Shown: piece after piece, positions 1 through 64,000 of the stretch
Layout of the letters: every line of letters starts with the position of its first letter
How positions within the stretch are numbered: position 1 is the stretch's first letter
DNA from: Asticcacaulis sp. SL142
GTDB lineage: Bacteria; Pseudomonadota; Alphaproteobacteria; Caulobacterales; Caulobacteraceae
Direction: 5' to 3'
DNA: 64,000 nt
Assembly (NCBI RefSeq): GCF_026625745.1
Contig: NZ_CP113061.1
Span: forward strand, 806,001 to 870,000
Translations under genes and position numbers: made by a program
The notes under the pieces: model-generated
Seen by the model: the letters and a program-made list of their open reading frames with translations, nothing else
What the model was told of the DNA's origin: nothing
The model's database searches: none

Positions 1-71
1 GTCATGCCCGCAATCTCTCCCGCATGATATATTTCGCTTGTGCGATATGCCTGACCAAGAGTCAAGCGGCG

Positions 72-824
72 TCAGCCATTGTTGACGATCATTTTAAGGT
101 GACCCTTTTCGCGCAATTCCGGCGGGTCATAGGCTTCGGGTCGCTCAATCACCTTGGGCGGTTCCAAAAGCTTCTTTTTATGGCGCACCGCCTGCGGCAG
201 TAATGAGGCTTCCAGATGCTCTCGCTCAATTTCGATATGAGCGTCAGCGTATAATAATATGTGTTTATTGGGAAAACGTCCCGGCGGTGAGACCAGTACC
301 AGCTTCTTTTTCGGGAAGCGTTCCTTGAGGTAGCGCGCCGTAGCTGCATGGTCACCATCAGCGGTCACCAGATAGCAGACATCAAACAAATTATCCTCAG
401 CGTCGGCGGCAATCGACAGCGCCAGATTGACATCGCCCTGCTTCTCAATCGACAGGTGCCATGTGTGCCCGCAAGAATTACAGCCATCCAGCGCCGACAC
501 AAAATGGCCCATGCGTGTGACAACCCCGCGCGCTTTCAGCGCCTGCATATAATCATCATGCCGCTTCATCTTGGCTTTTGATTGCGGACGAAAGGCCGAA
601 CACCACACCACGCGCTTGACGACTTCATCCACCGGGGCCAGGGCCCGCCCTAATGCCTTAAGGTCTAACCATTTCAGGTAGGGTCGCTTATAGGCGTCAA
701 CCGCGTGATAGAGGTTAAAACCATCATAATAGATAGCCGCGCGCTTACGGAAAAACGGTAATGACCAACCTTTTTCAGTCTCGAGGCTTTTGTCCAGCCG
801 TCTGTTTTTATTGTGATTGGACAT
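72..824 (-). CDS. NYN-domain ribonuclease-like protein
   Basis: The protein has about 250 residues and a PIN-like NYN fold, usually linked to RNA cleavage. Visible are the first acidic strand YYDGFNLYH near residue 34, a central QGDVNLAL segment and the TADGDHAATARYL segment; these Asp residues would form the metal site. A CNSCGH pair sits between them, and the tail is basic. The frame is also open to an ATG at 845, but that codon lies inside a cluster of TTAA half-sites and has no ribosome binding site. I therefore prefer the ATG at 824 (MSNHNKNRR), although its ribosome binding site is also weak. It follows ispE on the same strand after a gap of about 90 bases that holds the regulatory sites. 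The substrate RNA cannot be told from sequence. Confidence 0.8.
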   Translation of the reverse strand: MSNHNKNRRLDKSLETEKGWSLPFFRKRAAIYYDGFNLYHAVDAYKRPYLKWLDLKALGRALAPVDEVVKRVVWCSAFRPQSKAKMKRHDDYMQALKARGVVTRMGHFVSALDGCNSCGHTWHLSIEKQGDVNLALSIAADAEDNLFDVCYLVTADGDHAATARYLKERFPKKKLVLVSPPGRFPNKHILLYADAHIEIEREHLEASLLPQAVRHKKKLLEPPKVIERPEAYDPPELREKGHLKMIVNNG

Positions 825-832
825 ACTCGGAC

Positions 833-859
833 TTAACCACCCCATTAACCCGTGGTTAA
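833..859 (-). promoter_or_regulatory. CtrA-like box cluster (three TTAA half-sites)
   Basis: TTAA occurs at 833-836, 845-848 and 856-859. The last two are separated by exactly 7 bases (CCCGTGG), which gives the TTAA-N7-TTAA CtrA consensus of Caulobacterales. The third half-site is 8 bases away on the other side. The cluster lies just upstream of the preferred start of the NYN gene and overlaps its alternative start. CtrA bound this close to the start would more likely repress or gate the promoter than activate it; that is inference. Confidence 0.5.
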
Positions 860-914
860 GTATTGCCCGATGTTTACGCCCTTGTCAGCAGCTTTCGTGT
901 AACACCGTGCATAT

Positions 915-1805
915 TTAGCTTAAAGTGCAGGCCCTGACCCAGCTTTGCGGATATTTTTCGATCAGACGCTCGGCCAAACGCTTGGCATCCGCAAGCGTGT
1001 CGCACAGGGCAAAACAGGTAGCGCCTGAGCCGGACAATCTGGCCAAACGGGTTTCAGGCTCACCCGACAAACCTGTCAGAAAATCGCCTATCTGCGGATG
1101 TAGATGAACGGCGGGCGCTTCCAGATCATTGCGGGTTTCGGATAGCGCGTCGATCAGATGATCAATATTGATGATGGATCGAAACGGCGCGCTGGCTTCA
1201 ATCGGGTCAAATTGACCAAGCCTGTCATACTGACCGTAAACGTCCGGAGTTGAACAGGCTATACCCGGATTGATCAATACGGCCGGAACGGCGGGCAAGG
1301 AGAGCTTCGTCAATCGTTCCCCGTATCCTTCGGCCAAAGCGGATTCGGCCCACAGGCACATGGCTCCATCCGCGCCCGTGGTTGCCGCTATGGCTTCGAG
1401 CGCTGCGTCGGTCAGGTCAGGTGCATATTGAGCGCGCAAGAGGTGCAGAACCGCCCCCGCATCCGCCGACCCGCCCCCGAGCCCTGATGCAACTGGCAAA
1501 TTCTTCGTCAGGTGAATATCATGCCGATCAATATTGATACCTGTCACCATTTCAAAGCGACGCAGTGCTTTTAGGATGAGGTTGCTGTCATCGGTCGGCA
1601 CCCCGTCTGCAAAGGGACCATCACAGGTCAGCCTTGCCTCTTGTGGCACATTCTTAGGGCGCAAGGCGACCTCATCCCCGACATCGGCAAACATGACAAG
1701 GCTCTGTAGCGGATGATAGTTTTTAGCATCCGGAGCCGCCACATGCAGGTACAGATTGATCTTGGCGCGCGCCAGAATCGTCAGAGGAAGCGATATGTCA
1801 GTCAT
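915..1805 (-). CDS. ispE: 4-diphosphocytidyl-2-C-methyl-D-erythritol kinase
   Basis: IspE phosphorylates the 2-hydroxyl of CDP-methylerythritol with ATP, the fourth step of the MEP isoprenoid pathway, in the cytosol. The 296-residue protein has the GHMP-kinase layout: an N-terminal ARAKINLYLHV strand, the ATP loop LPVASGLGGGSADAG near residues 104-117, and the C-terminal GSGATCFAL motif near residue 266. Its length is normal for the family. The start codon lies 3 bases after the stop of the upstream TPR gene, so the two are probably translationally coupled. I see no missing catalytic motif. Confidence 0.95.
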   Translation of the reverse strand: MTDISLPLTILARAKINLYLHVAAPDAKNYHPLQSLVMFADVGDEVALRPKNVPQEARLTCDGPFADGVPTDDSNLILKALRRFEMVTGINIDRHDIHLTKNLPVASGLGGGSADAGAVLHLLRAQYAPDLTDAALEAIAATTGADGAMCLWAESALAEGYGERLTKLSLPAVPAVLINPGIACSTPDVYGQYDRLGQFDPIEASAPFRSIINIDHLIDALSETRNDLEAPAVHLHPQIGDFLTGLSGEPETRLARLSGSGATCFALCDTLADAKRLAERLIEKYPQSWVRACTLS

Positions 1806-1808
1806 CGA

Positions 1809-3587
1809 TCAGGGCTTAGATGTCACGACCTTGGCAGGTGCCGGCGCATCAACCGAAGCCACGGTGCTCTTGGCCTTAACTTCGGTATCACCGAGTTTTT
1901 GTTTAACCGAGGCCAGTTGCTTTTCGCTGGCCCCCTCAAGCGTCAACACGCGCTGCCACTGATAACGCGCCTCATCGCCACGCCCAAGCGCACGGTAAAC
2001 ATCACCCAGATGCTCATTCACTTCCGGGTCAGACGGTTCCAGCAAAATAGCCTGCTCGATCCAGTCCAGCGCCTGATCATACTCACCGAGACGGTAATAG
2101 CCCCACCCCAGCGAATCCATCATTGCCCCTGATTTCGGATCAGCCTCCAGGGCTTTTCGGACCAGTTCCATGCCGTCCTTGACGTGCATATTGCGTTCAA
2201 TCCATCCATAGCCCAGAAAATTCAAAACTTCAGGCCGGTCAGGCGCCAGAGCCTTAGCCTTTTTGACCGCACTTTCGGCCATATCCCACTGCCCTAGCTG
2301 GTCATAAAGGACGGCCTGCATGAACCAGGCCTGCCATGTAAAATCGCTGTCACCATAGGTCTTGACGCGATCACGGATCAGATCGAGACCGGATTGATAT
2401 TTACTTTGGGCGCGCAGGATGTCCGCCATCTGAACCGTCAGATCAAGATTTTGCGGATCAACCTTGGAAAGGTTAGCTAAAATCTCAAAGGCCTGATCTT
2501 TTTGATTGTGGTCATTGAGGCTCCACGCCAACCGCATCCGGGCCTCACGATAGAACGGCGAATTGGGCTCGATGTCAGCCCATACCTTTTGCGCGGAATT
2601 AAAATCACGCATCTTACCGTGGATTTGCCCCAGCAATATCTTGGCCCGATCCTGATCCGGATTGAGGTAAAGTGATAACCTAAGCGACGTCAGGGCCATC
2701 TCGACCTGCTGCTCAGTCAGATACAAGGTGGCCGACATGAATAACGTATCGGCAATACCCTGCTTGAGGCTGGGCAATGGCGGCTTATCCGAACTTCCGG
2801 ACTGAATACGTATAATCGATTGTTCTGTCAGGACATCCGGCGACATGGCGGCGATATCCTGATAGATTTTCAGCGCTTCGTCCTTACGTCCACGTCGCTC
2901 CAGAAACGCACCGTAGCTTGGCCCAAAAAATACGCCGACAGCCCCCGGCTGATAAAGCTCCTTATAGAGTGCTTCGGCCTCATCGGTCTTGCCACGGATT
3001 TCAGATAAGACTGCCTGATCCAGTGCCCCAAATAGTGACAACAGCCGGTCACGCGACTGCGGCGCCCCGGACAAGGCCTGATCCCATTTTCCGTCGAGGG
3101 CATATACCCACGGCCTCAGCAAGGAACCGGTACGGTTCTGCGATTGCAGGGCCAGCATTTCGTCCAGCGCCTCACCCGCTTTTGCCGGTTTATTGGCCTT
3201 GATGTAATCAACGGCCACCACGAGGTCACCCAGGGCCTGAATATAGCGCGGACTCTCAGAATTGGTCGGACGTGCAGAAACCGCATAATCAATATCACCA
3301 CTCAAAAGGGCGGCAATAAAGGCTTTTTCTCTAAGGCTTTCGTTCAGGGGATCGGCCTTGGCGGCCGAAATCAGCGACTCCGCAGCGACCATGGTATCGC
3401 CGCGCGACACGGCATATTTGCCGACCAGATATTCGCCGTAAGCGCTGTTGGGTGAAGCTTTCGTAAACTTCACCCGTCCCTCACCCGCAGGTGCCGCCAA
3501 TACCGGATTTGCGCTCAGTATACCCGCCGTTAATAACAGGCCCGCCACCAAAAAATTACGTGAAAAGCGCGGCAGTATCTGATCCAT
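1809..3587 (-). CDS. Exported tetratricopeptide-repeat protein
   Basis: This protein of 592 residues begins with a basic, hydrophobic segment (FLVAGLLLTAGILSANPVLA) that ends in an AXA-like cleavage site, so it is probably periplasmic. The rest is almost all helical TPR repeats; typical units are seen at FLGYGWIERNMHVKDGMELV and YRLGEYDQALDWIEQAILLE in the last third. The C-terminal 40 residues are rich in Lys, Ala and Pro. It directly precedes ispE with a 3-base gap. TPR proteins are scaffolds, and the partner is unknown. Similar proteins occur next to ispE in other alphaproteobacteria, to my recollection. Confidence 0.8.
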   Translation of the reverse strand: MDQILPRFSRNFLVAGLLLTAGILSANPVLAAPAGEGRVKFTKASPNSAYGEYLVGKYAVSRGDTMVAAESLISAAKADPLNESLREKAFIAALLSGDIDYAVSARPTNSESPRYIQALGDLVVAVDYIKANKPAKAGEALDEMLALQSQNRTGSLLRPWVYALDGKWDQALSGAPQSRDRLLSLFGALDQAVLSEIRGKTDEAEALYKELYQPGAVGVFFGPSYGAFLERRGRKDEALKIYQDIAAMSPDVLTEQSIIRIQSGSSDKPPLPSLKQGIADTLFMSATLYLTEQQVEMALTSLRLSLYLNPDQDRAKILLGQIHGKMRDFNSAQKVWADIEPNSPFYREARMRLAWSLNDHNQKDQAFEILANLSKVDPQNLDLTVQMADILRAQSKYQSGLDLIRDRVKTYGDSDFTWQAWFMQAVLYDQLGQWDMAESAVKKAKALAPDRPEVLNFLGYGWIERNMHVKDGMELVRKALEADPKSGAMMDSLGWGYYRLGEYDQALDWIEQAILLEPSDPEVNEHLGDVYRALGRGDEARYQWQRVLTLEGASEKQLASVKQKLGDTEVKAKSTVASVDAPAPAKVVTSKP

Positions 3588-3629
3588 CAGGTAAAACTTT
3601 CAACGACGGGTGTGCAACTGCGCTCACCA

Positions 3630-5309
3630 TTACATATTTGGATAGTTCGGGCCACCCCCGCCTTCAGGCGTCACCCAAACAATATTTTGTGTCGGATCTT
3701 TGATATCGCACGTCTTACAATGAACGCAATTCTGGGCGTTGATCTGTAAGCGCGGCTTGTTTTCTTCCAATCCAACAATTTCATAAACCCCTGCCGGGCA
3801 ATAGCGTTGCGCAGGCTCAGCATATTTCGCCAGATTGATGTCGATCGGCACGCGCTCATCTTTTAAGGTCAGATGAACCGGCTGATCTTCTTCGTGGTTC
3901 GTATTGGAAATGAAAACAGACGACAGTTTATCAAAGCTTAAAACCCCGTCAGGCTTTGGATAATCTATCGGCTTGAACTCAGCCGCGGGTTTGAGCGATT
4001 GAGCATCGGATTTTCCGTGTTTCAGAGTTCCCAGCACCGACGCGCCGCCCAAAAGTTTGGTGACGTGCATTTCCATACCGCCCAGCACCGTACCCAAGCC
4101 GGTACCAAAGCGCGTCAGGATCGGTTTGACGTTGCGCACCAGCTTAAGTTCTTTGGCGACATCGGATTTGTCATAGGCCAACTGATAGGCATCAAGACTG
4201 CGGTTGGCGGAGGCTTTAGACGTATCGGTTAAGGCTTCAAAAGCCGCGTCAGCGGCCATGATTCCCGTTTTAATGGCGTTATGGCTGCCCTTGATGCGCG
4301 GCACATTCACAAAACCCGCCGAGTCTCCCACCAGTAATCCGCCCGGAAAATTAAGCTTCGGCACCGACTGAAAACCGCCTTCGGAGATGGCGCGCGCACC
4401 ATAAGAAATACGCGTCCCGCCTTCCAGGTGCTCACGAATAACCGGATGCTGCTTGAAACGCTGGAACTCATCGAACGGCGACAGATACGGGTTCTGATAG
4501 TTCAGATGGACCACAAAGCCGATCGAGACGTATTCCTCACCGAAATGGTACATGAACGACCCACCGCCGGTTTTATCATCGAGCGGCCATCCCAGAGTAT
4601 GCTGAACGTATCCGGGCTTATGTTTGGCTTTAGGAATCTTCCATAACTCTTTTAGACCTATACCGTATTTTTGATAATCCGAGGCCTTATCGAGTTCGTA
4701 CTTTTTGATCACCTGTTGCGACAGCGATCCGCGCACACCTTCGGCAAAGAAGGTGTACTTCGCCCGCAGTTCAAGGCCAGGCTGGAAATCCGGCTTGGGC
4801 TGCCCGTGGCGATCAAGACCAAAAACCCCGGCCACGACACCTGAAACCGCGCCATCATCGTCATAAAGCACTTCCGAACAGGCCATGCCGGGATATATCT
4901 CAACCCCAAGCCCCTCAGCCTGTTCCGCCATCCAGCGCGTCAGGTTGCCGAGCGACCCAATGTAGCAGCCATGATTTTTCATGTAATCGGGCATGGGCAG
5001 CCACGAAATATCGAGCGCCCCCTGCGGTCCCAGATAAATGAACCTATCCTCAGTCACCGCGGTTTCAAGCGGCGCGCCCATCTCCTTCCAGTCAGGAAAA
5101 AGCTTTTCAAGACCCGCCGGGTCCATCACCGCCCCGGACAGGATATGCGCCCCGATTTCCGAACCCTTTTCAAGCAAAGCGACGCTGATGTCAGCACCGG
5201 CTTTTTCAGCCCGCTGCTTCAATCGTATCGCCGCCGAAAGGCCCGCCGGACCGCCACCGACGATCACGACATCGTATTCCATGCTTTCGCGTTCCATCGC
5301 CTCAGACAT
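3630..5309 (-). CDS. Electron transfer flavoprotein-ubiquinone oxidoreductase
   Basis: ETF-QO passes electrons from reduced ETF, fed by acyl-CoA and amino-acid dehydrogenases, into membrane ubiquinone. The N-terminus has the FAD-binding motif VVIVGGGPAGLSAAIRL. The C-terminus has a [4Fe-4S] ferredoxin-like domain with the four ligands in RYCPAGVYE and NCVHCKTCDIKDP. The family-typical closing segment GGGGPNYPNM is present. About 559 residues from the ATG at 5309 (MSEAMERES), preceded by AAGGCG; the frame is open to an ATG at 5339 without a ribosome binding site. Its divergent neighbour is the uracil-DNA glycosylase. I see no ETF subunit genes in the window. Confidence 0.95.
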   Translation of the reverse strand: MSEAMERESMEYDVVIVGGGPAGLSAAIRLKQRAEKAGADISVALLEKGSEIGAHILSGAVMDPAGLEKLFPDWKEMGAPLETAVTEDRFIYLGPQGALDISWLPMPDYMKNHGCYIGSLGNLTRWMAEQAEGLGVEIYPGMACSEVLYDDDGAVSGVVAGVFGLDRHGQPKPDFQPGLELRAKYTFFAEGVRGSLSQQVIKKYELDKASDYQKYGIGLKELWKIPKAKHKPGYVQHTLGWPLDDKTGGGSFMYHFGEEYVSIGFVVHLNYQNPYLSPFDEFQRFKQHPVIREHLEGGTRISYGARAISEGGFQSVPKLNFPGGLLVGDSAGFVNVPRIKGSHNAIKTGIMAADAAFEALTDTSKASANRSLDAYQLAYDKSDVAKELKLVRNVKPILTRFGTGLGTVLGGMEMHVTKLLGGASVLGTLKHGKSDAQSLKPAAEFKPIDYPKPDGVLSFDKLSSVFISNTNHEEDQPVHLTLKDERVPIDINLAKYAEPAQRYCPAGVYEIVGLEENKPRLQINAQNCVHCKTCDIKDPTQNIVWVTPEGGGGPNYPNM

Positions 5310-5415
5310 AAGCTTTTTCGCCTTATATATCATACGCACTTTGTTTTTGATTTCGGCGCCGATTGCCCGTAAAGCTATGACCGCCGAAACACATTATCTT
5401 CAATAGGGTTACGTC

Positions 5416-6270
5416 TTGTCTCTGTCTGCTCCCCATGACGCCGTCAAGGCGCTTGAAAGCTATCTGGGCTTTTGGATGGATCATGACGTAGCGGAAGCCT
5501 ATGAATTCCAACCTATTAACCGAACCCTTCTTGAGAATAAACCCCGCGTAACCGCTAAAACGCCCGCCGGAAAAGCTTCCGCGAACGTCAACAATCAGGT
5601 AACGCAAACCCCGCAAAACGTCAACCTGAATGCTCTGGTCCCGGAAAATCTGCGTCATTTCGATCCGGAGATTGCCCTTAATCAGGCCCGCCATCTGGCC
5701 AGCACAGCCACCACTCTGGACGAGCTTTATACTAACCTGTCAAAGTTCGAAGCGCTGCCCCTACGGTATGAGGGCGGCAAAAACCTGGTCAAGGGCCGGG
5801 GCAATCCCAATGCCCGCTTACTGATCATCGGCGATGCCCCCGATGCCGACGAAGATGACAGCGGCGTAGCTTTTGGTGGAAAATCGGGCAAGATGCTTGA
5901 TCAGATGCTGTCGCAAGCGGGAGTGAGCGATCACTTTTACACGCTGCCGGCTGTGTTCTGGCGGCCAGCCGGCAACCGACCTCTTACGGATTCGGACACT
6001 GCTCTGATGTTGCCATTCTTACATGGTTTCATCTCAATAATTAAGCCCGATGCTGTTTGGCTTATGGGGCCCGCCGCCGTTAAGGTGGTTCTGGATGTTA
6101 CGGACGGCATTCAAAAACTGCGCGGAAAAGACCTTAGTTTCAAACCGCTTATCAGTGATCATAGCCCGATTTTACGCGCCAGTTTCCATCCGTCCCTGTT
6201 GTTGAAACAGCCTATGGCAAAGGCATTGGTGTGGCGCGATCTGCTGGAATTATCCCAAAGGCTTGCTTAA
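5416..6270 (+). CDS. Family 4-like uracil-DNA glycosylase lacking Fe-S cysteines
   Basis: The fold is that of the UDG superfamily, family 4. Residues about 125-165 (GNPNARLLIIGDAP, then VAFGGKSGKMLDQML) match the motif 1 region; WRPAGNRPLTDSD, KPDAVWLMGPAA and the motif 2 segment SFHPSLLLKQP follow in order. Two points are unusual. The 284-residue protein has no cysteine at all, whereas family 4 enzymes bind a [4Fe-4S] cluster through four. Motif 1 reads GDAPDADED instead of GE(A/G)PG. Uracil excision may therefore be lost or altered. The start is a TTG with AGGG upstream; the next in-frame ATG is 20 codons downstream. It has a single-gene layout between ETF-QO and the transglycosylase. Confidence 0.85.
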   Translation: MSLSAPHDAVKALESYLGFWMDHDVAEAYEFQPINRTLLENKPRVTAKTPAGKASANVNNQVTQTPQNVNLNALVPENLRHFDPEIALNQARHLASTATTLDELYTNLSKFEALPLRYEGGKNLVKGRGNPNARLLIIGDAPDADEDDSGVAFGGKSGKMLDQMLSQAGVSDHFYTLPAVFWRPAGNRPLTDSDTALMLPFLHGFISIIKPDAVWLMGPAAVKVVLDVTDGIQKLRGKDLSFKPLISDHSPILRASFHPSLLLKQPMAKALVWRDLLELSQRLA

Positions 6271-6356
6271 CGCTTATTAATTCGGTACCTTCACCACTTA
6301 GTTCTTTATGTGCGCTGTGGCGCGAATTTCGGATACACCCCTAACGGAGGGACATC

Positions 6357-8342
6357 TTGAGACTTGAACACAGCTTTGCATATGCGCTTACTTTAGGCCG
6401 CAACCTGCGAAAATCCTTATTGATTTCTGCAACAGGCCTATTCATGGCCGCGGGCCTTTGCCATAGCGCTATGGCCGCCGAATCCAAGCCATCAAAAGAG
6501 ACGACCGCACCGGCTAAAGCCACATCAAAGCCCAAGACCGTTGGAAAATCCAAGGCGGATTCGAAGTCTAAAACCGAAAAGGCTTCCAACAAATCGACCG
6601 AAACGAAGCCTTTTGACGCCAAAAAAACAACCCTCGCAAAAGTTGATCCGGTTAAGCCTACGCCCCCCCGACCTGAGCCGCTTATCGCTACGCCAAATCA
6701 GCCGGTGCCTTATCAGGCCATTGCCGCCGCTACGCCGGTATTGCCGACACTCATTGCCAAAGGGCAACCGGCGACGGGCAATATAACGCCGTGGGATGCC
6801 GAGCGCTATGATCAGGCCTTCAACCTGATCGCCAAGGGTGATTTTGAAGGGGCTCAGGAAAAAAGCTCTCAGATTGCTGATGAAACGCTCAAAGGCTATC
6901 TGGAGTTTTACAAACTCTTCAACGGTAATTATTCCTCTTCTTATGGCGAGTTAACGGCGTGGCTTGAGCGTTATTCGGATCTGCCGATGTCCATGCGGGT
7001 ATGGTCTTTGGCCAAACGCAAAAAACCTGACGGTGAAAGTGATCCGCCGTTACCCGCGCTCGCCAAAGCCTCCCCCAAAGGGGATTCGGATTCGCTAAGA
7101 CTGGCCAGCCTGAACCCCGTGGCCGGTATTAATGCGGTGGCGGCGATGTTTGATCGTCCCGAACCAAGTCGGGCCGAATCGACCAGCGGCAGCCTTAATC
7201 CGGATTCGTCACTTACGCCCAAATCGGCGCGTTCCGCTTATAATAATAATCAGTTAGAGCAGGCGATTAAACTTGGTGTGCAAGTCGGCGATCGTTGGGT
7301 TGCCGGTCTCGCATCCTATCGCCTTAAACGCTACACCGAGGCCGAAAAGCATTTCGATTTCGTCATAAATGACCCCAGCCAGAACGCGTGGAGCCAGTCT
7401 GGTGCTGCCTATTGGGCCGCGCGCGCAGCCTTGATGCAGAACCAAAAGGATGAAGCTGATCGTTATTTGCGTATCGCCGCTTCGTTCCCGTTCACATTCT
7501 ACGGTCTGGTCGCCGAGCAACGCTTAGGGATTGAACCGGCGGTGGCACTGGCTCAAAAAGGCCTCCCGCCCGCGCTCAGCAACGATCCGCGCAATCTGGC
7601 GCGCACCTTATCCGATGACTTCGAGTGGACCAAAACCAACGATCAGGCTAAGCGCGTAACGACCCTGATGCAGATCGGCCGCACTAATGATGCGCGCGCA
7701 GAGTTGCAGGATGCCATGCAGCGGGCTTCCGATGATACGGCGCGTAATCACTGGCTGGCTCTGGCGACCTATCACAAACTGTCAGTATCCAAGCTGAAAA
7801 GCTCTGATCGCCTGTTTGATTCATCATCCTATGTGCAGCCGGATTACGAGCCCAAGGGCGGCTTTGAGATTGATAAGGCGCTGGTCTTTGCCATTGCCCG
7901 TAAGGAAAGCAAGTTCAACCCCAAGGCCCAGAGCTATGCCGGTGCTTATGGCTTAATGCAGCTTATGCCTGCTACAGCCGCACTCGTCACAGGTGATCAA
8001 AAACTGCTCTCCAAGCCATCGGCATTGCTTGATCCGGAAACCAACCTCAGCATCGGTCAGCAGTATATTCAGCGTCTCCTGGCAGCCAAACCCATCGGTG
8101 GCGACATCCTGCGCGCCGTAGCGGCTTATAATGCGGGCCCCCGACCGGTTCAGGACGCCGTCAATGCTCTGGGGCCTGATGCTGATGCCCTTCTTATCAT
8201 GGAATCAATCCCAGTGGCGCAAACCCGGCAATATGTCGAAGAGGTCGTGGCGGCGTACTGGATATATAGCCACCTGATGGGGGAAACGCCAAATAGCCTG
8301 AAACATGCGGCTCGAGACGTTCGTGCGATTAGCTTAAACTAG
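6357..8342 (+). CDS. Soluble lytic murein transglycosylase
   Basis: This periplasmic enzyme cleaves the MurNAc-GlcNAc bond of peptidoglycan to form 1,6-anhydro ends. It has 661 residues. The start is a TTG chosen because the strong site GGAGGG lies 5 bases before it. A signal peptide ends near AMAAES, and a Lys/Thr/Ser-rich linker runs to about residue 95. A helical superhelix follows, and the SLT domain is C-terminal: the catalytic Glu is in FAIARKESKFNPKAQS, followed by GAYGLMQLMPATA, LSIGQQYIQRLL and AAYNAGP. Its 3' end overlaps the convergent glycosyltransferase by 4 bases. Murein turnover products would feed NagZ and recycling. Confidence 0.93.
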   Translation: MRLEHSFAYALTLGRNLRKSLLISATGLFMAAGLCHSAMAAESKPSKETTAPAKATSKPKTVGKSKADSKSKTEKASNKSTETKPFDAKKTTLAKVDPVKPTPPRPEPLIATPNQPVPYQAIAAATPVLPTLIAKGQPATGNITPWDAERYDQAFNLIAKGDFEGAQEKSSQIADETLKGYLEFYKLFNGNYSSSYGELTAWLERYSDLPMSMRVWSLAKRKKPDGESDPPLPALAKASPKGDSDSLRLASLNPVAGINAVAAMFDRPEPSRAESTSGSLNPDSSLTPKSARSAYNNNQLEQAIKLGVQVGDRWVAGLASYRLKRYTEAEKHFDFVINDPSQNAWSQSGAAYWAARAALMQNQKDEADRYLRIAASFPFTFYGLVAEQRLGIEPAVALAQKGLPPALSNDPRNLARTLSDDFEWTKTNDQAKRVTTLMQIGRTNDARAELQDAMQRASDDTARNHWLALATYHKLSVSKLKSSDRLFDSSSYVQPDYEPKGGFEIDKALVFAIARKESKFNPKAQSYAGAYGLMQLMPATAALVTGDQKLLSKPSALLDPETNLSIGQQYIQRLLAAKPIGGDILRAVAAYNAGPRPVQDAVNALGPDADALLIMESIPVAQTRQYVEEVVAAYWIYSHLMGETPNSLKHAARDVRAISLN

Positions 8343-9007
8343 GCGCGCTTCGGGGGTTTAGGCGGAAAGCCCATAACATAAGCGATAAACCTAAAGCCTT
8401 TACCTATCTGGGAAAAGGCCCAGCCCTTGCGCTTAAAGCGCTCGCCACTGGTAATAAGCGGTGTCGGTATCGGCCTCAAGCGCGCTCGCCCGAGCGCCAG
8501 ATCCATGCTCAATGCCTCATAGGCGGCCTGATCCTTATACCCTCCCACCGCGTCATACAGCGCCCGCGACATGAAAAGCCCGTGATCGCCCGAAGGCGCT
8601 GCAAACCAGCGCGCCCGGAACGCCAAAGCCTCAGCCCAGAACGCTGCCAACCACGAAGGATCATCGAAGGTTAGCCGGAAATAACCGGCGCGCTGGGGGA
8701 ACTGGCGCATGTGAAGCTTTATCTGATCCATCCAGCCTTCGCCCAATTGTGAGTCCGCATGCAGGATCAGCAACCAGTCGCCGCGCGCTTCACGACAACC
8801 CTGCCAGAGTTGAAGGCCCCGGCTGGCATCAGCGTGCAATATCCGGCATCCTGTCGATTCAGCAATTTCAAGGGTCGCATCCGCAGAGCCACCATCGACA
8901 ATGATGACATCCTTGATCAGCCCTTCCACCACCCCCGGCACCAGGGCGCTTAGGGTCCGCACAAGGCTGTCTTCGGCGTTAAGGGTCGGAATAACGACCG
9001 AAATCAT
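8339..9007 (-). CDS. Family 2 glycosyltransferase, TIGR04283-like
   Basis: This is a small GT-A glycosyltransferase of 222 residues. The nucleotide-binding start ISVVIPTLNAEDSL, the IIVDGGSADAT loop and the LILHADSQL metal motif (DXD equivalent) are in order, followed by a compact C-terminal part with GDHGLFMSRALYDAVGG. This form resembles the short TIGR04283 group, which is often found with radical SAM or arsenosugar genes; no such partner is seen here, so the acceptor is unknown. The start ATG overlaps the stop of the upstream methyltransferase gene by 4 bases (ATGA), implying translational coupling. Confidence 0.85.
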   Translation of the reverse strand: MISVVIPTLNAEDSLVRTLSALVPGVVEGLIKDVIIVDGGSADATLEIAESTGCRILHADASRGLQLWQGCREARGDWLLILHADSQLGEGWMDQIKLHMRQFPQRAGYFRLTFDDPSWLAAFWAEALAFRARWFAAPSGDHGLFMSRALYDAVGGYKDQAAYEALSMDLALGRARLRPIPTPLITSGERFKRKGWAFSQIGKGFRFIAYVMGFPPKPPKRA

Positions 9008-10257
9008 CGTGACAATACCCCCACCAACTCAACATGCCCCGACCACAAGAACTGATCTATCGGCGTGACCTTATCAAGGCTAAAACCCGCTTCCGTCAGA
9101 ATACGCACATCGCGGATAAAGGTCTGCGGATTACAACTGACGGCCACAACACGCTTGACCGCTGATAGGGCAATCTCACGCGCCTGATCCTCAGCCCCGG
9201 CGCGCGGCGGATCAAAAACAATGGCGTCAAAACCATTCATTTCCGCGGCCAGCATAGGACGCCGGTAAAGATCGCGCACCTCCGCCGTAATGGTCTTAAG
9301 GCCAGAGACCCGGCCCATAGCTGATTTTAGCGCCCCAACGGCCCCCGCCGCTCCATCGGCGGCATAGACCACCGCCTGCTCTGCCAGCGGAAACGTAAAG
9401 GTGCCGGATCCACAAAACAGATCAGCCACCTTCTTGGCGCCGGCCACAGCTTGCGTGACCAGACGCACCATGTCGGCTTCTGATTTTGGGCTGGCCTGAA
9501 GGAATGGACCAAACGGCAGATCGACTATGGCCCGCCCAAAGCGCACCTGCGGCGCTCTGGCCATATATTGAATTTCATCAGACAGGGTGACGCGCGCAAA
9601 ATCAGCCGCCGATGCGGTCATAGCGATTTGCATCCGCCCGTCCGCACTTAAGCCCCCGCTTTTACTACGCTCTACGCCGCGAATGTCGATATCGAGCCCC
9701 GTCTCTGAAACCGTTACATTCAAAATAGGTGCTGACTTGGGATGTTCGAACAGCGCCTTAGCCAGTTCGGTCAGGCTCGGTAAGGCCGCGACGATGCGTG
9801 GATCAGCCACCGGGCATTCTTCGATGCGGACCTGATCCCAGGATTTACGCATCTTAAAGCCCAGTTCGACGCGGAACGCGCCTTTCGGGCCATTGATGCG
9901 CTTGGCATGAAGGCCAACCCGCCGCCGGGAATGCGGAGGCGTTGTCAATATCGGGTCGATCTGGGTCTCAAGTCCGGCCTTGCTGAGCAGAGATATCACC
10001 AGATCACGCTTCCAGGCACTGTAGGCGTTGATCTCCCAATGCTGGAGCGCACATCCGCCGCAGCGGCTGAAATGGCGACAGACCGGATCGGTGCGGTCGG
10101 GACTGGCGGTTATGATGTCTAAAAGATCGGCCCGGTCTTTGTGCACATCCGCCTGCACCACCTCCCCCGGCAAGGTCAGCGGCACGAAGATGCCCTCGGC
10201 GGAGATACCGTCACCCTGAAAGCCCAGGGAAGTTATCGACAAGCTCTGATGCGCCAT
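9004..10257 (-). CDS. TrmA/RumA-family RNA (uracil-5-)-methyltransferase
   Basis: This class I SAM enzyme makes 5-methyluridine in rRNA or tRNA. It has 417 residues: an N-terminal TRAM-like beta barrel (SLGFQGDGISAEG), the [4Fe-4S] site CRHFSRCGGCALQHW plus a later Cys in RIEECPV, the SAM motif DLFCGSGTFTFPLA, and the catalytic Cys in VAVSCNPQTF with VFDPPRAGA before it. The iron-sulfur site favours a RumA-like 23S rRNA role over TrmA. The frame runs on to 10407, but MAHQSLSITSLG at 10257 matches the family start. trmFO, the folate-dependent tRNA m5U54 enzyme, is encoded in the same window, which also points away from tRNA U54 for this one. Confidence 0.9.
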   Translation of the reverse strand: MAHQSLSITSLGFQGDGISAEGIFVPLTLPGEVVQADVHKDRADLLDIITASPDRTDPVCRHFSRCGGCALQHWEINAYSAWKRDLVISLLSKAGLETQIDPILTTPPHSRRRVGLHAKRINGPKGAFRVELGFKMRKSWDQVRIEECPVADPRIVAALPSLTELAKALFEHPKSAPILNVTVSETGLDIDIRGVERSKSGGLSADGRMQIAMTASAADFARVTLSDEIQYMARAPQVRFGRAIVDLPFGPFLQASPKSEADMVRLVTQAVAGAKKVADLFCGSGTFTFPLAEQAVVYAADGAAGAVGALKSAMGRVSGLKTITAEVRDLYRRPMLAAEMNGFDAIVFDPPRAGAEDQAREIALSAVKRVVAVSCNPQTFIRDVRILTEAGFSLDKVTPIDQFLWSGHVELVGVLSR

Positions 10258-10581
10258 AGGTTTTTGAAACTCAAACAAACTGGAAGGAGGCTTGTCATAG
10301 GGCTTTCGAGGCTTTTTGAGAAGCCCGCATAATTTTCGCCCGTTTCCGCCTAAATATAACGGCTCTTTGATGAAAAAAAATGCCGCGCTCACGGCACAAG
10401 AAAACAAAAGTTAAAATAACATACTGTTTTTAAAAACATATAACTCTAGGGCACTATTTGCGATGAATGAAGATGAACGCCAATCTCAAACCCCGTTCAT
10501 ATTGGCAGGTTTATAAAGGTCCTCAACAACGGTGATGAAAGGTTCTTCACCACCGGCTTTAAAAGGTTAAAGGAGCAAACC
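10258..10581. other. Divergent intergenic region, 324 bases
   Basis: This gap lies between the divergent starts of the RNA methyltransferase gene and the glycine-zipper gene and must carry both promoters. I see no convincing coding frame. It has an A/T-rich stretch around 10370-10450 and a stem-loop just before the glycine-zipper gene (annotated separately). No tRNA or known riboswitch fold was recognised. Confidence 0.6.
10531..10551 (+). promoter_or_regulatory. Stem-loop in leader of glycine-zipper gene
   Basis: GGTGA-T-GAA pairs with TTC-T-TCACC across a 3-base loop (AGG), with one T-T mismatch. It ends about 30 bases before the start codon and is followed by GGAG at the ribosome binding site. 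It could influence mRNA stability or be a dyad operator; there is no proof of either. Confidence 0.3.
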
Positions 10582-11031
10582 ATGTTGAAGATGACCAAGA
10601 CCCGTAAGATCACCCTGTCCGCTCTGGCGGCCGCCACCATGATCACCACTATCGCAGCCCCTATGACCGCCTCGGCCCGCGATCGTTACAACAACTATAG
10701 CTGCTCGACGGACCGTTCCAACGGTAAGGCCAATGGCGCCATTATCGGCGCCGTCGCCGGGGCCGCTCTGGGCAATGGTGTATCCGCGCGTAACGCCAAG
10801 ACCGAAGGCACTATTCTGGGCGCCGTTCTGGGTGCTGCCGTAGGGTCTCAGGTTGGTAAGAACAGCGCCGACTGTGAACCGCGCTACAATAGCGGTTATC
10901 AGAACAACGGCTATGGTCGCCCGCGTTATGAGTATCGCCAAACCAGCTACGGTCACGACCGTAATGACCGTTACGATGATCGCCGTGATCGTCACGACGA
11001 CCGCTATGACCGCCGCAGCGACCGCTGGTAA
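10582..11031 (+). CDS. Glycine-zipper envelope protein
   Basis: This 149-residue exported protein has a signal peptide (TLSALAAATMITTIAAPMTASA) and then a glycine-zipper membrane hairpin: GAIIGAVAGAALGNGV and GTILGAVLGAAVGSQVGK, about residues 52-95. The C-terminal 50 residues are low-complexity Arg/Asp/Tyr repeats of the form RYDDRRDRHDD. Such 2TM glycine-zipper proteins sit in the outer membrane or periplasm and are often stress-linked; the exact role is unknown. The ATG is preceded by AAAGGAG. It stands alone, with a strong terminator downstream. The antisense frame over the repeats is a composition artefact. Confidence 0.85.
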   Translation: MLKMTKTRKITLSALAAATMITTIAAPMTASARDRYNNYSCSTDRSNGKANGAIIGAVAGAALGNGVSARNAKTEGTILGAVLGAAVGSQVGKNSADCEPRYNSGYQNNGYGRPRYEYRQTSYGHDRNDRYDDRRDRHDDRYDRRSDRW

Positions 11032-11100
11032 CAGATAAGGCTCAGAGATCGGCTTCCCGCTCCTCCCCTTATCCCCCACCGGTTTCCGGGCCTTAAGACA

Positions 11101-11144
11101 CCCTCTGCGCCCCCCTTACACTTTGGGGCGCAGAGGGTTTTTTT
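11101..11144 (+). terminator. Strong intrinsic terminator after glycine-zipper gene
   Basis: A perfect 13-bp stem (CCCTCTGCGCCCC at 11101-11113 with its complement at 11125-11137), an 11-base loop, then seven T. It ends transcription of the plus-strand gene. The T run overlaps the stop codon of the convergent glycosyltransferase. Confidence 0.92.
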
Positions 11145-12306
11145 ATACGCCCTTTTTACGGTTCCACGCGAAGGCTTTGGCCCCCCAATAATTCCATACG
11201 CCACTCAAAAGTGCGGCTGAGACACCTGCGGCGAACCAGTGGATCCCCAGATAGTCTTTGAGCAGAATAGCGACGCCTAGGCTTAACAAAGCTCCGATGC
11301 TGCACGCAAAATAGAACCCGATTAAGCCGGTGACCATGGGCCATCCACTTAACCGCTTATCCCGGAACGTAATGATATTGTTGATGTAAAAATTCCAGGT
11401 CATCGACAGCCAAATCGCCAGACCATAGTTGATAATGTCATCGAACCTGACCTGATAACGATAAAGAGACATTCCGCCGTCTACGCGCGTTATTTCATGG
11501 CTTAAGGCGAGCACCAGAGCATAAACGAATACGCCCGAAACACCGACCACGCCGAACAGAACAAATCGGGCTGATAGAAAACCATTGGTCGCTTTTTCAA
11601 CCAAAAGGGCGGCAAGATCCAGCACCACCCGTATATCAAGCTTGGATTCGCCGCCCTGCCGTTGACGCAGGGCGGCCTTAACCTCACCGAACTTAGGACG
11701 GATCGACGCCGATGCCACCAGATCAACCAGGATTTTAAATCCGACTCCCGTCAGCTTGGGGCGCGCATTGAGGTACCACTCACGCGTCATGATGAAGCAC
11801 CCGCTTAACGGATCGGTCAAAGGTGCCTTAAGCACCAAACCGGATACTGCGGTTGCGGCTCTGGACCCCAGATCACGGAACCAGCTTAGCCCGGTATCGG
11901 CATCGCCCAGATAGCGCGATACGCACATCAGGTCTTTTTTCTCAGCCATGATTTTGTCAGCCATTTCGCGAATGGCCTTCGGGTCATGCTGCCCGTCACC
12001 GTCCATCACCCCCAGATAGCGCCCGCGGGCATGGTCCCAGCCCATGATCGCCGCTGATGACAGGCCACGCTCATTGTAGCGTACATGCAGGTGAACACGC
12101 GGGTTTATCTTGGCCAGATCGAGAACTTCCGACTGGGTCTGATCCTTAGAGTCATCGTCAAGCACGATAATCTCATAATCGATGCCCGTCAGAGCCTCAC
12201 AAATCTCCGTCACCACGTTACGGATCGCCGCACCCTCATTAAGGGTACAGATGATCATGCTGAGATCAGGCGCGCCGGGCCCTGCCTTGGTATCAACGTC
12301 CGACAA
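11143..12306 (-). CDS. Polyprenyl-phosphate glycosyltransferase with GtrA domain
   Basis: The N-terminal half (residues about 1-235) is a dolichol-phosphate-mannose-synthase-like GT2: SMIICTLNEGAAIRNVV, IIVLDDDSKDQTQ and MDGDGQHDPKAI, the metal motif. The C-terminal half has four hydrophobic helices of GtrA type, including ARFVLFGVVGVSGVFVYALV and WNFYINNIITFRD. The fusion would load a sugar on polyprenyl phosphate and help move it across the inner membrane. It is divergent from two tandem GT-C-like membrane proteins that could use such a lipid-linked sugar. The sugar and final acceptor are unknown. 387 residues, normal for the fused form. Confidence 0.88.
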   Translation of the reverse strand: MSDVDTKAGPGAPDLSMIICTLNEGAAIRNVVTEICEALTGIDYEIIVLDDDSKDQTQSEVLDLAKINPRVHLHVRYNERGLSSAAIMGWDHARGRYLGVMDGDGQHDPKAIREMADKIMAEKKDLMCVSRYLGDADTGLSWFRDLGSRAATAVSGLVLKAPLTDPLSGCFIMTREWYLNARPKLTGVGFKILVDLVASASIRPKFGEVKAALRQRQGGESKLDIRVVLDLAALLVEKATNGFLSARFVLFGVVGVSGVFVYALVLALSHEITRVDGGMSLYRYQVRFDDIINYGLAIWLSMTWNFYINNIITFRDKRLSGWPMVTGLIGFYFACSIGALLSLGVAILLKDYLGIHWFAAGVSAALLSGVWNYWGAKAFAWNRKKGV

Positions 12307-12394
12307 AAAAAACTCCTGATTTAGCTAATTCTTCGTAAAAATGCCTATGGCCTGCTATAGCTGCAAGATAATGTCCAGCCAATAGGGTGTGTGA

Positions 12395-13627
12395 GTGTCT
12401 TTTGATTCTGGAAAAACACTTTTAACGCTAAAAGTGAAACACTACGCGATAATCTTCCTGTTTTGCCTGCCTATCCTCTCCGGGCTTATTGGCAAAATAG
12501 GGAAATCCAAAGCCTGGTTCGGTGACTATCAGGCCATTGCCTGCGCCGGTCAAAAGGTCATCGAATCACAACCCATCTATGATTTTCAGTTGGCCTGCGA
12601 AGGCATGCGTCCGGCGGTTTTCGTCTATTTGCCGTTCATCGCGGACACGGCGGCCTTTCTGGCGCGTATTTTTGGACAAACCGGCCTGCAAACCATTTAT
12701 GCGGTCATATATATATTCAGCCTCTTAGCGCTGACATGGCTGATCTATCTGCGTAAGGCAACCCCAGCCATTCTGATCCAGAAAATCCCGTTCGCAGCCT
12801 TCCTGACCGGCAGTGCGGTCGTCTGGGGCAATATTGCCGTTCTGTGTCATGCGGCGGTCGGTTTCAGCGCTTTGCTGGTCGCCAGCAGTTTTTGGTGGGG
12901 GCCGTGGATATTTGTGGCTATTGTCGCCGCCTGCGGTAGCGTAAAGCCTGTCTTTCTGACCTATCTGGCGGTGGTGCTGTTCATGCAGGGCCCTATTCTC
13001 AAACGGCTGATCCTGTTCGGCAGCGGTACGGTTTTAGGTTTACTGCCGACCGTTTTGTTTGCTCTCGACGGTTCGGCCTTATCTCAGCAATGGCGCGATA
13101 CGCTGTCTTACTTCGTTTACCAACTTACCCCCGGCGAAAGTTACTATGGCTGGTTGTCCCTGTTTGGATTGTCAGCGAATGGTGCCTTGGCCGGTATTGG
13201 CTTCCTGATGTTCGCAGGCCTTATGACTTTAGCCGGACTTGCCATTGCCGAAGGCCTGAAACTGTCCGCCACTGAGCGCGTATGGCTTGGCCTAAGCCTG
13301 GGGGCATTAATGATCCCTCGACTGATGTCACAGGATGTATTCTTAATCGGCATAGGTCTGGTGATAATTGCGGTTAATAGCCGATCCCTAAACACTGTAA
13401 ATAAGCTAGTAGACTGGATTAAGGACCGAGGGTTAACGCTGCTAACATTCATCTGCGTGTTCATTCTAATCGGCAATGCCGTCGAACTCGGCGACTATGC
13501 AACTAAAATCGGGACATTATTACTGTGCATGTATGTTCTACTGATCGGCTATCTGGCTTTTACTTGCCATCGCTCTGTGATTTCAAACCTGTTTATAAAA
13601 AATTTTCACAAACAACTTAAGGCATAA
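12395..13627 (+). CDS. GT87/GT-C-like integral membrane glycosyltransferase, copy 1
   Basis: A protein of 410 residues with about ten hydrophobic helices. The first periplasmic loop has the pattern of GT-C enzymes: WFGDYQAIACAG, then IYDFQLACEGMRP and FVYLPF, where an Asp after the first helix is the usual catalytic position. It starts with GTG preceded by AATAGGG. The next gene, 3 bases after its stop, is a diverged paralogue, so they form an operon. With the divergent GT2-GtrA gene this makes a compact glycosylation locus. The family (GT87/DUF2029) is assigned from pattern only. Confidence 0.7.
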   Translation: MSFDSGKTLLTLKVKHYAIIFLFCLPILSGLIGKIGKSKAWFGDYQAIACAGQKVIESQPIYDFQLACEGMRPAVFVYLPFIADTAAFLARIFGQTGLQTIYAVIYIFSLLALTWLIYLRKATPAILIQKIPFAAFLTGSAVVWGNIAVLCHAAVGFSALLVASSFWWGPWIFVAIVAACGSVKPVFLTYLAVVLFMQGPILKRLILFGSGTVLGLLPTVLFALDGSALSQQWRDTLSYFVYQLTPGESYYGWLSLFGLSANGALAGIGFLMFAGLMTLAGLAIAEGLKLSATERVWLGLSLGALMIPRLMSQDVFLIGIGLVIIAVNSRSLNTVNKLVDWIKDRGLTLLTFICVFILIGNAVELGDYATKIGTLLLCMYVLLIGYLAFTCHRSVISNLFIKNFHKQLKA

Positions 13628-13630
13628 AGC

Positions 13631-14872
13631 GTGTCTCTGTCTAAACTACCCGACGCCTTGACCTGGCTTAAAACACACACAGTAAAACCATCATCGCGTT
13701 TTTGGTTTTTCTTTATCGTCGGCTTTCCGGTCATAAGTCATATTGTCGGTCGTATTCTCAAACAAAAATGGTGGCTCAATGATTTTGACGCCCTTATCTG
13801 TGGTGCGGATTATCTCAGGCGAGGGATTTCCCCTTATGCCGCCAGTCTGGCCTGTCCGGGCTTGAAGGCCCCGCCTTACGTTTATGCCCCGCAAGTGGGT
13901 GAGGCTATAATTCCAATTATACAGACCTTTGGGCTGCTCGGCACCAAAGCGCTTTATATCGCGGTTTTAGTGCCCGCGCTGGCCCTTATGATCTGGTATG
14001 CCCTAAAACGCCCGTTTGCTAATCTGCCTCTGCATCTGAGAGTGGTGGCCTATACTGTAGTCTCAGGCTCAGCCCTGACCTGCGGCAACATCGTCGTTAT
14101 TTTTCATGCCGCCGCATTGTGGGCCGCATTGAATTTGCATAAATCACGCTGGCCATTTTTGCTTGTTGTTCTGGTTGGGACCCTGATTAAGCCAATATTT
14201 TTGACCTACTTGATCCTGTTTATCTATCAAAACAAACCCGTACGCGAGCGGTTAGCCTTTGCGTTTACTGGTGCTGTAATTGGTATCGCATCTTACATTT
14301 TGATCACTAAAACTGCCGGCCCATTTTATTCTGAGTGGCAAAATGCGATCTACAACATAACACTGATCGAGCAACCCGGTTATAGCTTCTTTAGTTGGGC
14401 GGGGTGGATCGGGTTAGCCGCAACTAGCCCGGTGACGTTAATTTCATTCGCTTTTTATTTCGCAATACTATCCTTATGTGGATTGCTGATTTGCGAAATC
14501 AAAAACCTCTCATTTGAAATGCGCGTCCTGATCGGATTGGGGATGGCTCAACTGCTAAATCCCCGCATGATGTCATATGACATGATCTATCTGCCAACGA
14601 TTATCACAGGTATAATCATGGTCACTCAGGATTTGCCGGGGCGTAGTTTCTGGCGCTTGTCCTGGATAATTACAATAATTGGCGGTGCCAGCTTCATATT
14701 AGCGAACGCGCCAATCCAAGGCATTAAGCCCGCCGATGTGGTCAGCCCGCTATTCGTCTGTATAATCGGATACGCGACTTATATTGTCGTCAAACCAAGA
14801 TTCAAAGAATTAAAAGCAGCACTTTCAAATCCAGTAAAAATCTTGTCAGATGCGGCGAAGGGAAACATTTAA
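13631..14872 (+). CDS. GT87/GT-C-like integral membrane glycosyltransferase, copy 2
   Basis: Tandem paralogue of the preceding gene, 413 residues and about ten helices. The equivalent loop reads WWLNDFDALICGADYL, then PYAASLACPGLK and YVYAPQ, keeping the Asp and the Y-P pattern. Later helices share layout with copy 1 (VSGSALTCGNIVVIFHAAALWAALN against the GNIAVLCHAAVGFSALL segment). GTG start. It is slightly richer in A and T towards the 3' end. The two copies may act on different sugars or successive positions; this is inference. Confidence 0.7.
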   Translation: MSLSKLPDALTWLKTHTVKPSSRFWFFFIVGFPVISHIVGRILKQKWWLNDFDALICGADYLRRGISPYAASLACPGLKAPPYVYAPQVGEAIIPIIQTFGLLGTKALYIAVLVPALALMIWYALKRPFANLPLHLRVVAYTVVSGSALTCGNIVVIFHAAALWAALNLHKSRWPFLLVVLVGTLIKPIFLTYLILFIYQNKPVRERLAFAFTGAVIGIASYILITKTAGPFYSEWQNAIYNITLIEQPGYSFFSWAGWIGLAATSPVTLISFAFYFAILSLCGLLICEIKNLSFEMRVLIGLGMAQLLNPRMMSYDMIYLPTIITGIIMVTQDLPGRSFWRLSWIITIIGGASFILANAPIQGIKPADVVSPLFVCIIGYATYIVVKPRFKELKAALSNPVKILSDAAKGNI

Positions 14873-14928
14873 GCAATGAAGGGTTGATGCTTTGACATCT
14901 GGCTTTAAAGCTATCTTTCATGCAAACG

Positions 14929-14966
14929 GCTGTGCCGTCCTGCCTATTTTAGGTTGACGGCACAGC
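14929..14966. terminator. Inverted repeat between convergent genes, probable terminator
   Basis: GCTGTGCCGTC (14929-14939) and its exact complement (14956-14966) enclose a smaller CCTA/TAGG stem. It sits between the convergent ends of the GT-C gene and valS. The T tracts are short on both sides, so intrinsic termination is likely but not certain. Confidence 0.5.
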
Positions 14967-14977
14967 ATCTTTAGCGT

Positions 14978-17686
14978 CTACAGCGCCGCTTTCAGACGCT
15001 CCAGTGCCGCGGCCAGCTTGGCTTTACCGCCTTCGGCTTCGGCTAGACGTTCGCGGTTTTCCTCGATTACTTCGTCCGGGGCTTTTTTGACGAACTCCGG
15101 ATTATCGAGCTTGCGGCGCGTGCCGTCGATCGACTTGTCAAAGGCGGCGATGTCTTTCAGCAGACGCGCCTCTTCGGCCTTGAGGTCGATAAACTCGGCA
15201 ATGGCCAGATGAGCGGTCGCCTCGGCGCTGACGAACGGCACAGACCCTGCCTGAGCGGTGTCAGCCACGGTAACATCGGACAAACGACCTAAGAACAGGA
15301 TCAGATCACGGTGGGTCTCAAGCCGCGCCCTGGTTACGTTGGATGCGCCGGTCAGGCTAAGCGGTGCGCGTGCCGATCCGGGCACATTCATTTCCGACCG
15401 TATGGAACGCACTTCGGAAATCAGGTCGATCAGCCAGTTGATTTCGTCATCAGCCGACGCATCAATCTGCGACGAGTCATACTTCGGCCACTGCTGAACG
15501 ATCAGGTGGTTCGAACGCACACCGTTTGCGGTCTTGTCCCATAGTTCTTCGGTGATGAACGGCATGACCGGATGCAACAGGATCAGACACTGATCCAGCA
15601 CCCACGCCGTTGTAGCGCGGATTTCAGCCTTGGCCGCCTCATCATCGCCGTTCAGGATCGGCTTTGCGAGTTCCAGATACCAGTCGCAGACCACGTTCCA
15701 GACGAATTTATAGAGCGCTGATGCCGCATCATCGAACGCACAGGCTTCCAACGCGGTCGTCACCGCCTGCACCGTCTTTTGAACCTCACCGCGTATCCAG
15801 CGGCTAAGGGTCAATTTGGCGGTCGCCGGGTCAAAGCCTTCGACATGGGCGCATTCGTTCATCTGAGCGAAGCGGGCGGCGTTCCACAGCTTGGTACCAA
15901 AGTTACGGTAACCTTCGATGCGGGGTTTGCTGAGCTTGATGTCGCGGCCCTGCCCTGACATAGCGGTCATGGTAAAGCGCAGCGCATCGGCACCGAATTC
16001 ATCAATCAGCACCAGCGGGTCCATGACATTGCCCTTGGACTTGGACATTTTCTGGCCCTTGTCGTCGCGGACCAGCGCATTGATAAACACCCGCTCAAAC
16101 GGGGCCTTACCCGTAAAATGCAAGCCCATCATCATCATCCGGGCAACCCAGAAAAAGATGATATCAAAGCCGGTGATCAAGGTATGGGTCGGGTAGAAGC
16201 GCTCTAAGTCTTTGCTCTGCTCCGGCCACCCCATCGTTGAAAATGGCCACAGTGCCGACGAGAACCAAGTGTCGAGAACATCTTCGTCTTGTTGAAGATG
16301 AACTTCGTGACCGTAATTGGCCTTAGCGGCAGCAAAAGCCTGACTTTCATTTTCTTCAACGAAAATTTTGCCATCCGGTCCAAACCAAGCCGGAATACGA
16401 TGGCCCCACCAAAGCTGGCGCGACACACACCACGGCTCGATATTCCGCAGCCACTCAAAATAGGTCTTTTCCCAGTTCTTAGGCTCAAAAACCGTGCGGC
16501 CATCTTCGACAGCAGCGAGTGCGTCCTTGGCCAGTTCACCGGCATTAACATACCACTGATCTGTCAGATAAGGTTCAATCACTACGCCGGAGCGGTCGCC
16601 ATGCGGCACCATATGGCGCGTTTTTTCGATCTCTTTGAGCAGGCCGAGATTTTCCATTTCGGCAATGATAGCTTTGCGCGCGGCAAAACGATCCTGACCG
16701 CGATAGGCTTCCGGCACAGAATCATTCAGACGCGCCTGATCATCCAGAATATTGATCGACTCCAAACCATGCCTTTTGCCGACCTGAAAGTCGTTAAAAT
16801 CATGGGCGGGCGTGATCTTAACCGCACCAGAACCCTTGGCAGGATCGGCATAGTCATCTGGCACAATTTTAATGCGGCGGCCAACGATCGGCAGAACTAC
16901 TTCCTTGCCGACTAAGCCCTTATAGCGTTCATCATCCGGATGGACGGCCACCGCCGTATCGCCCAGCATGGTTTCCGGACGTGTGGTAGCCACGACGATA
17001 TAGTCGCGCGTCTCAAAGGTCTCATTGCCCTCTTCATCCGTGACGGGATGCTGATAGGTCAGCCCGTCTGCTAAGGGGTAGGCGAAGTGATAATAGGCCC
17101 CGTCGACTTCTTTTTGTTCGACCTCAAGGTCGGAAATCGCCGTCTGAAAATACGGGTCCCAGTTTACCAAACGCTTATCGCGGTAAATCAACCCCTCTTT
17201 ATGCAACTGCACAAAGACCTTGCGCACCGCGGCCGATAAGCCCTCATCCAGCGTAAAGCGTTCCCGCGACCAGTCGCACGATGCCCCCAGACGGCGCAAC
17301 TGACCGACAATCGTCCCGCCCGATTCGGCTTTCCAATCCCAGACCTTTTGTACAAAGGCCTCACGGCCCATATCCCGGCGCGATTGCTGACCGGCGGCGG
17401 CCAGTTGACGCTCAACCACCATCTGAGTGGCAATACCGGCGTGATCCGTCCCCGGCAGCCACAAAGCCGCCTTACCGCGCATCCGCTCAAAGCGTATCAG
17501 CACGTCCTGCAAGGTATTATTCAGCGCATGGCCGATGTGCAGCGATCCCGTCACATTGGGCGGCGGGATCACAATCGAAAAGCTCTCAGCCCCCTCCTTG
17601 TCCGTCGGCTTAAAAGCACCGGACGTTTCCCAGATCTCATAAAGGCGCGGTTCAACGGATTTCGGATCGAAAGTCTTTTCTAACAT
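14978..17686 (-). CDS. valS: Valyl-tRNA synthetase
   Basis: Charges tRNA-Val; class I synthetase of 902 residues. The HIGH motif is in [17 protein letters not shown] (about residue 50) and KMSKS in [15 protein letters not shown]. The large editing domain lies between them ([17 protein letters not shown]), and the C-terminal tRNA-binding coiled coil is rich in Lys and Glu. The frame is open to 17890, which would overlap pop[18 protein letters not shown] at 17686 is the family start. It lies downstream of popZ on the same strand behind a terminator. Confidence 0.97.
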
Positions 17687-17712
17687 GCTCAGGCTTTGAC
17701 AATAAAAACAGG

Positions 17713-17750
17713 AAGGGAAAACAAAAACGGCGCCCGCAATGGACGCCGTT
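17713..17750 (-). terminator. Intrinsic terminator downstream of popZ
   Basis: Read on the minus strand, AACGGCG (17750-17744) and CGCCGTT (17732-17726) form a 7-bp stem with an 11-base loop, followed by TTTGTTTT. It separates popZ from valS. Confidence 0.8.
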
Positions 17751-17810
17751 CTCTCTATAACCATTTGCGGCGAAGCGAAAGTCTTTAGCCGCCTTTGATA
17801 ATTTGTATTA

Positions 17811-18374
17811 TTAGCGCCGGGCCTGACGGGCGATACGCTCGACCTCGAGGCGGACTTGTTCTTCGACGATGGATGCCAGATTTTTATCAAGCCAGTCCTG
17901 AAGCATGGGGCGCATCAGTTCTTTGAGCACGTCCTCTAAGGTACGACCGTCTTTGGGCACCAGCAAGGCATTGGTCAAGGCACCAAAGGCATTTGCCGCC
18001 GTGCTCTCCGTGCGATCGCTAACCAGACGCGACGCGCCAAAATCAGGCTCCGGTGCCGAATAAACGGGCTTGGGTTCCGGCTTAGGCGCAGGTGCCACCG
18101 CCGCCACCGGCTCATAGGCATCCAGATCACCAATCGACGCGACCGGTGCGGCCACATAAGGCTCGGTCAATTCCAGAACATCATCCTCCGGCTCGTCCTC
18201 TTCGAACGCCGCCATGGGTTCCGGCTCCGGTTCAGACGCAGGTTCCGGTTCGGCAACCGCCACTTCGGCCGGTGCCTCAGCCGCCTCTTCAGGCGCATCA
18301 TCTTCGGAGATGATGCGGCGAATGGAGGCAAGGATTTCCTCCATAGTCGGCTCGTGTGCGGATTGGTCTGACAT
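17811..18374 (-). CDS. popZ: Polar organizing protein PopZ
   Basis: PopZ self-assembles into a matrix at the cell poles of Caulobacterales and tethers ParB-parS and signalling proteins. The conserved N-terminal client-binding helix is present ([21 protein letters not shown]), then a Pro/Glu-rich disordered spacer (about residues 30-105) and the C-terminal assembly helices ([20 protein letters not shown] and the [18 protein letters not shown] tail). 187 residues. The frame reaches 18437, but [13 protein letters not shown] at 18374 is the recognised start. A GAATC (CcrM-type GANTC) lies at 18390-18394, just upstream. Order tolC-popZ-valS is as in Caulobacter, to my knowledge. Confidence 0.95.
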
Positions 18375-18532
18375 GGTAATATCGCCGTTGAATCGGAAAA
18401 CTGTGCTATAAAGACACGGCTTAAGGGATTTTGGCAACTCTTAAGCTTATAAGCCGCCCATTAATTCGCGAAACGGGCTAATTTTCCTGTTACTCATTGA
18501 AAAATCAGCCTGTTTTGCAATGGCGAAAATGA

Positions 18533-19951
18533 CTACTTTTCAGTCATACCGTCGGTCACGCCCGCGCCAAGACCGTCAATTGCGCGAATCACCGGCTCAA
18601 TTGTCATGCCTTTATTCTTGACGCGATCAAAGTTCTTAGCGGGATCATAAACCTCAGCCTGGGGCACCAGTTCACGCGCATTCAGGCTGCCCATAACCGC
18701 CAAAAGCTGAGATGAAGCCACATATTCGTCGCGCTGGGCATTAATCAGCGCCAACTGGGCAGACCGATATTCCTGCTCAGCATTCAACACTTCGATATTG
18801 GTGCGAAGCCCCACCTGAAACTCCATCTTGACACCTTCGGCCGCAAGCCGGGTGGCACGCACCTGCTCCAGATTGGCTGCCGTTGCCGACTTGGCCGCCA
18901 CCATCTGCGCCCAGAAAGATGAGGTATCCTGAATGACGCCGCGGCGGCTTTCTTCGACCGTCATTTTTTGCGCCGTGTGCCCTTCGGCGGCCTGACGAAT
19001 GCGTGAGGTGTTAAACCCGGCCGAAAACAGCGGAATAGAGAGCCGCAAAGTGGCTGACGCGGCATCGCGGTTATCGAGATTATTGAAATCGTTCGTCGGC
19101 GCAAACGCGCCGTAACTGGCGGATAGCCCAACCGTTGGCCCCAGATTTGAGCGGGCGGCCTTGACACGAGCCCGCGCGGCGGCCTCTGCAAACAATGCCG
19201 AGTTCAGATCAGGGTTATATTTTTCAGCCGCATTCAGCGCCAAATCAAAATCGGTGGGGATATTGGGCAGCGCCGTCTCCGGCTCCAGATTGGTCGGGGC
19301 CTGACCAACGATGGCGATATATGACGCGCGGCTGGTGTCCAGTTGCGCCTTGGCCTGAGCCAGAGATGCTTGGGATGCCGCCAGACGTGCTTCGGATTGC
19401 GCCACATCCGTGCGGGTGTTGTCGCCAACCGAGAAGCGCGCATTGGCCTCATCCAGTTGACGCTTCAAAACCTCATAATTTTCCTGACGGATGCGCAAAG
19501 CTTCCTGATCGCGGCGCACGGCGGTGTAGACCGAGATCACGTTCAACAGAACCGATTGCTCGACCGACCGCAGGCCTTCCTGCCCGGCCAGAACATCAGC
19601 CTTGGCGGCATCCAGTGTCGATACCAGCGCGCCCGACGCGAAAATCGGTTGGCTGGCGGACAGGGTCAGAGAGGTGGTTGAACGGTTGCCAGACAGATCC
19701 GGCAGGTCATTGTAACCGACATCCGCCCCGACATTCAGCGACGGCCCTAGGCTGGAACGCGCCTGCACATAGGTTTCGTCCTGCGCCCGCTGCAAAGCAC
19801 GTTGTCTTTGTATGGTCGGGTTGCTGGCATAGGCCATGGCTATGACATCCGTCAGCGTCTCAGCGGAGGCCAGTCCGGCCCAACTGCCCCCAGCCAATAG
19901 CGCCAGAACGCTTAAACCGACACGTAACCGAACAGACTTCGCACCCGACAT
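18533..19951 (-). CDS. tolC: TolC-family outer membrane efflux protein
   Basis: Forms the trimeric outer membrane channel for type I secretion or efflux. 472 residues with a signal peptide (VGLSVLALLAGGSWAGLASA) and two OEP repeats with long coiled-coil helices (QSEARLAASQASLAQAKAQL and SATAANLEQVRATRLAAEGV). FQVGLRTNIEVLNAEQEY is the typical second-repeat signature. No transporter partner genes are near. In Caulobacter the gene beside popZ is an RsaF-type channel for S-layer export; whether this one serves such a system cannot be seen here. Confidence 0.92.
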   Translation of the reverse strand: MSGAKSVRLRVGLSVLALLAGGSWAGLASAETLTDVIAMAYASNPTIQRQRALQRAQDETYVQARSSLGPSLNVGADVGYNDLPDLSGNRSTTSLTLSASQPIFASGALVSTLDAAKADVLAGQEGLRSVEQSVLLNVISVYTAVRRDQEALRIRQENYEVLKRQLDEANARFSVGDNTRTDVAQSEARLAASQASLAQAKAQLDTSRASYIAIVGQAPTNLEPETALPNIPTDFDLALNAAEKYNPDLNSALFAEAAARARVKAARSNLGPTVGLSASYGAFAPTNDFNNLDNRDAASATLRLSIPLFSAGFNTSRIRQAAEGHTAQKMTVEESRRGVIQDTSSFWAQMVAAKSATAANLEQVRATRLAAEGVKMEFQVGLRTNIEVLNAEQEYRSAQLALINAQRDEYVASSQLLAVMGSLNARELVPQAEVYDPAKNFDRVKNKGMTIEPVIRAIDGLGAGVTDGMTEK

Positions 19952-20111
19952 AAATAACTTCCCTAAAAAGATTAATGACGCGCTTACGCGTCATGCCCCT
20001 GCGCCGTTGGGCGCGAAGAACCCTTAGAGTCATCTCTGGCACAAGTTACGGTATTTGGCGAATTAAGCTTTTTTCACATTTGCCGTATGCGTGGAAATGT
20101 CACAGGCAAGC

Positions 20112-20741
20112 TCAGAAAACGAAGCTTTTGGCCTTTTCAAAGCCGGGAAGCGTAGATGGCGACGAATCGAAAACCTCACGGGCGGATACCCCGGAATCAA
20201 GCTTCGTAAAGACGGTTGCCTTACCGACAGCAGAGGTGCGCACCACCACGCCGAGACGTCCATCAATCTTAAGCGCCTTAAGCCAGGCGTCAGGGACTTC
20301 GCTTACCGCGCCTTCGATAATGATCAGGTCGTACTCACCCGCCACAGGGCTTGCAAAGGCTTGAGTCTGCGTCTTAACGCCCAGGGTTTTCAGATAAGGC
20401 TCAACAACCGCCAGGGTGCGCGCATCTTGTTCCTGCACAATTACGTTTAGGCCCGCATGAGCCAGAACCGCCCCGGCATAGGGCGCGGCAATCGCCAGAA
20501 CGCTTTCACCGGCCTTGGGCGACAGAACGTGCATCAGCTTGGAAATATCGCGGGCCTTCATCAGGTAACGGTTCGGTGCGATCATGGCCTCAACCTCGCC
20601 ATAGGCGGCAAAGCCCTGAGATTGCGCACACAAACGCTCACGTTCAACATGGCGCATAGCCCGTTGCAAAGCCATGTCGGTGACATCGTTCACACGCACC
20701 TGAGATTCGACCATATTATTGCGAGCGGCGACGTAATCCAT
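20112..20741 (-). CDS. Protein-L-isoaspartate O-methyltransferase-like protein
   Basis: A SAM-dependent methyltransferase of the PCMT family, 209 residues. MDYVAARNNMVESQVRVNDV is the start typical of the short alphaproteobacterial branch, and it has a good ribosome binding site (AGAGG, 7 bases upstream). The SAM motif is weak: GESVLAIAAPYAGAVLAHAG in place of a Gly-rich loop. LIIIEGAVSEVP replaces the canonical acidic strand. A canonical pcm lies at 44818-45474, so this copy probably has a different or regulatory role. It sits upstream of tolC on the same strand. The frame extends to 20906 but without family similarity. Confidence 0.8.
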   Translation of the reverse strand: MDYVAARNNMVESQVRVNDVTDMALQRAMRHVERERLCAQSQGFAAYGEVEAMIAPNRYLMKARDISKLMHVLSPKAGESVLAIAAPYAGAVLAHAGLNVIVQEQDARTLAVVEPYLKTLGVKTQTQAFASPVAGEYDLIIIEGAVSEVPDAWLKALKIDGRLGVVVRTSAVGKATVFTKLDSGVSAREVFDSSPSTLPGFEKAKSFVF

Positions 20742-20948
20742 GTTCAGACCTCTAAAAAACCAAGCCATACGTATGCTGGTGAAGATTCTTCGCTTATAGG
20801 CGTTCAGATGCGTTTCAGCAATTCTTACAAATACGAAAATGAGCCATAAAAAGAAGAGTTTTCCAAACAATTCTGACAGCCGCATCGCAAAATCAATTGC
20901 AGCCATGCATATGATCTGATAGCTGCACTGACCTTAAACGCTCTATGA

Positions 20949-21022
20949 GGCCTGATGGCGGAGCGGTTACGCAGCGGATTGCAAATCCGTGTAGCCCGGT
21001 TCGACTCCGGGTCAGGCCTCCA
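20949..21022 (+). tRNA. tRNA-Cys (GCA)
   Basis: A full cloverleaf: acceptor GGCCTGA pairs with TCAGGCC, the discriminator base is U as expected for Cys, and CCA is encoded. The anticodon GCA is at 20981-20983 in a 7-base loop. The T arm has GGTTCGACTCC. Confidence 0.97.
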
Positions 21023-21195
21023 ATATCCCTAAACCAAAAGCACCAAACTCTATGCATTGAGAGCCATTTTGCTGTGGCCGAAGTCTTGCTTTGCGATGCT
21101 TAACAGCACGCAGCCATACCATAACATTACAAAAACAATCTTTAGTTGTAATTTTATTGAAATGGTCGCAAAATATATATTCGCATAGAGATACC
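21023..21195 (+). other. Spacer between tRNA-Cys and SGNH hydrolase gene
   Basis: About 170 bases rich in A and T towards the 3' end, which must carry the hydrolase promoter. No clear terminator follows the tRNA and no coding frame is convincing. Confidence 0.5.
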
Positions 21196-21921
21196 ATGCC
21201 CACCTCATCACTGCCCGCACCCGCACTTCCCTTCAAGGGTCTCCCCCACCGCCTGCATATGGCGTGGTTGATTCTTCCTGCCCTTATTTCGGCCACAGCC
21301 CTGGCTGGCGCGGTCGGATGGAAGTTAGGCACGGATAATGGCTGGGAAACGGCTCAGAAAAACCAGCCCATCGCCCATTTCCCGCAAAGGCTTAACGCCA
21401 TAAAATCGCAAGCCGGTCAGATGGAAGCCAAGACCATTGTTCTGGGCGACAGCCTGACTGAGTTTGCCAGACTTAACGACCTGTGCGGTCAGCCCGTGCT
21501 TAATGCTGGCGTCAGCGGCGCCACGATTCAGGACACCGCAGGCTGGAGCGATGACGTTATAGCCTCTTCCGCCCGACCAGAGCGCCTGATTTTTGCCCTT
21601 GGCACCAATAATGCCAAGACCTACCTGGTGAAGGCGCAACCGGTTGAGCAAACGCTTTCAGCCTATCGCACGCTCATCACTCGCTATAAGGGCTATGACA
21701 TTGCGATTGCGACCATACCTAATATCGGAGCCGCAGCCGCAGATCGTTTTGATCAAGCCTATATCGACCGCCTGAACGCGGGTATTCGCACTTTGGCCAC
21801 TGAGACCGGCGCAACGCTTATTGAACTGGGCCACCCCGTTCCCACCCGCGACGGTGTGCACTTACAGCCCAGCGCTTACAGCCTCTGGAGCACGCAAATG
21901 GCCGGCGTTTGCAAGGCATAA
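21196..21921 (+). CDS. Membrane-anchored SGNH/GDSL hydrolase
   Basis: About 241 residues. One N-terminal hydrophobic helix (LILPALISATALAGAVGW) is followed by an SGNH-hydrolase domain facing the periplasm. The nucleophile Ser is in IVLGDSLTEFA (block I), the oxyanion Gly in LNAGVSGATIQD, the Asn in FALGTNNAKT, and the catalytic Asp-His pair in RDGVHLQPSAY near the C-terminus. All four blocks are in order, so it should be active as an esterase or acetylesterase. The substrate is unknown. The frame opens at 21091, but MPTSSLPAP is a better start. It stands alone after tRNA-Cys. Confidence 0.82.
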   Translation: MPTSSLPAPALPFKGLPHRLHMAWLILPALISATALAGAVGWKLGTDNGWETAQKNQPIAHFPQRLNAIKSQAGQMEAKTIVLGDSLTEFARLNDLCGQPVLNAGVSGATIQDTAGWSDDVIASSARPERLIFALGTNNAKTYLVKAQPVEQTLSAYRTLITRYKGYDIAIATIPNIGAAAADRFDQAYIDRLNAGIRTLATETGATLIELGHPVPTRDGVHLQPSAYSLWSTQMAGVCKA

Positions 21922-22052
21922 TCGGCGCCCATGACAATGATTGATTTAAATTATAACGCCGATACGATATTCATGTTTCATTAACTCAAATCAGTCAGAC
22001 AGGTATTGTCTTTGCTTTCTTAAAGACACCCACCATCACCAAACTTTATAAG

Positions 22053-22080
22053 GCCCGAAGGTTTTCTTCGGGCTTTTTTT
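22053..22080 (+). terminator. Intrinsic terminator
   Basis: GCCCGAAG (22053-22060) and CTTCGGGC (22066-22073) form an 8-bp stem with a 5-base loop, followed by seven T. It is about 130 bases after the hydrolase stop. Those 130 bases hold no evident gene, so this is either a long 3' UTR or the end of a small unrecognised transcript. Confidence 0.88.
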
Positions 22081-22174
22081 ATGCGTTGAAGGAGATTGAG
22101 CCGGAGCAAAACGGGCAAGCGAGCGCACGATTTGCTCACAGGACAGCCGCTAACAATTTTCAGGATAAATGCGC

Positions 22175-22250
22175 TGGCTCCCCGGACAGGACTCGAACCT
22201 GTGACAAGTCGATTAACAGTCGACTGCTCTACCAACTGAGCTACCGGGGA
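22175..22250 (-). tRNA. tRNA-Asn (GTT)
   Basis: On the minus strand acceptor TCCCCGG pairs with CCGGGGA, with discriminator G and encoded CCA. The D arm reads TAGCTCAGTTGGTAGAGC and the anticodon GTT lies at 22217-22215. The T arm has AGGTTCGAGTCCT. Confidence 0.97.
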
Positions 22251-22366
22251 ATGTTTGTAGCAGCGAAGGAGCGCCCTATAGCAAGCTGTCTGGCCAGGAC
22301 GCAAGGCCTAAGTTTCAAATTATCCACGAATTTGAATTTTCCGCTGTGGCCTCTACGTTCAAGGCC

Positions 22367-23137
22367 CTAATAAACCATGGTGGTTTGCGAGCCGCCCCCC
22401 GGCAAGAGCCAGTGAACCTTCCATGCGGCCTCAGTAGGCTGTATCGAATCCATTTCCCCAGGCTCCGCCAGCAACTCGACCGTACGGGCATCAACGGCAC
22501 CTTCCGATTGCGCCGTAAGCATAACGGCCTGCCCCACCAGGCTCTGCCGTAATGGCAATATAGCGCTGTAAAGCCCCGCCTCATCGGCCTTAACGCGCGC
22601 AACATCTGCACCGTTGACCCCCAGAGCCACCACAGCCCCGGCCTTAGTACGCCCGGCAACCGCCACACCGCCAAGGCCGTCATAATCCACAACGGCCAAA
22701 AGCGGCGCATGGGGCGATAGAGGCAGGCTTGGGGATCCCGAACGCATGAAGACAGCCCGCTCTGGCTGTCCGGTCGGCACGAACAGACGTCCCTCTGCTT
22801 TCATCAGCCGGCCGGAGTCTTCCATCGACAGATCATAGAGATTACCATTAACATCATTGGGCAACTCAGCCTCAAACTCGCCGCGCGTGTTGGCCGTTAC
22901 CCCGAAAGCCTGCCCTTGTCGGCTGGTCAGACGTACCCGTCCATCCGGGCGGGCAACACCACTGATTTTGACAACACCATTACCGCCGATCGTAACCTTA
23001 AGTATTTCAGGGGCGCGGATGTAGCCCATATTCGTCGCCAGAAAGGGGCCGTCCGCGTCATCTTGCGGATTACCTTTCTGGCAGCCGGCCACTATCACCA
23101 GGGCAAGGCAAAGTAAGCCTTTCGTGAGCGACCTCAT
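22367..23137 (-). CDS. Putative lipoprotein of unknown function
   Basis: About 256 residues from the ATG at 23137. A lipoprotein signal ends in the lipobox IVAGC (LALVIVAGCQKG), so it is anchored by a lipidated Cys. The body looks all-beta, with two repeated stretches that may be small Ig- or carboxypeptidase-regulatory-like domains (VKISGVARPDGRVRLTS and VAVAGRTKAGAVVALGVNG). I do not recognise a catalytic motif. The frame is open to a GTG at 23194, but that would put the signal peptide 19 residues in. It lies between tRNA-Asn and the divergent LOG-family gene. Confidence 0.65.
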   Translation of the reverse strand: MRSLTKGLLCLALVIVAGCQKGNPQDDADGPFLATNMGYIRAPEILKVTIGGNGVVKISGVARPDGRVRLTSRQGQAFGVTANTRGEFEAELPNDVNGNLYDLSMEDSGRLMKAEGRLFVPTGQPERAVFMRSGSPSLPLSPHAPLLAVVDYDGLGGVAVAGRTKAGAVVALGVNGADVARVKADEAGLYSAILPLRQSLVGQAVMLTAQSEGAVDARTVELLAEPGEMDSIQPTEAAWKVHWLLPGGGSQTTMVY

Positions 23138-23285
23138 AGCAATGTGACGGGCGGTCAGGGTCATGGGTGTCAATGATAGAGTAACGATCCCCACATGAAA
23201 ATAGCCCCCGACCGCATCGAAACCAATTTAAGTCTTTTAATTTTAAGCTTGCCCATTTTAAGATAGCCCAAACGATTGGAATGAC

Positions 23286-23876
23286 ATGACGCATCAGAAT
23301 ATTAAAACGATCTGCCTATATTGCGGGTCGTCAAATGGCAAAGACCCGGCCTATGTTAAGGCCGCTCAGGAATTTGGCACGCTGCTGGCACAGACGGGAT
23401 TGAAACTGGTATATGGCGGTGGTGATGTTGGCCTGATGGGGGCTGCCGCCCGCGCCGCCTATGACGCCGGTGGTCAGGTCAAAGGCATTATGCCGCGCTT
23501 TCTGCGCACCCGTGAGCGCCTGTTTGACGAAGTCGAAACCGTCGTTGTCGAATCAATGCATGAGCGCAAGATGCTGATGTTTGAGGACTCGGATGCATTC
23601 GTCGTGTTTCCGGGTGGCGTTGGCACGCTCGAGGAAGTTATTGAGCTTTTGTCGTGGCGGCGGCTGGATCTGCACAAAAAGCCGATCATTTTCTTTAATC
23701 TGAATGGCTATTGGGACCCGTTCTTTGCCATGGTCAGCCATACGCTTGCTGAGGGCTTTACCCCGGAGGCCTTCCTGAAAACCTATATGAGCGTCGACAA
23801 GGTTTCCGACATTCTCAAAGCGGTGAGCTATATGTCGACTCAGGATGAAGATATCGATACGCGCAAAGTTCTGTGA
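23286..23876 (+). CDS. LOG-family nucleoside 5'-monophosphate phosphoribohydrolase
   Basis: A Rossmann-fold protein of 196 residues (TIGR00730). ICLYCGSSNGKDPAY opens the fold, LVYGGGDVGLMGAAA is the nucleotide site, ESMHERKMLMFEDSDAFV carries the catalytic Arg, and FPGGVGTLEEVIELLSW is the PGGxGTxxE signature. The family splits the N-glycosidic bond of nucleotides such as AMP or cytokinin riboside phosphate. In bacteria it is mostly nucleotide housekeeping. Single gene. Confidence 0.92.
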   Translation: MTHQNIKTICLYCGSSNGKDPAYVKAAQEFGTLLAQTGLKLVYGGGDVGLMGAAARAAYDAGGQVKGIMPRFLRTRERLFDEVETVVVESMHERKMLMFEDSDAFVVFPGGVGTLEEVIELLSWRRLDLHKKPIIFFNLNGYWDPFFAMVSHTLAEGFTPEAFLKTYMSVDKVSDILKAVSYMSTQDEDIDTRKVL

Positions 23877-23899
23877 AATCATTCACTTGCGAAACGCAA

Positions 23900-24355
23900 T
23901 TAATTCGCATTGCATGACTTATAGGTGAAATCAACACTGCGGGATTGGCCGTTTACAACGCCCTCAATACGCGCCAAAAGTCCATTCTGAGCCTTTCGAT
24001 ACATAACGCGCTGGGGAAAATCATGGGCGAGGTTCTCGAAAACCACCTCACCCTCGGCTTGAGATTTCACCGGAAAGCTGGCCTCCACCTGCCCTAATGG
24101 GATCGCCGTGAAGGTCAGCACACCGGCAACCGCCTCAATGCGCATATGCTCATAATTGCGTAATTTTCCTGCGCGCATCGTCTTGCCCGCGCCCATAAGC
24201 ACACCGCCGGACCCCGTGGTCCAATACTCTTCGACCACACGATCACCGTCCGCCTGAACCCAGCACCCGGTTAGCCAGCTTAAGTCCCCAACACCTTCGG
24301 CATTGGCAACACCGCTTAAAGCTGCAAAGCCAATTGCAATCAGCAAGCCCTTCAT
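23900..24355 (-). CDS. Exported DUF6265-type protein
   Basis: 151 residues with a signal peptide (LLIAIGFAALSGVANA). The core begins LSWLTGCWVQADGDRVVEEYW and continues with GGVLMGAGKTMRAGKLRNYE, a beta-rich, lipocalin-like pattern that I associate with DUF6265. FENLAHDFPQRVMYRK is the most conserved-looking segment. Function unknown. It precedes gltX on the same strand downstream, with a gap of about 60 bases between gltX and it. Confidence 0.7.
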   Translation of the reverse strand: MKGLLIAIGFAALSGVANAEGVGDLSWLTGCWVQADGDRVVEEYWTTGSGGVLMGAGKTMRAGKLRNYEHMRIEAVAGVLTFTAIPLGQVEASFPVKSQAEGEVVFENLAHDFPQRVMYRKAQNGLLARIEGVVNGQSRSVDFTYKSCNAN

Positions 24356-24417
24356 CGCACCCTCCGTTTTCAGTCAGGGTAACGCTCTTGATGCCCATCT
24401 GCCAAGGCATTTAGCGC

Positions 24418-25764
24418 TTAGGCCGCCGCCCCCAAGCGCTTGGCGATCTTTTCACGGCCAATCAGGAACGATAACGCCCCCATGTCGGGCCCATGCGGTT
24501 TGCCGGTCAGAGCCAGACGTAACGGCATAAACAGGGTCTTGCCCTTGGCGCCGGTAGCGTCCTTAATGGTCGCCGTCCACGCGCTCCAGCTATCGCGGCC
24601 ATAGGGATCAGGCAGCAGCTCCAGCGCCTTGGCGGCAAAGCCCGCGTCTTCGATGACCGTAGGCACATCATCGCGGACAATCGCAGCCCATTCAACGACC
24701 TCAGCAAACTTATGCAGGTTCGGCTTTATGGTATCCCAGAATAACTCGCCCAGATCGGCGCTTAGCGCTTCCAGACGGGGCTTCGCCTCGGCATAAGGCA
24801 TAACTTGCAAAACGCCGGCGTTTAGCCGCATCAGATCGTCAAAGTCATAACGCGCAGGCGCACGGCCCATCTTGGTGAAATCCTGCGCCTCGGCCAAAAC
24901 TTCCAAAGACGCCGCAACCTCCAGAGGATCGGACGTGCCAATCTTGGCCAGATGCGATGCAATCGCCAAGGGTTCTAAACCATCCTCACGCATCTGCGAA
25001 ATCGACATGGACCCCAAACGTTTAGACAGGCCCTCACCGTCTGCCCCGACCAGCAAGGTCATATGGGCAAAAGTGGGCAGAGGTGCGCCTCCGAAAAAGG
25101 CCGATAAGGCCTCAAAAATCTCGATCTGAGTGCCGGTATTGGCGACATGATCTTCTCCGCGGATGACGTGGGTGATCTTCATATCAATGTCATCGACCAC
25201 CGACGGCAGGGTGTAGAGAAACGCACCGTCTTCGCGGATCAGCACCGGATCAGACATGGAGGTCGTATCGACTTCGCAATGACCGCGCACCAGATCTTCC
25301 CAGGCGACGCGCTTGCCATCCAGCTTAAAGCGCCAGTGCGGCTTGCGGCCTTCGGCTTCAAAGGCGGCCTTTTCAGCCTCGGTCAGATTTAGTGCGGCAC
25401 GGTCGTAGACGGGCGGCAGGCCGCGCGATAGCTGCACCTTGCGGCGGCGATCCAGTTCATCGGCAGTTTCATAGCAGGCATATATGCGGCCATCGGCTTT
25501 CAGCGCATCGGCAGCCTTTTGATAAATATCAAAGCGCTTGGACTGATTATAGCGCTCATCCCAGTTGAGCCCCAGCCACTTAAGGTCGGTCTCGATCAGG
25601 TCTTCATTTTCCTTGGTGGAGCGCTCAAGGTCAGTATCATCAATCCGCAGGACGAATAATCCCTGATGCTTCTTTGCGAACAGCCAGTTGATCAGGGCGG
25701 CGCGAACATTGCCCGCATGGATGCGGCCAGTCGGTGACGGAGCGAAACGAACCTTAACGGTCAT
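24418..25764 (-). CDS. gltX: Glutamyl-tRNA synthetase
   Basis: Class I synthetase that charges tRNA-Glu, 448 residues. HIGH equivalent: FAPSPTGRIHAGNVRAALIN at the N-terminus. KMSKS equivalent: EGLSKRLGSMS. VLRIDDTDLERS binds glutamate and HVIRGEDHVANT precedes the KMSKS loop. The C-terminal anticodon-binding domain is a little short. Many alphaproteobacteria carry two gltX copies, one often also charging tRNA-Gln; which this is cannot be decided from the sequence alone. Confidence 0.95.
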   Translation of the reverse strand: MTVKVRFAPSPTGRIHAGNVRAALINWLFAKKHQGLFVLRIDDTDLERSTKENEDLIETDLKWLGLNWDERYNQSKRFDIYQKAADALKADGRIYACYETADELDRRRKVQLSRGLPPVYDRAALNLTEAEKAAFEAEGRKPHWRFKLDGKRVAWEDLVRGHCEVDTTSMSDPVLIREDGAFLYTLPSVVDDIDMKITHVIRGEDHVANTGTQIEIFEALSAFFGGAPLPTFAHMTLLVGADGEGLSKRLGSMSISQMREDGLEPLAIASHLAKIGTSDPLEVAASLEVLAEAQDFTKMGRAPARYDFDDLMRLNAGVLQVMPYAEAKPRLEALSADLGELFWDTIKPNLHKFAEVVEWAAIVRDDVPTVIEDAGFAAKALELLPDPYGRDSWSAWTATIKDATGAKGKTLFMPLRLALTGKPHGPDMGALSFLIGREKIAKRLGAAA

Positions 25765-25846
25765 GGGCGTAATGTCTCTGGGTTACTGTCGAAATTGAGA
25801 CATTCCCATACGCTGTCACACATTGAGTTTAAAGGGCCAAAAGTTT

Positions 25847-26245
25847 TTATTGTCCCCATTTAACAAACAGCTTTAGCCCTTTACCCGCGACAAGAGGTTC
25901 CCCCGCGACCTTGGATTTGACCGTCGCGGTTTTCATGAGTTCAAGCGTAGCGGTTCCAAACCCTAAGCCTTCGGGCGTTTCGCGAATCATTTCGCATTCC
26001 GTAACGCGGCCATGGTCATCCCAATCACATGAAACCAAAACTGAGCCGGGCTGATTGCGTTGCTTGGCCACGGTTGGATAATTCCGCTTCATGCGCTCAT
26101 ACGGCACATGATCCCACGTCACCGGCAATTCTGGCAAAGCCTGACGAGCGGACGGTACAGGATCGACGGTTGGCGACGCGGCCCACAAAGGCGAGGCTCC
26201 GCCAACCATAGCCATTGCCGCCAAGATCAAAATTTTCCTGAACAT
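25847..26245 (-). CDS. Periplasmic TonB C-terminal domain-like protein
   Basis: 132 residues: signal peptide (KILILAAMAMVGGASPLWA) and a short TonB-C fold with NYPTVAKQRNQPGSVLVSC, WDDHGRVTECEMIRETP and FGTATLELMKTATV. There is no proline-rich spacer and no membrane anchor left after cleavage, so it is not a canonical energy transducer. It may bind envelope proteins. It is on the same strand as gltX and dksA but separated from both. Two Cys could form a disulfide. Confidence 0.7.
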   Translation of the reverse strand: MFRKILILAAMAMVGGASPLWAASPTVDPVPSARQALPELPVTWDHVPYERMKRNYPTVAKQRNQPGSVLVSCDWDDHGRVTECEMIRETPEGLGFGTATLELMKTATVKSKVAGEPLVAGKGLKLFVKWGQ

Positions 26246-26281
26246 CCGGCCTCCAGTTCTACTTTTCTATAAGTAAACCAG

Positions 26282-26303
26282 AGCTTGCGCCTTCCGGCAA
26301 GCT
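26282..26303 (-). terminator. Hairpin at dksA stop, possible terminator
   Basis: AGCTTGC and GCAAGCT form a perfect 7-bp stem with an 8-base loop that overlaps the stop codon of dksA. The following T content (CTGGTTTACTT) is weak. Confidence 0.45.
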
Positions 26304-26731
26304 TAGTCGTCGCGGTGGACGCGCTCACGACGCTCATGACGCTCCTGAGCCTCGATGCTTAAGGTCGCGGTCGGGCGGGCTTCAAGTCGGGCCAGACCGA
26401 TAGGCTCACCGGTTTCTTCGCAAAAGCCGTAAGATTGATCATCAACGCGACTGATGGCTTCTTCGATCTTGGAGATCAGCTTGCGTTGACGGTCACGGGT
26501 ACGCAGTTCCAGCGCACGATCCGATTCCGATGACGCGCGGTCTACCAGGTCGGGATGATTTTCGGTTTCTTTTTGCATGGTGTTGACGGTCTCTTTCGAG
26601 CCGCGCAGGATATCTTCTTTCCATTCCACCAGCTTTTTACGGAAATAGGCTAACTGACGATCGTTCATATACTCTTCGCCGTCAGACGGTTTGTAACCCT
26701 CACCCTTAACCTGAATATCGAGTGTACTCAT
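26303..26731 (-). CDS. dksA: RNA polymerase-binding transcription factor DksA
   Basis: DksA binds the secondary channel of RNA polymerase and works with ppGpp. 142 residues. The coiled-coil tip shows DRASSESDRALELRTRDRQR, with the acidic tip residues preserved. The C-terminal zinc-finger region reads YGFCEETGEPIGLARLEARP: one Cys remains and the other zinc ligands are replaced, as in other alphaproteobacterial DksA proteins, so no zinc is expected. It sits downstream of fliX, as in Caulobacter. Confidence 0.94.
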   Translation of the reverse strand: MSTLDIQVKGEGYKPSDGEEYMNDRQLAYFRKKLVEWKEDILRGSKETVNTMQKETENHPDLVDRASSESDRALELRTRDRQRKLISKIEEAISRVDDQSYGFCEETGEPIGLARLEARPTATLSIEAQERHERRERVHRDD

Positions 26732-26965
26732 AAGACCTGCACTCCGAATCTAACTGTTAAGTCCCCAAAGGTCCTAACAGACCCCAAACCATTTAGCTCC
26801 GGCTGCAAACATCGCGCCACAAACCGGACAGCCCTTTTTTAGGCGGCTTATAGACACCGGAATAAGACGATTCAATGACTTTACGCAGGATTTTTTCACA
26901 AGGGAGACAATAGGTCGCCTCAGTGAGACGCCTTATGCAACTAAACCCTTCATTGCAATGCAGAT

Positions 26966-27403
26966 TTAACTCAGGCCGCGCTTAGCCAGTTCAACCAGCG
27001 CCCGCGTTTCAATATGATCCAGAACCGCCTGAAGCTTTTCATCCTCGACCGCTTCGCGCCGATCCGCGATCATGGTTTTGAGATTAAGCAGCGTGGAATC
27101 CGCCAGAGTGCCGTCCAGAAGCGAGACCTTAACGTCCTCCAGCACATCCAGAATGTCATTGGCCCGGCGGATCTGACGACGACGACGGCCCGTCAGTACG
27201 TCTTCTTCGGCCTGCAATGCCAAAAGCGCATCAATGCCGCCCACACCAAAGGCCCCGGCAGCAGGTGCCGCTCCGGCAGCCGATCCCGCACTTTGCGCTG
27301 AACTTCCTTTCGATAGGGAAAATCCATCACCACCGGTACGCTTGACGCCGCCTGTAGTCGCCGAAGCGCCTAAACCTTGAGAAGGATTGATCCTGAGCGT
27401 CAT
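26966..27403 (-). CDS. fliX: Flagellar assembly regulator FliX
   Basis: FliX links early flagellar basal-body assembly to the sigma-54 activator FlbD in Caulobacter. 145 residues from MTLRINPSQGLG. The N-terminal third is low-complexity Gly/Ser/Ala, then VGGIDALLALQAEEDVLTGR and the helical C-terminus with LDVLEDVKVSLLDGTL and LDHIETRALVELAKRG. The frame runs on to 27577, but that part has no similarity to the family. It is divergent from flgI, as in Caulobacter. A degenerate CtrA-like box (TAAC-N7-TTAA, 27527-27541) lies upstream. Confidence 0.9.
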   Translation of the reverse strand: MTLRINPSQGLGASATTGGVKRTGGDGFSLSKGSSAQSAGSAAGAAPAAGAFGVGGIDALLALQAEEDVLTGRRRRQIRRANDILDVLEDVKVSLLDGTLADSTLLNLKTMIADRREAVEDEKLQAVLDHIETRALVELAKRGLS

Positions 27404-27629
27404 CGCCAAAAACACCTGTACTATGGATGAAATATGCTCAGGCCTTATGCCTGCTTTCAAAAAGCGTCCGCTTTCGAGGCGCGGGATCATACCCCTGCAC
27501 CATGGGTCAATATTTCCCCCTGATGGTAACTTTGGCGTTAATATCCGGGCAATTTTTTCCCCACACGGCCGCAGCACGCCAATTAACCAATTTTATCACT
27601 GATTTTATTGGAAAAATTCACAGCCCAAG

Positions 27630-27646
27630 TTGGCACAAACTTCGCA
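27630..27646 (+). promoter_or_regulatory. Sigma-54 promoter of flgI operon
   Basis: TTGGCACAAACTTCGCA fits the -24/-12 pattern TGGCAC-N5-TTGC with the exact GG-N10-GC spacing; the -12 element has one mismatch (TCGC). The start codon of flgI follows at 27676-27682, giving a leader of about 20-25 bases. Flagellar basal-body genes of Caulobacter are FlbD/sigma-54 dependent, so location and match support each other. Confidence 0.75.
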
Positions 27647-27681
27647 TAGCACCTCCCGACTAATGTAAGGTTTAGGTGATC

Positions 27682-28797
27682 ATGCGCTTTTTCACGTCCC
27701 TCCTGCCCCGATTGCTGCTTTTATCCACGGCGCTTTTGACGTTCGCCGCACCGGGTTTTGCGGCGTCCCGCATTAAGGACATTGTCGATGTCGAAGGTGT
27801 GCGTAAAAATCAGCTTATCGGTTACGGCATCGTGGTCGGTCTGAACGGCACCGGCGACAGCGTGCGAAACGCGCCCTTCACCAAGCAAAGCCTTGAGGCC
27901 ATGCTGGAGCGACTGGGGGTCAACGTCCGCGACGCCAACCTCAACACCAAAAACGTCGCCGCAGTTATGGTAACCGCCGAATTGCCCGCCTTTTCGGCAT
28001 CTGGCTCACGCATGGACGTGTCGGTATCGGCTATGGGTGACGCCAAAAGCCTTTTGGGCGGCACATTATTGGTAACCCCGCTTCTCGGCGCTGACGGCGA
28101 AGCCTATGCGGTCGCTCAAGGCACCGTCCAGACCGGTTCAATCTCTGCGGGCGGCGCGTCAGGCTCCTCCATAACCAAGGGCGTGCCGACTTCTGGCCGC
28201 ATCGCTTCAGGCGGTATTGTTGAGCGCGAAATTGCCTTTGACCTCAACGCCATGCCGGTTGTGAGACTGACGCTTAAGAATCCAGATTTCACAACCTCAA
28301 AACGGATCGCTTTGGCCATCAATGCCAGTTATCCAGGGACTGCTTTTGCGGAAAATCCCACCATAGTGTCGCTGAAAGCGCCGCAGGGCACCAATATGAT
28401 GAACTTCGTCACCGATATTGAACAGATGAATGTCAATGTCGATACACCTGCCAAGGTCGTGATCGATGAAGTGAACGGCGTCATAGTTATGGGCGAAAAC
28501 GTCCGCGTCTCCCGCGTTGCCATTGCCCAGGGCAATCTGACCATCTCGGTGCAGGAACAACCCTTCGCCAGCCAACCAGCACCCTTTAGCCAAGGCCAGA
28601 CAGCGCTCGTGCCAGATAGCCAAGTCTCCATCGATGAGGAAAAGGGCAAGAAGCTTTATGACCTAAAGGCCACGACCTCCCTTAGTGATTTGATTGAGGG
28701 GTTGAATGCGCTGGGGGTATCACCGCGCGACATGATCTCGATCCTGCAAGCCATCAAAACCTCTGGTGCCCTGCAAGCCGATATCGAGGTGATGTGA
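27682..28797 (+). CDS. flgI: Flagellar P-ring protein FlgI
   Basis: Forms the periplasmic P-ring bushing around the flagellar rod. 371 residues: signal peptide (LLPRLLLLSTALLTFAAPGFA) followed by the family start SRIKDIVDVEGVRKNQLIGY and GIVVGLNGTGDSVRNAPFT. MDVSVSAMGDAKSLLGGTLL and the C-terminal DLIEGLNALGVSPRDMISIL are typical. An in-frame GTG at 27676 is an alternative start. The stop overlaps the cheL start by one base. First gene of the flgI-cheL-flbY operon. Confidence 0.96.
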   Translation: MRFFTSLLPRLLLLSTALLTFAAPGFAASRIKDIVDVEGVRKNQLIGYGIVVGLNGTGDSVRNAPFTKQSLEAMLERLGVNVRDANLNTKNVAAVMVTAELPAFSASGSRMDVSVSAMGDAKSLLGGTLLVTPLLGADGEAYAVAQGTVQTGSISAGGASGSSITKGVPTSGRIASGGIVEREIAFDLNAMPVVRLTLKNPDFTTSKRIALAINASYPGTAFAENPTIVSLKAPQGTNMMNFVTDIEQMNVNVDTPAKVVIDEVNGVIVMGENVRVSRVAIAQGNLTISVQEQPFASQPAPFSQGQTALVPDSQVSIDEEKGKKLYDLKATTSLSDLIEGLNALGVSPRDMISILQAIKTSGALQADIEVM

Positions 28798-29135
28798 TGA
28801 ACCTGACAAGCAACGCCCTCCTGAGCCTGCAAGGCCAGAATACAGACGCAAAGATTGCGGCCGTCAGCGATCAAGCAAAATCGGCCAATCAGGCGCGCGC
28901 CCTAAAGACCGGCCAGGAATTTGAAACCATGGTTCTGTCGGCCATGCTGCAATCGATGTTTCAGGGCGTCGGTGATACGGATGGGATGTTTGGGGGCGGC
29001 GAAGGCGAAGAAGCCTTTAAATCTTTCTATACCGAAGCCATCGCTAAACAGACAGCGCTTCATGGCGGCATAGGCATTTCCGACGCCATTCAAAAACAAC
29101 TGCTGCAACTCCAAGAAGCCAAGGCCGCGTCATGA
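28797..29135 (+). CDS. cheL: Rod-binding protein CheL (FlgJ N-terminal type)
   Basis: 112 residues with only the rod-binding domain of FlgJ and no muramidase domain. Signature: GQEFETMVLSAMLQSMFQGV followed by GMFGGGEGEEAFKSFYTEAI and an ALHGGIGISDAI end. It would assist rod assembly through the periplasm. The start ATG overlaps the flgI stop (TGATG) and its own stop overlaps the flbY start (ATGA), so the three are translationally coupled. Confidence 0.9.
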   Translation: MNLTSNALLSLQGQNTDAKIAAVSDQAKSANQARALKTGQEFETMVLSAMLQSMFQGVGDTDGMFGGGEGEEAFKSFYTEAIAKQTALHGGIGISDAIQKQLLQLQEAKAAS

Positions 29136-29572
29136 CCCTTTCCGCTAACAATCCCTCAGATCGTGCCCGCCAGATTCTTAGCCTGACCGAGCGTTTGGGT
29201 GAGCGATTGGCCTTTGAAACCAAAGCGCTGGAGGCTCATCGCCCGCAGGATATCCACGCGGGCATAGAAGAAACGCGCCAGTTATCGAATCTGTACCGGA
29301 TGGAAACCGCGCGCCTTAAGGCGGATCCCACTCTGTTGTCGGGCCTGAGCGATACCACGAAATCTCAATTGCGAACCGCAACCGAGTCTTTCATGGAGAT
29401 CGCCAAACGCCACGCGGTTGCTGTCGAAGCCGCCCGCGCTGTAACCGAAGGCATTTTGCAAGCCATCGCTACCGATGTGTCGGAACGCAAAGCTCAGGGT
29501 GCCAGCTACGGCCCCGGCGCCCGGCAAATTTACCGTGAGCCTACCTCGCTTAACCTGTCCCATAAAGCCTGA
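29132..29572 (+). CDS. flbY: Flagellar protein FlbY (FlgN-like)
   Basis: 146 residues, predicted all-helical: ARQILSLTERLGERLAFETK, then ARLKADPTLLSGLSDTTKSQ and FMEIAKRHAVAVEAARAVTE. The helical hairpin and size resemble FlgN-type chaperones. Position as third gene after flgI and cheL matches flbY of Caulobacter. The C-terminus has a GPGARQIYREPTSLN tail. The name is based mainly on gene order and is less certain than its neighbours. Confidence 0.75.
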   Translation: MTLSANNPSDRARQILSLTERLGERLAFETKALEAHRPQDIHAGIEETRQLSNLYRMETARLKADPTLLSGLSDTTKSQLRTATESFMEIAKRHAVAVEAARAVTEGILQAIATDVSERKAQGASYGPGARQIYREPTSLNLSHKA

Positions 29573-29586
29573 ACACCCGGGGTCAT

Positions 29587-29601
29587 GTTGCCAAATTGTT
29601 C
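29587..29601 (+). promoter_or_regulatory. LexA-like box upstream of uvrA
   Basis: GTTG-N7-GTTC is one base from the alphaproteobacterial LexA consensus GTTC-N7-GTTC. It lies about 140 bases before uvrA, which is commonly an SOS gene. It is just after the flbY stop. Distance and the mismatch keep confidence moderate. Confidence 0.4.
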
Positions 29602-29741
29602 TTGCGCCATATTGCCAAATCAGGCTTAAAAGTCCGCAGCTATATAAGATAAAGTAAGGATGAGCGGCATACTGACACTTTTGGTCAGTGCCAAGTCATC
29701 CTATATAGACATCTTATCCAGAAACCGGACTATAGGACCTC

Positions 29742-32615
<2,874 letters not shown>

Positions 32616-32671
32616 TCTAAATTAACCATTATCGGCGCATGGTGAACCTGATTGAGATTAAGGATTCTCCC

Positions 32672-33526
32672 ATGCGCTGCGCCCAACTTCGTTCGCTGAC
32701 CTTAGCTGGACTTATGCTGCTCGCCCTATCGGGATGTAGCGGCGGCGAAAAATCCGTAAAGTCGGACGACGCGCATGGCGATAGTCACGGTGACGCCCAT
32801 GGTCAGGCTGATGCTCATGGCGGCGCTGGTGGCGCGAAACTTACGCATTGGGCCTATAGCGGCGATGAAGGCCCGTCGCACTGGGGCCAACTGGGCGGGG
32901 ACGCGGCGACCTGTGCCAGTGGCGCACGCCAATCTCCGATCGACCTGACCGGAAATGGCCGCCCCCAAATGTCAAAAATCACGCTGGATTACCTGTCCTC
33001 AGCGGCGACCATCCAAAACGATGGCCACAGCATCAAGGTGGTGCCGTCCAAGGGGGGCGGACTGATCGCCCATGGTACGCCTTATAACCTGAAGCAAATA
33101 CATTTTCACAGCCCCAGCGAGCACACTATCAATGGCCGTCGCGCCGCACTGGAAAGCCATTTTGTTCACCAAAATGCCAAAGGCGAATATCTGGTGGTCG
33201 GGGTCCTGTCCAATGTCGGGGTCGCCGATCCCATGTTGGCCCCCATCTGGACTTACCTGCCTAGCGATCAGACGGCACCGGCCGCCATTCCGGATCTGCT
33301 GATCAATGCGCGCGACCTCATGCCCGCGGCTGAGGAGTTTTTTGTCTATTCCGGCTCGCTTACCGTACCGCCTTGCTCAGAGGGCGTAACTTGGATGGTG
33401 TTCTCTGCGCCTTTAAGCGTATCTCCCGAACAGGTCAGCGCTTATGAGACTCTGCTGGGATCAACGGCCCGCCCCATTCAGGCTCGTAAAGACCGTGACC
33501 TTTTAAGCGTAATCAGCGCGGGCTGA
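32672..33526 (+). CDS. Alpha-type carbonic anhydrase lipoprotein
   Basis: Interconverts CO2 and bicarbonate in the periplasm. 284 residues. The lipobox LALSGC gives a lipid anchor, and a His/Asp/Gly-rich linker follows (AHGDSHGDAHGQADAHGG, residues about 34-51). The alpha-CA domain has HWAYSGDEGPSHWGQL, ARQSPIDL, and the three zinc His in IHFHSPSEH and ALESHFVHQN. FVYSGSLTVPPCSEGVTW completes the fold. The start is the ATG at 32672 with AAGGA before it, although the frame opens at 32639. A TTAACCAT half-site is at 32622-32629. Its end overlaps the next convergent gene by 14 bases. Confidence 0.93.
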   Translation: MRCAQLRSLTLAGLMLLALSGCSGGEKSVKSDDAHGDSHGDAHGQADAHGGAGGAKLTHWAYSGDEGPSHWGQLGGDAATCASGARQSPIDLTGNGRPQMSKITLDYLSSAATIQNDGHSIKVVPSKGGGLIAHGTPYNLKQIHFHSPSEHTINGRRAALESHFVHQNAKGEYLVVGVLSNVGVADPMLAPIWTYLPSDQTAPAAIPDLLINARDLMPAAEEFFVYSGSLTVPPCSEGVTWMVFSAPLSVSPEQVSAYETLLGSTARPIQARKDRDLLSVISAG

Positions 33527-34451
33527 CACCCGATACTTGCCGCGTTGTACGGGCCTGATCGCGCAGGGTTAGAAACAGACGGCTTTGGGCCGCCGCGATC
33601 ATAAGTTCACGCAAAAAGGCCGAAATCGCTGTCACGGTCACTACGACCGTAAAAAATGGCATGAAGGGTAACAGGTCAGTTAAGGTTTTAACTTCAAGGC
33701 CTTGCTTAAACAGCTTAAACTGTTCAATCAGCGACATATTCAAGCCAATGGCGGATATCGCGTGAGCTGCCGTTACGCAGATCAGCACCAGCACGTAGGT
33801 GAAGATATAGACCACCAGTATCGACCAGAGATACCGACGCGTCAGCAGAAACGACCCAATAAAATTAATGCGCCGCTGGTAGAAGGTATCCATGGACGCC
33901 AAAGATAAGCGCAACTTAAGCCAGATCACGCCCAGGGCCTGCAGCACGGCTGTCAGCAATATGATCCCGAAGGTCGCAAAATTGCGCCCGATGTGCAACT
34001 CAAGCACGGTGTTGGCAACCCAGGCCACACCCGCCACCACCAGAAACAGCGACACGGATAGAACCATGATCAGCAAAAATTTGAGGACGTAAAACGCCAT
34101 CAGTCGAACCTCATCCGGCCCGAAGGTCAAGGTGGCGGCACGAGGGTTCCCAAGAGCTATCTGCGCCCGATAAATGGCACACTTCACGATCAGGTGGGTC
34201 AGGCCGATCAAGATGCCGCACACACTCACGGCCATCAATGTGGTGTATATCAGACCTGACAAAAGTTGGGGCTGGCTGCGCAAAGCCTGCCAGAAGGCCA
34301 GCCAATGTTCCGCAAACGCGAACACTGTAAAGCCATAAGCCACGCCATAGCCAACAAACATCACCAGAAGCCATTTTATCGCGGTCAGAGGGCGGTCGCG
34401 TAACAGTCTAAGGCCATCAAACGCGATCTCTTCGGATAATTCCGTACGCAC
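33513..34451 (-). CDS. Polytopic membrane protein, paralogue family member 1
   Basis: 312 residues with about six to seven hydrophobic helices. It shares a pattern with the next two upstream genes: an N-terminal AFDGLRLLRDRP, a mid-segment TFGPDEVRLMAFYVLK, and a second block IWLKLRLSLASMDTF followed by NFIGSFLLTRRYLWSI. GTG start. I do not recognise a named family. It may be an inner membrane protein tied to envelope or lipid functions, but nothing in the sequence proves that. Confidence 0.7.
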   Translation of the reverse strand: MRTELSEEIAFDGLRLLRDRPLTAIKWLLVMFVGYGVAYGFTVFAFAEHWLAFWQALRSQPQLLSGLIYTTLMAVSVCGILIGLTHLIVKCAIYRAQIALGNPRAATLTFGPDEVRLMAFYVLKFLLIMVLSVSLFLVVAGVAWVANTVLELHIGRNFATFGIILLTAVLQALGVIWLKLRLSLASMDTFYQRRINFIGSFLLTRRYLWSILVVYIFTYVLVLICVTAAHAISAIGLNMSLIEQFKLFKQGLEVKTLTDLLPFMPFFTVVVTVTAISAFLRELMIAAAQSRLFLTLRDQARTTRQVSGVSPR

Positions 34452-34568
34452 ACGCCCCCCTGTTACACACGCTGGTGAACCTTACGCCACCCTGCACGCA
34501 TGTTGCTCAGGCGGGGTCAGTCTGTCGCGTCTATACCCCAATTCCGTGTCATTTTTTTTAGAATGTTG

Positions 34569-35492
34569 TCAGGTGGTTGTTCGCGCTGGTTTAAGTGATT
34601 TGTAGGCTGCGGCCTGCGCCCCAATCAACAAGGCCGACAATAACGGAGCCCTCAAAGCACTCATGATCATGTAGCCAGCGACAACCGGATTAGCCAAGCT
34701 TTCAAGGCGCGACAGATCAAAGGTTTGACGCATATCCGCGCCGCCCATATCGAGCCCCAGAAACGGCACAGCCAGAGCTACAAAGATGATTTCACACAAA
34801 ATCTGCACCAGCATGATCATGATGATGGTGACGACATAACCCACCAAAAGCTGCCAGAAATGCCCCTTGGTCAGTTTGAAACTGCCGATGAAATTCAACC
34901 GCTGCTCATCGAAGCTTTGCACCGGCACGAGCGACAAACGAATGACCAACCACAAATAAAATGCGACGGACACCAGCGCGCTGACAAAACCAAAGGTGAT
35001 TGCGGGCGCCCCCATGGTCGCCTGAGTCAGGGCCACCAATATGCCGCCAATAATGATCAGTCCAATGGTAAAGACAATCGACACTACAAAGGCAAACACC
35101 AGCAACAGAAACGAAATCGCGATCTGACGCAGTTCATCCTTACCGAATTTCAGATAGCCGTAGCGGTCATCGCCTACGCCCAGAACCGCACGATAAACCG
35201 CGCACAGGACGATGGCGGAAAAAAACATTGAAACCAGAAAACCCGCGCCAAACGCTGGCGTCACCTTTTGCGCCAGATTGGCATATTCGGCGGCATGGTC
35301 TGTGACCACTCCAAAGCCAAATTTGTTATACATGTCCATAATGGCCATGAACTCAGGCCCGGCCATCAGGATCAATATGCCCGCCGAAATCACCTGAGAT
35401 AATAACAGGACCGGCGCCCAGAAAAGGATCAGCTTGGGCCGCTCACGGATAATACGAAAGCCTTCGAATGCAAAATCAAGCGTTAGCGCCAC
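34569..35492 (-). CDS. Polytopic membrane protein, paralogue family member 2
   Basis: 307 residues, GTG start. It keeps the family pattern: LDFAFEGFRIIRERPKL, KFGKDELRQIAISFLLL, and WLVIRLSLVPVQSF followed by NFIGSFKLTKGHFWQLLVGY. The helices match member 1 in number and spacing. It is separated from member 1 by 117 bases and from member 3 by about 60. The repeated RLSL-x(n)-NFIGSF-x-LT block is the best diagnostic of this family. Confidence 0.7.
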   Translation of the reverse strand: MALTLDFAFEGFRIIRERPKLILFWAPVLLLSQVISAGILILMAGPEFMAIMDMYNKFGFGVVTDHAAEYANLAQKVTPAFGAGFLVSMFFSAIVLCAVYRAVLGVGDDRYGYLKFGKDELRQIAISFLLLVFAFVVSIVFTIGLIIIGGILVALTQATMGAPAITFGFVSALVSVAFYLWLVIRLSLVPVQSFDEQRLNFIGSFKLTKGHFWQLLVGYVVTIIMIMLVQILCEIIFVALAVPFLGLDMGGADMRQTFDLSRLESLANPVVAGYMIMSALRAPLLSALLIGAQAAAYKSLKPARTTT

Positions 35493-35553
35493 TTCAGTCC
35501 ACCTAAATCTGCCCCGACATGGGGCACGCGCACTCTATACACCGGGTCGCACC

Positions 35554-36343
35554 TTAATGCGAAGCCCGCAAATCCATAATCTGTTTATAGGCTGACGATA
35601 AAAATCCGACTGTGACCGGCAGGACAAACAACACCCCGACGACCGCATCAATCAATCGCGCCGACCAGTGGCCGCCAAACCCTTGAAGACCATAGGACAG
35701 AACCGCGAGAGGAAGGCAGATTACCCCATAGCCGAGTAACAGCTTGAACACCTGTCCCGATGATAAGTTCAGAGCATTGAGCGATATCATCTGCCGCCCT
35801 GCCACCGTTGCGGGCTGGTACAGGCTGAGTTTGAGGCACAATCCCCCAAGCACGCACAGAATTAATACGATCAGGGCCATGATCACCAACCCGGCCGCCT
35901 GCCCGCCTTTCAACTCCTGAAACAACCCTGCCGGACTGTTATAGGTCTCGGTCCCCAGACCCGACGCACTCATAATCACAGCCAGCACAAGGCTTAAGGT
36001 AATAAAGACCATCAGCCAGAACAAACCGACCAAAAGCGTCGCCCCGATCAGACGCCCACTCAGTCTTTGCAAACTGCAATCCACCAAACCCCAGACCTTC
36101 GGCGCGCGCATAGGCTCCAAAAATGGCCACGCGGTAAAGCGCGCCGATCGCGGCAAACTGCAACCCGACCGAGGCTAGTAGCAACACCGGATGCGCCGCC
36201 TGTGGCACGGCTCCGGACTGATAAAGGCCAAACACAATAAGCAACAAGCCGAGCGACAACCACGCTCTGGCTATGCCTGTCGGTACAAAACCGAACGCCG
36301 CCTTCAAAGCCGCTATAACCGAAAAAGCCGGTTTCACTGTCAT
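35554..36343 (-). pseudogene. Polytopic membrane protein, paralogue family member 3, frameshifted
   Basis: Two overlapping frames together make one member of the family. The first runs from the ATG at 36343 (MTVKPAFSVIAALKAAF) to GLQFAKTEW, and the second from RLIGATLLVGLFWLMV to the stop at 35554. The shift lies in a CCC run at 36055-36057 (GGG on the coding strand). Removing one base joins them as FAKTEWRLIGA, which aligns with KDELRQIAI and PDEVRLMAF of the other two members. The joined product would have about 262 residues. Either a real inactivating +1 insertion or a sequencing error. Confidence 0.7.
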
Positions 36344-36557
36344 GGATTACTGCCCGCCCCAATCACAACCTTGCCACCACTCATACCTGACCGTCTGCGT
36401 CTGGCAAGTGTCGGCACGCATCTACAAACCAAGCGGCTTTTTGTGACAAACATATTCGCTTGAAAAGCATATTTATCAAAGCCGGTCGCATTTGCTGAAA
36501 ACACGGGCTATAGAGCCACACCAAGGGGCGGATCAACATTCATTCAGTGCATATATT

Positions 36558-37988
36558 ATGACCGACATCAAACCCGTACATGTTATCGGCGGCGGCCTCG
36601 CCGGTTCGGAAGCTTCGTGGCAACTGGCAAACTCAAGTGTGCCGGTCATTCTGCATGAGATGCGTGGGGCCCCTTCAAATGACGGGCGCGCCATAACGAC
36701 CGACGCGCACCAGACCGATGATCTGGCTGAGCTAGTCTGTTCCAACTCTTTCCGCTCAGATGACTGGCAATTCAATGCCGTAGGCCTGCTGCACGAAGAA
36801 ATGCGGCGGATGGACAGCCTGATCATGGCCTGCGCCGATAAACATCAGGTGCCTGCTGGCGGAGCCTTGGCCGTCGACCGCGAAGGCTTTGCCCAAGCCG
36901 TGACACAAGCCATCCACACGCACCCGCTCATCACGGTCGTGCGCGAAGAGGTTACAAGCCTGAAAAACACCGGGTGGGACAATATCATCTGCGCCACCGG
37001 CCCGCTCACTTCGCAATCCTTGTCGGACGTGATTCTGGAGTTAAGCGGCGAAGGCCACCTAAGCTTTTTCGACGCCATCGCCCCGATCGTCCACACCGAA
37101 AGCATTGATATGGACATAGCATGGCGCCAGTCACGCTACGACAAAGAAGGCCCCGGCGGCGATGCGGCGGCCTATATCAACTGCCCGATGACCAAGACTG
37201 AGTATGAGACCTTTATCGATGCCCTGCTCGACGGTCCTAAGGCCGATTTCAAGGATTGGGAACACGTCCCCTATTTTGACGGCTGCCTGCCGATCGAAGT
37301 CATGGCTGAGCGTGGCCGCGAAACCCTGCGTCATGGCCCGCTGAAACCGGTCGGCCTGACCAACCCGCGTGATCCGCTGGTCAAAGCTTATGCGATTGTT
37401 CAGTTGCGTCAGGATAACGCTCTGGGAACATTATATAATATGGTCGGGTTTCAGACCAAACTTAAGCATGGCGCTCAGGCCGATGTGTTTAGATTGATCC
37501 CCGGTTTGCAGAATGCCCAGTTTGCACGCCTTGGGGGCTTACATCGCAACACCTTCATACAGTCACCTAAGATTCTGGATCGAAAACTCCGGCTTAAGGC
37601 CTTGAATAACGAGGGTGTTTCTCTGCGTTTTGCCGGGCAGATCACCGGCGTCGAAGGCTATGTCGAATCCTCAGCCATTGGTCTACTCGCGGGACGGTTT
37701 GCCGCCGCCGATCGTTTGGGCCGAGACATGGTGACTCCACCAGAGACCACAGCCATGGGCGCCTTGATCAATCATATCACAGGTGGACACCTGGAGGGCG
37801 GATCATTCCAACCCATGAACATTAACTACGGCTTACTGCCGCCACTTGAAGCACCAAAGGTTGATGAAAATGGCCAGAAAATCCCGTTGAAAGAGCGTGG
37901 GCGGGCGAAAAAACGCCTGATGAGCTTAAAGGCATTAAATGACCTTAATTCGTGGTTAGATAAATCGTTTAAAAAGGTTGCGGGCTAA
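36558..37988 (+). CDS. trmFO: Folate-dependent tRNA (uracil-54-C5)-methyltransferase
   Basis: TrmFO makes ribothymidine-54 of tRNA with methylenetetrahydrofolate and FADH2. 476 residues. FAD site: [32 protein letters not shown] and [20 protein letters not shown] carry the two conserved Cys. [14 protein letters not shown] and [10 protein letters not shown] are the C-terminal family signatures. The frame opens at 36492, but [13 protein letters not shown] at 36558 fits the family start. In other alphaproteobacteria it also neighbours a phytoene synthase-like gene, as here. Confidence 0.96.
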
Positions 37989-38042
37989 AGGCTTCGCGAT
38001 AGTGTTTGTGTTTCAGTCGAGTGATTGGGCGGGTTATTGGGG

Positions 38043-38759
38043 ATGAAGGTTTCACGTATCTGTCTTGGGGTGGCAGGTTTAGCGGCTTTGTGGCTGGCAG
38101 GGTGTAAAACCACGCCTGAGCCTATTACCACGACGGTATATGTGCCCGTGGTCGTGGCCCCGCCCCCGCCGCCCAGTTCCCTGACACCTCAGCCGATCAT
38201 GCTGTTCAACATGACCAAGCAGGGGCGCAAACTGTTCGTACTCAATGATGAGTTCCCCTATTGCGATGTCGTGACCGGTAAGGTCGTGGTCGTGCCCAAG
38301 TGGTATGTCACCGACTTCGCGTCAGTCCCTTGGTACGGTCAGGGCGTGGTCAATCCGCAAGGCCCGACGGCCCGCGCCGCCATCATCCACGACTGGCTCT
38401 ATACGGTGGGTGAAAAAGGTAAGCGTCAGGAAGCGGACGATATTTTCTACCGCGCCATGAAAAAATTCGGCGTTTCAGATTTCGAAGCCGGTATTGCCTA
38501 TAATGCCGTGCGCGCCGGTGGTGAACGCGGTTATGGGCTGGCCGACGACTGGATGTTTATCGACCCAACCCGCCCACTGGCCAAGCAACCGGCGCCCTTT
38601 GGCAAGCCGCGTACCGGTGCGACCAAGATCATGCCTAAATGCATTGGTTTTGAGACCCTGATTGCCGGGGGTTGGAAAGCCTATCCGGTCGCGCGGGCCT
38701 CATACGCTGTGCCGCAAATGCCTATAGCCGCGCCGTCAGGAACGCCCAAAAAACCTTAA
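38043..38759 (+). CDS. DUF1353 lipoprotein
   Basis: 238 residues from the ATG at 38043; a TTG at 38025 is possible. The lipobox LWLAGC is followed by a Thr/Pro-rich spacer (VVVAPPPPPSSL), then the DUF1353 core: VVPKWYVTDFASVPW and AAIIHDWLYTVGEKG with EADDIFYRAMKKFGV. DUF1353 also occurs in phage and cell-envelope proteins; the His-Asp pair may bind metal. Its 3' end overlaps the convergent gene by 38 bases. Function unknown. Confidence 0.8.
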   Translation: MKVSRICLGVAGLAALWLAGCKTTPEPITTTVYVPVVVAPPPPPSSLTPQPIMLFNMTKQGRKLFVLNDEFPYCDVVTGKVVVVPKWYVTDFASVPWYGQGVVNPQGPTARAAIIHDWLYTVGEKGKRQEADDIFYRAMKKFGVSDFEAGIAYNAVRAGGERGYGLADDWMFIDPTRPLAKQPAPFGKPRTGATKIMPKCIGFETLIAGGWKAYPVARASYAVPQMPIAAPSGTPKKP

Positions 38760-39396
38760 ACCGGCGCATCAGCGGACCGGTGTGGGTCTGTTTGGCGTAG
38801 TCTGACGCCAAAGCCGCATGGGCTGCGAGCGGCGTCAATGATGTCGGGATGCGTCTGAACGCGGCCTTAGCCTCTTCTCGCAAGCTCGTAAACTGCGGGG
38901 CTGGCGGTGCGATCATCTGTCCGGCATGTAGCCTTGCCAACGCATAATAGCGGGCAGGTTCAGCAAGGGTTGTCGCATCAGTATCGGGGGCAAGCACCTG
39001 TGCGGCAATCCGTGCCAGCAGAACTTCGCTGCGATCCGCAAGCGTCAGAGCGTCTTTGTGGCTTAGGGGCTGTTTATCCAGCAGAACCATCTGCCCCTCG
39101 ATTAAATCCAACAGGATTTGTCCGTCGAGGGTGTAGCGCCCGAACATACCCTCCAGCGCGGCACTCAAAGGGTGATAGCGCACGGGCGCGCCTGCCATGA
39201 TTTCTTCAACAGCCTCGTACCACCAGCGCAGACGAATTTCGCCCATGAGCGGTTGCGTGACGCGCTCAGGCACCTCACGCAAAACGTCAAAAAATGCATA
39301 GAGTGTACGGATATCGGCGCGCTTAACCGCATCATCGATAAAGGCCGAAGACAGCAGCAGGTCTTCGTTTTTCACGCTCAGGTCGTCATCAGGCAT
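38722..39396 (-). CDS. Squalene/phytoene synthase-like protein (NDUFAF6-like)
   Basis: 224 residues of the all-helical isoprenoid-synthase fold: TLYAFFDVLREVPERV, IRLRWWYEAVEEIMAG and a FTSLREEAKAAFRRI region. The first Asp-rich motif of true phytoene synthases (DDxxD after YAF) is absent here and no second one is seen, so head-to-head prenyl condensation is unlikely. In alphaproteobacteria this family resembles mitochondrial NDUFAF6, an assembly factor of complex I. An NDUFAF7-like gene is at 61015 in this window. Confidence 0.75.
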   Translation of the reverse strand: MPDDDLSVKNEDLLLSSAFIDDAVKRADIRTLYAFFDVLREVPERVTQPLMGEIRLRWWYEAVEEIMAGAPVRYHPLSAALEGMFGRYTLDGQILLDLIEGQMVLLDKQPLSHKDALTLADRSEVLLARIAAQVLAPDTDATTLAEPARYYALARLHAGQMIAPPAPQFTSLREEAKAAFRRIPTSLTPLAAHAALASDYAKQTHTGPLMRRFKVFWAFLTARL

Positions 39397-39407
39397 AGGT
39401 ATGCAGG

Positions 39408-40022
39408 CTATCCAAACAGGGTCTGGTACATGGCCATGACCGCCAACATCGGCAGCGACAGCAGCACATTTATCCGGGAGAAGCGCATGGCCTTTAAGGC
39501 CGCTGCGGTCTTGGCTTCCGGCGTCGCCTCACGGATGCCGAGCGCGATGCGTTGCGCTGGCCAGATCACATGCCAGACATTAAAGAACATGATCAGGGCC
39601 AGCCACATGCCGATACCGATAAAGGCCAGCGGCAGGTCGGCCGGATAAAACCCGCCCGCAAACCCAAAGCTCAAAGCCTCAGCAATATAGCCCCGTGCCC
39701 AGGCCAGTCCCAAACCGGCAATCACGGTAAACAGAGCCGAATAGCGGAACCAGAACAGGGCTTCGGGGGCGATATACTTTGTCACAGCCGGTTTCATCTC
39801 AGCCGGAATTTCAGGCATGGCCCGCATCTGCACGAAGTTGAAATAGTAGAGCAACCCCACCCACATGATGCCGAAAATTACATGCAGCCAGCGTAAAACC
39901 CCGATAAGGAAGATCAGGTCAAACCCGCCCGCGCTATGCATGCCAAGGCCCACGATCATGATGATCGCCAGCAACAAGCTGAAGATCAGGGTTGCCGTCA
40001 GATTATTGAGAATTTTCAGCAT
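39408..40022 (-). CDS. PuuD-like multi-helix membrane protein without cytochrome c
   Basis: 204 residues with about five hydrophobic helices. LRWLHVIFGIMWVGLLYYFN and MFFNVWHVIWPAQRIALG carry conserved His-Trp pairs, which match the membrane half of urate hydroxylase PuuD. The C-terminal cytochrome c domain of full PuuD is missing, so urate oxidation is doubtful; the His residues may bind heme. It sits between the secF terminator and the synthase-like gene. Confidence 0.7.
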   Translation of the reverse strand: MLKILNNLTATLIFSLLLAIIMIVGLGMHSAGGFDLIFLIGVLRWLHVIFGIMWVGLLYYFNFVQMRAMPEIPAEMKPAVTKYIAPEALFWFRYSALFTVIAGLGLAWARGYIAEALSFGFAGGFYPADLPLAFIGIGMWLALIMFFNVWHVIWPAQRIALGIREATPEAKTAAALKAMRFSRINVLLSLPMLAVMAMYQTLFG

Positions 40023-40090
40023 GGCCCTGCCCCTCTAAGCGCATCCCGAAGAGTGTAAAGCGGTTTTCGGCCATGATGCGCGTTAAAATA

Positions 40091-40143
40091 AGAAACCTGT
40101 GGTCAGCATAGGGTAATTCGCCCCCAACTGACCACAGGTTTCT
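40091..40143 (-). terminator. Large inverted repeat after secF
   Basis: AGAAACCTGTGGTCAG (40091-40106) and its exact complement (40128-40143) flank a 21-base loop. On the minus strand it follows the secF stop and is followed by TATTTTAAC. A 16-bp perfect arm is long for a terminator, but its position is right. Confidence 0.7.
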
Positions 40144-40151
40144 AAAAAGGA

Positions 40152-41129
40152 TTAGCGTTTACCTTTGAAACCGCCCATATCGACGATTTCAGCATCGGCT
40201 TCGTTGCGATTGACACCCCACAGCAGGATAACGGGTGCGGCCACATAAATCGACGAATAGGTGCCGATAATGATCCCGAACATCAACGCGACCGAGAAGC
40301 TAAACAAAGCCTCACCGCCCAGAATAGCCAGACCCAGCAAGGCCATGATGGCCGTCACACCGGTGATGATCGTCCGCGACAAGGTTTCATTGATCGACAG
40401 ATCGATAACGTCCCCCAGAGGCAGTTTCTTATATTTCCGCAGGTTTTCTCGGAAACGGTCAAACACAACCACGGTATCGTTCATCGAATAGCCAATGATC
40501 GTGAGGATGGCCGCCACCGCCGTCAGGGTAAATTCGAGATCGAACAAGGCAAACAGACCGAACGTCAGAATAACGTCGTGCAGCAGCCCAATCACCGCCC
40601 CAAGACCGAACTGCCATTCAAACCGGAACCATATGTAGACCATCATCAGGCCGATCGCCATAAACAGGGCGACAATGCCGCCGGTCAGCAATTCACCGGA
40701 AACTTTGGGGCCTACCACTTCGGTACGGGTATATTGAGCCCCTTCAAACTGACCCGACAGGTGAGTTTTGATTTCTTCAACCTTCTGGGCAGGGTTGCCA
40801 CCTTCGGGGGTTTCAAACCTTATCATGGCGGCGGTGTTGTTTTCACCGACCCCTTGGACCTGCACGTCATGCAAGCCCTCATCACCGGTCAGGGCACCGC
40901 GTAGTTTGCCCAGATCGACAGACTTACCACCCAGATTCATTTCAAGGACAGTCCCGCCCTTAAAATCGACGCCGCAATTAAGGCCGCCGCAGGGGCCTTC
41001 AAACGGGATCAGGGTCAGGGCCATAGATCCGATGACCGCAACGATTGAAATGACTGCCGCGATTTTCGAGAAGGCAACGAACCTGAAGTTCGTTTTTGCG
41101 GGCAAAAGTTTAATAAGTGGCCAAGCCAT
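40152..41129 (-). CDS. secF: Protein translocase subunit SecF
   Basis: With SecD it uses the proton gradient to help the Sec channel release proteins to the periplasm. 325 residues. The first helix is KIAAVISIVAVIGSMALTLI, then CGVDFKGGTVLEMN. The C-terminal RND-type helices include GLLHDVILTFGLFALFDLEF, IIGYSMNDTVVVFDRFREN and SRTIITGVTAIMALLGLAI. It follows secD with an 18-base gap and ends before a large inverted repeat. Confidence 0.96.
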   Translation of the reverse strand: MAWPLIKLLPAKTNFRFVAFSKIAAVISIVAVIGSMALTLIPFEGPCGGLNCGVDFKGGTVLEMNLGGKSVDLGKLRGALTGDEGLHDVQVQGVGENNTAAMIRFETPEGGNPAQKVEEIKTHLSGQFEGAQYTRTEVVGPKVSGELLTGGIVALFMAIGLMMVYIWFRFEWQFGLGAVIGLLHDVILTFGLFALFDLEFTLTAVAAILTIIGYSMNDTVVVFDRFRENLRKYKKLPLGDVIDLSINETLSRTIITGVTAIMALLGLAILGGEALFSFSVALMFGIIIGTYSSIYVAAPVILLWGVNRNEADAEIVDMGGFKGKR

Positions 41130-41147
41130 GTATGTACTCCTTGGCGC

Positions 41148-42746
41148 TTAAATCGGAAGTTTTTTGGGGCGGGCGGATCGATACCACCACACCAGCAGGA
41201 TCTGCGTCACGAACACCGCCGAGAACACCGAGGTGATGACCCCCAGCGACAGGGTCCAGGCAAAGCCGCGTACCGGCCCGGCCCCGAACGCAAACATGAT
41301 CAATGCCGACCCAAGGGTGGTAATGTTCGCATCCAGAATGGTTTCAATCGCGCGCGAGAACCCGGCATCGAGCGCACCAATGACGCTGCGACCGGCGGCC
41401 GCTTCATCACGCATCCGCTCATAGATCAGCACGTTGGCGTCCACCGCCATGGCCAAGGTCAGGATTAACCCCGCGATCCCCGGCAGGGTCAAAGTCGCCT
41501 GAGTGACCGACATGCCCGCAACCAGCAGGGTCAGGTTGACCAAAAGGGCCGCCACCGAAATTCCGCCAAACAGGAAGCCGTAAGCCAGGATCATGAAGAT
41601 AACGACCGAGATGAACGCGATCAGGGTTGAGAACTGACCCTTGGCGACCGAATCGGCCCCCAGTTCAGCGCCGACGGTCTTTTGTTCTTCGACCTTAAGC
41701 GGTGCGGGCAGAGCCCCGCCTTTCAGGACGTTGACCAGTTCGGAAGCCTCCTGAGTGGAGAAAGTGCCGGTAATCTGCCCCGAACCGCCGGTGATGGCGG
41801 ACTGAATGGTCGGAGCGGATACAATCTTGCCGTCCAGAATGATGGCAAAACGCTTACCAATGTTTTGAGCTGTGGCATCACCAAACTTACGTGCGCCCTG
41901 CCCGTCAAAGCGGAAGTCAATGGCGGGACGGTTGTACTGATCCGTGCCCACCGACGCACTGGTCAGGTTATCACCGGACACCAGCACACGCTTTTTGACG
42001 ACCAGATAAGGCTCGCCCGGGTTTTCAGACACCAATAATTCTGAGCCCGGCGGCACCCGTCCGGCCTGAACTTCGGCAGGCGATATGGTTTCATCGACCA
42101 TCTGAAAGGTCAGTTTGGCTGTTTGACCGATCACGCGCTTAAGCTGCTCCGGATCGGACTCGCCCGGTGCCTGCACCACGATGCGGTTAGCGCCCTGACG
42201 CAGGATTGTCGGCTCCTTAGTACCGAGACTGTCAACCCGGCGCCGGACGATTTCAATTGACGTGTCAACCGCTGAGGCGGCTTCGGCCTTACGACCGTCT
42301 TCGGTAAAACGAAGCGTGATCGTCTGGTTGTCGCCTTTAGCGATATTGATATCGCGCACAGACGGATTGCGCGGCAAGGGCGTCGACAGACGCTGCAACT
42401 CGGTCACCGCGGCATCTACCTGCGCGGCATCGGTGATCCGGACGTAAATACCTTGCGGTGTTGCCGCCAGACCGCTGAAATTGATTGATTTTTGACGCAA
42501 AGCCGAGCGTACATCTTCTGTCAGATTATTCGTCCGCTCCTGAGCCAGGGCATCAGTATCAACCTCCAGCAGCAGGTAAGACCCGCCCTGAAGGTCAAGC
42601 CCCAGATTGAGCACTTGGGACGGCAGGTAGTAGCGCGCCATAGTGGTGCGCATGTCTTGCGGCAGGAAATTCGGCAGCGAATACAGTACGCCAAAGACCG
42701 TGGCGATAATCACCATCCATATCTTCCAGCGGGAAAATTCCATCAT
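41148..42746 (-). CDS. secD: Protein translocase subunit SecD
   Basis: Partner of SecF, with a large periplasmic domain. About 532 residues from the ATG at 42746 (MMEFSRWKIW); a GTG at 42785 is an alternative. LGLDLQGGSYLLLEVD follows the first helix. The P1-head region includes IEIVRRRVDSLGTKEPTI and QVNDx-like LTFQMVDETI. Then GTFSTQEASELVNVLKGGAL and the RND helices with MAVDANVLIYERMRDE. An intrinsic terminator lies between yajC and this gene. Confidence 0.96.
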   Translation of the reverse strand: MMEFSRWKIWMVIIATVFGVLYSLPNFLPQDMRTTMARYYLPSQVLNLGLDLQGGSYLLLEVDTDALAQERTNNLTEDVRSALRQKSINFSGLAATPQGIYVRITDAAQVDAAVTELQRLSTPLPRNPSVRDINIAKGDNQTITLRFTEDGRKAEAASAVDTSIEIVRRRVDSLGTKEPTILRQGANRIVVQAPGESDPEQLKRVIGQTAKLTFQMVDETISPAEVQAGRVPPGSELLVSENPGEPYLVVKKRVLVSGDNLTSASVGTDQYNRPAIDFRFDGQGARKFGDATAQNIGKRFAIILDGKIVSAPTIQSAITGGSGQITGTFSTQEASELVNVLKGGALPAPLKVEEQKTVGAELGADSVAKGQFSTLIAFISVVIFMILAYGFLFGGISVAALLVNLTLLVAGMSVTQATLTLPGIAGLILTLAMAVDANVLIYERMRDEAAAGRSVIGALDAGFSRAIETILDANITTLGSALIMFAFGAGPVRGFAWTLSLGVITSVFSAVFVTQILLVWWYRSARPKKLPI

Positions 42747-42800
42747 AGCGTTTGCGCCCTTTTGGAGGCTCTCAAGGCGGTTCACCCGCCCTTAATAAGG

Positions 42801-42835
42801 CAAAAAACAAGCCCCCGCGGAATACGCAGGGGCTT
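42801..42835 (-). terminator. Intrinsic terminator between yajC and secD
   Basis: On the minus strand AAGCCCC-T-GCG pairs with CGC-GGGGGCTT (one bulge or mismatch), with a 5-base loop, then GTTTTTTG. It follows yajC directly, so only part of the transcripts would reach secD unless secD has its own promoter. Confidence 0.78.
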
Positions 42836-42849
42836 TGATATTAAGGCGA

Positions 42850-43209
42850 TTAGGCGGCCTTGGAGTCGTTGGCCGGAGCCGGCTCGCCCTTGGTACGGAT
42901 CTCAGTGATGAAGCCCTTGACCACGCGCACGTTCACGCCGGTGGCGATTTCGACCATGACCTCAGCATCTTCGACGCGGGTCACCTTGCCGATCATACCG
43001 TTGGACAGGACCACCGTGTCGTTGCGCTTAATGGCCGCGATCTGAGCCTGATGCTCCTTGGCGCGCTTTTGCTGCGGGCGCAGGACGAGGAAATACATCA
43101 GGGCAAAAATACCGATCAGCGGCAGGAAGCTGGTGAAAGCACCGGCCAGACCACCAGAGGCGGCGGCAGTATCGGTGGCGGCTTGGGCAAAGGCAGGTGT
43201 GGCGAACAC
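42850..43209 (-). CDS. yajC: Preprotein translocase subunit YajC
   Basis: A small accessory subunit of the SecDF complex, 119 residues. FATPAFAQAAT at the start, one hydrophobic helix FLPLIGIFALMYFLVLRPQQ, then IAAIKRNDTVVLSNGMIGKV, the family core. The start is a GTG at 43209, chosen because AGGAGA lies 6 bases before it and the residues that follow match the alphaproteobacterial start; the frame opens at 43275. First of the yajC-secD-secF order. Confidence 0.94.
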   Translation of the reverse strand: MFATPAFAQAATDTAAASGGLAGAFTSFLPLIGIFALMYFLVLRPQQKRAKEHQAQIAAIKRNDTVVLSNGMIGKVTRVEDAEVMVEIATGVNVRVVKGFITEIRTKGEPAPANDSKAA

Positions 43210-43317
43210 AAGTGTCTCCTGAAAAATAAGGTGCCAAATCCGCCACGGCCTCACCGCGCGGATTTCAGCGTTCAAGACTACATAAGGCCAAGTTTCAAAA
43301 GGTCAATGGGGGATAGC

Positions 43318-44493
43318 TTATGGCAGAACCAGATTGGGATCGATCGGCTTTGCGATTTCGGTCGACGGCGTATAGCGAATCTCAAAATGCAGTTGCGGCT
43401 TTTCCACGGCTCCGGTCTTACCGACCCGGCCGATGACCTCGCCCTTCTGGATCTTTTGATTGGTTTTCACGTCCATCTTATCGAGATGAGAATAGCCGGT
43501 ATACCAGCCATTGCCATGCTGGACATAGATAGTGTTGCCCAGCTCCTTAACGTGGCCGCCGACATAGACCACCTCACCGTCAGCCGCCGCCCGCACCTCA
43601 GCCCCTTCGGAGGCCCCAATATTGATGCCGTCATTGCGGACATTAGGCCCAAGTTGACCATAAGGCACCAGCAGCGGTCCCTTAACGGGCCAGAGGAAGC
43701 GCCCTTTGCCCATCTGCGCCAGGGTCGATGAGGTTGGGAAGGTTCCGGCCTTAGCGACCACAGGCTTATTCACAGTCGTATCCACAGGCTTTTCCACCGG
43801 TTTAGCCACAGGGGCCGTGGGAGTGGTTACGGTCGTCGTCGTCGTCGGCTTGGCGGGCTCCGTCACAGCCACGGTCGTTGTGACCTTAACCTCCGGCTTT
43901 GGGGTCTCCGGAGTCGCGGGCTTAGGTTGGGCGACTGCAACCGTTGTCACCACCTTGGCCGGAGCCGGGCCGGTGGCATGGGCCACAGCCCCTGCGTCCT
44001 TGGCGGCATCCGGTAATTTAAGCTTTTGACCGATCGACAGGCCCGCCCCTTCGGCCAGACCATTGTGTCCCATCAGGTTTTTCAACGGCACACCGAAACG
44101 GCGCGAAATACCATAAAGCGTGTCCTTGGCCTGAACAGTATAGACATAGGTTGTTTTCGTGGTCGCTACGGGCTTTACCGCCGTCACGGTTTGAGGCGTT
44201 GCAGGCTTTGGGGCCGCCGCAGTGGCCGGTGCGGGCGTGGGCAAAGCGGCCAGTGGGGCCGACGTTATCTGACCACTGGGGGCTGCCACAGGGGCAGCCT
44301 CTACTGGGGCGGCAGCTTGTGGCGAAGGCACGGGCGCACTGCCCATTGGATGGGGCGCCATCGCGGGCGGACGATCCTGCATATAGATCGGATATTTCGG
44401 CTCAGCATTTTGCATCGACGCACAGGCCGACAAACCCAATGCCGCGACCGAAGTCAACATCACAATCCTAGAGACAGCTTTGAAACGGTGCAT
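43318..44493 (-). CDS. nlpD: NlpD-type LysM/LytM lipoprotein
   Basis: 391 residues. The lipobox LGLSAC gives a lipid anchor. A LysM domain is at about 150-195 (YTVQAKDTLYGISRRFGVP), a Thr/Pro/Val-rich linker follows, and the C-terminal LytM (M23) domain ends the protein. The zinc ligands are mostly lost: RNDGINIGAS where hydrolases have H-x3-D, and PQLHFEIRY where they have HxH. As in E. coli NlpD, it should activate amidases during division and not cleave murein itself. The surE-pcm-nlpD order supports the name. ATG at 44493, after AGAGGG. Confidence 0.88.
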   Translation of the reverse strand: MHRFKAVSRIVMLTSVAALGLSACASMQNAEPKYPIYMQDRPPAMAPHPMGSAPVPSPQAAAPVEAAPVAAPSGQITSAPLAALPTPAPATAAAPKPATPQTVTAVKPVATTKTTYVYTVQAKDTLYGISRRFGVPLKNLMGHNGLAEGAGLSIGQKLKLPDAAKDAGAVAHATGPAPAKVVTTVAVAQPKPATPETPKPEVKVTTTVAVTEPAKPTTTTTVTTPTAPVAKPVEKPVDTTVNKPVVAKAGTFPTSSTLAQMGKGRFLWPVKGPLLVPYGQLGPNVRNDGINIGASEGAEVRAAADGEVVYVGGHVKELGNTIYVQHGNGWYTGYSHLDKMDVKTNQKIQKGEVIGRVGKTGAVEKPQLHFEIRYTPSTEIAKPIDPNLVLP

Positions 44494-44641
44494 GATCTTG
44501 CCCTCTCCGATCCTGAAAGACACGTAAGTCGCGACATAGTTATCAATCATGGCTAACGAATCGTTACCTTTGCGCCATTCCCGGTAATAAACCGTCAATA
44601 ACTACCGCCGCGCCCTACATTAAACTTACTTAACTGGCCTG

Positions 44642-44658
44642 CTGGCACGAATGATGCT
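44642..44658 (+). promoter_or_regulatory. Near-consensus sigma-54 promoter in pcm-nlpD gap
   Basis: CTGGCACGAATGATGCT matches YTGGCACG-N4-TTGCW at every fixed position except the first T of the -12 element, with exact GG-N10-GC spacing. It points to the plus strand, away from nlpD and towards the 3' end of pcm. The predicted transcript would start near 44669, in a TAAATATATAACG stretch. No annotated-type gene is downstream except the small ORF described next. Confidence 0.55.
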
Positions 44659-44682
44659 AGTAAATATATAACGCCGTTATTG

Positions 44683-44703
44683 AATGTAACCTAGGGTTAC
44701 ATT
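44683..44703. repeat. 21-bp perfect palindrome
   Basis: AATGTAACC and its complement GGTTACATT flank TAG. It lies about 14-34 bases after the predicted sigma-54 start site. It could be an RNA hairpin in the leader or a dimeric repressor site. No other copy was noticed in the window. Confidence 0.6.
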
Positions 44704-44728
44704 TTCGAGTTTGAAGAGGGGGCTTCTT

Positions 44729-44821
44729 ATGGGGGCGTACCACTTCAAAGCATGGAGATCACTCACTCTGGTCTCCGGATTAACTTATCCCCCTGTCATC
44801 CGGCAGGGGGATCTCTTTTAA
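44729..44821 (+). CDS. Candidate 30-codon small ORF
   Basis: A short ORF starts with ATG after an AAGAGGGGG ribosome binding site, 6 bases away. The product begins MGAYHFKAWR and ends VIRQGDLF. It ends in the last codons of the opposite pcm, and the terminator hairpin is within its final third. It follows a sigma-54 promoter. A real peptide, a leader ORF or pure chance are all possible; an untranslated small RNA over 44669-44819 is the main alternative. Confidence 0.3.
   Translation: MGAYHFKAWRSLTLVSGLTYPPVIRQGDLF
44787..44819 (+). terminator. Intrinsic terminator, plus strand, pcm-nlpD gap
   Basis: ATCCCCCTG (44787-44795) and CAGGGGGAT (44804-44812) form a 9-bp stem with an 8-base loop, followed by CTCTTTT. 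The T tract is on the plus strand, so it suits the sigma-54-driven transcript better than pcm or nlpD. A similar C5/G5 hairpin follows tatC at 48064. Confidence 0.65.
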
Positions 44822-45474
44822 GTGTCCTTCGCGACCCCTTCGAGCAACGGCACAAACCGCACCTCGCCCAGATCCTCAACCTCATAGTGGTCATCTTTGG
44901 TGCGGGTATAGCGCAGCAGTTGCTGTACCGATCCGCGCCCTTGCGGGGCCACCATCACGCCATTGATCTTCAGTTGCGACAACAACGGATGCGGCTCATC
45001 GGGAAGTGCGGCGGTCACCAGAATCCGGTCGAACGACGCCTGTTCCGGCCAGCCATCCCAGCCATCACCAAAGCGGTAAATGATGTTTTCCAGCATCAGC
45101 CGTTTATGGCGGATTTCCGCCTCCAGCATCAGCGAACGATAGCGCTCTATGGTATAGACATAACGGCAAAGGCGCGACAGGATCGCCGTCTGATAGCCAG
45201 ACCCCGTGCCGATTTCCAGCACCCGATGACGCGCCTCCAACTTCAACGATTGCGTCATTAACGCGACAATATAGGGCTGAGAGATCGTCTGCCCCGCCGC
45301 GATCGGAATGGCCGAATCTTCCCAGGAACGGTCGAGGAACAGTTCCGGCACAAACAGGTCACGCGGCGTATATTCCATCGCGTGCAGCAGACGCGGCTCA
45401 GAAATCCCCTGGGCTTTCAGGCTGTTTAACAACCGATGCAAGCGGGTTTCGGGAACGTCATCCTCTTCGCTCAT
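44818..45474 (-). CDS. pcm: Protein-L-isoaspartate O-methyltransferase
   Basis: Repairs isoaspartyl residues in aged proteins with SAM. 218 residues. The signature [20 protein letters not shown] is complete, with the SAM loop [18 protein letters not shown] and the [14 protein letters not shown] strand. The ATG overlaps the surE stop by 4 bases. It is the canonical member, unlike the weaker homologue at 20112-20741. Confidence 0.95.
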
Positions 45475-46262
45475 GACGCCACCTCGATTTTCTTTGGAGC
45501 CGCGCCACCCAGCGTTTTTCGCAAATGATGAAAGGTCTCATAGTGCGTCAGATCAAGATGCAGCGGCGTGACCGAAATCCGGTTATCGGCCACGGCCTTA
45601 AGGTCCGTGCCGTCAACCAGCGTATGTTCCAGATTATGGAAATTCATCCAGTAATAGTCCCGCCCGCGCGGATCGACGCGCTTAACGGCGTGCATTTCGT
45701 GCAGGTCACGAAAGCCTTGCTTGGTCACTTCAACGCCGGTCACCGCCTCAGCATCGCAATCCGGGAAATTGATATTGATGACGATATCTTTGGGCCAACC
45801 GTGTTCCAGCAGGTTCGATATCACCGGCGCACCATAGGCCACGGCGGATGACCACTGCGCCTCCACATCAATATCGAAATCAAGGCACTGCGACAGGGCA
45901 ATCGACGGCACCCCCAGCGACATGCCCTGTAACGCACCCGCGACCGTGCCCGATAACGTCACATCCTGCGCCAGGTTGAAGCCACGATTGACACCCGACA
46001 GCACCAGATCAGGCGGTTCCGGCAGTAAATCATTGATCGCAATCTGCACGCAGTCGGTCGGCGTGCCGCTCACCGCATAGACCTGATGGTCGATCCGCTT
46101 GGCCCGCAGCGGTTCATGCAGGGTGATCCCTCGCCCCTTACCCGACTGCTCGGTCAGCGGCGCGCAAATCCACACATCGTCGGACAGGGCATGGGCGATA
46201 TCACGCAGGACCTTAAGGCCATAAGCCTCGATGCCATCGTCATTGGTTAACAAAATACGCAT
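45471..46262 (-). CDS. surE: 5'/3'-nucleotidase SurE
   Basis: Metal-dependent nucleotidase active on 5' and 3' nucleoside monophosphates and short polyphosphate, linked to stationary-phase survival. 263 residues. The N-terminus [18 protein letters not shown] has the DD metal ligands, followed by [37 protein letters not shown] and NINFPDCD. Forms the surE-pcm-nlpD cluster with its neighbours. Confidence 0.96.
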
Positions 46263-46299
46263 AAAAACCTTCTACGGCGATTTGCCTCAAGTGTGCAAG

Positions 46300-46318
46300 G
46301 CAGGGACGCGGTCCCTGC
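46300..46318. repeat. Small perfect hairpin in serS-surE gap
   Basis: GCAGGGAC and GTCCCTGC surround a GCG loop: an 8-bp perfect stem without a T tract. It neighbours the interspersed repeat copy at 46341. Confidence 0.5.
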
Positions 46319-46340
46319 ACCCGAAACCTGGCGCGGGCGG

Positions 46341-46410
46341 TCCGTCTGCTTCTCTCCTCCCTACGCTGCGTGGGGAGGTGGATGGCCGAAGGCCAGACGG
46401 AGGGGTATCT
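46341..46410 (+). repeat. Interspersed palindromic repeat, copy A
   Basis: An element with outer arms TCCGTCTG (46341-46348) and CAGACGGA (46394-46401), containing a CTCCC...GGGGAG stem and a GGCC-GAA-GGCC stem. Its reverse complement matches copy B on the other side of serS over about 55 bases. It fills the serS-surE gap. Confidence 0.7.
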
Positions 46411-46411
46411 T

Positions 46412-47938
46412 TTACCCTATATGCGTCAAACCACCCATATAGGGCTGCAGCACATCCGGAATGGCAATCCGGCCGCCCTCGTCCTGATAGTTTTCCATAA
46501 TGGCCACCAGAGTGCGCCCGACCGCCAACCCCGACCCGTTGAGCGTATGGGCAAAGCGCGTGCCTTTTTCGCCGGCCTTACGGATACGGGCATCCATGCG
46601 CCGCGCCTGAAAATCCCCGCAGTTCGAGCAGCTTGAGATTTCACGATAGGTATTTTGCGACGGCAGCCATACCTCAAGGTCATAGGTCTTGCGCGCCCCA
46701 AAGCCCATATCGCCGGTACACAGCAACATGGTGCGGAAGCTTAAACCCAGCTTTTTCAGGATGGTTTCGGCACAGTCGGTCATGCGGTCATGCTCGGCGG
46801 CAGACTGTTCCGGCGTGGTGATCGAGACCAGTTCAACCTTCTGGAACTGATGCTGACGGATCATGCCCTTGGTATCACGCCCCGCCGATCCGGCCTCAGC
46901 GCGGAAACAGTTGGTCAACGCCGTCAGCCGCAAGGGTAGTTCTTCCTCGGACGTGATGGCCTCACGGACAAGGTTGGTCAGCGACACCTCGGCGGTGGGG
47001 ATCAGGTAGCGAGTATCAGCAAACTGACCTGATTTCAGCCGTTCGATGAAACCATCACGCTCCGCCTCAACCGTTTGGTTGGCAAATTCTTCGATAGCAG
47101 CTCTCATAGCCTCATAATAAGCCTGCTCACCAACTTGCTGCTGAATTAAGTCATCCGCGATTCTATCCAATTCCGCCTGACGTGCTGGCGCAGTCATATT
47201 GGCAGTACGTTTCGCATCGAAGGAAATAGCATCAAAATCAGTGCTGGTTGCTTTGAACAAATCCTCTTCAAACTTCGGCAATTGCCCTGTGCCAAACAGC
47301 GCATGATCCTTGACCAGCACCGGTGGATTGACCTCCAGATAACCGTGCTCAGCGGTCTGAACGTCCAGCATCCATTGGCCGATTGCGCGTTCCAGTCGCG
47401 CCAGTTGACCTTTCAGCACTACAAAGCGCGATCCGCTGATCTTGGCGGCGGCTTCAAAGTCCATCATCGCCCCGGCAGGGCCTTTGAGCGCTTCGCCCAG
47501 ATCGGCATGATCCTTAGCCGCGAACGGCAGTATATTCGGCGCACCGTGTTTGCGGAGCTCTATATTGCCCGCTTCGTCTTCACCTTGCGGCACGTCCTCA
47601 AACGGCAGGTTCGGCAGCGATGCCATCAGGTCTTTCAGCGCCTCGCCCTTGGCGCGTTCCTGCTCTTGTGCCTCAGCAATCGCGCCTTTTAAGCCCTCGA
47701 CTTCGACCATCAATTCAGCCGCTCTGGCTTCATCCTTCTGAGCCTTAGCCTTACCGATCTCACCCGACAGCTTTTTCAACTGGGCCTGATTGGTCTCAAA
47801 CGCCGTCTTAGCGGCGCGCAGGTCTTTGTCTAGCGTCAGCGCCTGATCGACATCGGACTGCGCGGTTTCACGCCCGCGGGATGACCAGCCCTTGACATAA
47901 ATCTCAGGTGTTTCGCGCAAAGCCTTGATATCGTGCAT
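46412..47938 (-). CDS. serS: Seryl-tRNA synthetase with internal insertion
   Basis: Class II synthetase, charges tRNA-Ser and tRNA-Sec. 508 residues against about 430 for the family. The N-terminal coiled-coil arm is at about 25-105. Motif 2 is [20 protein letters not shown] and motif 3 is [18 protein letters not shown]. Between FEEDLFKAT and [10 protein letters not shown], which normally are close together, there are about 75 extra residues (231-307), rich in Ala, Glu and Gln ([20 protein letters not shown]). This DNA (47018-47248) has more A and T than the rest of the gene. The frame is intact. Flanked by two inverted copies of a repeat. Confidence 0.95.
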
Positions 47939-47960
47939 GGTCTGTCCTCAGCCGTGTAAA

Positions 47961-48020
47961 ATGCCCCTCCGTCTGCGGCTCAAATCGCCGCAGCCACCTC
48001 CCCCGCTACGCAAGGGAGGA
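47961..48020 (-). repeat. Interspersed palindromic repeat, copy B
   Basis: An inverted copy of the element at 46341-46410: GCCCCTCCGTCTGCGGCT, inner GCGGC/GCCGC stem, CACCTCCCCCGCTACGC and AAGGGAGGA. Arms are conserved, the middle stem varies with compensation. It lies just upstream of serS. Confidence 0.7.
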
Positions 48021-48063
48021 TAAGGAAAGCGCTTCCTTTAAAGTAAGTCGCACGCAAAGAGAA

Positions 48064-48105
48064 CTCCCCCTGAGGCAGGGGGAGCTGAATTTTGCAAAAA
48101 TTCAG
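48064..48105 (-). terminator. Double hairpin after tatC, probable terminator
   Basis: CTCCCCCTG-AGG-CAGGGGGAG (48064-48084) sits beside CTGAATTTT-GCA-AAAATTCAG (48085-48105). On the minus strand the first hairpin is followed by TTCTCTTT, after the tatC stop at 48117. It probably ends the tat transcript. The form also resembles intergenic repeats of alphaproteobacteria. Confidence 0.55.
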
Positions 48106-48116
48106 AGTGGGTTACC

Positions 48117-49016
48117 TTATCCCTCGTCCTTGCGGCGCAACTCAATCGCCCGCACGCACCAGATCGAGATTTCGTAAAGCAGCACAATCGGCACGGCCAG
48201 CATAAGCTGCGAAATCGGATCGGGCGGGGTCACGACCGCGGCCACCACCACAATGCCCATGATCGCATAACGCCTGCCGGCCCGCAGCATTTCCGCCGTA
48301 ACCATCCCCGACAGGCCCAACAGCGTCAGCACCACCGGCAACTGGAAACACAGCCCAAACGCCAGCATCAGGGTGGTCACCAGCGACAGATAGTCCGACA
48401 CCTTGGGGACAAGTTGCACTGAAACCCCGCCGTCGCCAATGATTTGCTGACTTAAAGAGAACCACAACACCATCGGCAGGATGATGTAATATACCAGCGC
48501 CATACCCAGAATGAACAGAGCCGGTGCCGCAATCAGGAACGGCAAAAACGCCGCCCGCTCACGCTTATAAAGCCCAGGCGCCACAAAGCGGTAAACCTGA
48601 TAGGCCAGAATCGGGAAACTGAGGATAATCGCGCCAAATCCGGCCATCTTCATCTTGGTGAAGAAAAACTCCAGCGGGGCGGTGAAGATCAGCCCCAACT
48701 TGCTGGCGCCGAGTGGCATGTCTTTGAGGCCCAGCAGCACGCCCACCAGATCGAACATCCCCGCCGGATGGCCGCCGGATTCCTTTTCCGCCGCCAGTAG
48801 TCGCCCCGCCATTTCAAACGGATGCAGCAGGAACATATAGATCGGGGTCGCCAGCGCAAAACAGACGATGAACGCCGCCGCAAACGCCACCACCATCCAG
48901 ATCAGACGGGTGCGCAATTCGACCAGATGCTCCATCAGCGGCGCGCGCGACGCCTCCATTTCGACCTCATCCGGGTCAGTGTCCTGAACGACCAATTGGC
49001 TATCGGAATTACTCAC
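48117..49016 (-). CDS. tatC: Sec-independent protein translocase TatC
   Basis: Recognises twin-arginine signal peptides and forms the Tat receptor with TatB. 299 residues with six helices. The family signatures are APLMEHLVELRTRLIWMVVA and LSFPILAYQVYRFVAPGLYK, with the conserved Glu in MEHLVELR. The start overlaps tatB by 8 bases. Confidence 0.96.
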   Translation of the reverse strand: MSNSDSQLVVQDTDPDEVEMEASRAPLMEHLVELRTRLIWMVVAFAAAFIVCFALATPIYMFLLHPFEMAGRLLAAEKESGGHPAGMFDLVGVLLGLKDMPLGASKLGLIFTAPLEFFFTKMKMAGFGAIILSFPILAYQVYRFVAPGLYKRERAAFLPFLIAAPALFILGMALVYYIILPMVLWFSLSQQIIGDGGVSVQLVPKVSDYLSLVTTLMLAFGLCFQLPVVLTLLGLSGMVTAEMLRAGRRYAIMGIVVVAAVVTPPDPISQLMLAVPIVLLYEISIWCVRAIELRRKDEG

Positions 49017-49533
49017 TCGTCACCTTTTGGGTCACCTTTTTGGCGCGGGGCTTTCTGGGTTTAGGCGCGGCATCGGCGGCCACAGGTTCAACCGCCTTTT
49101 TGGCACGGCGCGGCTTAGGCGCCGGGTTTTCACGTACGTTCGCCGTGGTCAGGGTTTCAAGATGGTCAGCATCAGCCGCATCGGGCGACGGGACATCCGC
49201 GCCATAGGCTTCGCTGCTAAGGGCGCGCGACGGGCTATGGATGGTGTTGTCGATATCCGCCTGCACCGACTTCATCTCAGAATCGATGTCATCGATAATC
49301 GGCGACAGGGATTTTCCCGACCGCAGGGCTTCGACCTCTTTGCGCAGGTCATCTAACTCTGATTGACGCGCCATGTCCTCAAAACTGGTGCGAAATTCAT
49401 CCGCCATAGCGCGCATCTTGCCCACAAACCGGCCAAGCTGACGCAACATTTTGGGGAGGTCTTTCGGCCCGACAACGATCAGGGCCACGACGGCAATGAC
49501 TATGAGCTCGGAAGCCCCAATACCGGGCAACAT
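49009..49533 (-). CDS. tatB: Sec-independent protein translocase TatB
   Basis: 174 residues: the N-terminal hydrophobic helix LPGIGASELIVIAVVALIVV, the hinge GPKDLPKMLRQLGRFVG, an amphipathic helix and a long acidic to basic tail with Lys-Ala repeats (KPRRAKKAVEP and KPRKPRAKKVTQK). Glu in the helix marks TatB rather than TatA. Lies between tatA and tatC. Confidence 0.92.
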   Translation of the reverse strand: MLPGIGASELIVIAVVALIVVGPKDLPKMLRQLGRFVGKMRAMADEFRTSFEDMARQSELDDLRKEVEALRSGKSLSPIIDDIDSEMKSVQADIDNTIHSPSRALSSEAYGADVPSPDAADADHLETLTTANVRENPAPKPRRAKKAVEPVAADAAPKPRKPRAKKVTQKVTSE

Positions 49534-49560
49534 TAATTCAGGCCCTCATCATACAGGCAT

Positions 49561-49604
49561 AAAAACACACAATCAGGCCGCCCGCACCTTGAGCGGGGGC
49601 CTGA
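49561..49604 (-). terminator. Intrinsic terminator between tatA and tatB
   Basis: TCAGGCC-CCCGC and GCGGG-GGCCTGA form a 12-bp stem with one bulged G and a 7-base loop (49573-49604). On the minus strand it is followed by TTGTGTGTTTTT. Partial termination here would make TatA more abundant than TatB and TatC, as the pathway requires. Confidence 0.75.
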
Positions 49605-49625
49605 CGGCAATACATAAACCAAGGC

Positions 49626-49829
49626 TTAGGCAGCCTTGTTTTCGTCTTTCTTTTCGGACGCGGCGACCGTGGTGTCCTTTGAGTCCGGCTCATCTTTCAG
49701 GCCGTCCTTGAACGCCTTGATGCCCTTGGCAGCGTCACCCATGATGCCCGACAGCTTACCCTTGCCGCCGAACAGGATCAGCGCCACAACCGCAACAATG
49801 GCAATGTGCCAGATGCTGAACGATCCCAT
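49626..49829 (-). CDS. tatA: Sec-independent protein translocase TatA
   Basis: 67 residues. The N-terminal helix [20 protein letters not shown] and the [20 protein letters not shown] amphipathic segment are typical, and the acidic/basic tail follows. It polymerises into the protein-conducting pore. First of tatABC, with a terminator after it. Confidence 0.95.
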
Positions 49830-49960
49830 GTTACATCTCCTTCACACGATCCGGAAAATTTTCGGATCAGACTTTACCCCATATAGTCAGTCTTTATCCT
49901 AACATCAAAGCGGAAATTGGGCCATCATCCCTTTTCAATAGATTGGCCATTTCCCCACTG

Positions 49961-50614
49961 TCAGGGTTTATCCTCTTCAAACTCAAAAAAGTCCTGATGG
50001 AACTCCGGTTGCTCCAGTTCCTCGATCGTCAGAGGATCTTCGACCGCTTTTGTGCCAGACGGATCGGGCACGAAAAAGTCTGAGGGCACATTAAGATCCA
50101 GCAGACCCGCCGCCCGCATTTCCGACGCTCCGGGCAGATCGGCCAGGCTCGGTAGCGAAAACTGTTCAAGGAACGCCTCGGTTGTGCCATAGGTCACCGG
50201 CCGTCCGGGTGAACGTCTGCGCCCACGAAGCTTGATAAGATTAAGCTCATGCAGCACATCCAGCGTCCCGCGCGACAGGCCAACGCCGCGCACAGTCTCA
50301 ATCTCCGCCCGCGTCACCGGCTGATGGTAGGCGATAATGGCCAGCGTTTCCAGCGCCGCTTTTGATAGTTTGCGCGGCTCCTCGCGCTCCTCAATCATCA
50401 GGTAGGACAGGTCGATCGCCGTGCGGAACTGCCACTTATCCGCGACGATATCGAGCACGACCCCGCGCCCGGCATAGTGCGCTTTGAGGGCGGCCAGAGC
50501 CTTACCCACCTCCGCCCCTTCGGGCAAACGACGCGCCAGATCGGCAGCGGATAATGGCCCCGCCGCCGCAAACAACAGCGCTTCGACGGCGCGCTCTGTT
50601 TCCTCATGTATCAT
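49961..50614 (-). CDS. scpB: Segregation and condensation protein B
   Basis: Binds ScpA and the SMC ATPase to form bacterial condensin. 217 residues from MIHEETERAVEALLF; two winged-helix domains with LSKAALETLAIIAYHQPVTR, ETVRGVGLSRGTLDVL and GRPVTYGTTEAFLEQFSL. The acidic tail is longer than usual. Its start overlaps the end of scpA by 11 bases. The frame opens at 50671, but that is inside scpA. Confidence 0.94.
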   Translation of the reverse strand: MIHEETERAVEALLFAAAGPLSAADLARRLPEGAEVGKALAALKAHYAGRGVVLDIVADKWQFRTAIDLSYLMIEEREEPRKLSKAALETLAIIAYHQPVTRAEIETVRGVGLSRGTLDVLHELNLIKLRGRRRSPGRPVTYGTTEAFLEQFSLPSLADLPGASEMRAAGLLDLNVPSDFFVPDPSGTKAVEDPLTIEELEQPEFHQDFFEFEEDKP

Positions 50615-51485
50615 GGGCGACCTCCTCCGAAGCTTGTCGTACACGCAGATAAAGCGGCTCAAAAACACCAAGCTGTTGCAGTGACAAGGCCCCCTCCTTG
50701 GTCAGTTCGAGCGAGGCCGCAAGCGTTGAGGCCAGATAGGAAGGCCGTTTCGGTCCGTGTTCTCCGACCGGCACAGGGGCTACGCTATCCAGCGTTGTCC
50801 ACTGGGTCAGTTCCGGCAAAATATCACGCAGATGATCCCGCGCTTCCTCCAGTTGGTAGGCTTCGGTGCGTCGGGTCGGATCGTAATGCCGATCGATTTC
50901 CTTGCGGCGTTGCGTCACATAGGCCGTCATCAGATCAAAGATCGACGCCTCGATACGTGACGACGGCACAATCACCAGCGCCTGCGGATCACCGCGGGCA
51001 AAGACATCACGCTTCAACTGAGGGCGTCCCTGAATGGCCTCAACGGCCTTTCTGATGGCATTCAGTTTTTGCAGGCGAAACGCCAGCGCGGCCGCCAGTT
51101 CTTCGGGCGGCGGCTCATCGGTGGCTTTGCGCTCAGTCTTGGGCAGCAGCAACCGCGATTTGAGGTAGGCCAGCCAGGACGCCATCACCAGATAATCCGC
51201 CGCCAGCGAAAACCGAAGACGCCGCGCCTCCTGAATAAATTTCAGATATTGCTCAGCAAGCGTTGTGATCGAGATTTTAAGCAGATCGACCTTTTGTTGG
51301 CGCGCCAGTTCCAGCAGGACATGCAGCGGGCCTTCGTAACCCTCAAGATCGAGCACCAGTGCGTCATCGGCTTCGATATCTGGCGCATTGTCAGCCCGAC
51401 CATTGTCGAAATCCAGACGATGCTGAAAAACCTCATTTTCCAGAGTCTGAGCCAGTATATCGTCTTTTGAAAGTTTGGGGGCCAC
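50604..51485 (-). CDS. scpA: Segregation and condensation protein A (kleisin)
   Basis: 293 residues. The kleisin N-terminus LVLDLEGYEGPLHVLLELAR with QQKVDLLKISITTLAEQYL is clear, followed by the SLAADYLVMASWLAYLKSRL helix and a C-terminal winged-helix segment. It bridges SMC heads with ScpB. It follows nagZ by 6 bases and overlaps scpB. Confidence 0.95.
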   Translation of the reverse strand: MAPKLSKDDILAQTLENEVFQHRLDFDNGRADNAPDIEADDALVLDLEGYEGPLHVLLELARQQKVDLLKISITTLAEQYLKFIQEARRLRFSLAADYLVMASWLAYLKSRLLLPKTERKATDEPPPEELAAALAFRLQKLNAIRKAVEAIQGRPQLKRDVFARGDPQALVIVPSSRIEASIFDLMTAYVTQRRKEIDRHYDPTRRTEAYQLEEARDHLRDILPELTQWTTLDSVAPVPVGEHGPKRPSYLASTLAASLELTKEGALSLQQLGVFEPLYLRVRQASEEVAHDT

Positions 51486-51491
51486 CTTTGC

Positions 51492-52583
51492 CTACACGCC
51501 GCCCAGTTCGCGCATGGCCGCAAGCGACGTGTCCGCGAAGGCTTCGGTCGGATCGGTACGCCGTGGGGACGACTTATCGATACGCGACAAAGCTTGTTGA
51601 AGACGCAGACGCGCTTCATCAATATTGACAGGCTCAATCCGTTTATTCAGACGCGCCCACGCGGCCTCAAACCGCTTTTGCGCCGTCCCGCGTAACCGGG
51701 GGCTATGGGCGACCACGGCCTCCATCTCCTCCATCTTGCCATTACAATGCAGCATGACATCACAGCCAGCGGCGCGGGCAGCCTTGACGCGATCCGCCAT
51801 TGACCCGCTCAGCGCATTCATCGACAGGTCATCGGTCAGAAGCAGGCCATCAAAACCGATTTTTTGGCGGATCAGACGAACCATTTTGCGTGATGTCGTC
51901 GCCGGATGTTTGCGTTCATAGGCATCATAGACAATATGCGCCGTCATCCCCAGCGGCATATCGGCGTTCACCTCAAAAGGCAGGAAATCTATGGCTTCCA
52001 ATTCCGGTCGCGTCGCCGTCACTACCGGCAGAGCATGATGACTGTCGGCCACGGCACGGCCATGTCCGGGCATGTGCTTGATCACTGGCAAGACCCCGCC
52101 CGCCAGCAACCCTTCGCAGGACGCACGGCCCATAACGGCGACCGTCTCGGCGTCAAATCCATAGGCCCGATCGCCCACTATATCATGCCCGCCCGGTAAA
52201 GGTACATCCAGCACCGGCGCACAATCAACATTGATACCAAGTTCATAAAGATCAGCTGCCATAAGCCTTGCGCTCAGACGGACCAACTCACGCTGTTCAT
52301 AAATATCGTTGCTGACGCGGGCGAATGTGCCCACGGCCGGATAGAGCGGCCAATGCGGCGGTTTCAGCCGCTGAACCCGCCCGCCTTCCTGATCGATCAG
52401 CATCAGCACATCAGCATGCCCTGCGCTGGATTTAAGGTCAGCGATCAGTCGTTTGACCTGTTGCGGATTGTCAATATTGCGGCCGAACAGGATAAAGCCC
52501 AGCGGACGCTCCCGCCGGAAAAACTCAGCTTCCCGATGCGTCAGTTCAAGGCCGGAACAACCCAGTATGCAAGCTTTGACCAC
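51492..52583 (-). CDS. nagZ: Beta-N-acetylhexosaminidase NagZ
   Basis: Cytosolic GH3 enzyme that removes GlcNAc from anhydro-muropeptides in murein recycling. 363 residues. LIDQEGGRVQRLKPPHWPLY, INVDCAPVLDVP and the catalytic loop VIKHMPGHGRAVADSHH are all there; the nucleophile Asp lies in LLTDDLSMNAL. It sits upstream of scpA in the usual alphaproteobacterial order. Confidence 0.94.
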   Translation of the reverse strand: MVKACILGCSGLELTHREAEFFRRERPLGFILFGRNIDNPQQVKRLIADLKSSAGHADVLMLIDQEGGRVQRLKPPHWPLYPAVGTFARVSNDIYEQRELVRLSARLMAADLYELGINVDCAPVLDVPLPGGHDIVGDRAYGFDAETVAVMGRASCEGLLAGGVLPVIKHMPGHGRAVADSHHALPVVTATRPELEAIDFLPFEVNADMPLGMTAHIVYDAYERKHPATTSRKMVRLIRQKIGFDGLLLTDDLSMNALSGSMADRVKAARAAGCDVMLHCNGKMEEMEAVVAHSPRLRGTAQKRFEAAWARLNKRIEPVNIDEARLRLQQALSRIDKSSPRRTDPTEAFADTSLAAMRELGGV

Positions 52584-52592
52584 AGTACAGCC

Positions 52593-53342
52593 TTACTTTA
52601 CGAAGCAGGACTTACCTGCCGATTTCAGCGCGTCGCAAAATGCCTTAGCCTTGTCTTTGGTCGGAAAGCCCGTGAACGACGTCCGATACAGCGTAGCGCC
52701 GTCACGCTCGACCTTTTCAACGGCTTTCGAGGTACCCGACACAAACATGCCGTAGCTGGAAGCCAGCGCCGCATATTGCTTATCGGCGATATCGCGTGAG
52801 GTGAAGGCGCCAATCTGAACCGCGGCCCCGGCACCAGCCACCACGGGTTTCGGTGTCTCAATCCGGGCGACGGGTGCCACGACTTCAGCCGGGACAGCCG
52901 GCGTAGCGGCAGGTGCCGCTGGCGTATCCATCGTATTGCTGGGGATGGGCCCGGTGCGGATTTGCGCCGGCGGTGGTGCCTCAGATACAGTTGCCGACGC
53001 CTCGGCGCGCGCCATCGGCTCTTCGGTGCCCGGCGCAAACTTTGGCTCAGCATCGGGGGCTACCGGATCAAGCAGATCCTCATCCGTCAGCGGACGGGCA
53101 TCTTCGATGCGGTTATCTTTGTAATTCGAAAGGGACTCGCCAATCTCAGCCATGTCTTTGCGGCTATTGAGGCCGGAATTATAGAACATGACCACCGCCA
53201 GCAGCAGCACCACCAGCACAATACCGCTGGCGATCAGGGTGATCGGAGTCTGCGGACGTCCGCCGCTCCCGCCCTGACGCGCTTCATAGCTCAAATTGTC
53301 TTCTGTGGGCGGCGTGTAAGTGCCGCGATCCTTATCAACCAT
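52593..53342 (-). CDS. SPOR-domain membrane protein
   Basis: 249 residues from MVDKDRGTYTPPTEDN. An N-terminal cytosolic part, one transmembrane helix (ITLIASGIVLVVLLLAVVMF), a Pro/Ala-rich periplasmic linker and a C-terminal SPOR domain (AAVQIGAFTSRDIADKQYAA and TGFPTKDKAKAFCDALKSAG). SPOR domains bind denuded glycan at the septum, so it is likely a division-associated protein. It lies between dgt and nagZ. The frame extends to 53411 without a better start. Confidence 0.85.
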   Translation of the reverse strand: MVDKDRGTYTPPTEDNLSYEARQGGSGGRPQTPITLIASGIVLVVLLLAVVMFYNSGLNSRKDMAEIGESLSNYKDNRIEDARPLTDEDLLDPVAPDAEPKFAPGTEEPMARAEASATVSEAPPPAQIRTGPIPSNTMDTPAAPAATPAVPAEVVAPVARIETPKPVVAGAGAAVQIGAFTSRDIADKQYAALASSYGMFVSGTSKAVEKVERDGATLYRTSFTGFPTKDKAKAFCDALKSAGKSCFVK

Positions 53343-53449
53343 AAACGTCAGATCCTGTGGTGCATCCCAGGGGAGCGATATTTGGGGCCATATCAAGCCG
53401 ATCAGCGCCATGCAATGATTCGGCTATGACCTGGCATAGTTCCGGCCTT

Positions 53450-53467
53450 TCCCGCCAGCGCGGGAAT
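53450..53467. repeat. Small hairpin in dgt downstream spacer
   Basis: TTCCCGC and GCGGGAA form a perfect 7-bp stem around CAGC. There is no T tract. The gap of about 245 bases between dgt and the SPOR gene shows no gene. Confidence 0.4.
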
Positions 53468-53588
53468 CATCCTAAACTGAGACCTCATTTTGGCATCTCT
53501 ATGGCGAAAATCCAGTGCTGATTCGCCGCACGGGCATGTTTTGTTCCGCCCTGTGGCCTAAAACAACCCTATGCTATTCATGCGAGCC

Positions 53589-54758
53589 TCATGTAAACGA
53601 GAACAGCTTGCGATGCTCTTCGATGGCAAACGAATCCGTCATGCCCGCAATATAGTCGCAAATGACCCGTGCCCGCCCCGCCTCGGTATCCTTTGAGCAC
53701 ACCAACTGATACCACTCATCCGGCAACACATCCTGCTCCTCCATATAGAGGTAGAACATCTGATTGAGGATGCGCTTGGCGTGTGAGCGCGTGCGGTTAA
53801 GGTGATGGTGCTTATACATACGCGCATACAAAAACGCCCTAAGCCGCGCCAAGCCTTCCATGATGGTCCCGGAAAACGCCACCATCTGACGCGTGGCCTT
53901 GCGCACATCTTCTGCCGTTTCGATACCGTCAGCCTCTAACCGGCGCTGTGTTTCTTCGGTAACGTCGCGGATCATGGCCCCGATCATGCGCCTAACCCCT
54001 TCCAGACGCAGCATCCGGTCGTCGATATCCGGCCAGTCTTTTTCAGTCGATGCCAGGGCCGGGCCGATCAGAGGAATATCGCGCAGGTCATCAATAGTGA
54101 ACAACCCGGCCTTAAGGCCATCATCAACATCGTGATTATTGTAGGCGATATCATCGGCAATAGCGGCGATTTGGGCTTCAATCGACGCATAAGTATCCAT
54201 GCGTAAGTCATAGATATCATTGAAATCCTTGACGGCCTTCCAGCTTGGGCGCGACAGCAGATGCACCGACGGGCCGTTATGCTTTATGATCCCCTCCAGG
54301 GTTTCCCAGGTCAGGTTCAGGCCCTCAAACGCCGGATAGCGATGCTCCAGCTTTGTAACCACACGGAAGGTCTGCACATTGTGATCAAAACCGCCCCACG
54401 GCTCCATACACTTATGCAGTTCATCCTCACCGGCATGGCCAAACGGCGGATGACCCAGATCATGGGCCAGAGCCACGGTTTCCGCCAGATCCTGCTCGAC
54501 ATTCAGCGACAAGGCCAGTGAGCGGGCAATCTGCGCCACCTCCAGCGAATGGGTCAGACGCGTGCGGAAGTAATCGCCCTCATTCGCCACAAAAACCTGC
54601 GTCTTGCCCTTCAGACGGCGAAAGGCCGTGCAGTGAATGATGCGGTCCCGGTCGCGCGCAAAGGGCGTGCGGGTGGAGCTTTCGTCCTCGGTATAAAGAC
54701 GGCCAAGGCTTTTGGCGGAATTTTCAGCGTAGGGCGACAGAGGTGTGTATGGGGGCAC
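53589..54758 (-). CDS. dgt: Deoxyguanosinetriphosphate triphosphohydrolase-like protein
   Basis: HD-family dNTPase of 389 residues that cleaves dNTPs to nucleoside and triphosphate. [20 protein letters not shown] is the family start; the HD metal site is in [16 protein letters not shown] and [19 protein letters not shown], and [17 protein letters not shown] gives the last ligand. Divergent from erpA, as commonly seen in alphaproteobacteria. Confidence 0.94.
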
Positions 54759-54901
54759 GTCGGGCTTTATCCATATATTTCAAACAGGTTCATCGCCTAT
54801 ATTAGCCTAAACCTCAAACGAATGGCTAATTTCCGAAAAACTTTACCTAAAAAATTTAATCGACGGCTGAACTTTACGCCAAATCCGACTATATAGGGGC
54901 T

Positions 54902-55237
54902 ATGAGCACGTCTAATTCCATATCTTTGTCCGCCGCCGCCGCGCGCCATATCAACGCTTTATCTGCGCAGGCCGGTCACGAAATCCTGCTGAGGGTCGCC
55001 GTCGAAGGCGGTGGCTGCTCTGGGTTTCAGTACCAACTGGATCTGGTTGACGCGGCCGAAGATGGCGACAGCGTCATCGGCTATAACGGGGCCCGCGCAC
55101 TGGTTGATGATGTCTCTGCCCCCTTATTAAGCGGGTCAATCATTGACTATGTTGAGGAACTGGTCGGTTCCCAGTTCAAAATCCTCAACCCCAATGCCAA
55201 GTCATCCTGCGGGTGCGGCGTGTCCTTTTCGATATAA
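54902..55237 (+). CDS. erpA: Iron-sulfur cluster insertion protein ErpA
   Basis: An A-type carrier that hands Fe-S clusters to apoproteins. 111 residues. The three Cys are conserved in EGGGCSGFQYQ and SSCGCGVSFSI. AARHINALSAQAGHEILLRV precedes them. ATG after AGGGG. The next gene, xthA, starts 13 bases after the stop. Confidence 0.92.
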   Translation: MSTSNSISLSAAAARHINALSAQAGHEILLRVAVEGGGCSGFQYQLDLVDAAEDGDSVIGYNGARALVDDVSAPLLSGSIIDYVEELVGSQFKILNPNAKSSCGCGVSFSI

Positions 55238-55250
55238 AACAGATCATTTC

Positions 55251-56042
55251 ATGAAAATTTCGACCTGGAACGTCAACTCTGTCAATGCCCGGTTAGAGGT
55301 CATTCTCAACTGGTTCCGAGAGGAACGTCCCGATGTCTGTTCGCTTCAGGAACTGAAGTGCATCGACGAAAAGTTCCCCTATGAGGCCTTTGAAGCTCTG
55401 GGTTACAACATCGCCGTTCATGGCCAAAAGACCTATAACGGTGTGGCTATCCTGTCGAAATATCCGCTGTCCGACATCACCAAGGGCCTCAAAGGCGAAG
55501 ATGAAGACGAGCAGGCCCGGTATCTGGAGGCCGTCGTTGACGCCCCTCACCCGTTTCGCGTCACCTCCATCTACCTGCCCAACGGCAATCCGATTGGCAC
55601 GGAGAAGTACAGCTATAAACTGCGCTGGATCGAGCGGCTTATGGCCCGCGCCACGCAATTGCTGGCACTTGAAGAACGCACGATTTTATCCGGCGATTAC
55701 AACATCATACCGGAACCTGTTGATTGCTATAATCCGGCCGTTTGGATGGATGACGCCCTGTTTCAGACTGAGGTCAGAGCCGCGTTCCGGCGCTTTAAAA
55801 ACCTAGGGTACAGCGATGCGTTCGACCTTATGCCCCCCGCCGACAATCGTTACACCTTCTGGGATTATCAGGCCGGTGCCTGGCAAAAGAACGAAGGCAT
55901 CCGCATCGACCATCACCTTATGTCACCGCAGGCTGCGGATAAGCTATCGGCGTTCACCATCCACAAAGCCACGCGCGGATTTGCGACCGAAAACGCCAAA
56001 GCCTCCGACCATGTGCCGGTCAGCGTTGAGTTTAACCTCTGA
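55251..56042 (+). CDS. xthA: Exodeoxyribonuclease III
   Basis: Apurinic/apyrimidinic endonuclease and 3'-5' exonuclease of base excision repair. 263 residues. MKISTWNVNSVNARLEVIL, the metal Glu in CSLQELKCIDEKF, the GDYNIIPEPVD loop with Asp and Asn, RIDHHLMSP and the final SDHVPVSVEF form the complete active site. The frame opens in erpA, but the ATG at 55251 is the family start. Confidence 0.96.
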   Translation: MKISTWNVNSVNARLEVILNWFREERPDVCSLQELKCIDEKFPYEAFEALGYNIAVHGQKTYNGVAILSKYPLSDITKGLKGEDEDEQARYLEAVVDAPHPFRVTSIYLPNGNPIGTEKYSYKLRWIERLMARATQLLALEERTILSGDYNIIPEPVDCYNPAVWMDDALFQTEVRAAFRRFKNLGYSDAFDLMPPADNRYTFWDYQAGAWQKNEGIRIDHHLMSPQAADKLSAFTIHKATRGFATENAKASDHVPVSVEFNL

Positions 56043-56079
56043 TTGAGCTTAAACTCAGGCTGAAAGGCTGATTCCTGAT

Positions 56080-56664
56080 ATGGATGAAACTCTGCGGGTA
56101 CTGTTATGGTTTTTGCTGGCCGGGATTGGCTTGCTTATCGTGTCATCCGTGGTTTTATGGTGGTTTGAATCCAGCCGCAGGTTAACCCGTGGCCTGTTAA
56201 GGGCCTTGGGCAAACCTGCCGATGCTATTGTCTATGATCTGGGCGGACAAAAAGCCGCCGGCCTTGATTTCAGCGCTGGCGACATGGCGGTACTGTGGGA
56301 CAGTGGCAAACAAGGTCTGGTGTTCACCTTTGATGAAATTGACGGCGCTGAATTGATCGTCGATGAAAAAATCGTTGCCCGCACGCAAAAAGGCGAAACC
56401 CGCCGGGTGATGGATGAAACCTACCCCAATGCCAGTCGGGTTATCTTGCGGCTGATGTTTGACGACATTGAGACGCCGGAATTTGAAGTCGAATTGTTTG
56501 GGCAGATGTCCCCAAATCCAGTCCACCCCAAGACGGCAGCCGATGCGGTGCGTCTGGGACGTAAGTGGTTGTCGCATGTCGATGCCGTCATCAAACGGCC
56601 CGCGACGGTGCGCGCTCGCCCCGCAGGCGAAGATCATGACGCAGACGACACGGCAGACGATTAA
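56080..56664 (+). CDS. Unknown membrane-anchored protein, paralogue 1
   Basis: 194 residues. One N-terminal helix (VLLWFLLAGIGLLIVSSVVL), then a cytosolic or periplasmic beta-rich domain. ELIVDEKIVARTQKGETRR, ASRVILRLMFDDIETPEFEV and GRKWLSHVDAVIKRP are shared with the next gene. I do not recognise a family. The C-terminus is acidic and short. Starts 37 bases after xthA. Confidence 0.65.
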   Translation: MDETLRVLLWFLLAGIGLLIVSSVVLWWFESSRRLTRGLLRALGKPADAIVYDLGGQKAAGLDFSAGDMAVLWDSGKQGLVFTFDEIDGAELIVDEKIVARTQKGETRRVMDETYPNASRVILRLMFDDIETPEFEVELFGQMSPNPVHPKTAADAVRLGRKWLSHVDAVIKRPATVRARPAGEDHDADDTADD

Positions 56665-56749
56665 ATATGACGCGGATTCAACAAAGTCTTTCACTGCCCC
56701 CTTACCGGCTGATATAATTCATGGTTAATATGCGCGGCAATTCTTTGGG

Positions 56750-57496
56750 GTGGACGGGTTGGAACGGTTTCTTCCGACATTGATAATTTTATCGGCAGCA
56801 GGCATCGCGATTCTGCTGATCCTTTACCGTGTTTGGAATTCGCGCGTCGAGCAGCCTAAAAAACTCGAAGACGAACTTAACGAAGCTTTGGAAGGCACCC
56901 GCGCCGATGTTCAGGCGTTGGAACCGGTCAGGCGTGCGGCCTGCGCCATCGCCTATAATCTCAACCGCGTTATCATTGTGCGCGAATTTGGTAAGGTGCC
57001 CACCCGCATCTATCCGATACGCGAACTGATGGGGATTGAGATATTTGTCGATTCCAAGGTCGTGGCGCGTGTCCTGCGCTCCGGCCCGCACAAGATGCTG
57101 GATGATATCGCGCCGCAGGTGACCCGCGTGACCATGCGCCTGATTTTTGATGATCCGGCCCGTCCGGACTTTGAACTGGTGCTGTGGGACCCCAACGATA
57201 ATCTGACCGCCCGCGCCGAAGGCCCGCGGGGCGCGATGGAAACGGCTCGCCGCTGGTTTTATCATGTCGAGGCGATTATCCGCCGCCCCAAGGATGAGCT
57301 TGAGGTAAAGGCCGCAGCTACAGAACCGCCACAGGCCCCCTCACCGACACCGCCCGCACCACCGCCAGAGGCGCATAAGCCCTTTCCGGCACCGGGCGAG
57401 CCGTCAAAGCCTGAACCACCAAAAGCCACGCCCAAAAAGGATGATATTGACTTGCTCAATGCCCCCATCATCCCTTATGTCGATATGCGGCCATAA
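56750..57496 (+). CDS. Unknown membrane-anchored protein, paralogue 2
   Basis: 248 residues with one N-terminal helix (FLPTLIILSAAGIAILLILY). The core has EIFVDSKVVARVLRSGPHK, VTRVTMRLIFDDPARPDFEL and ARRWFYHVEAIIRRP, aligned with paralogue 1. A Pro-rich tail (PQAPSPTPPAPPPEAHKP) is extra. GTG start at 56750, with TTG at 56759 an alternative. The pair came from a tandem duplication; function unknown. Confidence 0.65.
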   Translation: MDGLERFLPTLIILSAAGIAILLILYRVWNSRVEQPKKLEDELNEALEGTRADVQALEPVRRAACAIAYNLNRVIIVREFGKVPTRIYPIRELMGIEIFVDSKVVARVLRSGPHKMLDDIAPQVTRVTMRLIFDDPARPDFELVLWDPNDNLTARAEGPRGAMETARRWFYHVEAIIRRPKDELEVKAAATEPPQAPSPTPPAPPPEAHKPFPAPGEPSKPEPPKATPKKDDIDLLNAPIIPYVDMRP

Positions 57497-57581
57497 GTGG
57501 CTTTGAGTTCGGGCGTCTCTTAAACAACGCACCCGGCAGCCTGCGGTTATCAATGCCGTCAGCAACCCTTGTTTGATGGCA

Positions 57582-57612
57582 AACAGTCGTGATAGTCATC
57601 ACAGTGACTGTT
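57582..57612 (+). promoter_or_regulatory. CRP/FNR-like palindrome before the NnrU gene
   Basis: GTGAT-AGTC-ATCAC (57589-57602) fits the GTGA-N6-TCAC pattern of CRP/FNR-family sites. It is nested in longer arms, AACAGTC (57582-57588) and GACTGTT (57606-57612), with a 3-base offset. It lies only 13 bases before the preferred start codon, so it may be an operator over the start site or an mRNA hairpin. Confidence 0.45.
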
Positions 57613-57625
57613 GATGGAGACCGGT

Positions 57626-58312
57626 ATGTGGACCCTCGCGCTGGCCTGCGCTTTTTTTCTGTGTATCCACCTGATGATCTCCGGAACGGTGCTTAAGCTG
57701 CAAATCATCAGCGCCATCGGCCCGACGGCCTATTACATCCTGTTTTCGTTGTTTTCTCTGGCCGGTCTGGCGTGGATGATGCACGCCTATGCCATGGCGA
57801 TGGCTGATCCGTTGAACCTGCGCATCTGGCAGGCACCGGTGCTGCTGAAAGCCTTGGCGCTCGTGACCAATTTCGTCGCTTTTCAACTGATCATCATCGG
57901 CTTCATGAGTAAAAGCCCTACGGGCATGGCCGCCCTGAAACACCTCAGCGACAAACCGGTCTACGGCATCATTCGCGTATCCCGTCATCCGATTTTGTCA
58001 GGTATTGGCTTATGGGCGCTGACCCACATGGCCTGCAATGGTAATCTGGCGGCATGGATATTTTTCGGATCGCTGCTGGCCCTGTGCGTGCTGGGGGCCA
58101 ACAGCATCGACAATAAACGTCTGGCGCTGATGGGCGATACGTACCGGATGATCAAAAAGCGCACCTCGATCATACCGTTCGCCGCCATGATGACCGGGCG
58201 TACGCCGTTCATTCCGGAAGAGATAGGCTTGGTCAAATTCCTGTTTGCGGCATCCATCTATTTCGTGATGCTGGCCTTCCACGAATTTCTATTTGGCCTG
58301 TCAGCGGTTTAG
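57626..58312 (+). CDS. NnrU-family membrane protein
   Basis: 228 residues with about six helices. WTLALACAFFLCIHLMISGT at the start, FSLAGLAWMMHAYAMAMADP, the conserved IIRVSRHPILSGIGLWALTH and SIDNKRLALMGDTYRMIKKR mark NnrU, a family linked to nitrite/nitric oxide metabolism and also resembling isoprenylcysteine methyltransferases. No nir or nor gene is near. The ATG at 57626 follows GGAGA; TTG 57611 and ATG 57614 lack such a site. It ends overlapping proC by 4 bases. Confidence 0.88.
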   Translation: MWTLALACAFFLCIHLMISGTVLKLQIISAIGPTAYYILFSLFSLAGLAWMMHAYAMAMADPLNLRIWQAPVLLKALALVTNFVAFQLIIIGFMSKSPTGMAALKHLSDKPVYGIIRVSRHPILSGIGLWALTHMACNGNLAAWIFFGSLLALCVLGANSIDNKRLALMGDTYRMIKKRTSIIPFAAMMTGRTPFIPEEIGLVKFLFAASIYFVMLAFHEFLFGLSAV

Positions 58313-59106
58313 CCCAGTTCGCGCGAGCGCTTGAAAGCCGCCTCAACCGTCGCCTTGATCAGGTCATCAAGCCCGCCGTCTGCACACAATACCTTCAAAC
58401 CCGCCTCGGTCGTCCCGCCGGGAGACGCCACCTTGCGGATCAGATCGTCGGGCTCTTCACCCGTTTCATCCAGCAGGCGCGCCGCGCTGATCAGGGTGGC
58501 CCGCGCCAGGGTCCGGGCATCAGCAGGCATCAGGTTCACACTTAATGCGGCCTTCTCAAGCGCTCGCGCAAAGGCATAAACATAGGCGGGCCCTGAACCC
58601 GACACGGCCGTGGCCGAGTCAATCAGACCTTCGTCGCTTAATATCGCCGTCGCCGCGATGGGTTCAAATACAAACCGGGCCGCCTCAAGTGCTGACGCAT
58701 CGGCGGCATATATGCTGGCCACGCCCTTACCTGTTGCCACGCCGGTTGTGGGCATGACACGCGCCACCTTAATCGGGGCAAAGACTTCTGACAGGTCCGC
58801 CGTTTTCACCCCGGCCATAACCGAAATCAGCACCGCGTCAGGGTTCAGGTTGCCCTCGAAAATCTTGGCCATCTCGCGCCAGCTCTGCGGCTTGACGGCG
58901 ACGATAATTGTTTTGGCCTGCGCCCAGACTTCGGGTGGCGGATTGAGCTTCGCCCCATCAGCGGCGTAGGCCTGCGCTTCGTCCTGCGGCTTGAGATCCA
59001 GAATCATCACGTCAGACGGCGACACATGGCCCTGACGACGAAACCCTTTGAGAATGGATGACCCCAGCGCGCCTGCGCCAACCAGAAGAATGGGGGTGAA
59101 AGACAT
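58309..59106 (-). CDS. proC: Pyrroline-5-carboxylate reductase
   Basis: Reduces pyrroline-5-carboxylate to proline with NAD(P)H. 265 residues. LLVGAGALGSSILKGFRRQG is the NAD(P) site. VSGSGPAYVYAFARALEKAA and IRKVASPGGTTEAGLKVL are the family signatures. Convergent with the NnrU gene; 14 bases after the stop of the ybjN-type gene. Confidence 0.94.
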   Translation of the reverse strand: MSFTPILLVGAGALGSSILKGFRRQGHVSPSDVMILDLKPQDEAQAYAADGAKLNPPPEVWAQAKTIIVAVKPQSWREMAKIFEGNLNPDAVLISVMAGVKTADLSEVFAPIKVARVMPTTGVATGKGVASIYAADASALEAARFVFEPIAATAILSDEGLIDSATAVSGSGPAYVYAFARALEKAALSVNLMPADARTLARATLISAARLLDETGEEPDDLIRKVASPGGTTEAGLKVLCADGGLDDLIKATVEAAFKRSRELG

Positions 59107-59120
59107 ATGCTAATCTCTTC

Positions 59121-59648
59121 TTACGCTTCGCCGACAGTCTCAAACAGGCAGGCCTCTAAAGCCGCCATCGGTGAGCGCGCCCCTTTGAGGTAAAAATCAA
59201 ACGCCGGGAAAAACCGGTCAACGGCATCCGCCGCTGAATTGATCATATGCGCGGTCTGCACGGCCGAGGGCTTATCCAGCGTGGTGAACGCCAAAGTATG
59301 GCGAAACACAATATCATTGACCGGTTCGCCGTCATCCATGCCCGGCTCGCGGTAAATTTCAAAATGCCCGAACCAGACCCGCTGATTGACCAGCGATAAC
59401 AACTCATAAAGCCCAGTCACATGCTCCGGTTTAAAGCCGATATCCAGGCCACAACACAGTTGCAGGCACTCACCTTCGGGGCGCCAGACAAACCACATGT
59501 CATAGCTTTTCCAGTCACCCGACAACATAAAGGTCAGTTCACCGTCTTTGGTGCGTTCAAAATTCAGCCCCTCATCGGTGAGGATGGTTTCCACCATCTC
59601 CAGCGGGTCGAGGCTGAAATCGCTGTCAAAAGCCAGAGGCTGATCCAT
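59121..59648 (-). CDS. YbjN-domain protein
   Basis: 175 residues. DPLEMVETILTDEGLNFERT, KSYDMWFVWRPEGECLQLCC and GLYELLSLVNQRVWFGHFEI are typical of the YbjN domain, which has a type III secretion chaperone-like fold. No catalytic motif. It would help protein folding or stress responses; the partner is unknown. Upstream of proC on the same strand. Confidence 0.85.
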   Translation of the reverse strand: MDQPLAFDSDFSLDPLEMVETILTDEGLNFERTKDGELTFMLSGDWKSYDMWFVWRPEGECLQLCCGLDIGFKPEHVTGLYELLSLVNQRVWFGHFEIYREPGMDDGEPVNDIVFRHTLAFTTLDKPSAVQTAHMINSAADAVDRFFPAFDFYLKGARSPMAALEACLFETVGEA

Positions 59649-59723
59649 GATATCGTCTTTTATCTCTATATTGCCGTCACTATGCGCAAGTCTTACCCAA
59701 ATGGGTCAAAAAAGGCTTGGCAA

Positions 59724-59984
59724 TTACGCGGCCGGGCCGCTTTCGTCTTTTTTAGCGGCTGGTTTTTTGGCAGCTTTGAGCGTTGCCAGTTCGGCACGTA
59801 GTTCTGCGACCTGCGCCGCCAGCGCTTCGTATTCATCGCGACGCACCAGATCCATGTCGGCCACCCATTTGTCAGCCTGAGCCCGGAACGCGGACTTGGC
59901 CTCTTCGCCTGCCGCCTGCGCCAAGGACATGGCATTGGTGGTCATTTTGGCAAATTCGTCCATGAAGGGATTTTTGGTTTGCAT
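59724..59984 (-). CDS. ubiK: UbiK-type ubiquinone biosynthesis accessory factor
   Basis: 86 residues, helical: NPFMDEFAKMTTNAMSLAQA, a hinge, then coiled coil YEALAAQVAELRAELATLKA and a Lys/Ala-rich tail. UbiK (BMFP) helps the Ubi complex in O2-dependent ubiquinone synthesis. MQTKNPFMDEF at 59984 is preceded by GAGGAGACGG; the frame opens at 60047 without such a site. Divergent from lgt. Confidence 0.82.
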   Translation of the reverse strand: MQTKNPFMDEFAKMTTNAMSLAQAAGEEAKSAFRAQADKWVADMDLVRRDEYEALAAQVAELRAELATLKAAKKPAAKKDESGPAA

Positions 59985-60133
59985 AGCCGTCTCCTCAAGG
60001 GGGGGTACAACAGGGTCAGACGCCATATAGTACACTTTCACAAACATTTTTCATGATTCTTCATTTAAGCGCGACGATTCGATGCGATCTTGCTAAACGG
60101 ACTTTTGGATATGTCACGAAAGCGCGCCCTGTC

Positions 60134-61015
60134 ATGAGCCCTGTGCCTTTAGTTTTACCCGATTTCGATCCCGTACTTTTGCAGATCGGCCCCGTTGCCA
60201 TCAGATGGTATGCGCTGGCCTATGTAGGCGGGGTGCTGTTTGGCTGGATGTATGCCGCCAGACTGCTGAAAAAAGAGGTCTTGTGGCCCCATGACCGCGC
60301 CCCGATTACGCGCGAACAACTCGAAGATCTGATCCTGTGGCTGTTTGTCGGGATTATTCTAGGCGGCCGGATCGGCTATATACTATTCTATGATCTGGGG
60401 CCGGTGCTGGCTAACCCCATTCAGGCGCTCAAGGTCTGGGAAGGCGGCATGTCCTTCCACGGCGGCATCACGGGTGTAGCCGTGGCAGGCATATTGTTTG
60501 CCCGTAAATATAAGCTCAATGCCTACAGCGTCGGTGATTTACTGGCTTGTGCGGCGCCGATTGGTCTGTTTCTGGGCCGGGTGGCCAATTTCATCAATGC
60601 CGAACTGTGGGGCCGCGCGACCGATGCGCCCTGGGGCATGGTGTTTTGTAATAAGCATGTGCTTGAAGCCTATGGATATTGTCCCGCCGGCCCATTGCCA
60701 CGCCATCCGTCGCAGCTTTATGAGGCGGTGCTGGAAGGGCTGGTACTGTTCGCCGTCGCCTTTGTTCTGGCCTATATCTATAAGCAACTGAAACGCCCCG
60801 GACTGATCATGGGGGTATTTGTGGCGGGCTACGGCATTTTCCGCACCATAGTTGAGATGTTTCGTGAGCCGGATGAGCAGATGCTGCCGTTTTTCAAGAA
60901 CGTCATCACCATGGGCCAGAGCCTGTCGCTGATCATGGTGATTATTGGGGGCTGGCTGATCTGGCGCGCGCTATCGGGTAAAACCCAAACTAAGACTGAG
61001 GACGAAACGACCTGA
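60134..61015 (+). CDS. lgt: Prolipoprotein diacylglyceryl transferase
   Basis: Transfers diacylglycerol to the lipobox Cys of prelipoproteins in the inner membrane. 293 residues, about seven helices. MSFHGGITGVAVAGILFAR and the signature GRVANFINAELWGR are present, with PRHPSQLYEAVLEGLVLF after. The start is the ATG at 60134; the frame opens at 60053. Its stop overlaps the next start. The lipoproteins in this window would be its substrates. Confidence 0.96.
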   Translation: MSPVPLVLPDFDPVLLQIGPVAIRWYALAYVGGVLFGWMYAARLLKKEVLWPHDRAPITREQLEDLILWLFVGIILGGRIGYILFYDLGPVLANPIQALKVWEGGMSFHGGITGVAVAGILFARKYKLNAYSVGDLLACAAPIGLFLGRVANFINAELWGRATDAPWGMVFCNKHVLEAYGYCPAGPLPRHPSQLYEAVLEGLVLFAVAFVLAYIYKQLKRPGLIMGVFVAGYGIFRTIVEMFREPDEQMLPFFKNVITMGQSLSLIMVIIGGWLIWRALSGKTQTKTEDETT

Positions 61016-62088
61016 TGTCTCTGAAAGACCGGCTGAAACGCGACATCGCTCAGGACGGGCCGATGACCGTCGCTGATTATATGTGGCGCTGCCTGCTTGA
61101 TCCAAAGGACGGTTATTATTCGACCCGACCGGCACTGGGTGCAGACGGCGACTTCATCACCGCGCCCATGATATCGCAGGTATTCGGCGAACTGATCGGC
61201 CTTTGGTGCGTTCAGGTTTGGCAGGATTTGGGATCGCCCGCGCGGTTTAATCTGGTCGAAATTGGCCCCGGCAATGGCACATTGATCAGCGATATTCTGC
61301 GCGCCGGACGCGTGGTTCCAGCGTTTCTGACGGCAGCTAAGGTGGTGCTGGTTGAACCGTCCGCACCTCTGCGCGATTTGCAGTCGGCCAAGGTGCCGAA
61401 CGCCGCATACCTGAATGATATCGCCGACATGCCCGACGACGCGCCCCTCATTATCATTGCCAATGAGGTTCTGGATTGCCTGCCTGCCCGTCAGTTTATC
61501 CGGCGTGATGGCAAATGGCATGAACGGCGCGTGGGGCTTGACGACAACGGTGAACTGATCTTTGGCCTCAGCGACGCGCCTGCTGATTTTAGGCCGCCGC
61601 CGAATGACGAAGAGGGGCAGATTTATGAAATCTCCCCCACCCAGAGGCTGATGGCGCAAATCCTGTCGGATAAACTAAAAACAGCGACCGGCGCCGCTCT
61701 GCTGATCGACTATGGCCGCGATATGCCGGGCTCAGGCGATACCTTACAAGCCCTATATCGCCATCAGAAATTCAGTCCGCTGGAGGCACCTGGCGCGCAT
61801 GACCTAACCGTGTGGGCCGATTTTCCGTCCGTCGCTGCCACCGCGCGCGCAGCGGGTGTCACCGTTAGCGAAATCACGACACAATCGGTTTTCCTGCAAA
61901 GACTGGGCATAGGTGCACGCCTTGAGGCCTTAAGCGCTAAAAACCCCGACCGCGCGGATGTGCTGTCGCGTCAGGTTGAACGCCTGATCGCGCCGGAGCA
62001 TATGGGCGAACTGTTCAAGGTGCTGGGTTTAAGCTTTTCCAAAGACCTTAACCTGCCCGCGCTTGAAACGCCCTTACTGAAAGCCTAG
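61015..62088 (+). CDS. NDUFAF7/MidA-family SAM-dependent methyltransferase
   Basis: 357 residues. PMTVADYMWRCLLDPKDGYY opens the family domain, LVEIGPGNGTLISDILRAG is the SAM loop and IIIANEVLDCLPARQFI the strand 4 motif. Mitochondrial NDUFAF7 methylates an Arg of complex I subunit NDUFS2; the bacterial role is not established. Its start overlaps the lgt stop by 1 base, and pgeF follows 9 bases later. Confidence 0.9.
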   Translation: MSLKDRLKRDIAQDGPMTVADYMWRCLLDPKDGYYSTRPALGADGDFITAPMISQVFGELIGLWCVQVWQDLGSPARFNLVEIGPGNGTLISDILRAGRVVPAFLTAAKVVLVEPSAPLRDLQSAKVPNAAYLNDIADMPDDAPLIIIANEVLDCLPARQFIRRDGKWHERRVGLDDNGELIFGLSDAPADFRPPPNDEEGQIYEISPTQRLMAQILSDKLKTATGAALLIDYGRDMPGSGDTLQALYRHQKFSPLEAPGAHDLTVWADFPSVAATARAAGVTVSEITTQSVFLQRLGIGARLEALSAKNPDRADVLSRQVERLIAPEHMGELFKVLGLSFSKDLNLPALETPLLKA

Positions 62089-62097
62089 ACTGATCCC

Positions 62098-62886
62098 ATG
62101 ATCTCCACGCTTCCGCCCCGCATCCTGCATCCGTTATTGGATTTGCCTAATATCCAGCATGGCTTTTTCACCCGTCTGGGCGGGGTGTCAAAAGCACCGT
62201 ATGACAGCCTCAACATAGGGCTGGGCTCAAAAGATGATCAGGATGACGTGAGTGAAAACCGCCGTCGTGTCGCCGCCAGTTTCGACCGCGACGACAGCCA
62301 CCTCCTGACCTGCTATCAGGTGCACTCGGCTATCGCTTTGACGGTAAACATGCCGCTTGCTCTTGATGCCCGCCCCGAAGCGGACGGACTAGTCACCGGT
62401 AAGGCCGGACTGGTATTGGGAGCGTTGTCGGCGGATTGCGCGCCGCTATTATTTGCCGACCCGATCAACCGGGTGGTCGCTTCGGCCCATGCCGGCTGGA
62501 AAGGCGCGCTCGGCGGCATTATCGAGGCCACGCTCACCGCTATGCTGGCAGAAGGCGCTGATCTGCGTCACATCCGCTGCGTGGTCGGCCCATGTATTCA
62601 GCAGGCCTCCTATGAAGTCAGCGCCGATTATGAAGCCACCTTTGCTCAAACCGATCCCGACAGTCCGGCCTTTTTCATTCCGGGTCACAGCCCTGATAAA
62701 CGCTTTTTCGATTTGCCCGGTTACTGCCTGATGCGGCTTAAGAGTGCTGGCGTCACCATGACGGCCTCAACCGGCCATGATACCTGCGCGCAAGGGGAAT
62801 TGTTCTTTTCCAACCGTCGCGCCTTTAAAACTGGAAAAAGCGACTATGGGCGGTTGATTTCAGCCATTATGCTAAGGCCGGAATAG
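62098..62886 (+). CDS. pgeF: Peptidoglycan editing factor PgeF
   Basis: A multicopper-polyphenol-oxidase-fold protein (YfiH/DUF152), 262 residues. Family motifs are HGFFTRLGGVSKAPYDSLNI, LTCYQVHSAI, ALSADCAPLLFADP, ASAHAGWKGALGGIIEATL and VGPCIQQASYEV. PgeF removes wrongly built L-Ser from murein precursors in E. coli. Third gene of the lgt operon. Confidence 0.93.
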   Translation: MISTLPPRILHPLLDLPNIQHGFFTRLGGVSKAPYDSLNIGLGSKDDQDDVSENRRRVAASFDRDDSHLLTCYQVHSAIALTVNMPLALDARPEADGLVTGKAGLVLGALSADCAPLLFADPINRVVASAHAGWKGALGGIIEATLTAMLAEGADLRHIRCVVGPCIQQASYEVSADYEATFAQTDPDSPAFFIPGHSPDKRFFDLPGYCLMRLKSAGVTMTASTGHDTCAQGELFFSNRRAFKTGKSDYGRLISAIMLRPE

Positions 62887-62891
62887 TCTGA

Positions 62892-62916
62892 AACGGCGCA
62901 ACCCTGCCACGCCGTT
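62892..62916 (+). terminator. Weak hairpin after pgeF
   Basis: AACGGCG and CGCCGTT form a 7-bp stem with an 11-base loop, followed by CATAAATTT. It probably ends the lgt operon. The arms are the same as those of the popZ terminator. Confidence 0.45.
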
Positions 62917-63037
62917 CATAAATTTACATATTTACGACGAATCTCCTTGTCCCTGTGGTTTCTCCTGCTAAAAGCCGCATAAATTCCTGTGCCTTAAGCG
63001 CACATCCTTCGGTTTGCTCCAACCCAGGCCTAAAGAC

Positions 63038-63973
63038 ATGAAACTCCTCTCCGCCAATTCCAACCGCAGCCTTGCCCAGAATATCGGCACCTATCTCGAC
63101 ATGCCGCTGACCAAGGCGCGGGTCCAACGGTTTGCGGACAACGAAATCTTCGTCACCATCGACGAAAACGTGCGCGGCGAAGACGTCTTTGTCATTCAGT
63201 CGACCAGCTTTCCGGCCAATGACAACCTGATGGAGCTTCTGATCTGCATCGATGCGCTTACCCGCGCCTCGGCCAAGCGGATCACGGCGGTCATTCCTTA
63301 CTTTGGTTACGCCCGTCAGGATCGCAAAGTCGGCGGCCGCACCCCGATTTCAGCCAAGTTGGTCGCAAACCTGATCACCCGCGCCGGAGCCCACCGGGTT
63401 TTGACAATGGACCTACACGCCGGTCAGATTCAGGGCTTTTTCGACATCCCGACCGATAACCTTGTGGCCATCCCGTTCATGGCCCGCGACATCAAGGATC
63501 AATACAGCAACGCGGCTGACATTATGATTGTCTCGCCTGACGTTGGCGGCGTGGTGCGCGCCCGCGCTCTGGCTGACCGTCTGGGCGGTGATCTGGCCAT
63601 CGTTGATAAGCGCCGTCCGCGCGCCGGTGAATCCGAAGTCATGAACATCATCGGTGAAGTCGAAGGCCGCGACTGTATCCTGTTCGACGATATCGTTGAC
63701 TCCGGCGGCACGCTGGTAAACGCCGCCAAAGCTCTGGTCGAACAAGGCGCCAAATCGGTGTCAGCCTATATCAGCCACGGTGTCCTATCGGGCGAAGCGC
63801 TCAACCGCGTCGATAAATCGGTCCTCAAAGAACTGGTGATAACCGACTCTATCGAAGTCCCCGAAGTTATCCGCAATCACCCGAAAATCCGCATCGTCGG
63901 CGTGGCCCCGCTGATCGGCGAAGCCATCCGCCGCATAGCCAACGAAGAATCTGTCTCGAAACTGTTCGACTGA
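63038..63973 (+). CDS. prs: Ribose-phosphate pyrophosphokinase
   Basis: Makes PRPP from ribose 5-phosphate and ATP for nucleotide, His and Trp synthesis. 311 residues. [58 protein letters not shown] and the PRPP loop [18 protein letters not shown] are complete. [14 protein letters not shown] at 63038 is the family start; the frame opens at 63014. The gap of about 150 bases before it holds its promoter. Confidence 0.97.
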
Positions 63974-64000
63974 TTTTCAACGGTTCGGATAGTTCCGAAA

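Follow-up and report, generated by a model that had tools for sequence, protein, structure and literature searches.

Does the plus strand of the gap between pcm and nlpD, both of which are read from the minus strand, carry a gene of its own, and would the product of such a gene be an RNA or a small protein? The gap lies in a 64,000-nucleotide stretch of the Asticcacaulis sp. SL142 genome, referred to here as the window, along which all positions are counted. It is bordered by minus-strand genes for a PCMT protein (E 1.3e-55) and for a LysM/M23 protein of the NlpD type. The nlpD start was placed at the ATG at 44493, most likely the correct one judging by the lipoprotein-like signal that follows from it, and the gap therefore measures 324 nt. 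The original prediction had described a series of plus-strand elements in this gap, and all of them were found at their places. It had also described the terminator as antisense to the 3′ end of pcm; this overlap exists, but its extent is small, since the tail covers only 2–4 bases at the pcm stop codon.

In the direction of the putative transcription, the plus-strand unit begins with the block TACATTAAACTTACTTAACTGGC (44616..44638, 23 nt), which is identical in all five aligned genomes while its flanking bases vary and which is a possible contact site for an activator or for the polymerase. It is followed by the sigma-54-type −24/−12 element TGGCACGAATGATGCT (44643..44658; GG at 44644–44645 and GC at 44656–44657), with a predicted +1 position at about 44669. 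The small RNA predicted from conservation and folding would extend over 44669..44819, i.e., about 151 nt, with its end set by the T run of the terminator. Within it, the palindrome AATGTAACC-TAG-GGTTACATT (44683..44703), with 9-nt arms of 100% complementarity, could form a 5′ stem-loop. The second hairpin, TTTGAAGAGG ... CCACTTCAAA (44710..44749; a 10-nt inverted repeat, 90%), contains the G-rich run AAGAGGGGG (44714–44722), which resembles a ribosome binding site, and the 30-codon frame opens with the ATG at 44729 (44729..44821). The third hairpin of the consensus fold, GGAGATCA-CTCACTC-TGGTCTCC (44754..44776), is invariant in five of five genomes. The unit closes with an intrinsic terminator (44787..44819) composed of an 11-pair stem (44787–44812), likewise invariant in all five, and the tail CTCTTTT; one change was seen in its loop, in genome G068. 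A terminator scan of the gap returned this site only, on the plus strand, against an average of 0.4 sites in shuffled sequences.

The distribution of the unit is narrow. Searching 299 Caulobacteraceae genomes with the DNA sequence yielded strong matches (E ≤ 6.8e-66) in five, the genome of the window included, while 81 others gave weak matches only (E 7.7e-4 or worse) and 213 gave none. When 25 Asticcacaulis genomes were searched with a covariance model, the same five scored 169.6–184.8 bits, 12 of the remaining genomes scored 23.2 bits at most, and 8 had no match. A search for exact matches among named genomes identified A. machinosus, A. endophyticus, and the metagenome-assembled Asticcacaulis sp. 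UBA2476; an exact search of viral contigs for the third hairpin gave none. The best of the matches outside the strong group, in G222 (E 7.7e-4, query 137–189), was a terminator-like stem scoring 18.5 bits with the RNA model and was not accepted as a homologue. Alignment of six weak covariance-model matches demonstrated that some cover little more than the terminator stem; two of the six (L099 and L101) align over the second hairpin as well, but in these the DNA is the closing part of a long open frame, which looks like that of MetK, followed by a terminator, so that both were counted as chance matches. As far as searched, the unit thus appears to be confined to one Asticcacaulis clade.

In all five genomes with a strong match, pcm and nlpD stand on the two sides of the unit, which, as far as seen, travels with this gene order. 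At all 12 other Asticcacaulis loci (L006–L017, from among the 20 other genomes of the genus), tblastn located no nlpD within about 1.5 kb behind pcm, and the pcm–nlpD arrangement may be disrupted in Asticcacaulis genomes other than those of the five-genome clade. At some loci of other genera, nlpD-like matches near pcm were obtained with the same program.

Within the clade, the unit is much better preserved than the silent sites of the neighboring pcm gene, yet, as far as searched, it is restricted to one clade. In the five-genome alignment, the core (alignment columns 68–175, with borders picked after viewing the alignment) is variable in 4 of 108 columns, compared to 111 of 218 third codon positions of pcm (Fisher p 5e-20) and 135 of 654 pcm columns overall (Fisher p 3e-6). 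Over the 175 columns from the −24 GG through the terminator there are 18 variable ones, and they are unevenly placed: 1 of 18 in GGCAC.AATGATGCTAGT, 8 of 21 from there to the palindrome, 2 of 21 within the latter, both central and with the arms invariant in all five genomes, and 3 of 7 directly behind it. The four changes in the core, namely, an A to G in a bulge, a U-A pair turned into U-G, a deletion in a linker, and the change in the terminator loop, all fit the predicted fold. The selective conservation of a structured, terminator-ended unit on the plus strand supports the presence of a small-RNA gene, as had been proposed originally.

Conservation of this kind could also arise if there were no separate gene and the DNA served the minus strand, as the 3′ end of pcm and the control region of nlpD with the palindrome as an operator. 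The gap is indeed the upstream region of nlpD, no variation is seen in the 60 alignment columns that begin at the nlpD end, 5 of which belong to the nlpD coding region, and a sigma-70-like match is located on the minus strand at 44690–44663. However, the well-preserved core with its four variable columns out of 108 is situated next to pcm, on the side of the gap most remote from nlpD, it contains hairpins that have no evident role in a promoter, and the terminator stem was called on the plus strand only. We therefore regard this explanation as highly improbable and return to a small RNA read from the plus strand.

The folding of the predicted transcript is consistent with such an RNA. The region 44670–44820 folds with −57.5 kcal/mol (z −3.76), and none of 200 shuffled sequences was as stable; the RNAalifold consensus contains four stem-loops and a weak outer helix. 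In the second hairpin of G075, the single U-A to U-G change keeps the pair. None of the 48 predicted pairs is changed on both sides among the five genomes, so covariation gives no proof of the fold, and the conservation backs the sequence more than the exact structure. In Rfam, no family exceeded its gathering cut-off over 44400–45000, where three weak matches were obtained, the lowest with E 0.59.

The second product suggested originally was a microprotein of 30 residues, and for this proposal the relatives gave a different answer: the five-genome alignment of the pcm–nlpD gap showed that the frame is not kept. In G075, the substitutions H5R and K7E are accompanied by the deletion of one base, so that from codon 8 onward another frame is read, which ends as a different peptide of 17 residues; in G153 the stop is lost and the frame runs to 34 codons; in G068 the substitution I24M is found. 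All three substitutions alter the residue, and no synonymous change was seen, whereas in the predicted RNA the same peptide-altering changes fall in the bulge, the U-A to U-G pair, the linker, and the loop of the terminator. A short mRNA with a strong ribosome binding site, coding for the microprotein or for a leader peptide, would account for the fact that AAGAGGGGG, its spacing, and the ATG are identical in five of five genomes. Nevertheless, most of the ribosome site is engaged in base pairs of the predicted fold, and the stop codon overlaps the T run of the terminator, so that the transcript may often lack it. A coding function of this type is accordingly considered very unlikely. The changes, few overall, speak strongly against the full peptide, while the first four codons, which are invariant together with the ribosome binding site, may still be translated. 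Because the core is conserved and well folded and the frame is not conserved, a structured small RNA is the likely product, and a 30-aa microprotein is unlikely.

How would this RNA be started? The element at 44643–44658 has one mismatch to TGGCACG-N4-TTGCW, the sigma-54 −24/−12 consensus, and when the 324-nt gap was simulated 5000 times with a first-order Markov model, a site of this quality (≤ 1 mismatch, either strand) arose in 6 of the versions. The 64-kb window contains three such sites on its two strands, the pcm–nlpD element included. The other two, each with one mismatch, are TGGCGCGATGTTTGCA on the minus strand (26804–26819) and TGGCACGCTGCTGGCA on the plus strand (23375–23390), the latter inside a 204-codon open frame (L068). 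Genome-wide, the motif at ≤ 2 mismatches is not enriched (465 sites versus 557 for the reversed pattern). Given these window sites and the genome-wide count, the motif alone is modest evidence, and the main weight of the case is carried by conservation.

The GG-N10-GC framework is present in five of five genomes; neither pair of bases has been lost in any relative, and the fuller consensus is matched with one mismatch in four of them and with three in G075, where a T to C and a G to A change affect the −24 part, the −12 part is unchanged, and the core is still kept. The genome encodes RpoN (E 2.1e-69; 4 of 14 control genomes also give matches to this family) and has eight matches to the sigma-54 activator family, including four full-length ones (E below 1e-49); the weak ones are unspecific, since such matches occur in 14 of 14 controls. 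At least 14 sites with ≤ 1 mismatch are present in the genome. Among the matches listed, one-mismatch sites precede two flagellar genes, one coding for a flagellin (Flagellin_N E 3.2e-27) and one for a member of the flagellar rod family, and the sole perfect site lies before a DUF1465 gene. Six of the 14 listed sites are inside open frames of more than 200 codons other than that of the downstream gene and are probably due to chance. With the GG-N10-GC bases kept in every genome of the clade, RpoN and four full-length activators encoded, and similar sites located before flagellar genes, a sigma-54 promoter is the best-supported start; the originally proposed promoter is in this sense supported and likely, but unproven.

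Other sigma factors have to be weighed at the same place. No plus-strand promoter of the sigma-70 type was called in the gap above the threshold of the tool, whose spacer range is 16–18. Two sigma-70-like candidates overlapping the element were recognized, CTGGCA-N19-TATAAC (9/12) and CTGGCA-N17-TATATA (8/12), so that the same small RNA could be transcribed from an RpoD promoter, with the −24/−12 match partly coincidental and the palindrome, which closely follows the start, acting as the operator of a repressor. The weaker −24 part in G075 and the invariant arms of the palindrome would agree with this arrangement. On the other hand, the 19-nt spacer is long, and TATATA reads TACATA in G060, whereas GGCAC.AATGATGCTAGT varies in only 1 of its 18 columns. 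The palindrome TGTAACCNNGGGTTACA is found at no second place in the genome with ≤ 2 mismatches, unlike the sites of global regulators, and its reading as a global operator was dropped on this ground. An RpoD start is thus an unlikely alternative that still deserves some weight beside the sigma-54 promoter. As for the EcfG motif, GGAAC-N16/17-CGTT, the plus strand of the gap has no site with ≤ 1 mismatch; the best one, with two mismatches, begins at 44686 inside the palindrome.

Taken together, these data make it probable, in our judgment, that the plus strand of the pcm–nlpD gap harbors an independent small-RNA gene, about 150 nt long, with a sigma-54-type promoter and an intrinsic terminator, whose product would act by base pairing. 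Transcription would begin near 44669 when one of the sigma-54 activators of the cell is on, and would stop at the intrinsic terminator at about 44819, with both flanking genes read in the opposite direction. For the RNA, the four stem-loops are predicted, and it would pair with other RNAs via the CUCACUC loop, which is invariant, and/or via the G-rich second hairpin. Pairing is the most likely mode of action by analogy with known RNAs that are structured and end at a terminator, and the CTCACTC loop of the third hairpin is its most likely seed.

A search for pairing partners of the third loop did not rise above its control. The 12-nt complement of the loop region has five matches in G000, the genome of the window, one of which is the locus itself, against five for the control, and three in G075, again including the locus itself, against two. 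One 12-nt putative target site is common to both genomes and is located at the start of a gene for a 122-aa protein, which makes it a weak candidate. At this locus (L113, genome positions 1530339–1530350), the start region is complementary to the third hairpin region at 12 of 13 nt, also in G075, in surroundings that are 90.6% identical anyway, and the site overlaps ATGAGTGAT, a start-codon-like run found at other sites as well. The 122-aa protein has no Pfam match and, by eye, looks secreted. The 9-mer TGAGTGATC occurs 27 times compared to 2 for its control; the word CTAG is rare in many bacteria, and this comparison was not used because the control contains CTAG.

Small RNAs that depend on sigma-54 include Qrr of Vibrio, CrcZ and NrsZ of Pseudomonas, and GlmY of enterobacteria. 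The pcm–nlpD unit resembles them in being a compact intergenic gene with a −24/−12 element, stem-loops, and an intrinsic terminator; it differs in its alphaproteobacterial host and in that its sigma-54 dependence is predicted. Among the papers found in the open PMC library, no Asticcacaulis small RNA, no sigma-54-linked Caulobacter small RNA, and none matching this element was described. The NepR family gave no match in G000, while it did in a control Caulobacter genome, and the general-stress anti-sigma factor of G000 may be diverged or absent.

Two small RNAs of Caulobacter invite closer comparison. GsrN needs sigma-T/EcfG, and its homologues are typically placed near general stress genes, C. 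crescentus excepted (PMC5869019). It is likewise a Caulobacteraceae small RNA with a pairing loop (PMC5869019), but the present unit has no plus-strand EcfG-type site with ≤ 1 mismatch and lies between pcm and nlpD. An identification with GsrN was dropped, as that RNA is placed elsewhere (PMC5869019). The sponge RNA CrfA is induced by carbon starvation, with its transcriptional control not settled there, and pairs through a G/A-rich second stem-loop with UUUCCUCCCU of the Sis RNAs, SisA-D being alpha-R8 (PMC12559287). The second hairpin found here also bears a G-rich run, which recalls CrfA as described (PMC12559287).

A more specific proposal would be that the unit encodes a recent, clade-specific Asticcacaulis small RNA of the flagellar/polar sigma-54 programme, with the unique palindrome behind the start as a second gate, that tunes surface or envelope proteins post-transcriptionally. 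We consider this version unlikely. If true, it would add to the developmental cycle of Caulobacterales a post-transcriptional arm specific to this lineage; the small-RNA gene, if confirmed, would be a compact candidate for a reach of sigma-54 beyond the structural flagellar genes in this order.

Two further observations concern the nlpD side of the gap. In the stretch 44494–44590, all five genomes share the same sequence over the roughly 55 bases immediately preceding nlpD and nearly the same over the next 50 or so, which suggests a separate conserved control region of nlpD. On the minus strand, from 44581 to about 44555 upstream of nlpD, GGAAT-N18-CGTT is found, with one mismatch to the EcfG general-stress motif and a spacer one base too long.
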